From Candidatus Gastranaerophilales bacterium (GTDB lineage Bacteria; Cyanobacteriota; Vampirovibrionia; Gastranaerophilales; Gastranaerophilaceae): a DNA stretch of 47,586 bases. Where the stretch lies: assembly GCA_944323535.1 (NCBI GenBank), contig CALUSW010000007.1:1-47586 (forward strand). Direction: 5' to 3'. Below are positions 1 to 47,586 of the stretch, in pieces; position 1 is the stretch's first letter; each line of letters opens with the position of its first letter. Position numbers and translations under genes: made by a program. Below the pieces are notes generated by a model. It made no database searches, had not been told where the DNA came from, and saw only the letters and a list, made by a program, of their open reading frames with translations.

Positions 1-321
1 ACAAAATTATCCCCCAGAGAACTTCTTGAATTATGCAAGAATACGGAAATTCAAATGGGAAGGGAAAAATCAAATTCCAAAACATACGAAGCCCGTAAAA
101 TAGATATTGATATTCTGTTCTATGGTGATTTAATAATTGATGAGCCTGATTTAAAAATTCCTCACGAACATTTGCATGAAAGAGCTTTTGCAATAGTTCC
201 GCTGTTAGAATTAATTCCCGATTATGAGCATCCCAAGTATAAGAAATCATTACTGCAATTGCACGATGATTTAGAAACATTTGAAGACGTATTTCTTTAT
301 GGCACAAGAATTGACATATAA
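1..321 (+). CDS. folK: HPPK (folate biosynthesis), C-terminal part
   Basis: This is the 3' part of 6-hydroxymethyl-7,8-dihydropterin pyrophosphokinase, which transfers pyrophosphate from ATP to the pterin in cytosolic folate synthesis. The frame is open from base 1, so the gene starts upstream of the window. The HPPK signature is visible as ARKIDIDILFYG, followed by IPHEHLHERAF and PLLELIPDYEHP, the usual order of the ATP and pterin binding residues at the end of the family. The stop lies inside the next gene (23-bp overlap), which suggests translational coupling. It is truncated only by the window edge. Confidence 0.93.
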   Translation, partial: TKLSPRELLELCKNTEIQMGREKSNSKTYEARKIDIDILFYGDLIIDEPDLKIPHEHLHERAFAIVPLLELIPDYEHPKYKKSLLQLHDDLETFEDVFLYGTRIDI

Positions 322-1501
322 AAATATTGCCGTTGCAGGATGCGGAGCTGCAGGCGCTATGGCAGCTCTATTGTTAGTAAAAAATCCGGATAATAAAGTA
401 ACCGCATTTGACCTGAACGAACCATTTTCTACTCTTTTGCCAACAGGCGGCGGCAGATGTAATATAACATATGATGAAGATGATATAAAAGAATTTGTAA
501 AAAATTACCCGAGAGGGGAGAAATTTCTTCTTTCCGTTTTTTCTAAATTTGACAGCGTAAAAACCCGTTGTTTATTTGATGATTTAGGTATAAAAACTTA
601 TGTACAGGAAGATAAACGGATTTTCCCGATTTCAAACAGCGCACTAAAAACAGTTGAAAAATTAAGGAAACATTTAAATGTTTCCAATTTTATCCACAGG
701 AAAGAAAAGGTTCTTGCTGTAGAAAAAAATTCAAATAAATTTATAATTAAAACAGATAAAAATAGTTATTGTTTTGACAATGTAATTATAGCTTCAGGCG
801 GACGAGGAAACGGTTTTGAGCTTGCAAAAAGCCTCGGGCATAACGTTATAAATCCCGGACCGTCTTTATGCGCGCTTGATATCAAAGAAAGTTATTTATA
901 TAATCTCGCAGGTGTTTGTCTTAAAGGTGTTGAAGCTTCTATCATTATAAATAAAAGAAAAAAGACATGCTACGGCGATATTTTATTTACACATAAATCA
1001 ATATCAGGTCCATGTATCTTTAAAATATCGGCACTAAGCGCATTTGAAGATTTTGATACAAACAATCCGCTCGAATTTATACTGAAAGTTACAACTTATA
1101 ATAGAGATGAAATAGAAATTGATATAAAAAATAATTTAAAAAAAACATTAAAAAATGTTTTTTCAAAATATGCACCGGAAAGTTTTATTACGGAAATAAT
1201 GAAAGCCAATAAAATACAGCCGGATAAACAAACTGCACAAATGAATAAAAAAGAAAAAGAAATACTTATAAATTCATTATTAAATTTGAGGCTTCATGCA
1301 GCAGGAAGGATTAAAAATTCAGAAATAGTAACGGCAGGCGGTGTTGATTTAAACGAAATAAATCCTAAAACAATGGAATCAAAAATCGTAAGCGGACTCT
1401 ATTTTATAGGCGAGATATTGAATATTGACGGATTTACGGGCGGTTTTAATCTTCAAAACTGCTGGTCAGGCGCCTATATATGCAGTATAAATATTATTTA
1501 A
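299..1501 (+). CDS. BaiN/YhiN (HI0933)-family flavoprotein
   Basis: This is a 400-residue FAD-dependent oxidoreductase-like protein of the HI0933/YhiN/BaiN family; the physiological substrate of most members is unknown. An N-terminal dinucleotide-binding motif (AVAGCGAAGAMAA) is followed by the family block PTGGGRCNIT. The C-terminal FAD block reads GEILNIDGFTGGFNLQNCWS, as expected. I chose ATG 299 over the in-frame TTG at 281 because MAQELTYKNIAVAG begins just before the Rossmann strand; the Shine-Dalgarno is weak and the start overlaps folK, consistent with coupling. Family assignment is firm, but a bile-acid role should not be assumed. Confidence 0.88.
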   Translation: MAQELTYKNIAVAGCGAAGAMAALLLVKNPDNKVTAFDLNEPFSTLLPTGGGRCNITYDEDDIKEFVKNYPRGEKFLLSVFSKFDSVKTRCLFDDLGIKTYVQEDKRIFPISNSALKTVEKLRKHLNVSNFIHRKEKVLAVEKNSNKFIIKTDKNSYCFDNVIIASGGRGNGFELAKSLGHNVINPGPSLCALDIKESYLYNLAGVCLKGVEASIIINKRKKTCYGDILFTHKSISGPCIFKISALSAFEDFDTNNPLEFILKVTTYNRDEIEIDIKNNLKKTLKNVFSKYAPESFITEIMKANKIQPDKQTAQMNKKEKEILINSLLNLRLHAAGRIKNSEIVTAGGVDLNEINPKTMESKIVSGLYFIGEILNIDGFTGGFNLQNCWSGAYICSINII

Positions 1502-1518
1502 AATAAAATTCTTCATAT

Positions 1519-1556
1519 CAGCCAGCAAGGTTTATGAGCAACCGGATAAATGAGCC
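1519..1556 (-). repeat. fragment of dispersed repeat family
   Basis: This short stretch just after the flavoprotein stop matches part of the repeat island at the right end. On the plus strand it contains cagcca-gcaaggt followed by gagcaaccgga and atgagc. The minus strand of about 47,247-47,287 has cagccaagcaggt, gagcaaccgga and gatgagc in the same order. The shared 12-mer is tgagcaaccgga. It appears to be a decayed piece of the family. Confidence 0.55.
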
Positions 1557-1561
1557 TTCAA

Positions 1562-1592
1562 AATTTTCGGCGGTTAAAAACCGCCGAAAATT
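1562..1592. terminator. bidirectional hairpin terminator
   Basis: A perfect 12-bp inverted repeat (AATTTTCGGCGG / CCGCCGAAAATT) with a 7-nt loop lies between two convergent genes. The A- and T-rich arm ends allow it to work in both directions. Confidence 0.85.
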
Positions 1593-1607
1593 GCAGGGAA
1601 TACTATG

Positions 1608-2405
1608 TTATGTTGTTTGGTTATCCTGATATTTAAAATCAACTTCCTTTATATACTGTGCCGTCAAATCAATTGTATAAATATTGCCTATACCAAATAC
1701 AACTGCAGCAACTAATGCAGAAACGGAAGAAACAGACATTTCAGCAGTATCCATGGCAGCAGGAGAAAACACCGCAGGTATTCCTAAAATTATAATAAGC
1801 GGTATACTTATTGCCATAAACACTATTAAACATATAATATTGATGACTAAGAATTTCCATATATAAATGCCCAATTTGCCGCCTGATTTTTTAATAAAAG
1901 CAGAAGCTTTCTTTAAATTAAACCAATCAGATAAATCAAGGGAAGACAAAAAATTGAAATAAAATCCGAGATAATAAATACCGAGTATAAATATAAGCGG
2001 AATTACAATCAGTCCGAGCAGCGGCTGAATCACAAGCAAAATTATAAAAGGGACTAATATAATAAGCATCATAATTGTCATTACAACACAACAACCTATG
2101 AAATATAACAAGCCCTTAGAAATAATTTCTTTTATTTCGGAAAACAGGTTCGGTATAATGCCATCTTTATTCAAAATTGCATTGTTAACACTTAAAACAT
2201 ACATACCTCCCATAATAAAGCAAATGATTAAATAAAATAATATTCCGGCAGCCATTGTAGAATTAATGGTTTTAACATTGCCATCGGGAACAAATAACCC
2301 GCATAAACCGCAAAGAAATATTAAAACAATATAAAAAAACAAGTTTGTTTTATTATATTGTTCAGATGCTACGTTTTTTAATGCAGTTCTTATACTGATT
2401 GACAT
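1608..2405 (-). CDS. polytopic membrane protein, DUF4013-like
   Basis: This 265-residue integral membrane protein has about six hydrophobic segments (near residues 23-41, 53-75, 95-150 as a long bipartite region, 186-215 and 228-248). The amphipathic opening and a central SDWFNLKKASAFIKKSGG loop recall DUF4013-type bacterial membrane proteins. No catalytic motif is visible and the function is unknown. The start is ATG at 2405 with GAGGAG about 6 nt upstream, and a TATAAT-like -10 lies further upstream. It is monocistronic and ends facing the flavoprotein gene across a shared terminator. Confidence 0.7.
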   Translation of the reverse strand: MSISIRTALKNVASEQYNKTNLFFYIVLIFLCGLCGLFVPDGNVKTINSTMAAGILFYLIICFIMGGMYVLSVNNAILNKDGIIPNLFSEIKEIISKGLLYFIGCCVVMTIMMLIILVPFIILLVIQPLLGLIVIPLIFILGIYYLGFYFNFLSSLDLSDWFNLKKASAFIKKSGGKLGIYIWKFLVINIICLIVFMAISIPLIIILGIPAVFSPAAMDTAEMSVSSVSALVAAVVFGIGNIYTIDLTAQYIKEVDFKYQDNQTT

Positions 2406-2665
2406 AAAGCTCTCCTCAAATACGTTTAACTCAATTATTATAGTATTTTAGAGAGTTATAAAGAATAGTTTATATGATGTATTATTGCAGTTTAGAAAAG
2501 TAATTTTGAGTTTTGTAAATATATGTTTGAAAAATAATATGTTTAAGATATTATGTTATCAGTAATTTTAAACAAAGGAAGTAGAATATAAGAAAAGAGT
2601 TGTATTCTATAATTTTCTATTGTAAATAAAAAATAAAATATTCGTTGACAAGAAAAGGTGAAACA

Positions 2666-2833
2666 ATGGGAATCAAAGGAAAAAACGACAGAATGGTAGT
2701 TCTGGCATGTGAAGAATGTAAAAGAAGAAACTATACAACAGTGAAAAATAAAAAGAATTCAAAAGAAAGAATGGAACTAAACAAATATTGTCCGTTCTGC
2801 CAAAAACATGTATTACATAAAGAAACGAAATAA
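2666..2833 (+). CDS. rpmG: 50S ribosomal protein L33
   Basis: This is a 55-residue large-subunit ribosomal protein. The zinc-ribbon form is visible (CEEC and CPFC pairs), along with the L33 core [11 protein letters not shown] and the ending [18 protein letters not shown] 2666, preceded by AAGGTG, was preferred to an in-frame TTG at 2645. A consensus TATAAT lies at 2608-2613 upstream, though its -35 is weak. It heads the cluster rpmG-trnW-secE-nusG-rplK-rplA, a common bacterial order. Confidence 0.97.
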
Positions 2834-2845
2834 GGTTTATAAGGA

Positions 2846-2918
2846 GCGTCCTTAGTTCAGTTGGTAGAACGTCGGTCTCCAAAACCGGATGTCGAGGGTT
2901 CGAGTCCTTCAGGGCGCG
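2846..2918 (+). tRNA. trnW: tRNA-Trp (CCA anticodon)
   Basis: A 73-nt cloverleaf folds by eye. The acceptor is GCGTCCT with AGGGCGC and discriminator G. The anticodon stem is TCGGT/ACCGG around the loop CTCCAAA, giving anticodon CCA. The T arm has GAGGG/CCTTC around TTCGAGT. The 3' CCA is not encoded. It sits between rpmG and secE, the classic place for tRNA-Trp. Confidence 0.97.
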
Positions 2919-2938
2919 AGTTATAAAAAGGGAAATAA

Positions 2939-3127
2939 ATGGAAAAATTTATAACATACTTTAAAGGTGTTAAGTCCGAATGGGGAAAAATAACCTGGCC
3001 GGAAAGAAAACAAGTAATAGTCCAGACTGTAATAGTGCTTGTAATTGTTATTGCCTTTACTATTTATACTTATGGTCTTGATCTTCTTTTTAAAGGAATA
3101 CTTCACGGCCTAAAGTTAATAGCGTAA
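2939..3127 (+). CDS. secE: preprotein translocase subunit SecE
   Basis: This 62-residue single-span subunit of the SecYEG channel stabilises SecY. It has the short bacterial form: an amphipathic N-terminus containing VKSEWGKITWPERKQ, the conserved W-P motif before the membrane, then one transmembrane helix at about residues 27-50. ATG is preceded by AAAGGG. It sits 20 bp after tRNA-Trp and 32 bp before nusG, as expected. Confidence 0.96.
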   Translation: MEKFITYFKGVKSEWGKITWPERKQVIVQTVIVLVIVIAFTIYTYGLDLLFKGILHGLKLIA

Positions 3128-3159
3128 TCGAGTGATAAAAAGATAGGAATTTATAACTA

Positions 3160-3822
3160 ATGACAAAAGATAACAACGAAATTGTAGAACATTTATCTGA
3201 TATGGAGCTTGGACAGGAAGGAATAGTATCAAAAAAAGAAGATATTATTGCTAAAAAAGAAGCCGAATTTACGGAAACACAAAAAGAGCCTAAAGCCCCT
3301 CAAAAAAGATGGTATATAGTTCATACATATTCAGGTCACGAAAATAAAGTTAAAGTAAACCTAGAAAAGCGTATTGAATATATGAATATGGGGGATAAAA
3401 TATTCAGAATTGAAGTTCCCCAAAAGACCGTTACAAAAATGAAAGACGGCAAAAAGACAGACAGAGAAGAAAAAATCTTCCCCGGATATGTTTTAGTGGA
3501 AATGATTATGGATGATGATTCCTGGTATGTAGTAAGACATACAGCCGGAGTTACAAAATTTGTCGGTTCAAGCAAAAAACCGATTCCTGCAAAAGACAGT
3601 GAAATCAAAAAAATTATTCATAAAACGCAAAATCAGGTTACAAAAGTTGAGCTTGATGTTAAAGCAGGAGATAAAGTCAGAATTATATCAGGTCCGTTCT
3701 CTGAATTTATCGGAGATATTACAGAGGTATATCCGGATAAATCAAAACTCAGAGCAATGGTATCAATCTTCGGACGAGAAACGCCCGTTGAGCTTGAATA
3801 TAAACAAATCCAAAAGATATAG
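3160..3822 (+). CDS. nusG: transcription elongation/antitermination factor NusG
   Basis: This 220-residue factor binds RNA polymerase and couples it to Rho or to ribosomal S10. Residues 1-48 are an acidic, Lys-rich extension not present in the minimal protein. The NGN domain follows (RWYIVHTYSGHENKVKVNLE and EEKIFPGYVLVEM), then the KOW domain (AGDKVRIISGPFSEFIGDI). ATG 3160 has AGGAA upstream. The stop codon TAG overlaps the first bases of the tandem repeat that separates nusG from rplK. Confidence 0.97.
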   Translation: MTKDNNEIVEHLSDMELGQEGIVSKKEDIIAKKEAEFTETQKEPKAPQKRWYIVHTYSGHENKVKVNLEKRIEYMNMGDKIFRIEVPQKTVTKMKDGKKTDREEKIFPGYVLVEMIMDDDSWYVVRHTAGVTKFVGSSKKPIPAKDSEIKKIIHKTQNQVTKVELDVKAGDKVRIISGPFSEFIGDITEVYPDKSKLRAMVSIFGRETPVELEYKQIQKI

Positions 3823-4021
3823 CGGATTTTTTGAAAGAGTGAGCGAGAGCGAAACTCGAGTAAAAAAGGGCAGCAGTGAACGACAGCAAAGCGAAGTGAA
3901 CGGCTTGCCCGCAAGACAAAAAAATCCAAGAAGCGGATTTTTTGAAAGAGTGAGCGAGAGCAAAACTTGAGTAAAAAAGGGCAGCAGTGAACGACAGCAA
4001 AGTGAAGTGAACGGCTTGCCC
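3821..4021 (+). repeat. tandem repeat, two ~90-bp copies (111-bp period)
   Basis: Copies at 3821-3910 and 3932-4021 begin agcggattttttgaaagag and end cggcttgccc. I count three differences in 90 bases, all G/A or C/T transitions. Each copy holds GGGCAGC pairing with GCTTGCCC across about 30 nt, and repeats of the words gtgaacg and gagcgag. The array lies inside the nusG-rplK spacer. Its core is related to the minus strand of the repeat island at 47,127-47,430. Frames through it look non-coding. Confidence 0.88.
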
Positions 4022-4047
4022 AAGAAAATAGAAAAATACAAGAGAAA

Positions 4048-4078
4048 GTGGAAGGAATATAAATTCCGCCATTACCAC
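4048..4078 (+). promoter_or_regulatory. L1-type mRNA site before rplK
   Basis: GTGG (4048-4051) pairs with CCAC (4075-4078), enclosing GGAAT/ATTCC, with an asymmetric internal loop ending CATTA. This resembles ribosomal protein L1 operators, which imitate the 23S rRNA L1 site. The Shine-Dalgarno AAAGGAG begins 2 nt after the motif, so L1 binding would block rplK translation. A matching motif precedes rplA. Confidence 0.65.
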
Positions 4079-4094
4079 GAAAGGAGAAACAGAA

Positions 4095-4520
4095 ATGGCA
4101 AAGAAAGTTGTAGGAAAAATAAAACTACAAATTCAGGCAGGCAAAGCAAATCCATCACCGCCGGTTGGTCCTGCATTAGGTCAGCACGGTGTAAATATTA
4201 TGGATTTCTGCAAGCAGTTTAATGCGAGAACAGAAGCACAGGCAGGATATATTATCCCTGTTGTAATTGATGTTTATGAAGACAGATCATTTTCATTCGT
4301 TACGAAATCACCGCCGGCTGCAGTACTAATAAAAAAAGCAATCAATTTGTCAAAAGGCAGTGCTGCTCCCAACAAAACAAAGGTAGGACAGATTACCCGC
4401 GCCCAGCTTGAAGAAATTGCTAAAATTAAAATGGAAGACCTCAACGCAACAACACTCGATGCTGCCGTTGAGATGATTAAAGGTTCCTGCAGAGCAATGG
4501 GTGTTACAGTAACCGACTAA
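4095..4520 (+). CDS. rplK: 50S ribosomal protein L11
   Basis: This 141-residue protein of the GTPase-associated centre binds 23S rRNA and is needed for the stringent response. The typical start [23 protein letters not shown] (split here) and the C-terminal RNA-binding region ([27 protein letters not shown]) are present at full length. ATG follows AAAGGAG directly after an L1-type hairpin. The gene is separated from nusG by the repeat array. Confidence 0.98.
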
Positions 4521-4538
4521 ATGATTGTACAAAATAAC

Positions 4539-4566
4539 GTGGAAGCTTAAATTGCGTTATTACCAC
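4539..4566 (+). promoter_or_regulatory. second L1-type mRNA site before rplA
   Basis: GTGGAAGC (from 4539) and GC-gttatta-CCAC (to 4566) reproduce the rplK leader motif. The flanks GTGGAAG and CG-YY-ATTACCAC are shared, while the apical stem differs in sequence and length. The AAAAGGAG Shine-Dalgarno follows immediately. Outer-pair conservation with a changed apical stem supports a structured RNA rather than a simple repeat. Confidence 0.6.
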
Positions 4567-4580
4567 AAAAGGAGAAAAAA

Positions 4581-5309
4581 ATGTCAAAATTAACTAAAAA
4601 ACAAAAGAAAATAGAAGAAATGCTTGAAGGCTTCTCTCAGCCTTGTCCAAATGCAATGGATGCAATAAAAAAATTACAGGAAATAGGCAAAGAAACCTGC
4701 AAGTTTAATGAAACAGTAGAATGCCATATGGCACTTGGTATTGAAGTAAAACATGCCGACCAGCAGGTTAGATCAACAACAGTATTGCCGGCAGGACTGG
4801 GAAAAACAGTAAGAGTCTGTGTAATAGCAAAAGGAGCTAAAGCAACCGAAGCAAAAGAAGCAGGCGCTGACGAAGCCGGAGCAGAAGAAGTTATTGATAA
4901 AATTGCAGGCGGCTGGTTTGAATTTGACACATTAATCGCAACTCCCGATTGTATGGGAATGCTTGGTAAACTGGGACGTGTTTTAGGACCTAAAGGATTA
5001 ATGCCAAACCCTAAAACAGGTACAGTTACTCTTGATGTTGCAAAAGCTGTTAAAGATGCAAAAGCAGGTAAAGTTGAATTCAGAGCCGATAAACAGGGTA
5101 TGATTCATGTTCCTATCGGTAAAATTCAATTTACTGCAGATGATTTAATGAAAAATTATGTAACTTTAGCAGATGCCGTTTTAAGAGCGAAACCTTCTAC
5201 TTCAAAAGGGGTTTACCTAAAATCGGTATATTTAACAACAACTATGGGACCAAGTATAAAATTGGACGCTAAAAATGTTGCAGCTGAAGTTAAAGAAAAT
5301 ATTCAATAA
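4581..5309 (+). CDS. rplA: 50S ribosomal protein L1
   Basis: This 242-residue protein of the L1 stalk is also the translational repressor of its own operon. The conserved central block [20 protein letters not shown] and the C-terminal [11 protein letters not shown] are visible. Length is close to the usual 230. It follows rplK by 60 bp. rplJ-rplL, often next in bacteria, are not here: a terminator and an acyltransferase gene follow. Confidence 0.98.
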
Positions 5310-5327
5310 TATGCAATAAATTATTCT

Positions 5328-5361
5328 GAGTACGCTTGTACTAATACAGGCGTACTCTTTT
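5328..5361 (+). terminator. rho-independent terminator after rplA
   Basis: A perfect 8-bp stem GAGTACGC/GCGTACTC with a 14-nt loop is followed by TTTT. It closes the rpmG-rplA cluster. Confidence 0.8.
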
Positions 5362-5379
5362 CAGATATTTGGGGGATAA

Positions 5380-6045
5380 ATGGCAGAACAGCAAAGAAAA
5401 ACAAAAGAAAAAATTAAATTATTTGTTCTAATTTGTCTTGTAAAATTATTTTTTCACATAGAAAAATATCTTTTAAAAATAAAAAGTATTAATTATCCGG
5501 AAAAACAATCAATATTTTCAATGTGGCATTGTCATCAATGTTTGGTATACGGAATAAAAGATAAAAGCAAATTTTATGCCTTAATAAGTGCATCGAATGA
5601 CGGTGAAATTATAGCGAAAGCTGCGGAATGCCTTAATATCAAGTCTGTAAGAGGGTCAACAAAAAGAAGAGGAGTTGCTGCTTCTTTAGAACTAATTGAA
5701 AAATTAAAAGAAGGAAATTCTGCGGCAATAATGGTAGATGGACCAAGAGGTCCGAGATATAAAGTAAAAGACGGTATAATAAATATTGCAAAGATTACGG
5801 GAATACCTATTGTACCTTGCGCCTGGTATTCAAAAGCAAAAACCTTTTTGGAATTTAACACCTGGGATAAATTTAAAGTTCCGTTCGGACCTTGCCGTAC
5901 TGTCGCTTTATATGGCGACCCTATTTTTATTCCGGCAGAATTAACAAAAGAAGAAACTAAATTCTGGTGTGATAAAGTAGAAAAAACAATGCTTAATCTG
6001 CAGGAAGATTTAGAAGCAAACTATGAAAAATATTTGAAAGCATAA
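5380..6045 (+). CDS. DUF374-type lysophospholipid acyltransferase family protein
   Basis: This 221-residue predicted inner-membrane-associated acyltransferase is of the DUF374 group, related to LpxL/PlsC-like enzymes of lipid A or phospholipid acylation. A hydrophobic N-terminal segment (about 13-26) is followed by FSMWHCHQCLVYG and the family block MVDGPRGPRYKVKDG. The latter is the position of the acyl-acceptor motif. The usual HX4D is not obvious; DUF374 proteins carry WH at this place. ATG 5380 is preceded by GGGGG. The acyl acceptor cannot be read from sequence. Confidence 0.8.
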   Translation: MAEQQRKTKEKIKLFVLICLVKLFFHIEKYLLKIKSINYPEKQSIFSMWHCHQCLVYGIKDKSKFYALISASNDGEIIAKAAECLNIKSVRGSTKRRGVAASLELIEKLKEGNSAAIMVDGPRGPRYKVKDGIINIAKITGIPIVPCAWYSKAKTFLEFNTWDKFKVPFGPCRTVALYGDPIFIPAELTKEETKFWCDKVEKTMLNLQEDLEANYEKYLKA

Positions 6046-6046
6046 A

Positions 6047-6072
6047 AAAACCTCCTTTCAAAAGGAGGTTTT
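6047..6072. terminator. bidirectional terminator
   Basis: AAAACCTCCTTT and AAAGGAGGTTTT form a near-perfect stem with A and T tracts on both sides. It serves the converging acyltransferase and response-regulator genes. Confidence 0.9.
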
Positions 6073-6078
6073 TTATTT

Positions 6079-6831
6079 TTAAGAAATTCTTTGAAACATA
6101 TAACCGATGCCGCGTGCTGTTAAGATTAATTCCGGATTAGCAGGATCAGTCTCAAGCTTAGAACGTAATCTTGAAATATGAACATCTACAACACGTGTAT
6201 CTATTCTATGATCCGGCGGATAAGACCATACATGCTGCAATATTTCATTTCTGGAGTATGCCTGACCGGAATTATTAACAAGAAGTTCAAGTAAACTAAA
6301 TTCCATACCTGTAAGTCTTATACGTTCATTTTTTCTGAATACCTGTCTTCTTGCGGTATCAATTCTGATATTACCTGTAGTTATAACATTCTTAGCCGTT
6401 TTGCTGGCAGGAATCATTGCTTCTTTTGTATTAGTTCTTCTGAGTACGGCTTTAACTCTGGCTTCCAACTCTTTCGGGCTAAACGGTTTTATAACATAAT
6501 CATCCGCACCGAGTTCCAAACCGGTTATTCTTTCCGAGACATCACCTAATGCAGTAAGAATAATAATCGGAACATCAGATGTTTTACGGATTTCTTTTGT
6601 TACACCATAACCGTCAATCTTCGGCATCATAACATCTAAAACAATTAAATCCGGATTATACTTATTAAAAGCGGCAATAGCCTCTTCTCCATCAGTCGCC
6701 GTAACAATATCATAGCCAATCATGCTTAAACGAGCTTCAAGAATTCTTCTGATACTTGCTTCATCATCTGCAACCAATATTCTTTGCTGATGAGAATCCT
6801 GCTCAGATTGCATTTCATTATTTTCAGTCAT
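6079..6831 (-). CDS. RpaB/Ycf27-type OmpR-family response regulator
   Basis: This 250-residue two-component regulator has a receiver domain at about residues 17-130 with acidic pocket D22/D23, phosphoacceptor D66 (VLDVMMP) and K115 (IKPFSP). An OmpR-type winged helix fills about 150-248 (TGMEFSLLELLVNN, RVVDVHISRLRSKLE). The sequence through SERITGLELGADDYVIKPF resembles cyanobacterial RpaB. In cyanobacteria RpaB binds HLR1 elements and controls photosynthesis and stress genes; no photosynthesis genes are seen here. ATG is preceded by AAGGGG. The promoter carries an HLR1-like array. Confidence 0.88.
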   Translation of the reverse strand: MTENNEMQSEQDSHQQRILVADDEASIRRILEARLSMIGYDIVTATDGEEAIAAFNKYNPDLIVLDVMMPKIDGYGVTKEIRKTSDVPIIILTALGDVSERITGLELGADDYVIKPFSPKELEARVKAVLRRTNTKEAMIPASKTAKNVITTGNIRIDTARRQVFRKNERIRLTGMEFSLLELLVNNSGQAYSRNEILQHVWSYPPDHRIDTRVVDVHISRLRSKLETDPANPELILTARGIGYMFQRIS

Positions 6832-6849
6832 TTCGTAGACCCCTTAACA

Positions 6850-6902
6850 TTACAAAATATTACCTTTGTTTACATTATATTACAAAATATAAAAATTTCA
6901 AA
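6850..6902 (-). promoter_or_regulatory. promoter of the RpaB-like gene with HLR1-like array
   Basis: On the minus strand TTTGAA (6902-6897), a 17-bp spacer and TATAAT (6879-6874) form a good promoter. On the plus strand TTACA-type units lie at 6850-6854, 6860-6864 (TTACC), 6870-6874 and 6880-6884, exactly 10 bp apart. This matches the HLR1 consensus of two (G/T)TTACA(A/T)(A/T) units with 2-bp spacing, except that A often replaces the first G/T. The units cover the -10 and predicted start, which predicts autorepression. Confidence 0.7.
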
Positions 6903-7032
6903 ATATTTCTTAAAAAAACATAAAACTTTCAATAAACTTTTGTTAATGATAATAGTAATCCGTTTGATTTTTTACTGATTTTATTTAATTATTTAACTAT
7001 TGCTAAAATCGGAATTGAGGATTTTTTATGAA

Positions 7033-7998
7033 ATGAAAGATTTTTTATCCAAATACAAAAATCAAAATGAATTATTTGCATATTTATCGATATCGATAGC
7101 AGTTTTATTATATGGAACAACGCTTACCGCAACGAAAATATGCCTTGAATATTATTCAACGCCGCAGTTAATGGCTTTTAGAATGTTTATCTCATCAATT
7201 CTCTTTCTTCCGTTTATTTTTACGTTATATAAAAACATCAAAATAGAAAAAAAAGATATTAAATTAATACTTTTGATGATGTTATGCGAACCATGTTTAT
7301 ATTTTTTGTTTGAAACAAACGCTCTAAAATATACAACCTCCGGTCAGGCGGGAATTGTCAGCTCTTTAGAACCTGTTATACTGGTTATTGCGGCAAGAAT
7401 AATATTAAAAGAAAAATTTGTCAAGATAGTATATCTCGGATTATTCATATCTATTATCGGCTCAATACTATTAAGTTTATCATCCGATGTTACTGAACTG
7501 GCTCCTAATCCTTTATTAGGAAACTTTCTTGAACTTATAGCAATTATACTTACGGATACTTGCGTAATAACAACAAAATATCTTATGGACAGGTATCCCC
7601 CGTTTTTTCTTGCGGGTATTTCCGTTATAGGCGGAAGCTTATTTTTTACAGGGCTTAATATCTTTACGGGCGGCAGTTTTGACATAGTTTTAAATACAAG
7701 TATTTTTCTTGTATTATATCTGGGTATTTTAACAGTAGTTGCGTATGCGCTATATAATTTTGCAATATGCACACTTCCGGCAAGCAAATTTTCGCCTTTT
7801 TTATTTATGCTTCCCGTTGCAGCCGTATTTTTCGGCTGGTTTTTCCTTGGAGAAACATTTAACCTGAAACAGTTCTCCGCTTGTATTCTGGTATTTCTCG
7901 GTATATATATTTGCCAGATAAATACTAAAAAGAAAGTTGTTAAAATTGCAAAAAAATTTCCTTTTTCAAATTCATTGCTATTTTTAGGCAAAAAATAA
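7033..7998 (+). CDS. EamA/DMT-superfamily transporter
   Basis: This 321-residue transporter has about ten transmembrane helices in two five-helix halves, the layout of the drug/metabolite (EamA/RhaT) exporters. Typical blocks are ATKICLEYYSTPQLMAFRMF in helix 1-2, TSGQAGIVSSLEPVILVIAA, and the second-half match LPVAAVFFGWFFLGE. Substrate is unknown. ATG 7033 is preceded by GGAATTGAGG; an ATG at 7028 reads only ATG AAA TGA and overlaps this start. An alternative upstream TTG at 7000 is less likely. Confidence 0.85.
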   Translation: MKDFLSKYKNQNELFAYLSISIAVLLYGTTLTATKICLEYYSTPQLMAFRMFISSILFLPFIFTLYKNIKIEKKDIKLILLMMLCEPCLYFLFETNALKYTTSGQAGIVSSLEPVILVIAARIILKEKFVKIVYLGLFISIIGSILLSLSSDVTELAPNPLLGNFLELIAIILTDTCVITTKYLMDRYPPFFLAGISVIGGSLFFTGLNIFTGGSFDIVLNTSIFLVLYLGILTVVAYALYNFAICTLPASKFSPFLFMLPVAAVFFGWFFLGETFNLKQFSACILVFLGIYICQINTKKKVVKIAKKFPFSNSLLFLGKK

Positions 7999-8006
7999 AT
8001 TGTTCA

Positions 8007-8015
8007 TGTTATAAT
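8007..8015 (+). promoter_or_regulatory. extended -10 promoter
   Basis: TGTTATAAT is a consensus extended -10 (TGn-TATAAT) just after the transporter stop. It predicts a leader of roughly 30 nt for the 8054 gene, whose Shine-Dalgarno is AAAGGG. Confidence 0.6.
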
Positions 8016-8053
8016 CTAGGGGAACATTAATAAATAAATTTAAAGGGATATAA

Positions 8054-9112
8054 ATGCAAATAGGAATACCGAGAGCTTTATCATATTATAATTTCTTTCC
8101 TTTCTGGTACGGTTTTTTCTCTGACCTCGGAATAGAAATTGTTTTGTCTGATCCAACAACAAAACAAACGATGACAGTAGGCTCATCTTTAGTTGTACCT
8201 GAAACTTGCCTGCCGGTTAAAGTATATGTCGGTCATATTATTAACCTGTTGGATAAGGGTATAGACAAAATTTTTGTTCCTTCCATTCAATCTATAGCAC
8301 CTAAAATATATAATTGTTCAAAGATAAGAGGATTGCCGGATTTAATAAGAAATGTTGTAAAAAGAGATTTTACTATAATAGATGCTACTCTTGATAAATC
8401 AGAAAAGAACGGCGGACTTTATGACTTTCTTACAGAAGCTGTAAAACCATTTGGAATTACAGATTTTGACATAATAAAAAAAGCATCAAAGAACGCATGG
8501 AAAGTCTATAATAATTTTCAAGTTATGACAAGGAGCGGTATACCGTATAAAACTGCTTTAAAGTCTGCTATACAAAATAAAGTTATAATTTCGAATACGG
8601 TTAAATCTTATCCTATAAATGTTGCTCTGATAGCTCATGGATACAATTTGTATGATGAACGTGTAAGTATGAAAATATTTGACAAACTGGAAAAACTGGA
8701 TGTTAAGGTCTATACAGCAGAACAACTTACAACAGAACAGATGACGGAAGGTTTAAATGCTATGCGTTCAAGGCTGTATTGGGCAAACGAATATGAAATT
8801 ACAGGAGCCGCAGCACACTATATACAAGATAAAACGATTGACGGTATTATTACAATAAATGCTTTTGGATGCGGGCCGGATTCATTAATGCTTGAAAGAA
8901 TTGCCAGATATGCAAGAAAATCAAAAAAACCGGTTCTTCATCTATCAATAGACGAACATACAGGCGAAGCAGGTTTTGTTACAAGACTGGAAGCATTTAT
9001 AGATATGCTTTACAGAAAAAAAAGATCTAAAATACTTAATAAAATAAATTTACCGGCAAAAGAAGAAAAACATTCTAATATTAATATAGAGTGCAAAGAT
9101 TTCATACAATAG
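8054..9112 (+). CDS. 2-hydroxyacyl-CoA dehydratase activase-like (DUF2229) protein
   Basis: This 352-residue protein resembles the DUF2229 part of large acyl-CoA dehydratase activase proteins: IGIPRALSYYNFFPFWYGFF, ETCLPVKVYVGHI and a later GCGPDSLMLERI block. The activase ATPase domain and the partner dehydratase subunits are absent here, so this is a stand-alone version. Conserved Cys in ETCLPVK, YNCSK and FGCGPDS could hold an iron-sulfur cluster, as inferred for the family. ATG is preceded by AAAGGG. Metabolic role is unknown. Confidence 0.75.
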   Translation: MQIGIPRALSYYNFFPFWYGFFSDLGIEIVLSDPTTKQTMTVGSSLVVPETCLPVKVYVGHIINLLDKGIDKIFVPSIQSIAPKIYNCSKIRGLPDLIRNVVKRDFTIIDATLDKSEKNGGLYDFLTEAVKPFGITDFDIIKKASKNAWKVYNNFQVMTRSGIPYKTALKSAIQNKVIISNTVKSYPINVALIAHGYNLYDERVSMKIFDKLEKLDVKVYTAEQLTTEQMTEGLNAMRSRLYWANEYEITGAAAHYIQDKTIDGIITINAFGCGPDSLMLERIARYARKSKKPVLHLSIDEHTGEAGFVTRLEAFIDMLYRKKRSKILNKINLPAKEEKHSNINIECKDFIQ

Positions 9113-9202
9113 TCATAATTTTAAAAAGGCACACTTTAAAATTTTTTTACAAAGCCTCGAGTTTAAAATGTATGTCAATATAAAATATGTATAAATAATC
9201 AA

Positions 9203-9234
9203 AAAGAGAGAAGAATATAATATCTTCTCTCTTT
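9203..9234. terminator. bidirectional terminator
   Basis: A perfect 12-bp stem AAAGAGAGAAGA/TCTTCTCTCTTT with an 8-nt loop lies between convergent genes. Confidence 0.85.
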
Positions 9235-9250
9235 ATATATATAGTTTTTA

Positions 9251-9739
9251 TTATATTTGAGGCTGATTCCACAAAGCATCTCTTAAAAATTTGCTTTTTT
9301 GAGATTCTGCAGACAAAGCAACATTAACAGGAGTAAAGATAAATACGGAATCACCTATTTTTTGCTGGCTTCCGGATAGTGCATGCGTTGCACCGCATAA
9401 GAAATCAACAATTCTTAAAGCTTGTTCTTTATCTAATAAATGTAAATTTAAAACAACAGTTTTTCTATCTTTTAAATGTTTTACAATTGAAATAGAATCC
9501 TCATATGAACGAGGTTCTGATACAACAACTTCATAACCTCTATAATTCGGATGAGAAACAACTTTCAAATTTTGCGATTTTTGTTCCTGCTGTTGATAAG
9601 ACGGATTTAACGCTAAATTATCCTGAACAGGATAGTCATCCGCTTCTTCCATCATTTCACCATAAATACTGTCTTCTCTGTTTTCAAAACCTGATGTTAA
9701 AAAATCAATAATTGATTTAAATTTGTCTGCAACTGCCAA
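9251..9739 (-). CDS. sepF: cell division protein SepF
   Basis: This 162-residue FtsZ-anchoring protein of the division ring has a short amphipathic N-terminus (MAVADKFKSIIDFL) suited to membrane binding, a variable acidic/Gln-rich linker (about 20-58), then the SepF core. The core contains YEDSISIVKHLKDRKTVVLN, RIVDFLCGATHALSG and IGDSVFIFTPVNV. The start is TTG 9739, with AGGAGG 7 nt upstream. It follows the PLP-binding protein gene by 18 bp, the pipY-sepF order seen in cyanobacteria. Confidence 0.93.
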   Translation of the reverse strand: MAVADKFKSIIDFLTSGFENREDSIYGEMMEEADDYPVQDNLALNPSYQQQEQKSQNLKVVSHPNYRGYEVVVSEPRSYEDSISIVKHLKDRKTVVLNLHLLDKEQALRIVDFLCGATHALSGSQQKIGDSVFIFTPVNVALSAESQKSKFLRDALWNQPQI

Positions 9740-9757
9740 TTTTCTTCCTCCTAAGTA

Positions 9758-10417
9758 TTATTCAAATAGTATTCTTCCTAGTCTTATTATTGTTGCACCT
9801 TCCTCAAGTGCTATTCTAAAATCATTACTCATACCCATCGATATTTGATTTAATTCTACTCCGAATTCAAATTGTAAGTCATCATTTATTTGTTTGATAT
9901 TCCTGAACAATTTATGCAGCATTTCATCCGGACAATTTAAAGGAGCAATGTTCATGATACCGCATATTTTAATGGAATTTAACTCTAATATCGATTTAAA
10001 TTGCTTTTTTATTTCTTCAACAGAAAAACCAAACTTTTGCTTCTCTCCCGCATTATTTATCTGCAAAAGAATTTTTTGAACAACATTTTTTCGTTCAGCT
10101 TCCAGAGAAATTGCTTTTGCCAGTTTATATGTATCAACAGAATGAATTAAATCAAAATTACCTACAGCATATTTTACTTTATTTGACTGAAGATGTCCGA
10201 TAAAATGAAACCTGCTGTTTTTTAATATTTCTTCAGGCAGTTTTTTCATTTTCTCCACAGCATCTAATACTCTGTTTTCTCCAAAATCCCGAAAACCGAT
10301 TTCATAATACTTGATTATTTGTCTTTCATCAAAATATTTGGTAACTGCAACTATTTTAGGTGTATAAGGTACAATCTGCGCTTTGATTTTTTCCAAATTT
10401 TCAAGAACTTTGTCCAT
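9758..10417 (-). CDS. pipY: YggS/PipY-family PLP homeostasis protein
   Basis: This 219-residue single-domain alanine-racemase-fold protein binds pyridoxal phosphate and helps maintain its pools. The PLP lysine is in IVAVTKYF (K27). HFIGHLQSNKVKY, the region GIMNIAPL and SMGMSNDFRIALEEGATIIRLG are family signatures. ATG is preceded by AAGGAG. It is the first gene of a two-gene operon with sepF. In cyanobacteria pipX often precedes pipY; no pipX is present in the 240 bp upstream. Confidence 0.93.
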   Translation of the reverse strand: MDKVLENLEKIKAQIVPYTPKIVAVTKYFDERQIIKYYEIGFRDFGENRVLDAVEKMKKLPEEILKNSRFHFIGHLQSNKVKYAVGNFDLIHSVDTYKLAKAISLEAERKNVVQKILLQINNAGEKQKFGFSVEEIKKQFKSILELNSIKICGIMNIAPLNCPDEMLHKLFRNIKQINDDLQFEFGVELNQISMGMSNDFRIALEEGATIIRLGRILFE

Positions 10418-10532
10418 TTATACTACAAAAAATCTCCTTTTTGATCTGAACTAATCAAAACACAAGTAATATTATAATAAAATATAAAAAAGAACACAAC
10501 AATTTGTATACTAAACAAGTTATTGAATATAT

Positions 10533-10575
10533 AAAAAATCGCAAAACCCATGTAACCATGGTTTTTCGCTTTTTT
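10533..10575. terminator. imperfect bidirectional hairpin in a divergent spacer
   Basis: AAAACCCATG and CATGGTTTT pair with one bulged C, flanked by AAAAAA on the left and TTTTTT on the right. The shape is that of a terminator in both directions, yet it lies between two divergent genes (pipY and the recombinase). It may be an attenuator in the recombinase leader or the end of an unannotated RNA. Confidence 0.5.
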
Positions 10576-10660
10576 ATATAACCTTAAAATTTCTTAATAT
10601 ATCATTTTTTGTCTAAATTACTTGATTTTTTGTATAAAATTCTTTACAATTCTTTTGATT

Positions 10661-11563
10661 ATGAATGAACTTTCTAAAAAATATCTGCAAGAATTTAAGT
10701 TATATATTGAAGTAGAAAAAAATTTTTCAAAATATACTATAGCTGCATACAGCTCTGATATTTTGAGTTTTCTTATCTGGCTTAATAATCGCAAAATTGA
10801 AGATGTAAACTATAACTTAATACATGAATACCTTTTATATATACAGCAATTTAATTATACAAAAACTACTACGGCAAGAAAAATTGCTTCATTAAGAACT
10901 TTTTACAGATATCTATACAGAGAAAAAATAATCGAAACAAATCCTGCCCTTGGCATACATTCACCCAAAAAAGGCAAATCACTGCCGGAATTTCTAACGG
11001 AATCAGAAATAGAACAAATTCTTAATAACATAAAAATGGATTCTCCCGCAGGATACAGAAATCGTACTATCCTTGAATTATTATATGCAACCGGAATGCG
11101 TATATCTGAACTCAGCGGTTTAAATTTTGAAAATTTGAATTTAGAGGAAAATGAAATCAGGGTTTTTGGAAAAGGAGCAAAAGAGCGGATTGTTCTGGTT
11201 TCTGAACGTGCAAAAAATTTTCTTAAAACATATATTGAAAAAGTAAGATATTTAATTTATAAAAAATCCGGACAATATCCCTCTGATCCTGTTTTCATAA
11301 ATAAAACCGGCTACAGGCTGCAGCCGCAAAGTGTAAGAATTGCAATACGCGAAGTAGTAAATAAGATTAACCTTCCAAAACATGTTACCCCTCATGTTTT
11401 CAGACACAGCTTTGCTACAAAATTACTAGAAAACGGAGCTGATTTAAGAGTAGTCCAGGAATTATTAGGACATAGCAGCATTAGTAATACCCAAATTTAT
11501 ACACATGTTTCAACTGAAAGATTAAGACAATCTTATAATATTGCCCACCCGAGAGCTAATTAG
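10661..11563 (+). CDS. Xer-family tyrosine recombinase
   Basis: This 300-residue recombinase is likely to resolve chromosome dimers. It has an N-terminal SAM-like core-binding domain (about 1-95) and a C-terminal catalytic domain. Active-site residues are complete: R147 (ATGMRISEL), K171/K174 (GKGAKER), H245 and R248 (HVFRHSFA), H271 (LLGHSS) and Y280 (IYTHVS). XerC versus XerD cannot be decided from this alone. ATG 10661 is preferred to an upstream TTG; there is no Shine-Dalgarno, and TACAAT lies 10 nt before it, so the leader may be very short. Confidence 0.92.
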   Translation: MNELSKKYLQEFKLYIEVEKNFSKYTIAAYSSDILSFLIWLNNRKIEDVNYNLIHEYLLYIQQFNYTKTTTARKIASLRTFYRYLYREKIIETNPALGIHSPKKGKSLPEFLTESEIEQILNNIKMDSPAGYRNRTILELLYATGMRISELSGLNFENLNLEENEIRVFGKGAKERIVLVSERAKNFLKTYIEKVRYLIYKKSGQYPSDPVFINKTGYRLQPQSVRIAIREVVNKINLPKHVTPHVFRHSFATKLLENGADLRVVQELLGHSSISNTQIYTHVSTERLRQSYNIAHPRAN

Positions 11564-11607
11564 TATATAATAATTTTATAAGTATTAGTTATAAAGGTGG
11601 AATAATC

Positions 11608-12660
11608 ATGTTTGATGTAATTACAATTGGAAGTGCTACTTTAGATGCATTTATTGAAACAGACGCAGCTAATATTGTTTCGGTTTGCTCAATAAATACT
11701 AAAAGAGATTTTATGGCATACCCGTATGGAGCAAAAATAGAAATTGATAAATTCGATTTTAAAACCGGCGGCGGCGGAATTAATACCGCAACAAATTTTT
11801 CGACACTGGGGCTTAAAACTTCTACTATTGTTAAAATAGGAAATGAATTTCAAGGACAAAATATCATTAAGACATTAAAGCATTTTGGTGTTGATTTATC
11901 TAACGTAATACAAAGTAAAGAATATCAAACAGGATTTTCTATAATTCTTACAAGTTTTCAGGGAGACAGAACAGTTCTTGCTTATAGAGGCGCAAATGCT
12001 AAATTAGATCTGCAAGATATTAATTTTGAAGATATAAAAAATTCAAAGTGGCTTTATTTAGCTCCTTTGAACGGAAATTCCACGAAAATTTTAGATAATA
12101 TTGCACGATTTGCGGAAGAAAATAACGTAAAAATGGCAATAAACCTTGGAACAAGCAGTATAAAACAGGGAAGAGAACATTTACAGCTGGTATTAGAAAC
12201 TGCAGAAGTAGTAATATTAAATAAAGAAGAAGCATCAATGCTAACAGGGATTGAAGTAAGACCTGATACCAAAACAGAAAAATTTTCAGATGACGTTATT
12301 CATCCGGATATTATAAAAATGTTAAAGGAAATAAATAAAGGAAAAACAAAAATAACTATAGTCACCGATGGTAAAAACGGAGTTTATGCATATGACGGAA
12401 TAAGATTCTATCATTGTGATGAATTTCCGGCAACAGTTGTAAGTACTCTGGGTGCAGGCGATGCATTTTCTTCAACATTTGTCGCTGCATTTGAAAAAAC
12501 AGGAGGTGATATGGATAAATCATTAAAATATGCCTCTGTAACAGCAGCATCAGTTGTAGAAAATTTCGGAGCTCAATGCGGTTTTCTAACTTTTGAACAA
12601 ATAGAAAGCAGGCTTTCCGAACATCCTGAATTTGAAGTATATGCCTGCTGTTGTGCATAA
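11608..12660 (+). CDS. PfkB-family carbohydrate/nucleoside kinase
   Basis: This 350-residue cytosolic sugar or nucleoside kinase has the ribokinase fold. The substrate region GGGGINTATNFSTLG and the anion-hole/catalytic block STLGAGDAFSSTFVAAF, including the catalytic Asp, are visible. The opening DVITIGSATLDAF is typical. A Cys-rich end (YACCCA) is unusual and may bind metal or be incidental. ATG is preceded by AAAGGTGG. Adenosine kinase, ribokinase or fructokinase activity cannot be distinguished. Confidence 0.88.
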   Translation: MFDVITIGSATLDAFIETDAANIVSVCSINTKRDFMAYPYGAKIEIDKFDFKTGGGGINTATNFSTLGLKTSTIVKIGNEFQGQNIIKTLKHFGVDLSNVIQSKEYQTGFSIILTSFQGDRTVLAYRGANAKLDLQDINFEDIKNSKWLYLAPLNGNSTKILDNIARFAEENNVKMAINLGTSSIKQGREHLQLVLETAEVVILNKEEASMLTGIEVRPDTKTEKFSDDVIHPDIIKMLKEINKGKTKITIVTDGKNGVYAYDGIRFYHCDEFPATVVSTLGAGDAFSSTFVAAFEKTGGDMDKSLKYASVTAASVVENFGAQCGFLTFEQIESRLSEHPEFEVYACCCA

Positions 12661-12675
12661 AATATTTAAACTATT

Positions 12676-12705
12676 AGAAGCGGGACTAAATTTAGTCCCG
12701 CTTCT
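12676..12705. terminator. strong terminator
   Basis: A perfect 15-bp inverted repeat AGAAGCGGGACTAAA/TTTAGTCCCGCTTCT is followed by a T-rich run (12711-12717). It separates the kinase from the convergent EF-hand gene. Confidence 0.9.
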
Positions 12706-12729
12706 GTTGTCTTTTTTATGAACTTTTAA

Positions 12730-14307
12730 CTATGCTGCATAAGCTTGTAAAAGTTCTTCTTCTCGCTCTTCTTCCTCCTCTTCTGCTGTTGCATTTTCTG
12801 TATTATCTATATTATTATCTTCATTAGTTTTAGCTTCATCTTCTAACCCCATAGAGGCAAAGAAGTTTTTAGCATTTTCATCGGCTTCTTTTTTTGCTAT
12901 TTCATTAAGGCTTTCCATTTGTTCTTGAGAAACACCGATGTTCTCATAAGCTCCTGCAATTTCTTCTTTTAATTCTGCTGACTTTTCAGTATAAAGATCA
13001 AAGAAGTTAGCATGCGGTTGTAAATCTTCTGAATATTGTATTGCACTTTCTGCATCTTCTGCATCTGCACCTGCATAATCAGTAAAGTTATAGTTATCTT
13101 TTAACCATTCTAAGTCATCATTTGTTTGGTATCCGTTTAATGTTTCACCGTTTAAAGTAACATCAAATGTGCCCCAGAGTTCATTGTTTTCACTTCCTTC
13201 ACCTTCGTTAAAGTTTTTAGGTCCTACGCCTTCTTTTGCTTCATCGTGCTGAGTTGTGCTTATTGCAAGATCAGAGTCTTCACCAAATGCTTCTTCTATT
13301 GTCATAGCCTGTTGGTTACCGTTAGCATCGGTTTTGTAAACCATTACTCCTGCTGCAGAAAGTTCATCAGCATTAACAATACCATCTAAATTTGTATCTA
13401 GATCTGTCAATTCTGACCAAGCAGCTTCCTGTCCTTCAAGACCGCCTTCATAGCCTAAGAATTCTGTTTCATTTGATAAATCGCCATTGCCGTCTTTATC
13501 AATGAAGAAATCATATTGGTTACCTTCATTATCCTGGAATCCTTGCGGTTCACAAGGCTGCGGATTACATGCTGCTTCTTCAGCTTCTTGCATTACTGTA
13601 TCATAATTTCCTTGTTTAGCTTCTATTTCATCTTCGATTAATTGTGTATCGCTTATTAATTTATTTAATTCACCCAGGCAAGAATCAATTTCAGATACCT
13701 GTTCACTTGCAGCCGTTAATGCGGCAACTGCTTCTCCTATTTCGGGAGTATTGGGCATAGCACCTTTAATATTTGCCTGCAGTTCATCTCTTGTCATACC
13801 TTCGCCGCCTTCTTTATTGGCATTGATGTATGCTTGTAATTGTTCATCTAAAACAGCTTGAGTTTCTTTTTCATGTTCTTTTACTGCTGCTTCTTGTGCC
13901 GCAGCTGCTTTCATAATATTTTCTTCTGCTGATTTAGCAAGTTCTTCTATTTCTTGTTCGAGTTTTTCCATTTTCTCGATATTTTCTTCTTTTTCTTCTT
14001 CTAATTTTTCAATTTCTTCTCTTATCTTTTTAGCTTCTTCTGTTTCTTCAACATCATAAGTTCCCGATACAGCTGCAGTATCTGCTGCTTCTTCAGTTTC
14101 GGTAATACCTGCGGCTTCTGCTGCTGCTAAATAATCATCTTCAACATTTTCAAGTGTTGCTGCATTTTCTGTTCCTATTTCAGAATCAAAAATTGTTGTT
14201 TCTGCTTCCGGATAATTAACTCCCTCTTGTGCTCCGGTCTGCGTAGAAAATCTTGTTTGTTGTAAACGCATAGCGTCTTCATAACTGCTGTTTCCAATAG
14301 TTGTCAT
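12730..14307 (-). CDS. acidic coiled-coil EF-hand protein, function unknown
   Basis: This 525-residue, very acidic protein has no signal peptide or membrane segment. Residues about 88-150 form a Glu/Lys-rich coiled coil, with a weaker one near 200-245. Two adjacent EF-hand-like loops follow: 270-281 (DKDGNGDLSNET, imperfect at position 12) and a canonical loop at 304-315 (DTNLDGIVNADE). The C-terminus is a Glu run. Ca2+ binding is inferred; it could be a secreted effector or scaffold of unknown export route. ATG follows a doubled ACGAGGA motif. Confidence 0.75.
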   Translation of the reverse strand: MTTIGNSSYEDAMRLQQTRFSTQTGAQEGVNYPEAETTIFDSEIGTENAATLENVEDDYLAAAEAAGITETEEAADTAAVSGTYDVEETEEAKKIREEIEKLEEEKEENIEKMEKLEQEIEELAKSAEENIMKAAAAQEAAVKEHEKETQAVLDEQLQAYINANKEGGEGMTRDELQANIKGAMPNTPEIGEAVAALTAASEQVSEIDSCLGELNKLISDTQLIEDEIEAKQGNYDTVMQEAEEAACNPQPCEPQGFQDNEGNQYDFFIDKDGNGDLSNETEFLGYEGGLEGQEAAWSELTDLDTNLDGIVNADELSAAGVMVYKTDANGNQQAMTIEEAFGEDSDLAISTTQHDEAKEGVGPKNFNEGEGSENNELWGTFDVTLNGETLNGYQTNDDLEWLKDNYNFTDYAGADAEDAESAIQYSEDLQPHANFFDLYTEKSAELKEEIAGAYENIGVSQEQMESLNEIAKKEADENAKNFFASMGLEDEAKTNEDNNIDNTENATAEEEEEEREEELLQAYAA

Positions 14308-14452
14308 AATTTTTATCCTCGTATTCGTATTCCTCGTATAAATATAAAAAATTTTACGGTTATAAAATTGCCAAATAATATATATGAATATATATATAAA
14401 GACGCAAAACCAGTTATAACAACATTTTTCAATCTTTACATAACTTAATATT

Positions 14453-15124
14453 TTAGCAAGTAAAGATATTTTTATCTATTTCATCAAAACTATATATTAT
14501 TTGATTTATATAAGACATTTGCTTTAATGTATCAATATTTTCGGTTGAAGCAACAGCTATTATCATCCCTGTTTCAGCTGCATTAGCTGCGTTTATTCCG
14601 GATATAGAATCTTCAACAACTATACAATCTTCAGGTTTTAAATTTATTCTGTCTGCGGCTATTATATATATATCGGGAGCCGGTTTACCGGGAATTTTTC
14701 CATCAGAATATACTATATTATATAAATCAAACCAGTTGGAAAGATGAAACTCTTTGAAATAAAATTCTACATTATCCCACTCTGACATTGTTGCAATAGT
14801 TCTCGGAATTTTATTATCTTTCAAATAATTTAAGAAGTTTACTGCTCCGGGTGCTAAAACAAGACGTTTTTTGTCCGAAATACACATTTGCCTGTACATT
14901 TCTTCTTTTTCCTTTGCATATTTCAATAATAATTCTTTATCGGGTTTTATACCTAATGCATATTCTATTATATCCTCATTTGTACGTCCAAACATATGTT
15001 TGCGCATTTCATCATCAGTAAATTCTTCTCCTCTCAATTTCTTAGAATATACTTTCCAGGCTTTATAATGTAAATCAGAATCAAAAAACAGCGTTCCGTT
15101 AAAATCAAAAATTATACCCTTCAT
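14453..15124 (-). CDS. HAD-superfamily phosphatase (beta-phosphoglucomutase-like)
   Basis: This 223-residue HAD hydrolase has a helical cap of the phosphoglucomutase-like subclass. Motif I reads IFDFNGTLF, so the nucleophile Asp is present but the usual second Asp is Asn, a variant that occurs in this subgroup. Motif II is near ATMSEWD. Motif III/IV is GKPAPDIYIIAA followed by CIVVEDSISGINAANAA. Substrate is unknown. It sits downstream of the SPFH gene, from which a hairpin separates it. Confidence 0.85.
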   Translation of the reverse strand: MKGIIFDFNGTLFFDSDLHYKAWKVYSKKLRGEEFTDDEMRKHMFGRTNEDIIEYALGIKPDKELLLKYAKEKEEMYRQMCISDKKRLVLAPGAVNFLNYLKDNKIPRTIATMSEWDNVEFYFKEFHLSNWFDLYNIVYSDGKIPGKPAPDIYIIAADRINLKPEDCIVVEDSISGINAANAAETGMIIAVASTENIDTLKQMSYINQIIYSFDEIDKNIFTC

Positions 15125-15140
15125 ATTTCCCCTTTTAATA

Positions 15141-15167
15141 AAAAAGCAGGTATAAAACCTGCTTTTT
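15141..15167 (-). terminator. terminator of the nfeD-SPFH operon
   Basis: AAAAAGCAGGT and ACCTGCTTTTT form an 11-bp stem with a 5-nt loop, and T residues follow on the minus strand. It overlaps the SPFH stop codon by 2 bases and precedes the HAD gene. Confidence 0.8.
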
Positions 15168-16143
15168 ATTGTCGTTTATCAAACATTTGTTTTAATCCGT
15201 CTACCGAGCTTAATATACCTGTTGCCTCATACGGCATGTAAACAATTTTATTATTTGCTCCTTTTGTTATATCAGAAAGTGTTTCAAGATATTTCATAGC
15301 AATCAGATATTGGTCAGGCTTACCTTTTTCTGCCAGGGCATTAACAATTCTGCTTATAGCTTCTTTTTCAGCATCTGCTTCTATAATACGGGCCTGAGCA
15401 ACACCTTCGGCTCTTAGTATTTCTGCCTGTTTTTCACCTTCTGCCTGATTTATGGCAGCTATTTTGTTACCCTCTGCCGTTAAAATTGCAGCCTTTTTTA
15501 TACCTTCCGCTTCAAGAATTGTTGCACGTCTGTCCTGCTCCGCTTTCTTTTCTTTTTCCATTGCCTGTTGTATTGATGCAGGCGGAACAATATCCTGCAG
15601 TTCAACACGATTTACTTTTACACCCCATTTATCGGTAGCTTTATCAAGTATCTCACGCAGTTTATCGTTAATTATGTCACGCGATACAAGTGTTTCATCA
15701 AGCGCCAATTGACCAACAAGGTTTCTTAAGTTTGTCTGTGTAAGTTTTTCTATAGCTTCCGGAAGATTTTCTATTGAGTATATTGCTTTTCTTGCATCTA
15801 TTATTTGAAAATACAAAAGAGCATTAATACTAATGGTTACATTATCTTTTGTAATTACATTTTGACGGGGAAAATCATATACTGTTTCTCTTAAATCAAT
15901 ACGGGATGTATAATTAAGATATGAATAAGTCCTGCCGTCCGATGATTTCTGTTTTTCTAACTTTAGCATTTTTCTGGGGGATTCAATGATTGGAAATATC
16001 AAATGAAGCCCCGGAGTTAGTGTTTTTTCATATTGTCCGAGTCTTTGTATAATAACTACCTCCTGCTGCTGGACTATTATAATGCCTGTAAGAACATAGA
16101 TTATAGCCGCAATAAGAGCTATTATTAAAACAACAACTACCAT
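15166..16143 (-). CDS. SPFH/band 7 membrane protein (stomatin/QmcA-like)
   Basis: This 325-residue protein has one N-terminal transmembrane helix (about 3-25), then the SPFH domain (QQQEVVIIQRLGQYEKTLTP, VTISINALLYFQI, the LRNLVGQLALDE region). A long Ala/Glu coiled coil follows (KEKKAEQDRRATILEAEG and three GE-K repeats). Such proteins form ring or cage assemblies on the membrane and organise microdomains. It lies 13 bp after nfeD, its standard partner. ATG is preceded by AAGGAG. Confidence 0.93.
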   Translation of the reverse strand: MVVVVLIIALIAAIIYVLTGIIIVQQQEVVIIQRLGQYEKTLTPGLHLIFPIIESPRKMLKLEKQKSSDGRTYSYLNYTSRIDLRETVYDFPRQNVITKDNVTISINALLYFQIIDARKAIYSIENLPEAIEKLTQTNLRNLVGQLALDETLVSRDIINDKLREILDKATDKWGVKVNRVELQDIVPPASIQQAMEKEKKAEQDRRATILEAEGIKKAAILTAEGNKIAAINQAEGEKQAEILRAEGVAQARIIEADAEKEAISRIVNALAEKGKPDQYLIAMKYLETLSDITKGANNKIVYMPYEATGILSSVDGLKQMFDKRQ

Positions 16144-16156
16144 AAGTTTATTCTCC

Positions 16157-16582
16157 TTATACCTTCTCTACAAATAATATTAAACTATCGTTTCCTATAA
16201 TTCTAACATCACAACCTGCGGAAATTTCTTCATTTTCATTTTTTACTCTTGCTTCCCATCTCTCATCATAAATAGTAACAGCACCTTTTGTACTTGTTAT
16301 GGGTTCAATGCTTTTTACAATCTTACCTAAATATTGTGAATCAAAATCGGCATGAGTATCTTTTTTTAACAACTTTGTAAGAAGCGGCTTGATAAATAAT
16401 ATTGATAACAATGAAAGAACAAGAAAAATCAATAGTAAAGAATATAAATTCCCCCAAAATATTGCAACTATTGCCGTAATTATTCCCGCAAAAGCAAAAT
16501 TAATACAAAATAAAGACGGCGCAAAAATTTCAATTAATATAGATACAATAGAAATAATTACAAATAACATCCAAAGTTCCAT
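16157..16582 (-). CDS. NfeD-like membrane protein
   Basis: This 141-residue short NfeD has a hydrophobic N-terminal half with three to four membrane helices (about 3-65), then a soluble OB-fold domain. The OB region shows LGKIVKSIEPITSTKGAVTI, YDERWEARV and AGCDVRIIGNDSLILFV. NfeD works with the adjacent SPFH protein in membrane microdomain organisation. ATG is preceded by AAAGGTG. A strong promoter lies upstream. Confidence 0.9.
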   Translation of the reverse strand: MELWMLFVIISIVSILIEIFAPSLFCINFAFAGIITAIVAIFWGNLYSLLLIFLVLSLLSILFIKPLLTKLLKKDTHADFDSQYLGKIVKSIEPITSTKGAVTIYDERWEARVKNENEEISAGCDVRIIGNDSLILFVEKV

Positions 16583-16612
16583 ATATTCACCTTTCCTAAA
16601 ATATATTTAACT

Positions 16613-16640
16613 AGTATATCATTTTTTAAGTTATAGTCAA
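16613..16640 (-). promoter_or_regulatory. promoter of nfeD-SPFH
   Basis: On the minus strand TTGACT (16640-16635), a 16-bp spacer and TATACT (16618-16613) are seen, with TGA before the -10 (extended -10). Its -35 abuts the AsmA-gene terminator. Confidence 0.75.
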
Positions 16641-16665
16641 AAGGGAGATTTCAAAATCTCCCTTT
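16640..16665 (-). terminator. terminator after the AsmA gene
   Basis: AAAGGGAGATTT and AAATCTCCCTTT form a 12-bp stem with a 2-nt apex, 5 bp past the AsmA stop. The T tract is short (4). Confidence 0.75.
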
Positions 16666-16670
16666 GTGTA

Positions 16671-19600
16671 TTAATTAGTAATATTATTTGTTTCCGGCTG
16701 TTGCGGAATTTGCTGCTGAGGCATTAATATGTCTTTTAGCGCTTGCTGCGTTTTTTGTTGTATTATTTGTTCTGCCTCGATAGCGGTTTCATTTTCAACA
16801 GCAGTATCTTTTTTACCGAATAAAGACTTTATCTTACTGAATGTATTCTTATTTTGTTCTATTTTTTCTTTAGTTTCATCGGATAAGGATTCTGAAACCG
16901 TTTCCCTTATTTTATTTTTTGCTTCTTCTTTTATCTCTGTCTTAAGTGTTTCCGGATCAGTTGTAGTAATATTCAATATTTCATCAGGAACTGTACCTTC
17001 AGGAATTGAGTTTAAGTATTCCTTAGCTGCATTAATTTCTGATTCCAGAGCAAGCCATTTAAACGATTTTACAAGTGATAAGGGTTTTGCAACATCCCCT
17101 CTAATAATTACCTGAAACTTAGTAGCATTAGTATCAGAAATATCTTTGCCAAGTTCAGGAATTAATGCAAGTTCATCCGGAGTAACCTGCTCACAGAATA
17201 AGAAAAATATTTTTCCCATTACAAGCCCCATACCGGGAGTTGCTTTAACAAGATTTATCGGATTTACCAGTGATATAGGACCTAAAGAGTCCGAAACCTG
17301 AGAACCCAATTTGCCTCTTAATTTAATATCAATATTATTTTTAAGCAAATCAAAATTACCGAATATATATGCGGACATAATATCGCCGCTTGATGTTATC
17401 GAATTGATTTCAGTTATTCCGTTTTCAAAATTTAATTTGCCTTTTAACACATTATAATGGCTTGTATTGAAAGATAATAAAGAATTTAGAACAGAGCCTA
17501 CAGCAGACTGGAAGAATGCTGATTCTCTTATATTTTCAGCCATAATAAGATTTTCTAATCTTCCAAAAGGTCCAAGCTGTCCGTTTCTCATTGTAAAATT
17601 AACATTTCCTTTGAGTGTCTTCATTTGTTCTTCATAAGTTGCACCCTTTAATGATATATCAGTATCAAAATCCATTGTACCTGTTAAAGTATCTTTCATA
17701 TTTGCAGCGTCCAAAAGAGTTTGCTCCACATCCAAGCCGCTGCCTTTTAATACTGCTTTCACTTCGCTTGTTACGATATTGGCTGATACATCACCTTTAA
17801 TTTTTCCTTTAAACCCGTTTGTAATCAAATTATTAATATATACAACATTTTCAAACAGCGAAAGTTTTCCTGTCGTTTCCGTTAAGTTAATATTACCTGT
17901 TTTTATACTTTTAATATCAATATTTCCATCCTTTATTTGAACGGGTATTATTGCAGCCGCATTATTGGAAGCCGGTTCTGAACTTTCTTGCGCTGCAGGC
18001 ATATATGACATTGCAGCCTCAGATACTTTCATTAACATATCAACATCTGTCAGATTTGATATTAAATTCAAATTTTTTATTGTAAAGTACTTTGACGGAT
18101 TCAAATCGGCATTGATTAATATATTATAATCAGAACCGTTTGCATTAAGATTCTTTATATCAACATCCAAATCTTTGCCTTCAAATTTAGCGGCTGCTTT
18201 ATCCATAGCTATAAACAATTCAGGAATTGAGAGTTTCCATATATTAAATTCTCCTCTCATTCTCGGAGCTTTTAAATCTCCAAAAATGAACATACTGCCC
18301 TTTGCCGTTAATTTTGACTGAGGGAATGCACAAATAGAAGCAAATATTTCGGATGGCATTTTAACCTTTATAAGATTTATATTCGGACTTGCTGTATTTA
18401 TTTTTGTAATAGTTCCGTCTATTGATAAAATCTCATCCAGCTCAACAATTGTTTTTTCCGGATTCTTAGGATCCGGCAATATATTCTTTATATAAAATCC
18501 GGTATCTTTTATTTTTAATCTGTCACCCTTAAAATCTATTACAGTTTGAAGAAGTGTACGTTTATTTTTAACATTATCTATATCGACAGGCGTAATGTAA
18601 TTATCGCCGTCAGCTTCCAATGAGGCAGTTAATGTTTGTTTTTTTCTGTCTCCGTTAATATTTAAGATAAACGGAATAACTCCTTTTTCTTTTATAAAGA
18701 TATCAAGATCCTGTCCAAAAAATTGTTTTAAGTCTTTTGTTATAAGCTTTCCGTTAACATCAAAATTAAATATAGGATTTTTAGCGTAATCTTTTATATT
18801 TCCGTTTATATCAATAGCCACAGAGTTATTAATCATTATTTTTGCAGGCGCAACAGTAATGTCTTTATCATCTATTGTAAGAGTAAAAGAATCGTTATAT
18901 ACAGAGGCTCCGTTCATAGTTAATTTAAAATCGGAATTTTTTATCTCTCCTCTATATGATTTAAAATTACTGCTAAAATCTGCAACAAGTAAATTATTCA
19001 AATAATTAATTTTATTAACTTTATCTGTCATAGACAAATTATGCAGGGATAATTTAATATTACCTATCGCATTTTTTAACTCGCCTTTTAAATTTAAAAT
19101 TAAATCAATATATCCTGAATTTACTTTATATACATTATTTATTTCAGAAGGCAAAAACAGAGCAAATACTTTCTCCAAAGGCATTTTTTCCATCAAAACA
19201 GAAATATCAGCCTTGGAGGTTTCATCTATTGAACCGTCAACTTTAAATATGGTATCAGCTATTTCAACAGAAGTATCTATAAATTTTAATATACTGTTAT
19301 CCAATGAGATTATAGAATTTATTTTGGCAATAACAATATTTTTAACTGAATCTTTTATAACACAGTCTTTTATCGTAATACTTCCTTCCGAGTTCAATTT
19401 TTTAAAATTAGTCTTTATATAGGTATCGGCTAAGAAATAACCATCACCTTTTATTGGAGCTAATTCATGTTTTATATGAAGAGAATCCAGTGTTGCTTTT
19501 ACAAGGGTAATAACATCATCCACACCAATTTGCGTAGAATTAATTTTCATATCCATTGAAGGTTTTTTGCCATAGTTAAGCATACCCAGCAATGACAATT

Positions 19601-20570
19601 TATCATCTTTTGTAATATATAAATCAGAATCAATATCAGCTTTTGTTCCGCGCGTCTTTAAATGGAATCTGCTTTCAGGAAGCTGCAAATCCGCAAGTTT
19701 AATAGTAAAGTTATCTACATTAAAATAACCGTTTGAAGTATAGATATTATTTTTTTCTCTTACTTTAATTTTTGAATTTATATTTGTTTTTAGATCATAA
19801 GCCATATACATAGTAACCGGATTAACAAAAGGAATTTCAACCCGCTGGGCTTTATCATCTTCTTTATCAAGAACTGTAGGTTTGGGAAGAACCGTATCTA
19901 TATTGATATCTGCCGTAATATTTTTTGTCTCATTCAAATATAATTCTGCAATTGTTTTTACTGATGCTGTTTTTCCGTTTTTATAGCCTAAAACAAGCTC
20001 ATCTCCTCTTAACTTTAAGAAATTTCCTGTTTTTAGATCATTAACAAACGCAGTATAATTGTAAATTTTTACGGCAGGCACCATAATTTTTATCAAAGCC
20101 GGATCTATTAAAGGTTTTTGCGCTGACTGCAAATTTTTTGCTATATTTTCTTCATTTTTGTTTAAAATTACCTCATATGCCTGAACAGCCTTGAATGCCT
20201 TACCGTCTATAATATCAATATTTATAACAGGATTAGTTATTTCGGCGGTTGAAACTTTAACTGTTAATAACAGCAGGCTTGGAAGGGAAATTCTTCCCTT
20301 AAAAGAATCCGCCTTTAAAAGTTCAGAATCATCAGGAAGCTTTACCGTTATGTTGTTTGCTGTAATTCCTGCTGCAAGAAACGGAGTCACCGATATTTTA
20401 GGATTATCAAAATCAAGACTTAAATTAGTCTGCTCTTTAACTATTTTTTGAACATCCGCTTTATAATTATTAAGATCTACAGCATTAGGCAAAATAAATA
20501 AAAAAGACAAATAAGCAATTACAACTATAATACCTGCTGTTATCCCCGACATTTTAATGATTTTTTTCAT
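16671..20570 (-). CDS. AsmA-family protein (large)
   Basis: This 1299-residue AsmA-like protein has one N-terminal transmembrane helix (about 9-31) and a long periplasmic beta-rich body. It is related to TamB/YhdP proteins that span the periplasm and move lipids towards the outer membrane. The AsmA opening is PNAVDLNNYKADVQKIVKEQ. The C-terminal AsmA_2-like region includes GTMDFDTDISLKGATYEE and FTMRNGQLGPFGRLENL. A Gln/Pro-rich tail ends the protein. The periplasmic and transport role is by family. ATG is preceded by AAGGG. It is divergent from rpsB. Confidence 0.87.
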   Translation of the reverse strand: MKKIIKMSGITAGIIVVIAYLSFLFILPNAVDLNNYKADVQKIVKEQTNLSLDFDNPKISVTPFLAAGITANNITVKLPDDSELLKADSFKGRISLPSLLLLTVKVSTAEITNPVINIDIIDGKAFKAVQAYEVILNKNEENIAKNLQSAQKPLIDPALIKIMVPAVKIYNYTAFVNDLKTGNFLKLRGDELVLGYKNGKTASVKTIAELYLNETKNITADINIDTVLPKPTVLDKEDDKAQRVEIPFVNPVTMYMAYDLKTNINSKIKVREKNNIYTSNGYFNVDNFTIKLADLQLPESRFHLKTRGTKADIDSDLYITKDDKLSLLGMLNYGKKPSMDMKINSTQIGVDDVITLVKATLDSLHIKHELAPIKGDGYFLADTYIKTNFKKLNSEGSITIKDCVIKDSVKNIVIAKINSIISLDNSILKFIDTSVEIADTIFKVDGSIDETSKADISVLMEKMPLEKVFALFLPSEINNVYKVNSGYIDLILNLKGELKNAIGNIKLSLHNLSMTDKVNKINYLNNLLVADFSSNFKSYRGEIKNSDFKLTMNGASVYNDSFTLTIDDKDITVAPAKIMINNSVAIDINGNIKDYAKNPIFNFDVNGKLITKDLKQFFGQDLDIFIKEKGVIPFILNINGDRKKQTLTASLEADGDNYITPVDIDNVKNKRTLLQTVIDFKGDRLKIKDTGFYIKNILPDPKNPEKTIVELDEILSIDGTITKINTASPNINLIKVKMPSEIFASICAFPQSKLTAKGSMFIFGDLKAPRMRGEFNIWKLSIPELFIAMDKAAAKFEGKDLDVDIKNLNANGSDYNILINADLNPSKYFTIKNLNLISNLTDVDMLMKVSEAAMSYMPAAQESSEPASNNAAAIIPVQIKDGNIDIKSIKTGNINLTETTGKLSLFENVVYINNLITNGFKGKIKGDVSANIVTSEVKAVLKGSGLDVEQTLLDAANMKDTLTGTMDFDTDISLKGATYEEQMKTLKGNVNFTMRNGQLGPFGRLENLIMAENIRESAFFQSAVGSVLNSLLSFNTSHYNVLKGKLNFENGITEINSITSSGDIMSAYIFGNFDLLKNNIDIKLRGKLGSQVSDSLGPISLVNPINLVKATPGMGLVMGKIFFLFCEQVTPDELALIPELGKDISDTNATKFQVIIRGDVAKPLSLVKSFKWLALESEINAAKEYLNSIPEGTVPDEILNITTTDPETLKTEIKEEAKNKIRETVSESLSDETKEKIEQNKNTFSKIKSLFGKKDTAVENETAIEAEQIIQQKTQQALKDILMPQQQIPQQPETNNITN

Positions 20571-20788
20571 TTCTAACCCTTCACAAATTAATTATGCTAT
20601 TTTCCTAGATTATAATTCAAATTAAAACTAAAAAAATTAAACTTTAATTTATGTAAAGTGATAGTTCTTAAAAGTCTGAATAAAAATTCACAATAGCAAA
20701 ATTCTGCTTTTCATTATGGCATGCAAAACAGCCACTTTAAAAAGTTTTCCTGAATTTTACTTTTTTTTTGTTTGTATTAAAATGTATT

Positions 20789-20866
20789 TGAGCTGTGAAT
20801 CCGATAGGTTCAAATGCATTTTCGCATAAGGCTTAGTCTTTTGATAAAAGATGGGAAAACAGCTTA
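20789..20866 (+). ncRNA. structured leader of rpsB-tsf
   Basis: The 324-bp gap between asmA and rpsB holds a foldable segment. A closing stem TGAGCTGT (20789-20796) with ACAGCTTA (20859-20866) encloses three small hairpins. These are GAA(t)CC/GGTTC around GATA (20797-20811), ATGC/GCAT (20814-20827) and TCTTTT/AAAAGA (20837-20851). It ends about 15 nt before the AAGGAG Shine-Dalgarno. An S2 autoregulatory site is the natural guess. The rest of the gap is AT-rich with no clear feature. Confidence 0.5.
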
Positions 20867-20894
20867 AGTGTTACAAGAAAAAAGGAGAAAAACG

Positions 20895-21746
20895 ATGCCG
20901 GTAGCATCAATGATTGAATTACTTGACGCTGGTGTACATTTCGGTCACCAGACACAAAGATGGAACCCCAAAATGAAACAATACATATACGGGGCAAGAA
21001 ACGGAATTTATGTATTAGACTTAAGAAAAACATCTGAAAAACTTGACGAAGCATATGCAGTAGTCAGAGACGCAGCTGCAAAAGGCAAAAATGTTGTTTT
21101 TGTCGGAACAAAAAAACAGGCTGTTGATGTAGTTGCAGATGAAGCTTCAAGAGCCGGAGCTTATTATGTTAACAGAAGATGGTTAGGCGGTATGCTTACT
21201 AACTTTGAAACTATAAGAGGCCGTGTTAACAAATTAAGAGAAATTGAAGAATTTGCAAATTCAGGACAAATGGAAAAACTTCCTAAGAAAGAAATTGCTC
21301 AGATGATGAGAAAACTTTCTAAATTAACAAAAACACTCGGCGGTATCAAAGAAATGCGCGGAATGCCTGATTTACTGGTTGTAATTGACCAAAAGAAAGA
21401 AGCTATTGCTATAGCAGAAGCAAATAAATTAAATATACCCGTTATTTGTTTAGCAGATACAAATGCTGACCCTGACGGAATAGATTATATTATTCCGGGT
21501 AATGACGACGCAATCAGAGCAATTAAATTAGTATGCTCAAAACTTGCTGATGCAGTACTTGAAGGAAAACAGCTGAGAGAAAATAAAGCTAATCAAATGG
21601 CAAAAATTCAGTCAATCAAAGCAGAAGATGCAGGAGTAAAGGAAGAAGTTTCAGAAGAAAAAGCAGTTGAAGAAGCATCTGACGAATCTGTACAAGAAGC
21701 TGCAGAAACAGTTGAAACTGTAAGTGCAGCAGTTACTGAAGAATAA
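20895..21746 (+). CDS. rpsB: 30S ribosomal protein S2
   Basis: This 283-residue small-subunit protein has the S2 landmarks [50 protein letters not shown] and [18 protein letters not shown]. An acidic C-terminal tail rich in Glu/Ala (from about 235) extends beyond the E. coli form. ATG 20895 with AAGGAG upstream was preferred to an earlier in-frame TTG. It is followed 19 bp later by tsf, the universal pairing. Confidence 0.98.
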
Positions 21747-21765
21747 ACATTGAAAGGATTTTAAT

Positions 21766-22629
21766 ATGACAATAACAGCAGCAATGGTAAAAGATCTTAG
21801 AGAAAAAACCGGTGCAGGTTTTATGGACTCTAAAAAAGCTCTTGAACAATGCGGCGGCGATATGGAAAAAGCAATGGAATTTTTAAGACAAAAAGGTATT
21901 GCTTCCGCGGAAAAGAAACAAAACAGAATAGCAGCAGAAGGTCTTGTTGCAACTTGTATTGAAAACGGTGTTGGTGCTATTGTTGAAATCAACTGCGAAA
22001 CTGACTTCGTTGCTAAAAATGAAGACTTTAAAGCTTTTGTTTCAAATATTGCGAAACATATTGCACAAACAAAACCGGCTGATATGGATGCACTAAATGC
22101 TTCTGTTTGCCCTGTCTGCAATTTAAAAATCGAAGATGTTGTTAAAGATAAGATTGCTACAATCGGCGAAAAAATCAGCATAAGAAGATTTGAAATTCTT
22201 GAAGGTAATCTTGCAACATACGTTCACAACGGCAAAATAGGTGTATTATTAAATGCAACTAAGCAGGACGAAACATTATTAAAAGACGTAGCTTTACATA
22301 TTGCTTCTTCCGCTCCGGAATATGTTTCAAGAAAACAAATACCGCAAGAAATTATTGACGAAGAAACAAGAATAGAAATGGGCAAAGAAGATTTAGCAAA
22401 GAAACCTGAGAACATCAGAGCTAAAATCGTAGAAGGCCGTGTTAATAAATTAATGGCTCAAAAATGCTTATTAGAGCAGCCGTTTGTTAAAAATCCGGAT
22501 CAAACCGTTCAGGACTTATTAAACGGCAAACTTGAAATTATATCATTTATCCGCTGGACATTAGGCGAAGGACTTGAAAAAAGACAAGATAATTTCGCTG
22601 AAGAAGTAATGAGCCAGATGGTTAAATAA
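21766..22629 (+). CDS. tsf: elongation factor Ts
   Basis: This 287-residue nucleotide exchange factor for EF-Tu has an N-terminal UBA-like domain (VKDLREKTGAGFMDSKKALE) and core signature (EINCETDFVAKNEDFK). The C-terminal part has LLEQPFVKNPDQTVQDLL. Length is normal. ATG is preceded by AAAGGA. It forms an operon with rpsB and ends at a strong terminator. Confidence 0.98.
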   Translation: MTITAAMVKDLREKTGAGFMDSKKALEQCGGDMEKAMEFLRQKGIASAEKKQNRIAAEGLVATCIENGVGAIVEINCETDFVAKNEDFKAFVSNIAKHIAQTKPADMDALNASVCPVCNLKIEDVVKDKIATIGEKISIRRFEILEGNLATYVHNGKIGVLLNATKQDETLLKDVALHIASSAPEYVSRKQIPQEIIDEETRIEMGKEDLAKKPENIRAKIVEGRVNKLMAQKCLLEQPFVKNPDQTVQDLLNGKLEIISFIRWTLGEGLEKRQDNFAEEVMSQMVK

Positions 22630-22645
22630 TATATACCTTCACTAG

Positions 22646-22672
22646 AAAACGCCCTTAACGGGCGTTTTTTTT
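22646..22672 (+). terminator. terminator after tsf
   Basis: AAAACGCCC/GGGCGTTTT with a 5-nt loop is followed by T8. It is a textbook intrinsic terminator. Its T tract runs straight into the next promoter. Confidence 0.95.
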
Positions 22673-22673
22673 A

Positions 22674-22682
22674 TGATATAAT
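22674..22682 (+). promoter_or_regulatory. extended -10 for the histidine kinase (leaderless)
   Basis: TGATATAAT is a perfect extended -10. Its last base is 6 nt before ATG 22689 and there is no Shine-Dalgarno, so the transcript should begin at or next to the A of ATG. Confidence 0.65.
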
Positions 22683-22688
22683 TCTTTT

Positions 22689-23690
22689 ATGATTTATCTT
22701 TCTATTATATTATTTTTTGCATTCGTTTTTTTATCAGGGACAGTATTTTTTATTATTTTATTTAAAAAATACAATTACTCAAAAAATGACTTAAATAAAA
22801 TTTTACTTGCTGCAAAACGTGTCAGATACGGAGATATAAATGTCAGAATTGAAAATCTGTGTGATAAAGATTTGGAAACTGCGGTCAACAGATTATTTGA
22901 AACTATGTACGACCGCGAGATGATGATAAAAGAGTATCAATCAACTCTTGCTAAAAAGAATTTAACGCTTGAAGAAATTATTAAACAGGAAAAACAGCTT
23001 CAATTATTTAAAGAAGAATTTGCCGCAACCTTGACTCATGATATGAAGGTCCCTGTAATTGCAGAATTAAATTCATTAAATTACCTTATTGAAGGCCGTT
23101 TTGGTCCTTTAACCGATAAACAGGCGGAAATTCTTAATTTAATGAAAAACTCCAATCAGGAATTAAAAGACTTAATTGAAAATATGCTTGAAACATATAA
23201 ACTGGAGCAAAAAACGTTATCCCTCAATTTTACAAATAATAACGTAAACGAATTTATAAATTCTATAGTAAAAGAAATGTACCCTATTGCCGTTTCTACT
23301 TCTCATTCAATAAAAACGGATTTATCCGCAACTGAAAATATATTCTCGGAATTTGACAATATGCAAATGAAAAGGGTGTTTAAGAATCTAATTCAAAATG
23401 CAATATCTTTCAGTCCAGAATCCAGTGATATAAATATAAAATCGGATAATCAAGAAACAAAAATCAAGTTTTACATTACAAATAAAGGCAGCGGCATTTC
23501 AAAAGAGGAACTTGAATTAATTTTTCAAAAATATTATTCGGGACAATCAAAATTTAAGAAGGCCGGAACAGGACTGGGGCTGTATTTAGCGCAGCAGTTA
23601 GTCTTAGCTCATAACGGAAAAATAGAAGCCGATTGTTCAAAAGACGGTTTCACTACTTTTGTTTTGACTCTGCCAAAGAATAAAGAGTAA
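22689..23690 (+). CDS. sensor histidine kinase
   Basis: This 333-residue membrane kinase has one N-terminal helix (about 3-25), a HAMP-like or linker region (about 40-100), then HisKA with H117 in FAATLTHDMKVPV. The HATPase domain shows the N box (NLIQNAISFSPE), G1 (KGSGISKEELELIF) and G2 (GTGLGLYLAQQL). There is no periplasmic sensor loop. No response regulator is adjacent; partnership with the RpaB-like protein at 6.1-6.8 kb is possible but not shown. The mRNA is predicted to be leaderless. Confidence 0.92.
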   Translation: MIYLSIILFFAFVFLSGTVFFIILFKKYNYSKNDLNKILLAAKRVRYGDINVRIENLCDKDLETAVNRLFETMYDREMMIKEYQSTLAKKNLTLEEIIKQEKQLQLFKEEFAATLTHDMKVPVIAELNSLNYLIEGRFGPLTDKQAEILNLMKNSNQELKDLIENMLETYKLEQKTLSLNFTNNNVNEFINSIVKEMYPIAVSTSHSIKTDLSATENIFSEFDNMQMKRVFKNLIQNAISFSPESSDINIKSDNQETKIKFYITNKGSGISKEELELIFQKYYSGQSKFKKAGTGLGLYLAQQLVLAHNGKIEADCSKDGFTTFVLTLPKNKE

Positions 23691-23713
23691 ATAAACTAAA
23701 AATTAAAGATATT

Positions 23714-23752
23714 AATTTCAAAATATTATATTGAACCTAATATTTTGAAATT
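23714..23752. terminator. bidirectional terminator
   Basis: A perfect 15-bp inverted repeat AATTTCAAAATATTA/TAATATTTTGAAATT with a 9-nt loop overlaps the last codons of the minus-strand gene and follows the kinase. Confidence 0.75.
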
Positions 23753-24243
23753 TCTTCAAAGTATCTTTCTAAAGCCTTATAGCCTTGATATATTTCACTT
23801 GTAACACTTATATATCTTGAGGCAATAAGATATTTTAACTCTTTTGCTCTGATTTGAATAATTTCGTCGGCATCTGCTTTAAGATTTTTTTCTAAAGACA
23901 TAGACCATCTTTTCAGGAAAGAAAGTTCTTCATTTATCTGTTTAATAGTCGAAAATTCAAGAGGATTAAAATCATATTTGGCAAGCAGAGCTTTTTCTTT
24001 ATTATTTATACGCGGTTGAACAACAGGAGCACCGTATATTTTTTTTATTACCATATAATTATCCGCAGTGCGTCTGTGAATATCAGGAACTTCTCCTCTT
24101 GCAAGCATTGCGGACATACTTAATGAACTAAACTTATCATCGTCACAAGATAAAGAACTAAGATTAGTACTTTCTATAAATAATCTATTATTATTTAGAA
24201 CAGAGTTATTAATTTCCCCATCTCCATTTATTGTAATAAACAA
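23737..24243 (-). CDS. conserved-looking hypothetical protein
   Basis: This 168-residue soluble protein is not one I recognise. The N-terminal third is Asn/Ser-rich and probably flexible. The rest is helical with charged heptads (FSTIKQINEELSFLKRWSMS, then RAKELKYLIASRYISVTSEI). There are no membrane or signal features. The start is uncertain: TTG 24243 lacks a Shine-Dalgarno, and the frame stays open about nine codons further upstream without an ATG or GTG. It diverges from mnmG. Confidence 0.6.
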   Translation of the reverse strand: MFITINGDGEINNSVLNNNRLFIESTNLSSLSCDDDKFSSLSMSAMLARGEVPDIHRRTADNYMVIKKIYGAPVVQPRINNKEKALLAKYDFNPLEFSTIKQINEELSFLKRWSMSLEKNLKADADEIIQIRAKELKYLIASRYISVTSEIYQGYKALERYFEEISKY

Positions 24244-24364
24244 ATCACATGATAATAATAATTCTTCAACTAAAAATTGTCATGATATTTTCAGGATTTA
24301 TTAAGATAATTTGTCAAATTTTTTACAAAAGTAAAAACAATATATTTGGATTTTGTGTTTAGAA

Positions 24365-24370
24365 TATAAT
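24365..24370 (+). promoter_or_regulatory. -10 of mnmG (leaderless)
   Basis: TATAAT ends 6 nt before ATG 24377. No Shine-Dalgarno precedes the start codon. The -35 is weak. Confidence 0.5.
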
Positions 24371-24376
24371 AATACT

Positions 24377-26248
24377 ATGTTTAAGTATGATGTAATAGTA
24401 GTTGGAGCAGGGCACGCAGGATGTGAGGCAGCTGCGGCTTGTTCAAAACTCGGAGCAAAGACTCTTCTTGCTTCGTTAAATCTGGATAATATCGCATTAA
24501 TGCCTTGTAATCCTGCAATAGGCGGACCGGCAAAGTCTTGTCTTGTCAGAGAAATTGATGCACTCGGCGGATTAATGGCAATTGCGGCGGATGCTACTTA
24601 TATGCAGCTTAAAACATTAAATTCATCAAAAGGACCTGCGGTACGCTCATTAAGGGCGCAATCCGATAAACGCGAATATATGCGCTATATGAGAGGATTA
24701 CTGGAAAATGAAAATAATCTTTCTCTTAAACAATGTACAATGACAGAACTGCTTGTAAAAGATAATACCGTGATAGGTTTAAAAGATGAATTCGGGTTGG
24801 AATATTTTGCACCATGTGTAATATTGACAACAGGAACATCTCTTGAAGCAAGAATATGGGTAGGACTTCAATATCTGGAATTCGGCAGACTCGGAGAAGC
24901 AAGCGCTAAAGGTTTGTCACCTTCATTAAAGAAACTGGGGTTTAATATAGGCAGGCTTAAAACGGGTACTCCTGCAAGAGTCGACGCAAGAACCATAAAT
25001 TTTGACAAAATGATAATTCAGCCGGGCGATGAGAACCCTTCTTTCTTCTCATTTTTGCCGGATAGACCTGTCAGAAAACAATATCCCTGCTATTTAACAA
25101 GAACCACAGCTCAAACACATGAAATTATAAAAAATAATCTTGATAAATCACCTATGTATTCCGGATTAATACACGGAATAGGTCCAAGATACTGCCCTTC
25201 TATAGAAGATAAAGTTGTAAGATTTGCACATAACCCCTCTCATCACATCTTTATTGAGCCTGAGGGAATAAACACTTATGAAATGTATGTACAGGGCTTT
25301 TCAACAAGCCTTCCCGCTCAAGTCCAGATTTTAATGCTGAAATCTCTTCCCGGGCTTGAAAACGTTCATGTTATGAAACCTGCTTATGCTGTCGAATACG
25401 ACTACATGCCTGCGGTTCAGTTAAATCATACTTTAATGACAAAAAGGATTAAAGGATTATTCTGTGCAGGGCAGATAAACGGTACCTCCGGCTACGAAGA
25501 AGCAGCTGCACAGGGACTCATTGCAGGTATTAACGCGGTTAATTATCTGCAGAATAAACAAATGCTCACTCTTTCAAGAGAATCTTCATATATCGGAACC
25601 TTAATTGATGATCTGGTAACAAAAGACATCGATGAACCTTACAGAATGCTTACTTCAAGAAGTGAATACAGACTTTTATTAAGGCAGGATAATGCAGATG
25701 AAAGACTTACCAAAACAGGTTATGAAACAGGTCTTATAAGTGAAGAACGATATAAAAGATTTCTGCAAAAACAACAAACTATAGAAAATGAAATAATTCG
25801 CTTAAAAACCGAAAAAATTTCACCTTCCGATAAAATTAACGGGATTCTTTCTAAATACAATGAAAATATAGACAGAGGAATGAAACTTGAAGAACTCCTA
25901 AAAAGACCTAATAATACTTATGAAACTCTTATGGAAGTCGATGAAAATACAAAAAAATTAAACCTTACACGTGATATTTATGAGCAGGTGGAAATAAAAA
26001 TTAAATATGACGGCTACATAAAACGTCAAATTCAACAGGTTAATATGTCGGGGAAACTTGAAAAAATTAAAATCCCTGAAAATATTGACTACAGTAAAAT
26101 ACAGCACATTTCAACAGAAACAAGAGATAAACTTGCAAAAATAAGACCCGTGACACTGGGGCAGGCCTCCAGAATAGGAGGGGTAAAACCTGCGGATATT
26201 TCTGTACTGATGATTATGATTGAATCTCACCAGATTACCAGAAAATAA
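24377..26248 (+). CDS. mnmG: tRNA uridine 5-carboxymethylaminomethyl modification enzyme MnmG
   Basis: This 623-residue FAD enzyme, with MnmE, installs the cmnm5 group on wobble U34 of several tRNAs. The FAD motif [14 protein letters not shown], the GidA signatures [20 protein letters not shown] and [20 protein letters not shown], and the C-terminal MnmE-binding helices are all present. ATG 24377 fits the family start; the longer frame from 24353 adds residues that do not. mnmE is not in the window. The end carries ACCAGA/TCTGGT, a small hairpin over the stop. Confidence 0.97.
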
Positions 26249-26275
26249 TCTGGTATCGCAAATTAAAACTTCCAT

Positions 26276-26343
26276 AAAAAAAAGCCGTCCAACTAAGGCG
26301 GCTACTAGACTTTGGGGAGGGAGGTTTTATGGGCTTTATACCC
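26276..26343 (-). ncRNA. predicted 68-nt antisense small RNA
   Basis: On the minus strand a TATAAT (26354-26349) precedes a predicted start at 26343. The RNA would open with a GGG-TATAAAG-CCC hairpin (26343-26331), then 27 unpaired nt containing ACCTCCCTCCCC. It ends in an intrinsic terminator (AGCCGCC-TTAGTT-GGACGGCT plus a T run, 26303-26276). The -35 is poor. The C-rich segment is complementary to Shine-Dalgarno sequence and lies opposite the start of a 28-codon ORF. The shape recalls cyanobacterial Yfr1, but homology is not claimed. Confidence 0.6.
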
Positions 26344-26415
26344 TTGACATTATATACATCGGCATTTATTTTTATAACTTTAATTTTTTGTTTAATTTTT
26401 TTTATAAAAAAGTAA
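26329..26415 (+). CDS. 28-residue hydrophobic peptide (possible type I toxin)
   Basis: ATG 26329 is preceded at 4 nt by a run of purines, GGGGAGGGAGG, the strongest Shine-Dalgarno in the window. The frame encodes MGFIPLTLYTSAF, then an almost wholly hydrophobic stretch ending FFIKK and TAA. The form (one membrane helix, basic C-terminus, under 30 residues) resembles type I toxins and other small membrane proteins. Its Shine-Dalgarno and first five codons are covered by the predicted antisense RNA. No homology is known to me. Confidence 0.5.
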   Translation: MGFIPLTLYTSAFIFITLIFCLIFFIKK

Positions 26416-26483
26416 AAAAGGCTGAAAAATCAATGTTTTTTGGCTTTACAAAACTTAATATATGATAAAACATACTATTCCGT

Positions 26484-26489
26484 TATAAT
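26484..26489 (+). promoter_or_regulatory. -10 of the GT-C-like gene (leaderless)
   Basis: TATAAT ends 6 nt before ATG 26496 with no Shine-Dalgarno between. Confidence 0.5.
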
Positions 26490-26495
26490 ATTTTT

Positions 26496-28088
26496 ATGAA
26501 AAAGTTTATTATTAATAATAAATATAATTGTCTATTCTTCATTTGTGCATTTTTATTTATATTTTGGCAGACAATAATATATAATGCCGTTGATATGGAC
26601 TATTGGGCAAGACTTTTACAGGGTTTTGCTTTTTTAGAAACGGGACATATCTTAAAAAACGATATATTTTCCTATACAAATACACATTTATGGCTCGATC
26701 ATGAATGGGGTGCAAGTATTATTTTTGCCTTTATACATAAAGGCGGATATCTTTTTATTTTATTATTTAAATCACTGCTTGTTTTTTTGACGTTCTTTTT
26801 TATGTATCTGGCGGTTAAAGTCAGACTTCAAAATAAAGAAAATTTTACTGATATAGAAAAAATCAGGCTGAATAATTCAGTGTCGCAGCCTACCGCAGGC
26901 TCACCGCCGCAGTCCGGTTTCTCTTTTAATATTGTATATTTTATATTGCTTGTATTTGCTATGCCTACAATTACGCAATCATGGATTAGATGTCATTTCT
27001 TCACTTTTTTATTTTTTTCTTTTTGTATATATATACTTGAAAAAGTCAGACAAAGTAATAATTATAAACTATTAACCGTACTGCCTGTTTTAATGTTATT
27101 CTGGGTTAATATACATGGCGGCTGCGTTTCTCTTCTCGGATTGCTTGGAATCTATATTGCAGGTGAATTTTTAAATAAGAAATCCGTTAAATATTATTTA
27201 TTTACTTTATTATGCTGTCTGGCGGTTATGTTTATTAATCCTTACGGATTTGATTATGTTAAATTTATTTTTACGGCAACAACAATGCCCCGTCCTTTTG
27301 TTACGGAATGGATTAGTCCGTTTATGCATTCTGATTTAAATTTTTTCATTATATTTAAACTGATATATATAATAAATTTGATAATATTAATAATTAATCT
27401 GAAAAATTTAAAAAAAGATTTTACAAAATATATTTTACTCGCTGTTTGTGCTTATTTGTCTTTCAGATATATAAAAAATACTCCTTTTTTTATAATTACT
27501 TCGGTCGTATTTTTATACGAAAATTTGTTTGGCTTGTTTGAAAAAATAAAGTTTAATCCCAAATATCTGCCCAATTTAGCTTGTATCATATTGATTATAG
27601 TTTCTCTGTACAACATACATAAAAATTCTTTCATGTTAGTATATCCAAACTTATCACAGCAGCCGGTTGAAATAGTTAAGTTTATAAAAAATAACAATCT
27701 AAAAGGGAATATTATGGCTCCTTTTGACATGGGAAGCTATATTGCATATAAACTCTACCCTGATAATTTAATTTATATGGACGGACGATACGAAGAAGTT
27801 TATTACAACGAGACCAAAAAACTGCTTGATAACTTTTTTATGGCAACAGAGAATTGGGATAAAATATTAAATTCAGATATTATACACGATTATTTGATTA
27901 TTCCGAATGATGCTATGGTGGATGAATATATGAAAAACCGAAAAGATTATAAAAAAATCTATAAGGATAATACTAATTCTATTTATTCAAGGACAGATAA
28001 ATTAAAAAATATTTATGAACTTCCCGTAAAGAAAATAAAAGCCGGGACTTTTCAAGAGGCATTTTCAACAAACGTGAAATTCAAATAA
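26496..28088 (+). CDS. polytopic membrane protein, GT-C/PMT-like
   Basis: This 530-residue protein has about ten membrane helices in residues 10-365 and a soluble C-terminal domain (about 375-530). The first loop carries DMDYWARLLQGFAFLETGHI, then DIFSYTNTHLWLDHEWG, a pattern common in GT-C-like membrane proteins with a Asp-Trp and an HEWG motif. The C-terminal region has MAPFDMGSYIAYKLYP and IYMDGRYEEVYYNE. A lipid-linked sugar transferase role is a guess. A repeat fragment encodes part of a loop near residues 128-141. Confidence 0.7.
   Translation: MKKFIINNKYNCLFFICAFLFIFWQTIIYNAVDMDYWARLLQGFAFLETGHILKNDIFSYTNTHLWLDHEWGASIIFAFIHKGGYLFILLFKSLLVFLTFFFMYLAVKVRLQNKENFTDIEKIRLNNSVSQPTAGSPPQSGFSFNIVYFILLVFAMPTITQSWIRCHFFTFLFFSFCIYILEKVRQSNNYKLLTVLPVLMLFWVNIHGGCVSLLGLLGIYIAGEFLNKKSVKYYLFTLLCCLAVMFINPYGFDYVKFIFTATTMPRPFVTEWISPFMHSDLNFFIIFKLIYIINLIILIINLKNLKKDFTKYILLAVCAYLSFRYIKNTPFFIITSVVFLYENLFGLFEKIKFNPKYLPNLACIILIIVSLYNIHKNSFMLVYPNLSQQPVEIVKFIKNNNLKGNIMAPFDMGSYIAYKLYPDNLIYMDGRYEEVYYNETKKLLDNFFMATENWDKILNSDIIHDYLIIPNDAMVDEYMKNRKDYKKIYKDNTNSIYSRTDKLKNIYELPVKKIKAGTFQEAFSTNVKFK
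26879..26917 (-). repeat. repeat fragment inside a coding sequence
   Basis: A GC-rich 39-bp stretch sits in the GT-C-like gene. It starts agtgtcgcagcct, matching agtgtcgcaacct at the left end of the 47,127 island. It is in frame and encodes SVSQPTAGSPPQSG in a cytosolic or periplasmic loop. The island's same frame starts SQPAAD, supporting common origin. Confidence 0.6.
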
Positions 28089-28096
28089 TTTTGTTG

Positions 28097-28102
28097 TAAA
28101 AT
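28097..28102 (+). promoter_or_regulatory. -10 of the U32 gene (leaderless)
   Basis: TAAAAT ends 6 nt before ATG 28109, and no Shine-Dalgarno is seen. Confidence 0.45.
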
Positions 28103-28108
28103 CTGCTT

Positions 28109-29359
28109 ATGGATAAGAATTTCAAAAGACCTGAACTATTGCTTCCTGCTGGCAGCAAAGAAAAACTCGATTATGCAATTCATTACGGAGCGGATGCTGT
28201 TTATTTAGGTATGGTCGATTTTAGTTTAAGGGCGATGAGAAAAGGTGAACTCATTACTTATGATAATTTAAAAGAGTGTATTGAACTGGCGCATTCTTTT
28301 GGGAAAAAAGCATACCTTACCTTAAATATTTTTGCATATAATTCCGATATAGATAAGCTCATCGAAGCCGCTGAAATAGTAAACGAGGCAAAACCTGATG
28401 CAATTTTGTTTTCGGATTTTGGTGTATATAACATAATAAAAAAATATATGAACGGAATTCCGCTGCATGTGAGTACTCAAACAAATATACTTAATTATGA
28501 AGCTGTCCGCTTCTGGCAGGATTTGGGAGCTGTAAGAGTAGTTCTTTCAAGGGATTTATCCCTGGAGCAGATAGCTGAAATAAAAAATAAAGTACCCGAA
28601 ATGGAACTGGAAGTATTTGTTCACGGCGCACAATGTGTTTCTTTTTCCGGAAGATGTCTTATAAGCGACTATATGACCAAAGGAGAAAGAAAAGCAAACC
28701 ACGGCAACTGTTCCCAGTCTTGCCGCTGGAGCTACAAACTGGTTGAAGAAACAAGAGAAGGCGAATATTTTGATATAGAAGAAAATGAAAGAGGCACTCA
28801 TATTTTGAGTCCGAAGGATCTGGCATTAATCAATTATCTTCCGGAATTGATTGATATAGGAATTGACTCATTTAAAATTGAAGGCAGAACAAAAAGCCTT
28901 TATTATGTTTCTGCTGTTGCAAAAGCATATAGAAAAGCAATAGATGATTACCTCTCAACCGGACAAATTGATAAAGATGCTAATTATAATGAAATTATTA
29001 AAATAGGCAACAGAGGCTATTCAACAGGTTTTTACCTGCACAAACCGGATTCTGAAGGCTACAGCTACGATATTTCAAAAGGACTTGCGGGTGCTGACTG
29101 TCTTTGCGTATTTCTGGAGGAAAAAGACGGATTGTATAAAGTACTTACAAAAAATAAATTTCTATTACATGATGAAATAGAAATTATTACTCCTGATGAA
29201 TGCTTTAAAACAACAGTTACAAAAATTATTGATGATAAAACAGGTGAAGAAAAAAATCTTTCCAACACAAATGATATAAGCCTGCTTGAACTTTCCAAAA
29301 GACCTCAAAATTATAAATATGCACTTGCAAGAACAATTGGAGTTAAAAATTTACGATGA
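28109..29359 (+). CDS. U32-family protein (TrhP/YegQ-like)
   Basis: This 416-residue protein has a U32 fold. The U32 signature is complete (EVFVHGAQCVSFSGRCLISD, then CSQSCRWSYKL) with the conserved Cys set that binds an iron-sulfur cluster in relatives. The N-terminus PELLLPAGSKEKLDYAIHYG and KIEGRTKSLYYV are typical. Members such as TrhP and RlhA hydroxylate tRNA U34 or rRNA using prephenate; older labels call them collagenases. Length fits TrhP. The next gene overlaps by 4 bp (ATGA). Confidence 0.88.
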   Translation: MDKNFKRPELLLPAGSKEKLDYAIHYGADAVYLGMVDFSLRAMRKGELITYDNLKECIELAHSFGKKAYLTLNIFAYNSDIDKLIEAAEIVNEAKPDAILFSDFGVYNIIKKYMNGIPLHVSTQTNILNYEAVRFWQDLGAVRVVLSRDLSLEQIAEIKNKVPEMELEVFVHGAQCVSFSGRCLISDYMTKGERKANHGNCSQSCRWSYKLVEETREGEYFDIEENERGTHILSPKDLALINYLPELIDIGIDSFKIEGRTKSLYYVSAVAKAYRKAIDDYLSTGQIDKDANYNEIIKIGNRGYSTGFYLHKPDSEGYSYDISKGLAGADCLCVFLEEKDGLYKVLTKNKFLLHDEIEIITPDECFKTTVTKIIDDKTGEEKNLSNTNDISLLELSKRPQNYKYALARTIGVKNLR

Positions 29360-29832
29360 TTTTAAAACCTGATTATAATGTTGTTTCATTATTTGATATT
29401 GATTTTAAAAAAATTAAATCACAAGGAATAAAAGCGGTTCTTTTTGATTTGGACAGTACTGTTATGCCTTCAAAGTCAGGCGCATATCCTGAAAAAATAA
29501 AAGAATTATTAGATGATTTGAAGCAAAACTTTGTTATTGCAGTTATAAGCAATAATAAAAATCAGGAATATATTAATAAAGTCAGAAAAATATCGGCATT
29601 TACCGTAATCGGTAATGCAAATAAACCTTCTCCAAAAATAATGAAAGAGTTTCTAAACTCAGCTAACATCAACCCTGATGAAACGGTTGTTATAGGTGAC
29701 AGACCCCTGACAGATATACTGGCGGGGAAATTACTCGGTGCTAAAACAATCCTTGTTGATTCTGTCACAAAAGATACCGAAAATAAGTTAACAAGATTTG
29801 TAAGGAAATTAGAAAGACTTGTAATCCGTTAA
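29356..29832 (+). CDS. YqeG-family HAD IIIA phosphatase
   Basis: This 158-residue HAD phosphatase has the short cap-less form. Motif I is FDLDSTVMPSKSG, motif II VISNNKN, motif III KPSPKIM and motif IV GDRPLTDILAGKLLG, all consistent with YqeG. Start and stop overlap with the U32 gene (ATGA), so translation is coupled. The substrate is unknown in the family; related PGP phosphatases act on phosphatidylglycerophosphate. Confidence 0.88.
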   Translation: MILKPDYNVVSLFDIDFKKIKSQGIKAVLFDLDSTVMPSKSGAYPEKIKELLDDLKQNFVIAVISNNKNQEYINKVRKISAFTVIGNANKPSPKIMKEFLNSANINPDETVVIGDRPLTDILAGKLLGAKTILVDSVTKDTENKLTRFVRKLERLVIR

Positions 29833-29919
29833 TAAGCATGAACTAATCTTTTAAAATAGTTACTTTCCTGATAAAACCATTGCAGACCTTTTTTAAAATA
29901 ACAAAAAGGAGTAATAAAA

Positions 29920-30225
29920 ATGCTTGTAGAACTAAATGATAATAATTTTGAAGAAAATACAAAAGACGGAATAAAACTTGCCGTTTTTACTGCCGATTGG
30001 TGCGGTTTCTGCCGGAAACAAAAACCTGTTTTAAAAGAAATTGCAGATCAAAATATATGGATTGGCGAAATTAATGCGGATAAAAATCCTTACCTTGTCA
30101 GAAAATTTGGAGTAAGCGCCTTTCCTTCTTTTATTCTTTTAAAAAACGGTAAATTAACAGCTCAATTTGCGGGATACAGAAATAAATATGATTTATTAAA
30201 CACTTTACTTGATTATCTAAAATAA
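29920..30225 (+). CDS. thioredoxin-like protein
   Basis: This 101-residue cytosolic thioredoxin fold has the active site ADWCGFCRKQKP, a WCGFC variant of WCGPC. The cis-Pro is in VSAFPSFILLKNG. The family order of beta and alpha elements is complete. It lacks a signal peptide, so it is cytosolic. The active-site Pro replaced by Phe should alter redox potential. ATG is preceded by AAAAAGGAG. Confidence 0.92.
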   Translation: MLVELNDNNFEENTKDGIKLAVFTADWCGFCRKQKPVLKEIADQNIWIGEINADKNPYLVRKFGVSAFPSFILLKNGKLTAQFAGYRNKYDLLNTLLDYLK

Positions 30226-30231
30226 AAAAAA

Positions 30232-30251
30232 TCCAAATTAAAAAATTTGGA
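30232..30251 (-). terminator. terminator of the metalloregulator operon
   Basis: TCCAAATT and AATTTGGA form an 8-bp stem, and on the minus strand eight T residues follow. It serves the 30,291 gene and faces the thioredoxin gene. Confidence 0.65.
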
Positions 30252-30290
30252 AGTTAAACAAAAAGGAAATTAAAATATATTTGAAAAATA

Positions 30291-31376
30291 TTAATTACGA
30301 TAGCCAATACCTGCTCTGTAACCTGAAATTGTATACATAAGCGGCAATGCCGGCTCTATCCATTTTAAACCCGATAACAACGATACTGTTGCTATATCAT
30401 CCGTATGTAATCCTATATCAAGAACTTCAGGAGTTCTTTCTTTTTTATGACAATTATGTCCTAATATCTGATTACACAAATAATCTTCTATTTTCTTTTG
30501 TGAAAAATTGATATCCAGAATATCAGTTTGTCTTTTATGAAAATTTTTATGTTTATGTTTATATTTATTTTTATTAAAAATAGGATCTATAACATTATCT
30601 CCGATAAAATTTGCGATTTTACTGCCGCCTATAATTCCTGTTGAAACTATGCCGGCTGTCATTCCTAAAGCACGGGCTTTTTTAGACGTTATTCCCATTT
30701 TTTCAAGAACTGCAAGCGCTGCACCTGCTCCAATGTTACACATAAAAATATTGGCAAGATATTGATATGAACCTTCCTTTATTTTATCGGGGATTTTTTT
30801 CTTCCAGTGTTTATCCGTTGCTTTATCTGCGGCAATGCCGCCTGCAATTCCTCCTATAACAGGTACAGCCCCAAAGACTGAAAGATAACCGATTTCGGAG
30901 AAAATATCCTTTGCGCTGATATTTTGCGGGGACGGAATTAATTTCTCCAAGAATTCGCTGCCTCCTTTTTTATCTTTAACATTTTGAAATAAAGTTTTTA
31001 CTTCTTTAAAATTCAAAATTTTTTCTTTACCTTTATTTAATATATCTTTTGTTTTTTCATCTATACTTGTATTTTTTACAAAAGTATCAATAATTTCTTT
31101 ATTTCGGTTTTTAATTGAAGCTAAAGAGTCGGGAAGCGGTCTTTTTGATATGGCAGAAGCAATATGAGGGGCAGCAAGAGCAGAAGCTGCAGTAATACCT
31201 AAAGTTATTCCCGTTTTTAATGCCCGTTTTTTTCTTTTTCCTTTTTCAGCTTTGCTTGCATCATAAGCTGTGTATGCAGCCGCTCCGCCTGCTAATATGG
31301 CGGGCATCGCTTTTTGAAACTTTGAAACTAATATCGGCTGGTCTAAAAATTTACCTAAAACTTGCAGGTTATTCAT
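30291..31376 (-). CDS. His-rich membrane protein of unknown function
   Basis: This 361-residue protein has about five to six Gly/Ala-rich hydrophobic segments (around 24-40, 51-72, 163-187, 207-228, 233-256 and 335-355). A cytosolic-looking loop near 275-290 contains KYKHKHKNFHKRQ, and GHNCHKKE follows near residue 310, so metal binding is plausible. I recognise no family. It starts 5 bp after the DtxR-type regulator without a Shine-Dalgarno, so it is probably translated by coupling. A metal transport or storage role is inferred from co-transcription only. Confidence 0.65.
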   Translation of the reverse strand: MNNLQVLGKFLDQPILVSKFQKAMPAILAGGAAAYTAYDASKAEKGKRKKRALKTGITLGITAASALAAPHIASAISKRPLPDSLASIKNRNKEIIDTFVKNTSIDEKTKDILNKGKEKILNFKEVKTLFQNVKDKKGGSEFLEKLIPSPQNISAKDIFSEIGYLSVFGAVPVIGGIAGGIAADKATDKHWKKKIPDKIKEGSYQYLANIFMCNIGAGAALAVLEKMGITSKKARALGMTAGIVSTGIIGGSKIANFIGDNVIDPIFNKNKYKHKHKNFHKRQTDILDINFSQKKIEDYLCNQILGHNCHKKERTPEVLDIGLHTDDIATVSLLSGLKWIEPALPLMYTISGYRAGIGYRN

Positions 31377-31381
31377 AATAA

Positions 31382-31804
31382 TTAATTATTTTTACCTTTC
31401 TTGAATTTATCTATAAAATCCTGATTATTCTCACAATATAATTGAAACTCTCTTATTTTTTCAAAAACCTCATCACTAACTACATGTTCAATTTTACAAG
31501 CATTATCTTCTGCAATTACTTTATCCAGTCCAAGTGTATTTTCAAAAAAAGAAGTAAATGTATTGTGTTTTAAAATTACCTCTTTCGCTTTTTTTAATCC
31601 TTCGGGAGTAATAGTAATTCCCTTATGCCCTTCATATATAATAAGATTTTTATCCGCAAGCTTAACAAGGGCCTCCGATACCGAAGCTCTTGAAATATTC
31701 AATTTTTTCGCAATCTCTACTGCCTTAACACAGCTGCTTGTCTCCAGCAAATTACATATTAATTCCAAATAATCTTCTAAACTTGCACTTAAATTATTTT
31801 TCAT
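31382..31804 (-). CDS. DtxR/MntR-family metalloregulator
   Basis: This 140-residue short regulator has no SH3 domain. A winged helix at about 8-65 includes AKKLNISRASVSEALVKL. The dimerisation and metal domain follows. By hand alignment to DtxR, H80, C103, E106 and H107 (NACKIEHVVSDEV) match DtxR's H79, C102, E105 and H106. The first ligand position is Asp, as in MntR, rather than DtxR's Met. Metal choice (Fe or Mn) is thus open. Two operator-like sites overlap its own promoter. Confidence 0.9.
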   Translation of the reverse strand: MKNNLSASLEDYLELICNLLETSSCVKAVEIAKKLNISRASVSEALVKLADKNLIIYEGHKGITITPEGLKKAKEVILKHNTFTSFFENTLGLDKVIAEDNACKIEHVVSDEVFEKIREFQLYCENNQDFIDKFKKGKNN

Positions 31805-31824
31805 TTTCTTTTCCCTTGTTCAAA

Positions 31825-31864
31825 ATTGTAAGGCATGCCTAACTATTTGTCAAGTATACCTTAC
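31825..31864 (-). promoter_or_regulatory. metalloregulator promoter with two operators
   Basis: On the minus strand TTGACA (31853-31848), a 17-bp spacer and TACAAT (31830-31825) form a near-perfect promoter. Operator 1, GTAAGGCATGCCTAAC (31828-31843), lies between -10 and -35 and is palindromic around AGGCATGCCT. Operator 2, whose minus-strand reading is GTAAGGTATACTTGAC (31849-31864), overlaps the -35. Centres are 21 bp apart, two helical turns. This is a classic autorepressed DtxR-type control region. Confidence 0.8.
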
Positions 31865-31874
31865 AAAATTTTAT

Positions 31875-31903
31875 TTGAATATTTATTTCTGACATTGTAT
31901 ATT
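31875..31903 (+). promoter_or_regulatory. coaE promoter
   Basis: TTGAAT (31875-31880), 17 bp, TATATT (31898-31903). The AGAGGA Shine-Dalgarno and ATG 31921 follow. It lies 10 bp from metalloregulator operator 2. Confidence 0.55.
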
Positions 31904-31920
31904 TGAAAAAAGAGGAATAT

Positions 31921-32523
31921 ATGTTAAAAATTGCAATTACAGGTAACATCGCCAGCGGAAAATCACAAGTTGAAAAAATTTTGTTGTCACTTGGCTATAA
32001 AGTTATTGATACAGATAAGATAAACCATTTTATATTAGCCTCAGACATGGAGGCGGTAAAAGAAATAAAAGAAGCTTTTAAAGATGATGACATATTAAAT
32101 GAAGATAATACCATATCAAGAGAAAAACTTGGCAAAATCGTTTTTACTGTTAACAGTAAAAAATTAAAACTTGAAGAAATTCTTCATAAAAGAATATCCA
32201 AAAAAGTTGATGAATTTTTAGAAAAGAATAAAGATGAGAAGATGGTTTTTGTATCTATACCGTTATTGTTTGAAACAAAGCAGGAAAGTAAATTTGATAA
32301 AATTATTTTTGTTTCCGCTGACGAAGATGTCAGATTAAAACGTTTACTGGAAAGAAATAATTATACAAAAGCCCATGCAAAAAAAAGGATTTCATCTCAG
32401 GAAAAAGAAGATGAGAAAATTAAGAAATCGGATTTTGTTATTTATAATAACTCCGATTTCATTAATTTAAGAAAGCAGGTTAACAATATTGTAAACCAGT
32501 TATGTAATATTTATCTTTCCTGA
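31921..32523 (+). CDS. coaE: dephospho-CoA kinase
   Basis: This 200-residue P-loop kinase catalyses the last step of coenzyme A synthesis. Walker A is ITGNIASGKS, with DTDKINHF and FVSIPLLFETK in the substrate region and LERNNYTKAHAKKRISSQ in the lid. ATG 31921 (MLKIAITGN), preceded by AGAGGA, was chosen over an upstream in-frame start. The 3' end overlaps the GH57 gene on the other strand by 24 bp. Confidence 0.93.
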   Translation: MLKIAITGNIASGKSQVEKILLSLGYKVIDTDKINHFILASDMEAVKEIKEAFKDDDILNEDNTISREKLGKIVFTVNSKKLKLEEILHKRISKKVDEFLEKNKDEKMVFVSIPLLFETKQESKFDKIIFVSADEDVRLKRLLERNNYTKAHAKKRISSQEKEDEKIKKSDFVIYNNSDFINLRKQVNNIVNQLCNIYLS

Positions 32524-35019
32524 AGTTAATTTTAAAATTGATGATTTATAAAAAGAAGTATCAATATTTAAGTATTCACCGAGTACCAGAATAGAGAAAA
32601 GGAAATCTCTTATTTCATCTTTATTTTCGTTTGTTTTGAGAACTGAATCTAACAGTTTAGTAAATTTCATATAGATTTTATTAAAATACATATTTTGAGC
32701 CTCTGCTATATCAACTTTTAAATCCAGTTTTCCGGCATATTCGAATAATTTTAATATTTTATCAAGCCTGTGAAATTCAAAATTTACAACAAAATTATAA
32801 ATTGACTGCTGAATTTGTTCCGAGAATATTTTATTTGTCGGTGATTTATCTATTTCTACTTTAAATGCGGCAGCTTCATTTAATATTTCAGCCGCTTTTT
32901 GAATTACAGACTCTTCAAGTATATTAGGTATATCATCAAATAAAGCATTAAAATCATTTGACAAGGTATATTGAGCCGCCAGCTTATATTCAACAGGAAC
33001 ATTTATTCCAAGTGCTATAAGCTGCATAATAGAGCTCTTACCTTCATTATATACATCTCTGTAGTTGTTTGAAAATTTGCTCAACTTATCTTTTAAAGAC
33101 GTCAATAATATTTTGCTTCTGTCTTCTATTAACACGTCTTTTAAAGTAAAATAATCATTGCCGAATATGTTATCAAGAAGCCTTATAATTTCCGTAACCG
33201 GATTATTTAAATAAGTATCGGTAAGTTTTTTTGTAAGTTCCGTAATATTATCAGTATCGTCATATCTTTTAATCGCACAATGAAAATCACCTTCAGGGAA
33301 TTGAAGAGACGCAAAGAAGAAATCCGATTTTTCCAAAGTAATTTTAGATTCAATTTCAATTCTGCCTGCAGAAAACCCCGTAGAACCTTTTGACACTTGT
33401 TTATAAAAATGCTTTTTAATATTATAGCAATAAAGATTTGAATTATCATCGAAATCGGTATAAGTAGAAGAAATCGCCCAGAGCGCCGCAATTTGCTTTA
33501 TTGAAACAATCGAAGGTTTTACAAATCTTTCATATACATCTTTTCCGCTTCCAAAACCCGTAATATTACTTTGTGCTCTTGATAAAATTTTAAGAAAATC
33601 AGATTCTATATCTTTATTAGAAAAAGAAGAAGCAAGCTGCATTGCGCGCGCTGCATATTTCATTATCTGGGTAGTTTCAAGTCCCGATATTTCAGCAAAG
33701 AACCAGCCGCAGCTTGTATACATAAGCATAGCCTGTCTTTGCATTTCCATTAATTTTAAGGCTTTAACCATATCTTGTTTTTCAAGATTATATTTTTGAT
33801 TTTTTTCGAAAAATGCATTAACAGAAGTTGATGCTCTGTCAAGAATTACGTCAACATAGTCATTTCTAGCCTGCCATATATCTTTAAAATAGACAGAAGC
33901 TTTTTCTTCAAATATTTTAATAAGTTCATCCCGGACATAATCAAGAGCTTCTCTTAAAGGTTTTCTCCATTTCTGGTTCCAGCCGTAGCCGCCGCCGGTT
34001 GAACAGCCGCAATCATCACACCATCTGCCGACACCATGCGCACAGCTCCAGGAAGAAACATCTTTTATATCAACTTCATATTCTGCAGGTTCTTGTTCAA
34101 GATAATTTGCATAGTTCGTAATAATAAAACCTTCATCTTTAGCACGGATTTTAAGAACATAAGCCAAAGCCATATCCCCGAATTTTGTATGATGTCCGTA
34201 GCTTTCGCCGTCTGTTGCTATATGTACAAGCTGATTATAATCTCTTTGAGAAGATATCCCTTCTTTTAGCCTGCCTATAAATTTATTACCGTCGGTAAGG
34301 AGCTGATCAAAAGCAACAGACTTTGAAATAGAACCGTCGTAGAAAAACAAATCAATATATTTATTTTTATCGGATTTTGCAAAGTATCTGTATGCTCTTG
34401 CCGGATCAATATTTCCCCAGCTTACATCCTGCCATTTATCCTGACTTCCGAGTTTTCTGACACTTTTTGCCTGATGAGGAGATAAAACAGTAAATTTAAT
34501 ACCGCAATCTATAAGCGCTTCAAGAGTTTTATCGTCACAGGCAGTTTCAGCCAGCCACATTCCCTCGGGTTTTCTGCCAAAGCGATATTGAAAGTCCTTA
34601 ATTCCCCAAATAATTTGTGTATACTTATCACGATTATTGGCAAGCGGCATTATTATATGATTATAGACCTGAGCAATGGCGTTTCCATGTCCGTTATTTT
34701 TTGCCGCACTATCTACATCTGCTTTTATTATTCTGTCATATGTATAAGGAGCATGCTGTTCCATCCAGGATAATAAAGTAGGACCAAAGTTAAAACTTAT
34801 ATAAGAATAGTTATTAACAATATCCATAATCTTATTTTCAAAAGTAACAATTTTAGAAACCGAATTAGGAGTATAACATTCTGCCGTTACACGTGCATTC
34901 CAATCATGATAAGGAGAAGCACTATCCTGCACTTCTATTGTTTCAAGCCACGGATTTTCTCTAGGCGGCTGATAAAAATGACCGTGTATAGTTAAATATA
35001 CTTTTCTGTTATCCTTCAC
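32500..35019 (-). CDS. GH57 glycoside hydrolase with DUF3536
   Basis: This 839-residue protein has a GH57 catalytic barrel (about 1-330) and a long DUF3536 helical part. IHGHFYQPPRENPWLE is the GH57 start motif, PEGMWLAETACD is the catalytic nucleophile region and ATDGESYGHH the second acidic block. Enzymes of this type act on alpha-glucans such as glycogen; the exact activity is unknown. GTG 35019, with AGGAG 7 nt upstream, is preferred to the TTG at 35058. This form is frequent in cyanobacteria. Confidence 0.87.
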   Translation of the reverse strand: MKDNRKVYLTIHGHFYQPPRENPWLETIEVQDSASPYHDWNARVTAECYTPNSVSKIVTFENKIMDIVNNYSYISFNFGPTLLSWMEQHAPYTYDRIIKADVDSAAKNNGHGNAIAQVYNHIIMPLANNRDKYTQIIWGIKDFQYRFGRKPEGMWLAETACDDKTLEALIDCGIKFTVLSPHQAKSVRKLGSQDKWQDVSWGNIDPARAYRYFAKSDKNKYIDLFFYDGSISKSVAFDQLLTDGNKFIGRLKEGISSQRDYNQLVHIATDGESYGHHTKFGDMALAYVLKIRAKDEGFIITNYANYLEQEPAEYEVDIKDVSSWSCAHGVGRWCDDCGCSTGGGYGWNQKWRKPLREALDYVRDELIKIFEEKASVYFKDIWQARNDYVDVILDRASTSVNAFFEKNQKYNLEKQDMVKALKLMEMQRQAMLMYTSCGWFFAEISGLETTQIMKYAARAMQLASSFSNKDIESDFLKILSRAQSNITGFGSGKDVYERFVKPSIVSIKQIAALWAISSTYTDFDDNSNLYCYNIKKHFYKQVSKGSTGFSAGRIEIESKITLEKSDFFFASLQFPEGDFHCAIKRYDDTDNITELTKKLTDTYLNNPVTEIIRLLDNIFGNDYFTLKDVLIEDRSKILLTSLKDKLSKFSNNYRDVYNEGKSSIMQLIALGINVPVEYKLAAQYTLSNDFNALFDDIPNILEESVIQKAAEILNEAAAFKVEIDKSPTNKIFSEQIQQSIYNFVVNFEFHRLDKILKLFEYAGKLDLKVDIAEAQNMYFNKIYMKFTKLLDSVLKTNENKDEIRDFLFSILVLGEYLNIDTSFYKSSILKLTSGKINIT

Positions 35020-35064
35020 TATTCTCTCCTGATATGATTTATTTAATGTGCGGTACAAATAATC

Positions 35065-35562
35065 TTACTGTTTTTTATCTTTATTTTTCGGAGTTAAATT
35101 TGTAAATGTTTTTACATCAACCCAAGGATCGCCAAGTGCATTTGAAAATACAGTCCCAGTAATTTTAATTTTATCTCCTGCCTCAATATCTATATTTTTT
35201 TCAGCTGTATCTCTATCAACAAATATTTTCATTTCAGAAAGAGGAATAACATGATCTTTAACATCATCTCTTTTTATAAGAACGCCTATATATTTTGTTC
35301 CGTCGCGAAAAGCCGGCTTATAATCAAGCCCCAATGTTGTATAAGCTACAAATTCAGCAGTAAATGAAATATTTTTATTCAAATATTTTGCCGGATTATT
35401 AACTACTTCAACAGGTGAAACATTCTGACAAGTACTCTTGGCTGCTTGTTTAACCGGCGCTTTTGTTGCAGCAAAAACTGTATTTATTTCAAATGTACCC
35501 GCAAATAAAAAAGTACACAAACAAAAAGATATGAAGAATTTTTTGTATATATATTTAATCAT
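35065..35562 (-). CDS. exported protein with OB-like domain, unknown function
   Basis: This 165-residue protein has a signal peptide (about 1-31, IYKKFFISFCLCTFLFAG, cleavage probably after VFA). The mature part contains SPVEVVNNPAKYLNKNISF, then a beta-rich core with GDKIKITGTVFSNALGDPW, resembling OB-fold nucleic-acid or sugar binders. ATG 35562 with GAGGG upstream is preferred to a longer frame from 35622 that would bury the signal peptide. It follows the radical SAM genes on the same strand by about 120 bp. Confidence 0.7.
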   Translation of the reverse strand: MIKYIYKKFFISFCLCTFLFAGTFEINTVFAATKAPVKQAAKSTCQNVSPVEVVNNPAKYLNKNISFTAEFVAYTTLGLDYKPAFRDGTKYIGVLIKRDDVKDHVIPLSEMKIFVDRDTAEKNIDIEAGDKIKITGTVFSNALGDPWVDVKTFTNLTPKNKDKKQ

Positions 35563-35683
35563 ATTAAGCCCTCTATAAGAATATTTTACGTGATGTAAAT
35601 ACATCCAGAAATATTTTAACACATATTTAAAAAAATTATTATACCGCTTCTATATAATCTTATACTTATATAAGCATATTCAA

Positions 35684-36721
35684 CTACTTAACGGTCATAC
35701 CTTTATTATATTTCCGTTTCTTTTGTTCATCTTCTATCATATTTTGAATACGTTCATATAACTCAAAATTTGTATTTAGCTGTTTTGAGCGTTTTCTTGC
35801 ATACTCAATCAAATCAAAAATATGTTTAGGAATATTATCTTTATGTTTGAGATACCAGTTTTCTTCTATATCTATGACCGTTGTATAAAGTCCTGCGTCA
35901 TAATTAGCCTGCATCCATTTTTCTATTTCCTGAATATTATCATTTATTCCCGGGACTATAATATATTTCGCGCTCACAAGATATCTGCCTAAAAATGTAG
36001 TTTGAAGAGCATATTTTCTTATGGTTTCTCTTACCTGATTATAACAAGGCACCTGTTTTATTTTTTCATACGTTTCAGAAGTACCTGCATCAACCGAAAC
36101 AACAACATAGCCCCTTATCTCATTTATAGCTCTTGCTAATGCAGGACTATATTTTATTCCGGAAGTATGAACTCTTATTCCCCAGAAAAAATTATCCAAA
36201 AAATATGTAACAAGCTCTTCAAATTCATCAAGCAGTGTCGGTTCACCGCCCCCAAATGATATAATACCGCCCGGACGTAAAATCCCGGTTTCATACATTT
36301 CTTTTATATAAGGCATTACATTATATAATTTTGCAACTTTAAAATCTTCCGGATTCTGCGTAGCATAACAATATATGCATTTTGCATTACAATTAGTCCA
36401 ATGGCTTATATAAATGTTACTTATATATCTTTCTTTATCCCATTTTCCCTCTTGCAAAAAAGGACACCCTATACAGCTTGTATTTATCTTCCCTTTTTTA
36501 TGAAAACGTCTGAAAATTTCTTTTACATAAAAAACTCTGTCCCAATTAATCTTCTGACCGACAAAATTATTTCTGACTAAAGTGTGGCCGCCGCCCTCAT
36601 GACCGCAATAACAACACATTGTGAGTTTATATTGAAAAAATACAATCCCGTGTTCTATCCAGGGACAACTGTAATAATGCCCTTCTTTTTTACTTACATA
36701 TTTCTCATTATAAATGAACAC
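35684..36721 (-). CDS. radical SAM protein, N-terminal SPASM-like (paralog 1)
   Basis: This 345-residue protein starts with a Cys-rich domain (C19, C36, C37, C39, C83, C86) whose C...CC...CxxC spacing recalls a SPASM/twitch auxiliary cluster, normally at the C-terminus. The radical SAM core follows: CxxxCxxC at C111/C115/C118 and FGGGEPT at 156-162. ADOmet-derived radical chemistry on an unknown substrate is expected. The start is GTG, 5 bp after the upstream paralog's stop. No precursor peptide ORF is nearby. Confidence 0.85.
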   Translation of the reverse strand: MFIYNEKYVSKKEGHYYSCPWIEHGIVFFQYKLTMCCYCGHEGGGHTLVRNNFVGQKINWDRVFYVKEIFRRFHKKGKINTSCIGCPFLQEGKWDKERYISNIYISHWTNCNAKCIYCYATQNPEDFKVAKLYNVMPYIKEMYETGILRPGGIISFGGGEPTLLDEFEELVTYFLDNFFWGIRVHTSGIKYSPALARAINEIRGYVVVSVDAGTSETYEKIKQVPCYNQVRETIRKYALQTTFLGRYLVSAKYIIVPGINDNIQEIEKWMQANYDAGLYTTVIDIEENWYLKHKDNIPKHIFDLIEYARKRSKQLNTNFELYERIQNMIEDEQKKRKYNKGMTVK

Positions 36722-36726
36722 CTGTT

Positions 36727-37743
36727 TTATATTTCCTTATTTTTTTGATTTTGTTCGTTTTTAATAAGATTATACAACACTGCAGCCCTCTCACAAAATT
36801 CTATTTTTATTTCATTAAAATCAGAAATCTTCCTTACAAAAAAAATTATTTCTTTTAAATAATCAGGTATAGAATCTTTAATCTCCCTAAACCAATTTTC
36901 TGCTATATCAAACACCAGCTTTTTAATGCCAAGATTTTTTGACAATATATACCAGTCTAATATTTCTTTTTCATTATCATTTATTCCTTTGATTATCGTA
37001 TATTTCAATATAACTCTTTTTTGTGAAGGTTCTTCATATTGTTTATATCGTTTAATATTACTTATAGCAATATCAAATTTATTCAGACCTTTTATTCTTT
37101 CATAAATATATGCACATCCGGCATCCAATGAAATTACAACATTTGTAATATTATTGGAAAGAGCATCCGCTATTGACTGACAGTATCTTAAAGCAGGAGT
37201 ATTGACTGTTACTTCTTTCATACCGTAATTTATAAAAAAATACATAAGTTTATCAAACTCCGGATGAATACAAGAATCACCGCATTCAAAAACCACTTTT
37301 GTATTAACCGTAAAAAGTTTTTTGTCAATTAATTGCTCAATTGCAGGCATAACATCAAAATGTTTAGCTTCAATTAAATTTTCCTGCTTTGGAGAATTAC
37401 AATAGCAGCAATTAATATAACAATATCTCCATTGGTTAAGATATAATGTTTCTATGTATTCAGACTTATGCCAAGCTATATTTTTAAGGTTATGACATTT
37501 TTTACATTCATCAGGAATAATTCCGTTTTTCATTTCTTCTACAGAATTTTTTCTTTTTTCTATTATTTTACTAATATCAAGCCATAATCCGTTAAAATTT
37601 TTCACAATAATCCTATCCTGTAAAAAAGGACACAGTTTAACATTATTTTCATAATCAAAAAAAAGAGAAGATTGAAGATGTCCACAACTAAAATACTTAT
37701 TCTTTTTGCCGCGAATTGTATTTAACAAATTGAAACAGCCCAT
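36727..37743 (-). CDS. radical SAM-like protein, degenerate SAM motif (paralog 2)
   Basis: This 338-residue paralog keeps the N-terminal Cys set (C20, C38, C80, C83) and the radical SAM CxxxCxxC (C108, C112, C115 in WRYCYINCCYCNSP). However, FGGGEPT is replaced by FECGDSC at about 152-158. It also keeps SLDAGCAYIYERIKG and IKGINDNEKEI. It may bind a cluster without normal AdoMet binding, or act as a partner. ATG is preceded by AAGGG. It is the most diverged of the four. Confidence 0.8.
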   Translation of the reverse strand: MGCFNLLNTIRGKKNKYFSCGHLQSSLFFDYENNVKLCPFLQDRIIVKNFNGLWLDISKIIEKRKNSVEEMKNGIIPDECKKCHNLKNIAWHKSEYIETLYLNQWRYCYINCCYCNSPKQENLIEAKHFDVMPAIEQLIDKKLFTVNTKVVFECGDSCIHPEFDKLMYFFINYGMKEVTVNTPALRYCQSIADALSNNITNVVISLDAGCAYIYERIKGLNKFDIAISNIKRYKQYEEPSQKRVILKYTIIKGINDNEKEILDWYILSKNLGIKKLVFDIAENWFREIKDSIPDYLKEIIFFVRKISDFNEIKIEFCERAAVLYNLIKNEQNQKNKEI

Positions 37744-37752
37744 ATATAACCC

Positions 37753-38733
37753 TTATTTATCAGAATTTAGCTTTAATCGGTTTTCCCTGTCTGCTCTTAA
37801 ATTGTATGCTCTTTCATATAATTCGCAGCTTTCTATACCATATTGACGGTAGCAGTCAAAAACAAAATCGCAAATAACATAAAGATACGGAGGAATTTTA
37901 TTTCTGTTTTTCTTAAACCAATTGTCCTCAACATCAAAAGCTATATGTTTTATTCCCGCATCATAAGTTTTTTGAAGCCAGTTTTTGACTTCCGTTAAAT
38001 TATCGTTAACTCCGGGAATTAAAACATATTTAGTCCTTATTAATCCGTTTTTTGATTTTGCATACTTAGCAAGATTTTTCCAGACTTTATCATAGCATGG
38101 GACCTGTTTTATTTTTTCATATATCTTCTTTGAGCTTGAATCGACAGAAGTAATCAAGGTTATTTTTCCTAATTTCAAGCCTTTTTCTATAGCCGGAGAA
38201 TATTTTATAGCATCAGAATGTATTCTTATGTTATAAACATCATAATTAAGAAGAAGATATACTAAATCTTCAAATTCCTGAAGAATAGTAGGTTCACCAC
38301 CGCCAAAGGTAATCGTTGCATTTTTGGAAAGAATTTTTTTATCAATCATATCTTTAATTACGGGATATATATTATATGTTTTATTAGAATTAAAGAATTT
38401 TTTATCTTTTTCCGTATAGCAATAAATACAATTACAATTACAATGAGTAAAATGACCAATGAGAACTTCATCTATATAATTATCAGGATTCCATTCCTGT
38501 TCTTTTAGATAATAGCAGCCGGAACACTTATCAGGAGTATTACCGTTTCTTGCATTTTCTCTAAGTATATTTCTTTTATTAAAAAACTCATCCCAGTTTA
38601 TGGATTCGCCATTATAATTGTTAATTTCTATAATACTCCCTCCACCGGGATGTGAACTTATACAACATATCTGGACAGAGTTAGAAAAAAATGTTATTCC
38701 ATGCTCTAAATGTATACAACTGATATATTTCAA
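37753..38733 (-). CDS. radical SAM protein, N-terminal SPASM-like (paralog 3)
   Basis: This 326-residue protein opens MKYISCIHLEHG, shared with the divergent paralog 4. N-terminal Cys are C6, C23, C24, C70 and C73. The cluster motif is HCNCNCIYCY (C98, C102, C105) and FGGGEPT lies at 143-149. Shared blocks are IKYSPAIE, SVDSSSKKIYEKIKQVPCY and KYVLIPGVNDN. The start is TTG with AGGA 7 nt upstream. It is the first gene of the three-gene minus-strand operon (9- and 5-bp spacers). Confidence 0.85.
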   Translation of the reverse strand: MKYISCIHLEHGITFFSNSVQICCISSHPGGGSIIEINNYNGESINWDEFFNKRNILRENARNGNTPDKCSGCYYLKEQEWNPDNYIDEVLIGHFTHCNCNCIYCYTEKDKKFFNSNKTYNIYPVIKDMIDKKILSKNATITFGGGEPTILQEFEDLVYLLLNYDVYNIRIHSDAIKYSPAIEKGLKLGKITLITSVDSSSKKIYEKIKQVPCYDKVWKNLAKYAKSKNGLIRTKYVLIPGVNDNLTEVKNWLQKTYDAGIKHIAFDVEDNWFKKNRNKIPPYLYVICDFVFDCYRQYGIESCELYERAYNLRADRENRLKLNSDK

Positions 38734-38811
38734 AACAAATTCCTATTTAAAGTCTGCATTTAGGAATATTATACATATAATAAAAATCAAAAACAAGAAA
38801 ATTTAGTATTC

Positions 38812-38840
38812 TTGACTATTATATACTTAAATGATAATTT
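38812..38840 (+). promoter_or_regulatory. promoter of radical SAM paralog 4
   Basis: TTGACT (38812-38817), 17 bp, TAATTT (38835-38840), with TGA immediately before the -10. Confidence 0.5.
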
Positions 38841-38870
38841 ATAGTAAGGATAGATGCTGGGATTTTTTTT

Positions 38871-39836
38871 GTGAAATATTTGAGCTGCAGATACATTGAA
38901 CATGGAATGGATTTTGAGCATACAAGGCTTGAAACTTGTTGTTTTACATGTCATAGCGGCGGAGGAAAAATTACGCTGAAAAACGAATATGCCGGAGAAG
39001 CAATTGACTGGGATAAATTATTTGAACTAAAAAGGAAATACAGAATAGAACACAGAAAAGGCAACCTGACTCCCAACTGCATAGGATGTGTATTTCTTGA
39101 AGAAAAAGAATGGGATGAAGAAGATTATATAAATTTTCTCCAGTTTAACTATTGGGTATTATGCAACAGCAAATGTTCATACTGCTATGAAGTCCAGAAT
39201 AAAAAAATGTTTGAGAAGATAAAACCTTATGATGCCGTACCGGTTATAAAAGACATGATAGAAAGAAAAATACTGCGTCCCGGCGGAGAAGTTTCTTTTG
39301 GCGGCGGTGAACCCACAATAGCTCCCGAGTTTGAAGAGCTTATAAAACTCCTTTCTGAAAACGGCTTTAGAAACATGAGAATTCATTCTTCAGGAATTAA
39401 ATTCTCTCCTGCTATCGAAAAAGCAATTAAGATGGGTGTATTAAACGTTGTTATTTCTATAGATGCAGGAAGCGAAAAAACTTACAAAAAAATAAAAAAT
39501 GTAAATGCATATAAAAAAGTTTTGGAAAATATGAGAAAATATGCAGCCGCCAATAAAGCCGGCTGCGGTCTTTTGACTTCAAAATACATAATTATTCCCA
39601 ATATTAATGACAACCGTAAAGAAATTGATTTATGGATAGATTCTGTCCGCGAAGCCGGCGGCAGATGGCTTGCTCTCGATATTGAGGATGTATGGTACAA
39701 AACAAATCGTTCCACGATTTCTTCTTATTATCTTGATTTGGTAAATTACGTTATTGATAAAGCGAATTCCTTTAATATGAAAATTGAATTATATGACAGA
39801 GCAAGAGGGCTTAAAGAAGGTAAGAATTTTCTTTAA
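38871..39836 (+). CDS. radical SAM protein, N-terminal SPASM-like (paralog 4)
   Basis: This 321-residue protein diverges from paralogs 1-3. N-terminal Cys are C6, C23, C24, C27, C70 and C73. The cluster motif is LCNSKCSYCYE (C98, C102, C105), and FGGGEPT lies at 143-149. Later blocks match the others (FSPAIEKAIK, SIDAGSEKTYKKIK, IIIPNINDN). The start is GTG 38871, preceded by T8. An ATG at 38854 opens a six-codon frame that would join this protein only after a one-base slip on the T tract. Confidence 0.85.
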   Translation: MKYLSCRYIEHGMDFEHTRLETCCFTCHSGGGKITLKNEYAGEAIDWDKLFELKRKYRIEHRKGNLTPNCIGCVFLEEKEWDEEDYINFLQFNYWVLCNSKCSYCYEVQNKKMFEKIKPYDAVPVIKDMIERKILRPGGEVSFGGGEPTIAPEFEELIKLLSENGFRNMRIHSSGIKFSPAIEKAIKMGVLNVVISIDAGSEKTYKKIKNVNAYKKVLENMRKYAAANKAGCGLLTSKYIIIPNINDNRKEIDLWIDSVREAGGRWLALDIEDVWYKTNRSTISSYYLDLVNYVIDKANSFNMKIELYDRARGLKEGKNFL

Positions 39837-39867
39837 TTTGTAACAAAGTATTTAATAATTGTATATA

Positions 39868-39896
39868 TTTACTGCAAAGAACGGCAATTTTATAAT
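39868..39896 (+). promoter_or_regulatory. promoter of the C39-like gene
   Basis: TTTACT (39868-39873), 17 bp, TATAAT (39891-39896). It gives a leader of about 33 nt with AAGG at a long distance from ATG. A second TATAAT lies at 39908-39913. Confidence 0.5.
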
Positions 39897-39935
39897 ACTT
39901 GTTTTTTTATAATAATAGAAGGTATAAGTATTGTT

Positions 39936-41303
39936 ATGTTAAATATTTCAAGAATAAATAATACGAATCCGCTATTATATACTGCTCCTAAAAATATTAG
40001 GACATCATCTGTTTCGCAGAACAATAGCGTAACTATACCCGAAACACTAAGCAAAATTACAAATGAAAACTTTAAAGCTTATATTCCTTCTTTTAAACGC
40101 ACAAATAAAACGGAAACAAATACTCAATTACCTTCGCCGGAAGAACAATTAAGAACCGTTAAAGCCAAATTAGATAAAAATTCCCAAATTGTTTTCAACA
40201 GGCTTGAGCGAAAGGGAATATTAACTGATAATTCTTCAAATGACGGGTCTACTGTTCTTGAAAATTTATACAAAATAGCAACAGAGCCGAGAATAAGAGG
40301 ACTAAATGACAGTCAAATTATTTCTGAAGTAATAAAAGCACTTGACAATCCTTCATCAATAACACAGAAATTCGGCGATATTCCCGATAATGTTGCACAG
40401 GAGATTTCGCAGGAAACAGGCAAAGCATTTCCGGGGCAAGCCCGCAATGTTGTTTCTTCATCTTGCGTCGTAGCAAGTATGGAATTTAATCTTGCGAGCA
40501 GAACACCCGCCGAATTTGCAAGGTTTGCACTAGGATTAAGCGGTCAAAACTACAGTGTTGAAAAAAATATAAAAATGTCTGATATAGCAGACGGAACAGT
40601 AGCCGGATTATGGATGCTGCGCGAATTTAATACGGATTATAAAATTTCGAACAACTGGGAAGATGTTTCAATTAATTTGTCTCCTGACAGAAATGCAATA
40701 GTAAGAGCCAGAGTTCAGACATCATATAAAGATCCTGATGAAAGGTCATGTGTTGACGTTTTAATTCAATCTGCATTACTAAATCTGGGTTCTCAGAATA
40801 CCTATAATGCATTAACTGATGAAAGGACGGGAAAATTCAATCCGGATAAAAGCGGACTTACAGATTTTGAAAAAAACTTTGTTGAAGAAGTAGTATTCGG
40901 AACACCCAAAATTTCTGTTGTTTATCAAAATCTTGATGAAAACGGATATTTAAAAGGATATAATTGCCAGCCGGAAGAAACCTTGCAGCATATTTTAAAA
41001 TCTCTTGAACTCGGACACAATGTAATTATCGGATATACTCATATTGATAATGAAAACAGAGTTGACGGGGGACATGAAATAACTATCATCGGATATGAAA
41101 AAGATAAAAACGGCAACGGGGTATTTATCTGCAATGATACCGATGATAATATTGATGAACCGATAAGAATTAGTGAAGCCAAACTTCTTCCGCTGATACA
41201 TCATGCCGGAATTTCAAAAGAGGCTTTAAGTCAAAATGATATTATAGTAGAGCCCTGGAGAGAGATTTTACAGGAATTTCAAAATAGTATAAAACAAAGT
41301 TAA
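39936..41303 (+). CDS. papain/C39-like cysteine protease-type protein
   Basis: This 455-residue protein has no signal peptide. The first 70 residues are Asn/Thr-rich and look disordered. C177 lies in NVVSSSCVVASMEF after Q168. H380 is in VDGGHEITIIGYEKD, and N400/D401 in FICNDTDD. The order Gln-Cys-His-Asn and the GHEITIIGY strand fit the papain/C39 peptidase fold. A protease, peptidase or transglutaminase activity is inferred. It is not co-directional in an operon with the radical SAM genes except paralog 4. Confidence 0.6.
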   Translation: MLNISRINNTNPLLYTAPKNIRTSSVSQNNSVTIPETLSKITNENFKAYIPSFKRTNKTETNTQLPSPEEQLRTVKAKLDKNSQIVFNRLERKGILTDNSSNDGSTVLENLYKIATEPRIRGLNDSQIISEVIKALDNPSSITQKFGDIPDNVAQEISQETGKAFPGQARNVVSSSCVVASMEFNLASRTPAEFARFALGLSGQNYSVEKNIKMSDIADGTVAGLWMLREFNTDYKISNNWEDVSINLSPDRNAIVRARVQTSYKDPDERSCVDVLIQSALLNLGSQNTYNALTDERTGKFNPDKSGLTDFEKNFVEEVVFGTPKISVVYQNLDENGYLKGYNCQPEETLQHILKSLELGHNVIIGYTHIDNENRVDGGHEITIIGYEKDKNGNGVFICNDTDDNIDEPIRISEAKLLPLIHHAGISKEALSQNDIIVEPWREILQEFQNSIKQS

Positions 41304-41348
41304 TACTAAACATTTGACATAAAAATCAGGTTTATATAAAATAAAATT

Positions 41349-41483
41349 GGAATTAAGGAAAGCATGGGTGAAAATCCCTCACCGGTCCGCGGCCGTTACA
41401 GTCGGAACGCTTGGTTCTCCGGTTACCTCGAGACAGGAGTATAAGATGATAAAATACATTACATGCTGATTTTTCCTTCAATT
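41349..41483 (+). ncRNA. cobalamin riboswitch
   Basis: The leader of the B12 uptake operon carries the conserved cobalamin elements in order: AAGGAAA, GGGTGAAAATCCC, CCGGTCCGCGGCCGTTACAG, and a B12-box-like AGACAGGAGTATAAG (41431-41445). AGCATG (41361-41366) pairs with CATGCT (41462-41467), and AAGGAAA (41355-41361) can pair with TTTCCTT (41472-41478) as an extended P1. The downstream B12 receptor and ABC transporter genes confirm the ligand class. Confidence 0.87.
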
Positions 41484-41512
41484 TTTCTAGTGATATTTTT
41501 TTGAAGGGAAAA
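41471..41512 (+). promoter_or_regulatory. Shine-Dalgarno sequestering hairpin of btuB
   Basis: TTTTCCTTCAA (41471-41481) pairs with TTGAAGGGAAAA (41501-41512) with one bulged base. This hides the GAAGGG Shine-Dalgarno just before ATG 41515. It shares 41472-41481 with the proposed P1 of the riboswitch, so the two folds exclude each other. There is no T tract, so control looks translational. Confidence 0.65.
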
Positions 41513-41514
41513 TT

Positions 41515-43545
41515 ATGAAGATTAAGCGAGTTATTCTTCTTGCTTTTCTCTTATTAAATCAGATTGCCTCTTTTGCTATACAAGAAGCAGAAGAAAATAA
41601 AAATGTTTTATATGGAGAATTAAAAGAGAAAGAAGTATATGCATTAAGAAATTATGCCGAAGATATTGAAACTGCAGGCGCAAGCGTTGAGGTTATAACA
41701 CTTGATGATATAGAATCACAGGGTTCTCCTGTAATATCTCAACTATTAAATCAAGCTGCAAGCTTAACCGTTCAGATGGAATCGTCAGTGGGCTCTCCAA
41801 CAACAGTAAGAATGAGAGGCACAGACAGGATAAGGTTTACCATGGACGGCATAAGAATGGACAGACCGTCTATGACAAGTCCCGGAATGGAGCTGCAATA
41901 CTTAATGAGCGATGATTTGGAAAGAATAGAAATTATCCGGGGTCCTCAGGGAAATGCAGGAGGTGTTAATGCTTCAGGCGGTCTTATTGCGCTGCAGACC
42001 AGAAGAGGAAGAGGACCTCTCTCAATAGAAGCCGGTTCCGATATGGGCAGTTACGGAACTTTTAAAGAAAGATTTGCCATTATGGGCGGCGATGAAAAGA
42101 AAGATTATTATATGGGTATTACCTGGCTTAAAAGTGACGGAGGAATGCACACTTCTAATCTGGGACATATATACAATAATGATTATAATAACCTAAGTGT
42201 TGTAACAAATACAGGTTTTCGGGTTCTTAAAGGCAAAGCGGAAATAAGAGATATATTCAGATTTTCACGTGCAAGAAAAGATATCGGTATAGGTTTCCAT
42301 AATGACTGGCCTTACGGAATTTATCAGGCGCCTGAAGGAAATTACGGCACAAACATTGACATTATGAATGTTTTGTCTTTTGACCATACACCGAATAAAA
42401 ACTATAATTACAATACAAAATTCGGTGTATATCATAATCAATCAAATAACTTTATTTTTCCGGATTTTATAAATACTGATCCTACAATGGAATCACTTTC
42501 CAAAATAGGAAGCACCCGATTGAATTTTACAACCCAGCATAATTTTAATTATCACGAATGGAATACTGTTTCTGTCGGATACAATTTAGAAACCGAATTT
42601 ATTGACAGCAGATCAACAACCGTAAATTTCGGAATGGAAGAAATAAATAATTTTACGGGTAACACCATACAAAATGATGTTTTTATAAATGATTCAATAA
42701 ATATTAAAGATAAATTATTTTTAAGAGGCGGAGCAAGACTGGTAAATAATTCTGCATACGGAACTTATGTTCTTCCTAACGGTTCTGCAGCTTTAATTTT
42801 ACCTACATTTAAAATAAAGGGGGCAAAAACAAAATTCAGAGGTTCCTGGGGACAAAGCGTTAATACGCCTACTTTATATCAAAGATTTGCAAGAATGCGG
42901 CTAATGGGATACGAAATGATTCCAAACCCTAATCTTGATGCTGAAACAATGACAGGATGGGATGCAGGAATAGAGCAAAGCTTTTTTGATAATAAACTTA
43001 AATTCGATTTCGGCTACTTTAATAACAACTACAAAGATTATATTAACTTTGAATACGGCGCCGCGAGTTATATGTATACAAATATAGACAGGGCAAGAAT
43101 ACAGGGTTATGAAGCCCGCATGACATGGGAACCCAATGAAAAAATAAAAGCAATCATAAATTATACATATACTGACTCTGAAGATAAAACAACCGGTATG
43201 GACTTAGCAGCCTGTCCGAAGAACAGACTTAACACAATGCTGTATTGGACGCCGCATCCGAAAGTTAACACCTTCATAGGAGCAGAAGCAGCTTCAAGCC
43301 GGGCAATGAGTTCTTCTGCCGGCGCCGCAAGAACACCCGGATATGTTGATGTTAAAGCCGGAGCAAATGTAAAATTATTCAGTATAAAAGGCGTACAAGT
43401 ATTTTTGAAAGCAATGGTGTATAATTTACTTGATCAAAAAATTTCAATGTACAGAAGCGGCGACTATCAGTATTATGCTCCGGGAATTCAGTTTATGACA
43501 GGCATTTTCGTAAAATATAATCTGCCTGAGAAGGAAAATTTATGA
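41515..43545 (+). CDS. btuB: TonB-dependent B12 receptor
   Basis: This 676-residue outer-membrane receptor has a signal peptide at about 1-21. The plug domain (about 45-165) has VEVITLDDIESQGSPVISQL, GGVNASGGLIALQTRRGRG and an RGTDRIRFTMDGIR block. A 22-strand-type barrel follows to the end. The TonB box is not obvious. The barrel ends VKYNLPEKENL rather than with the usual aromatic residue. The cobalamin riboswitch in front and BtuCDF genes behind fix the substrate. Confidence 0.9.
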   Translation: MKIKRVILLAFLLLNQIASFAIQEAEENKNVLYGELKEKEVYALRNYAEDIETAGASVEVITLDDIESQGSPVISQLLNQAASLTVQMESSVGSPTTVRMRGTDRIRFTMDGIRMDRPSMTSPGMELQYLMSDDLERIEIIRGPQGNAGGVNASGGLIALQTRRGRGPLSIEAGSDMGSYGTFKERFAIMGGDEKKDYYMGITWLKSDGGMHTSNLGHIYNNDYNNLSVVTNTGFRVLKGKAEIRDIFRFSRARKDIGIGFHNDWPYGIYQAPEGNYGTNIDIMNVLSFDHTPNKNYNYNTKFGVYHNQSNNFIFPDFINTDPTMESLSKIGSTRLNFTTQHNFNYHEWNTVSVGYNLETEFIDSRSTTVNFGMEEINNFTGNTIQNDVFINDSINIKDKLFLRGGARLVNNSAYGTYVLPNGSAALILPTFKIKGAKTKFRGSWGQSVNTPTLYQRFARMRLMGYEMIPNPNLDAETMTGWDAGIEQSFFDNKLKFDFGYFNNNYKDYINFEYGAASYMYTNIDRARIQGYEARMTWEPNEKIKAIINYTYTDSEDKTTGMDLAACPKNRLNTMLYWTPHPKVNTFIGAEAASSRAMSSSAGAARTPGYVDVKAGANVKLFSIKGVQVFLKAMVYNLLDQKISMYRSGDYQYYAPGIQFMTGIFVKYNLPEKENL

Positions 43546-44540
43546 TAAGAAACAAACGTAAAATATTTATATTAATTTTATTCATAATTTTTCTATTGGC
43601 GTTATATATTGCAATTTTTGCAGGATACAACGATAACGGAATCGGAATGTTTATTAAAACTTTAAATCTTTCCGATAATGATTCAGACAGTATTATCTTA
43701 AAGTTATTAAGATATCCAAGAGCATTAAAATCAATTATTGCAGGCAGCTGCCTGGCATTAGCGGGACTTTTCATGCAGTCGGTTTCCAAAAACCCTCTTG
43801 CAGAACCATATATCACGGGAGTTTCCTCCGGTGCCGGACTTGGAATTGTCATATCCGTTTTATACTTTAACAGTTCAAACTATTCTTTATTCGGATTTGC
43901 CGGTGCTCTTATTTCGTCTCTAGCAGTTATTTGCTTTGCGGGATTAAACAGGTTTTCAATTACAAAACTTATACTTACCGGCTTAGCGGTAAATTTATTT
44001 GCCGGTTCTTTAATATCTTTATTTATACTTACCAATCCTCAAAAAGCCCAGTCGATATTATTTATACTATCAGGCGGATTTAACAGCTCGAATATAATAT
44101 CAGACAAAACCTTATTTTTCATTTTTATTTTGGGAATTATTATAAGCTGCTATTTTATCCCAAAACTCAATTTTATGAGAATTGATAACGGAATTTTATC
44201 ATCGTTTAAAAAAGAAAAAGATATTTATACGCTTTCTGCAATAATAATCTCTGCATTTTTAACATCATTAAGCGTATTTGCGGCGGGTATTTTGGGGTTT
44301 ATCGGTATAATAATTCCGCAGATAACAAAAATGTTTATCGGAAATGACTATAGATATTTATTCTTTGCAAACATACTGGCAGGTGCTTCGCTTGTATTAT
44401 TTTCGGATTATTTATCAAGAGTTTTATTTTATCCTCTGCAAATTCCTTTAGGATTAGTTATTGCAATTACGGGAGCTCCGGTTTTTGTATTCTTTCTAAC
44501 AAAGAAAGGAGATATATTCAGCAGTTATGATAGAAATTAA
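43542..44540 (+). CDS. btuC: B12 ABC transporter permease BtuC
   Basis: This 332-residue FecCD-family permease has about ten membrane helices. The family blocks RYPRALKSIIAGSCLALAG, MQSVSKNPLAEPYITGVSSG and GILGFIGIIIPQI are visible. It overlaps btuB by 4 bp (ATGA) and btuD by 14 bp, so the operon is tightly coupled. The cobalamin assignment comes from the riboswitch and neighbours; Fe-siderophore permeases look alike. Confidence 0.9.
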   Translation: MIRNKRKIFILILFIIFLLALYIAIFAGYNDNGIGMFIKTLNLSDNDSDSIILKLLRYPRALKSIIAGSCLALAGLFMQSVSKNPLAEPYITGVSSGAGLGIVISVLYFNSSNYSLFGFAGALISSLAVICFAGLNRFSITKLILTGLAVNLFAGSLISLFILTNPQKAQSILFILSGGFNSSNIISDKTLFFIFILGIIISCYFIPKLNFMRIDNGILSSFKKEKDIYTLSAIIISAFLTSLSVFAAGILGFIGIIIPQITKMFIGNDYRYLFFANILAGASLVLFSDYLSRVLFYPLQIPLGLVIAITGAPVFVFFLTKKGDIFSSYDRN

Positions 44541-45249
44541 TAATTTATCTTTCTCCTTTGGAGAAACTCTATTTTTTAATAATATTAATGTTTCTTTTCA
44601 TAAAAATAAAATAAATGTAATTTTAGGACAAAACGGAACAGGCAAAACAACCTTGCTCAAATTAACGGCGAATTTATTAAAACCGCAGCAAGGGAGCATT
44701 AATATTTGTGATATGCAAGCCTTTTATCTGCCCCAAAAAACCAGCTACATTTCGGGGATAACTTTATATGAATATCTTTCTTCCATATTTTTTAAGCAAA
44801 AATTCAAATGGATTCTTTCACGGAATGAAAAAAATCAAATTAATTGGATTTTATATGAACTTGAAATATATGAAAAAAAAGATATTTTAACGGAAAACCT
44901 CAGCGGAGGAGAATTACAAAAAGCGAACATCGCACTGGGACTTTTATCCGGAGCAAATTTACTGCTGCTTGATGAACCTGTATCGAATCTGGACTTAGTT
45001 AACCAGATAAAAGTTTTCAATATAATAGAAAAATTAAAACAACTAAGTGTAACTACAATTATTATTCTGCATGATTTGAATCTTGCAGCCCGTTATGGTG
45101 ATTTTTTTGCGGGCATAGATAAATATAGAAATATATATGGTTCTGACAAGGAGAATTTTTTTACTCCTGAGATATTACAAAAGATATATAATATATCTTT
45201 CTCCATAGTAAAAAATAACGGAGAAATTAATGTTCAGATTTCTAAATAA
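44527..45249 (+). CDS. btuD: B12 ABC transporter ATP-binding protein BtuD
   Basis: This 240-residue ABC ATPase has Walker A GQNGTGKTTLLKL, a signature LSGGELQKANIALG, Walker B NLLLLDEP, a D loop SNLDL and H switch ILHDLN. A Q loop lies near LPQKTSY. The short, divergent Walker B/D region still has all catalytic residues. It overlaps btuC by 14 bp and btuF by 20 bp. Confidence 0.92.
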   Translation: MIEINNLSFSFGETLFFNNINVSFHKNKINVILGQNGTGKTTLLKLTANLLKPQQGSINICDMQAFYLPQKTSYISGITLYEYLSSIFFKQKFKWILSRNEKNQINWILYELEIYEKKDILTENLSGGELQKANIALGLLSGANLLLLDEPVSNLDLVNQIKVFNIIEKLKQLSVTTIIILHDLNLAARYGDFFAGIDKYRNIYGSDKENFFTPEILQKIYNISFSIVKNNGEINVQISK

Positions 45250-46012
45250 ATTTTTATTTATAATAATAATATTTACCATCAGCAACACAACTTGCCTTGC
45301 TGATAATCCTTCAATAATAAGTCTTTCACCTGCAATAACCGAAATCATATATGCTATTAATGCACAAAATGATTTAATTGCCGTTTCAACAACATGTGAT
45401 TATCCTCAGGAAGTAAAAACAAAAGCAAAAGCAGGAGATTCTTATTTTATTGATAAAGAAAAAATTATTAGATTAAATCCTGACTATATTTTTCTAAACG
45501 AAAGTTCAAAAGGACTTATGAATGAATTTAATAATACGAATATAAAACCCATATATTTTAAATCAAATTCAATAAATGATATATATAAAAATATTTTATT
45601 AATAGGTAAAATTACAAATAAAAATTTTCAGGCAGAAAGTCTCGTTAATAAAATTAAAAAAGAATTAATCAAAATAGAACCTGGAGACAAAAAGCAAATT
45701 TTATATCTTGTCCAGACAAATCCAATGATTACAATCGGGGAGAAAAGTTTTATAACGGATTTAATAGCCAAATCAGGAAATATTTCAGTAACGAATAATT
45801 TAAAATCCGACTATCCGGTTATAAATCCGGAATACGCAATAAAGTTAAAACCTGATATAGTTATTGTAAATTTTGATAATACATCAGGAAATATCAAACA
45901 ATTATTTCCAAATACCCAAATAATATTTCTGAAAAAAGAACAAACTGATATTATAAACAGACCCGGACCGAGGATTTATCAAGCCGTTAATTTTTTTCTA
46001 CAATCTTATTAA
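45230..46012 (+). CDS. btuF: B12-binding periplasmic protein BtuF
   Basis: This 260-residue solute-binding protein has a signal peptide (about 1-24, ending TTCLA). The helical-backbone binding-protein fold is marked by SIISLSPAITEIIYAINAQ, the CDYPQEVKTKAKAGD loop, and a later NPEYAIKLKPDIVIVN. It delivers cobalamin from the receptor to BtuCD. It overlaps btuD by 20 bp. No terminator is evident after it. Confidence 0.9.
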   Translation: MFRFLNKFLFIIIIFTISNTTCLADNPSIISLSPAITEIIYAINAQNDLIAVSTTCDYPQEVKTKAKAGDSYFIDKEKIIRLNPDYIFLNESSKGLMNEFNNTNIKPIYFKSNSINDIYKNILLIGKITNKNFQAESLVNKIKKELIKIEPGDKKQILYLVQTNPMITIGEKSFITDLIAKSGNISVTNNLKSDYPVINPEYAIKLKPDIVIVNFDNTSGNIKQLFPNTQIIFLKKEQTDIINRPGPRIYQAVNFFLQSY

Positions 46013-46082
46013 TAAAATTTTATTGTCTCGGTCTGATTTTTATATTATATAATAACTAACAGTTTTATGGAGAAATAAAAAT

Positions 46083-47117
46083 ATGAATTTCAAAAAAATC
46101 ACATTATTCTTACTTTTATTATGTTTTCTGAGCGGTTGTTTCTTGTTATGCGGTTTTACGTTTTTTAAAAAAGAAACAATACAGTCAGAAACAAAAGATT
46201 ATTCGAAAATTGAGAACAACATCTGGTGCGTTACTTTTCAACTTGTTTGGAATGATTTAATGGATAATTTTACAAAAGGTCCTGTCAGGTTTGTCGGAGG
46301 GAATCCGCCTGTTGCAGATGAACTTAACAAAAGACTTTATGATAAAAGCATTATTTCGGAAGATTCTTATTACATAACTAACGGCAAAATTTCAAAAGAA
46401 CTCAAAAAAACAATTGAAAAAGATATATATAAAAAATTTAAAGAAAAAAGCGATATATTGAAGCTCATTGACTGGAATGCAAAAGATTCATATTTGTTTT
46501 ATGCAATGCTGAAAAAAGAATTTAACTTTTTAACCCAATTTGACAGACTAAATTCTGATACTTTTAACGGCGGAGACGAAAAAGTAAAATATTTCGGGGT
46601 AATAAATAAATCCGATAAAAAATTAAGAAATAATATTCAGGTATTATTTTATAATTCTGCCGATGAATATGCCGTTAAACTTCTGACAAAAGAGAATGAA
46701 GATGTAATTTTATACAGAACCGATAAAGAAGATTCTTTTACAAATTTATATAATTATATCGCTCAAAATGCAGAATTTGACTCATTTACAGAAAAAGATG
46801 TTTTACAAATTCCGGATATCAATGTGGATGAAACAATTTCTTATAATGATTTATGCGGTAAAAAAATTCAGGGCAGCGACTACATAATTTCTCAGGCGCT
46901 TCAGACAATAAAATTTAAAATGGATAATAAAGGAGGAAGTTTAAAAAGTGAAGCTGCAATTATCGCAATGAGAACAGCTTTAAGACCTCCCGTCGAAAAG
47001 CCGAGATTCTTTTTATTCAATAAAAGATTTATTTTATTCCTGAAAGAAGCGGATAAAGATAAGCCGTATTATGCTATGAGCGTTGAAGATTCTTCTTCGC
47101 TTGTAAAAGAGAATTAA
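46083..47117 (+). CDS. serpin-like lipoprotein (remote)
   Basis: This 344-residue protein has a lipobox (LLCFLSGC, C19), so it is probably a lipoprotein. The core is not typical, but the C-terminal third shows serpin-like order. KMDNKGGSLKSEAAII resembles the hinge of a reactive-centre loop, and PRFFLFNKRFILFLKE with a final YAMSVEDSS resembles the terminal strands. NIWCVTFQLVW near the start fits. Inhibitor function is not assured. ATG is preceded by GGAG; a TTGTCT/TATAAT pair lies upstream. Confidence 0.5.
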   Translation: MNFKKITLFLLLLCFLSGCFLLCGFTFFKKETIQSETKDYSKIENNIWCVTFQLVWNDLMDNFTKGPVRFVGGNPPVADELNKRLYDKSIISEDSYYITNGKISKELKKTIEKDIYKKFKEKSDILKLIDWNAKDSYLFYAMLKKEFNFLTQFDRLNSDTFNGGDEKVKYFGVINKSDKKLRNNIQVLFYNSADEYAVKLLTKENEDVILYRTDKEDSFTNLYNYIAQNAEFDSFTEKDVLQIPDINVDETISYNDLCGKKIQGSDYIISQALQTIKFKMDNKGGSLKSEAAIIAMRTALRPPVEKPRFFLFNKRFILFLKEADKDKPYYAMSVEDSSSLVKEN

Positions 47118-47126
47118 AAATAATCT

Positions 47127-47430
47127 AGTGTCGCAACCTGCCGCCGACTGTCTTGAAATTCCTTACTCTCGGGCAAGAGGTTCATTTCGTTGCACTCTCA
47201 TTCACCTTTGCCCTCACATAATCGAGTTTCACTCTACAGAATTTCGCTCATCGTCGCCGTCCGGTTGCTCACCTGCTTGGCTGCTCACATTAAACGGCTC
47301 CGGTCTTGCTCAATCGCAAGCCCTTAAGCCTCTGCTCGCAATCCGCTTTTCAAAACGCCACTCACCTGGCAGCTGTACTGCGGCGGATACAAGCTCACAA
47401 GCATCACCTGCGGTTCTGCTGTTCGTTTTG
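47127..47430 (-). repeat. GC-richer repeat island, minus-strand copy of the family
   Basis: This region of about 300 bp is much richer in G+C than its surroundings. Read on the minus strand it repeats the words gtgagc, gtgaa and gagc. The segment near 47,150-47,240 aligns with the nusG-rplK copy: both show a GAG-GAAACTCG core, GGGCA, GTGA, CGAA, TGAAC and CTTGCCCG in order. Plus-strand open frames here look like translation of repeat, not genes. The 432-bp gap from 47,118 holds this, two terminators and a promoter. Confidence 0.7.
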
Positions 47431-47434
47431 TAAA

Positions 47435-47472
47435 AAAAATTCACTCACGCCTTCGGCTTATCGTGAATTTTT
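47435..47472. terminator. bidirectional terminator
   Basis: AAAAATTCAC (47435-47444) pairs with GTGAATTTTT (47463-47472), with an inner GCC-ttc-GGC. T or A tracts flank both sides. It ends the repeat island. Confidence 0.7.
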
Positions 47473-47490
47473 CCTCGGACAAATAATAAA

Positions 47491-47525
47491 AAGAGTATAA
47501 TCAATAAAGATTATACTCTTTTTTT
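47491..47525 (+). terminator. terminator
   Basis: AAGAGTATAAT/ATTATACTCTT with an 8-nt loop is followed by five more T residues. Confidence 0.8.
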
Positions 47526-47549
47526 GTTTTCATATATAATTAGCTTGTT

Positions 47550-47586
47550 ATGTTTAAAAAGTTTTTAATTATACTATTTTTCTTTA
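47550..47586 (+). CDS. start of a gene, cut by the window edge
   Basis: ATG 47550 opens MFKKFLIILFFF, a basic then hydrophobic start that suits a signal peptide or membrane helix. TATAAT (47535-47540) ends 9 nt before ATG and there is no Shine-Dalgarno. Only 12 codons are visible, so no product can be named. Confidence 0.5.
   Translation, partial: MFKKFLIILFFF

What the first reader, a model, noticed from the sequence alone, without database searches (positions are those of the whole stretch)
26276..26415. Candidate type I toxin-antitoxin locus: 28-residue hydrophobic peptide and a 68-nt antisense RNA
After mnmG, a purine-rich Shine-Dalgarno sits 4 nt before ATG 26329. The 28-codon ORF encodes one hydrophobic helix ending in KK. 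On the opposite strand, TATAAT (26354-26349), a 5' GGG/CCC hairpin, an unpaired stretch with ACCTCCCTCCCC and a T-tailed terminator define a 68-nt RNA. It covers the ORF's Shine-Dalgarno and first five codons. A small hydrophobic peptide with an antisense RNA over its ribosome site is the type I layout. Alternatively the RNA is a trans-acting anti-Shine-Dalgarno regulator of Yfr1-like shape. The antisense -35 is weak.
Basis: partly seen in the sequence, partly recalled or inferred. Interest (0 to 1): 0.72.

Follow-up and report, generated by a model that had tools for sequence, protein, structure and literature searches.

The report
Conserved small RNA of gut Melainabacteria
Just after mnmG, on the opposite strand, lies a gene for a roughly 70-nucleotide regulatory RNA that almost every sampled genome of this order of gut bacteria (Gastranaerophilales) carries, that looks switched on by the flagellar sigma factor and exposes a sequence able to cover ribosome-binding sites; the neighbouring 'toxin' reading frame is an accident.

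Summary
The 28-codon frame is not a gene: in its own genus it shrinks to 4-21 codons or loses its start, and it vanishes elsewhere. The minus-strand RNA is real. A covariance model finds it in 144 of 146 genomes of the order (40 of 40 genera); neighbouring genes differ, so it is a free-standing, presumably trans-acting RNA. It has a covarying 5' hairpin, an unpaired anti-Shine-Dalgarno core ACCUCC(C)UCCCCAA(A)GUCU, and a terminator. Two genomes of another family of the class carry homologues. Upstream is a sigma-28 (FliA/WhiG) type promoter, TAAAGTTA-N11-GCCGATGT, conserved in diverged copies; a FliA/WhiG sigma gene is in every genome, even where flagellin is absent. No Rfam family matches, and I found no paper on it. 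Best reading: a sigma-28-controlled, Yfr1-shaped sRNA that represses mRNAs by pairing with their Shine-Dalgarno regions. Transcription, sigma dependence and targets are untested; there is only one weak target lead.

The parts
26276..26350 (-). small RNA gene (5' end inferred between 26350 and 26343)
   Evidence: covariance model match 26349-26276, E 1.3e-19; same RNA in 144/146 genomes of the order
26375..26382 (-). -35 element of a sigma-28-type promoter, TAAAGTTA
   Evidence: TAAAG + CCGATA with at most 1 mismatch in 69 of 127 copies versus 0.65 expected from shuffles; consensus TAAAGTTT-n11-GCCGATAA (PMC2859248)
26356..26363 (-). -10 element of a sigma-28-type promoter, GCCGATGT, 11 nt from the -35 element
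   Evidence: as above
26349..26354 (-).
26331..26343 (-). 5' hairpin GGGU-AUAAA-GCCC
   Evidence: predicted here and in 124 of 125 copies; mean z -4.1 against dinucleotide shuffles, every rung with several pair types
26314..26325 (-). unpaired anti-Shine-Dalgarno core ACCTCCCTCCCC
   Evidence: conserved in all copies, also in the BLAST-derived ones; begins like the 16S rRNA tail
26303..26313 (-). conserved stretch AAAGTCTAGTA between core and terminator
   Evidence: AAGUC also kept in homologues of another family of the class
26276..26302 (-). intrinsic terminator, GCCGCC...GACGGC hairpin plus T8
   Evidence: mean z of the terminator segment -3.2
26329..26415 (+).
   Evidence: frame not kept in relatives: 4-28 codons in the genus, absent or random elsewhere

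Best explanation
The minus strand at 26350-26276 encodes a free-standing, trans-acting small RNA of about 68-75 nt, the window's copy of a family spread through the order Gastranaerophilales and present in at least one further family of the class. RNA polymerase carrying the FliA/WhiG sigma factor (sigma-28) transcribes it. A 5' hairpin and a 3' terminator frame an unpaired C-rich core, ACCUCC(C)UCCCCAA(A)GUCU, that copies and extends the anti-Shine-Dalgarno tail of 16S rRNA. The RNA pairs with ribosome-binding regions of selected mRNAs and lowers their translation when sigma-28 is active, tying gene expression to the state of the flagellum, or of the flagellum-derived export apparatus that these bacteria keep. 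Shown here: existence, structure, conservation, promoter match, presence of the sigma gene. Inferred: transcription, sigma-28 dependence, pairing with mRNAs, repression, and which mRNAs.
For: RNA in 144/146 genomes and 40/40 genera of the order. 5' hairpin in 124/125 copies, mean z -4.1, several pair types on each rung; terminator in all. Core kept in BLAST-derived copies and in two genomes of another family of the class. No constant neighbour, so a free-standing gene. Sigma-28 consensus with the right 11-nt spacing in 69/127 copies within one mismatch versus 0.65 expected, 26 of 48 diverged representatives. FliA/WhiG gene in all 146 genomes, over the cut-off in 142. Same motif 36-69 nt before four flagellins of flagellated relatives, and 17 versus 2 control sites in the own genome. 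Core starts with the anti-Shine-Dalgarno string of the own 16S rRNA.
Against: No expression data. Targets not found: in G034 the core does not pair better with start regions than shuffled cores do, and only one gene in one genus has a long perfect site. Why AAGUCU-R-GUAG is conserved as well is unexplained by Shine-Dalgarno pairing alone; a protein could bind there. Part of the copy set was collected with the core as bait.
Confidence: 0.72

Rival explanations
1. Type I toxin-antitoxin locus: the 28-residue peptide is a membrane toxin and the RNA is its cis-acting antisense antitoxin.
For: Shine-Dalgarno, hydrophobic frame ending in KK, and an antisense RNA over the start, in this one genome.
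Against: Frame length 4-28 codons in the genus, start lost in some copies, no matching frame in other families although the RNA is kept. The kept first codons are the complement of the RNA hairpin. The RNA has a constant core but changing neighbours.
Confidence: 0.02
2. The RNA acts mainly by binding a protein (or the 30S subunit) through its conserved unpaired stretch, like a sponge or decoy, rather than by pairing with mRNAs.
For: Conservation extends past the Shine-Dalgarno complement into AAGUCURGUAG; no order-wide mRNA with a long complementary site; pairing energies with start regions are not enriched in G034.
Against: The best conserved part is an anti-Shine-Dalgarno string, which has an obvious partner in mRNAs; C-rich unpaired motifs of this type act by pairing in RsaA; the remaining string does not imitate 16S rRNA beyond chance.
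Confidence: 0.2
3. The RNA is transcribed by the housekeeping sigma factor from the TATAAT at 26354-26349, and the TAAAG/CCGATA pair has another meaning.
For: A perfect TATAAT stands at a suitable distance from the hairpin in the window; similar A+T-rich strings in many copies.
Against: TATAAT itself is not conserved, whereas both elements and the 11-nt spacing fit the sigma-28 consensus; the same motif stands before flagellins; FliA/WhiG is as universal as the RNA.
Confidence: 0.1

Closest known systems
Yfr1 (Rfam RF01116) of photosynthetic cyanobacteria
   Same: Two hairpins around a 16-20 nt unpaired stretch with an ultraconserved C-rich motif, 3' hairpin a terminator, similar size (54-69 nt), near-universal in its group (PMC2190773); both cores contain CUCCUC in most copies.
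   Different: Motif ACUCCUCACAC is absent; the Yfr1 model does not find this RNA, and finds Yfr1 in photosynthetic genomes but in none of 13 genomes of this class over the cut-off; sigma-28-type promoter here.
Sigma-28-dependent sRNAs: UhpU, MotR, FliX, FlgO of E. coli; CjNC1 and CjNC4 of Campylobacter
   Same: Small RNAs controlled by the flagellar sigma factor (PMC10578931; PMC4626219).
   Different: The E. coli ones are UTR-derived; this one is a free-standing gene, in another phylum, and is kept in genomes without flagellin. No sequence match in Rfam.
C-rich, Shine-Dalgarno-masking sRNAs such as RsaA of Staphylococcus aureus
   Same: Unpaired C-rich motif complementary to ribosome-binding sites, expression by an alternative sigma factor (PMC3961350).
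   Different: Unrelated sequence and anatomy; targets proven for RsaA, unknown here.

Membership tests
Type I toxin-antitoxin system | Conserved small toxin frame | tested here: not met
   Frame 4-28 codons in 16 same-genus copies, start lost in some, random elsewhere
Type I toxin-antitoxin system | RNA whose conservation follows the toxin it is antisense to | tested here: not met
   RNA kept in 144/146 genomes with other neighbours and no such frame
Type I toxin-antitoxin system | Toxicity of the peptide, relieved by the RNA | not testable with these tools
   needs expression in a laboratory strain
Yfr1 (RF01116) | Two stem-loops separated by a 16-20 nt unpaired stretch, 3' one a terminator | tested here: met
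Yfr1 (RF01116) | Ultraconserved undecanucleotide ACUCCUCACAC | tested here: not met
   core is ACCUCC(C)UCCCC in all copies listed
Yfr1 (RF01116) | Match to the curated covariance model | tested here: not met
   no match at this locus; no genome of the class over the cut-off, photosynthetic genomes are
Sigma-28-dependent sRNA | Sigma-28 promoter, TAAAGTTT-n11-GCCGATAA | tested here: met
Sigma-28-dependent sRNA | FliA/WhiG sigma factor encoded in the genome | tested here: met
   146/146 with a match, 142 over the cut-off
Sigma-28-dependent sRNA | Expression lost without sigma-28 | not testable with these tools
   no expression data
C-rich Shine-Dalgarno-masking sRNA (mechanistic class) | Unpaired C-rich motif complementary to Shine-Dalgarno sequences | tested here: met
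C-rich Shine-Dalgarno-masking sRNA (mechanistic class) | Identified mRNA targets at ribosome-binding sites | tested here: inconclusive
   no excess over shuffled cores in G034; one 11-nt perfect site in genus g11

The most novel reading that the evidence does not exclude
This RNA and cyanobacterial Yfr1 descend from one anti-Shine-Dalgarno RNA of the phylum's ancestor, or are a striking parallel: same anatomy, CUCCUC in the core, complementary distribution in the genomes tested. In the non-photosynthetic branch it came under the flagellar sigma factor and stayed there even where the filament was lost, so that a flagellum-derived export machine now feeds back on translation.
Probability: 0.15. 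Interest if true: 0.8.

Novelty: new variant of a known kind. Interest (0 to 1): 0.62.

Why it matters
The paper library holds no report that I could find of a regulatory RNA in this non-photosynthetic sister group of the cyanobacteria, which lives mostly in animal guts. This one is nearly universal there, short, and easy to look for in metatranscriptomes. It links an alternative sigma factor, kept even in species without flagellin, to control of translation, and it invites a direct comparison with Yfr1. It also warns that a tidy small reading frame opposite an RNA gene can be a mere shadow of the RNA.

Tried and rejected
Type I toxin-antitoxin: rejected because the frame decays in relatives. 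Rfam membership: nothing at gathering score, and only meaningless matches at E up to 10. Yfr1 by model: not found. Covariance hits in photosynthetic cyanobacteria: the seven inspected were a tRNA plus terminator (two), one without the core, others without the anatomy; treated as chance. Hits in other families of the class: G359 and G356 are real, G293, G335 and G348 are not convincing. Imitation of 16S rRNA beyond the anti-Shine-Dalgarno string (AAGUC..GGUAGCCG): not clearly above shuffles, p 0.03-0.8 depending on scoring and copy. A conserved genomic partner: none. A shared target with long complementarity across the order: the pattern CTTGGGGAGGA finds mostly the RNA gene itself. CsrA-type sponge: no conserved GGA loop motif in the copies listed.

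Full report
What is in the window. The features reported at 26276-26415 are all present. On the plus strand GGAGG stands four bases before an ATG that opens 28 codons. On the minus strand there are a TATAAT, a small GGG/CCC hairpin, ACCTCCCTCCCC, and a hairpin followed by eight T. A DNA search of 28 relatives matched 27. Within the genus the match spans about 150-200 bases; in other families of the order it shrinks towards the stretch of the minus-strand RNA. No Rfam family fits at a meaningful score.

The reading frame. In 16 copies from the same genus the frame opposite the RNA is 4 to 28 codons long, starts with TTG in two, and has no start in one. The first codons persist because they are the complement of the RNA's 5' hairpin. 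Over all 127 copies the lengths scatter from 1 to 80 codons.

The RNA. The copies share one anatomy; one extracted match, L048, does not and was left out. Among 125 copies a 5' hairpin is predicted in 124 and a 3' hairpin in 125. In 48 diverged representatives the 5' hairpin is far more stable than dinucleotide shuffles (mean z -4.1; terminator segment -3.2), and every rung of the stem shows several pair types (GC, CG, AT, TA), while the unpaired core hardly changes. A covariance model finds the RNA in 144 of 146 genomes of the order and 40 of 40 genera; one or two copies are usual in the window's family, up to six in others, at times side by side. The window's own match is 26349-26276, E 1.3e-19.

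Beyond the order. The model gave weak matches elsewhere in the phylum. Those inspected in photosynthetic cyanobacteria are chance or tRNA-plus-terminator matches. In two genomes of another family of the class (G359, G356) they are real: 5' hairpin, AACCUCCUCCCCAAGUC, terminator. So the RNA is older than the order.

Promoter. In 69 of 127 copies TAAAG and CCGATA occur with at most one mismatch; shuffled sequences give 0.65. Among 48 diverged representatives it is 26. The favoured spacing (85 copies) is that of TAAAGTTT-N11-GCCGATAA, the sigma-28 consensus given in PMC2859248. The window reads TAAAGTTA-N11-GCCGATGT at 26382-26356. The two homologues outside the order have TCAAGTTT-N11-TCCGATAC and TCAAGAAA-N11-GACGATAG. 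All 146 genomes have a FliA/WhiG match, 142 over the curated cut-off. Four of 19 flagellins of flagellated relatives carry the motif within one mismatch 36-69 nt before their start, against 0.15 expected. The own genome has 17 such sites against 2 for the reversed control, about eleven of them shortly before a reading frame; in G034 the excess is small, 13 against 7. The own genome and G034 have no flagellin match. That this sigma factor uses the motif is an inference.

Context and mode of action. The RNA lies after mnmG in the window; in other genera it lies by a prs-like gene, by a histidine kinase, or elsewhere, and the commonest neighbour family is shared by only 27 loci (names from my own reading of the sequences). 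A free-standing RNA that keeps a core complementary to Shine-Dalgarno sequences while its neighbours change is best explained as trans-acting. Its core begins with ACCUCC, as the own 16S rRNA ends (GGATCACCTCCTTTC). In G034, read almost completely, the pairing of the core with 1,734 start regions is not stronger than for shuffled cores, so most genes are not special targets. One site stands out: CTTGGGGAGGA, an 11-nt perfect complement, at the ribosome-binding site of a beta-lactamase-domain protein in genus g11. It is kept only among close relatives and is a lead, not a result.

Relation to what is known. In anatomy the RNA is a near double of Yfr1 (PMC2190773). By membership tests it is not Yfr1: other motif, no model match, and the Yfr1 model finds Yfr1 in the photosynthetic genomes tested but in none of 13 genomes of this class over the cut-off. 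In control it resembles the sigma-28-dependent sRNAs of E. coli and Campylobacter, in likely mechanism RsaA, a sigma-B-dependent sRNA whose C-rich motif masks a Shine-Dalgarno sequence. I found no paper on regulatory RNAs of this group in the library. I rate it a new variant of a known kind.

Limits. Nothing here shows transcription. Part of the copy set was collected with the core as bait, so the invariance of the core in that part is not independent evidence; the BLAST-derived copies and the homologues outside the order are. The genomes are mostly metagenome assemblies, so absences are soft.

Noticed in passing
L237:3582-9133, L284:16342-18635, L285:2467-3291 (genome G034): A genome without flagellin keeps FliF-, FliH- and FlhA-like genes and FlgB/FlgC/FlgFG-like rod genes, the latter close to the FliA/WhiG sigma gene. 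An FlhA-like protein below the flagellar cut-off is found throughout the order, true FlhA in 51 of 146 genomes: possibly a filament-less, flagellum-derived export apparatus.
   Followed up: partly
L198, L199, L203, L204, L209, L211, L212, L214 (own genome): Sigma-28-type promoters 15-40 nt before genes of unknown, acidic or low-complexity proteins without an evident signal peptide; possible substrates of such an export apparatus.
   Followed up: partly
C2:10432 and C2:12465 of G034: Two adjacent paralogous proteins of 621 and 762 residues starting MGMSAGQARLLSVTARLTDNEL, each 39 nt after a sigma-28-type promoter.
   Followed up: no
window 26496-28088 (+): A 530-residue hydrophobic protein without a Pfam match follows the RNA gene here and in 14 same-genus loci.
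   Followed up: no
G031:C1:78383-78617, G035:C16:6319-6757, G046:C87:6940-7305, L115: In some families the RNA gene is multiplied, with copies side by side within about 160-360 nt.
   Followed up: no
G034:C1, minus strand, start of a 391-residue beta-lactamase-domain gene: Ribosome-binding site CTTGGGGAGGA is an 11-nt perfect complement of the RNA core and is kept in G047 and G059; candidate target.
   Followed up: partly
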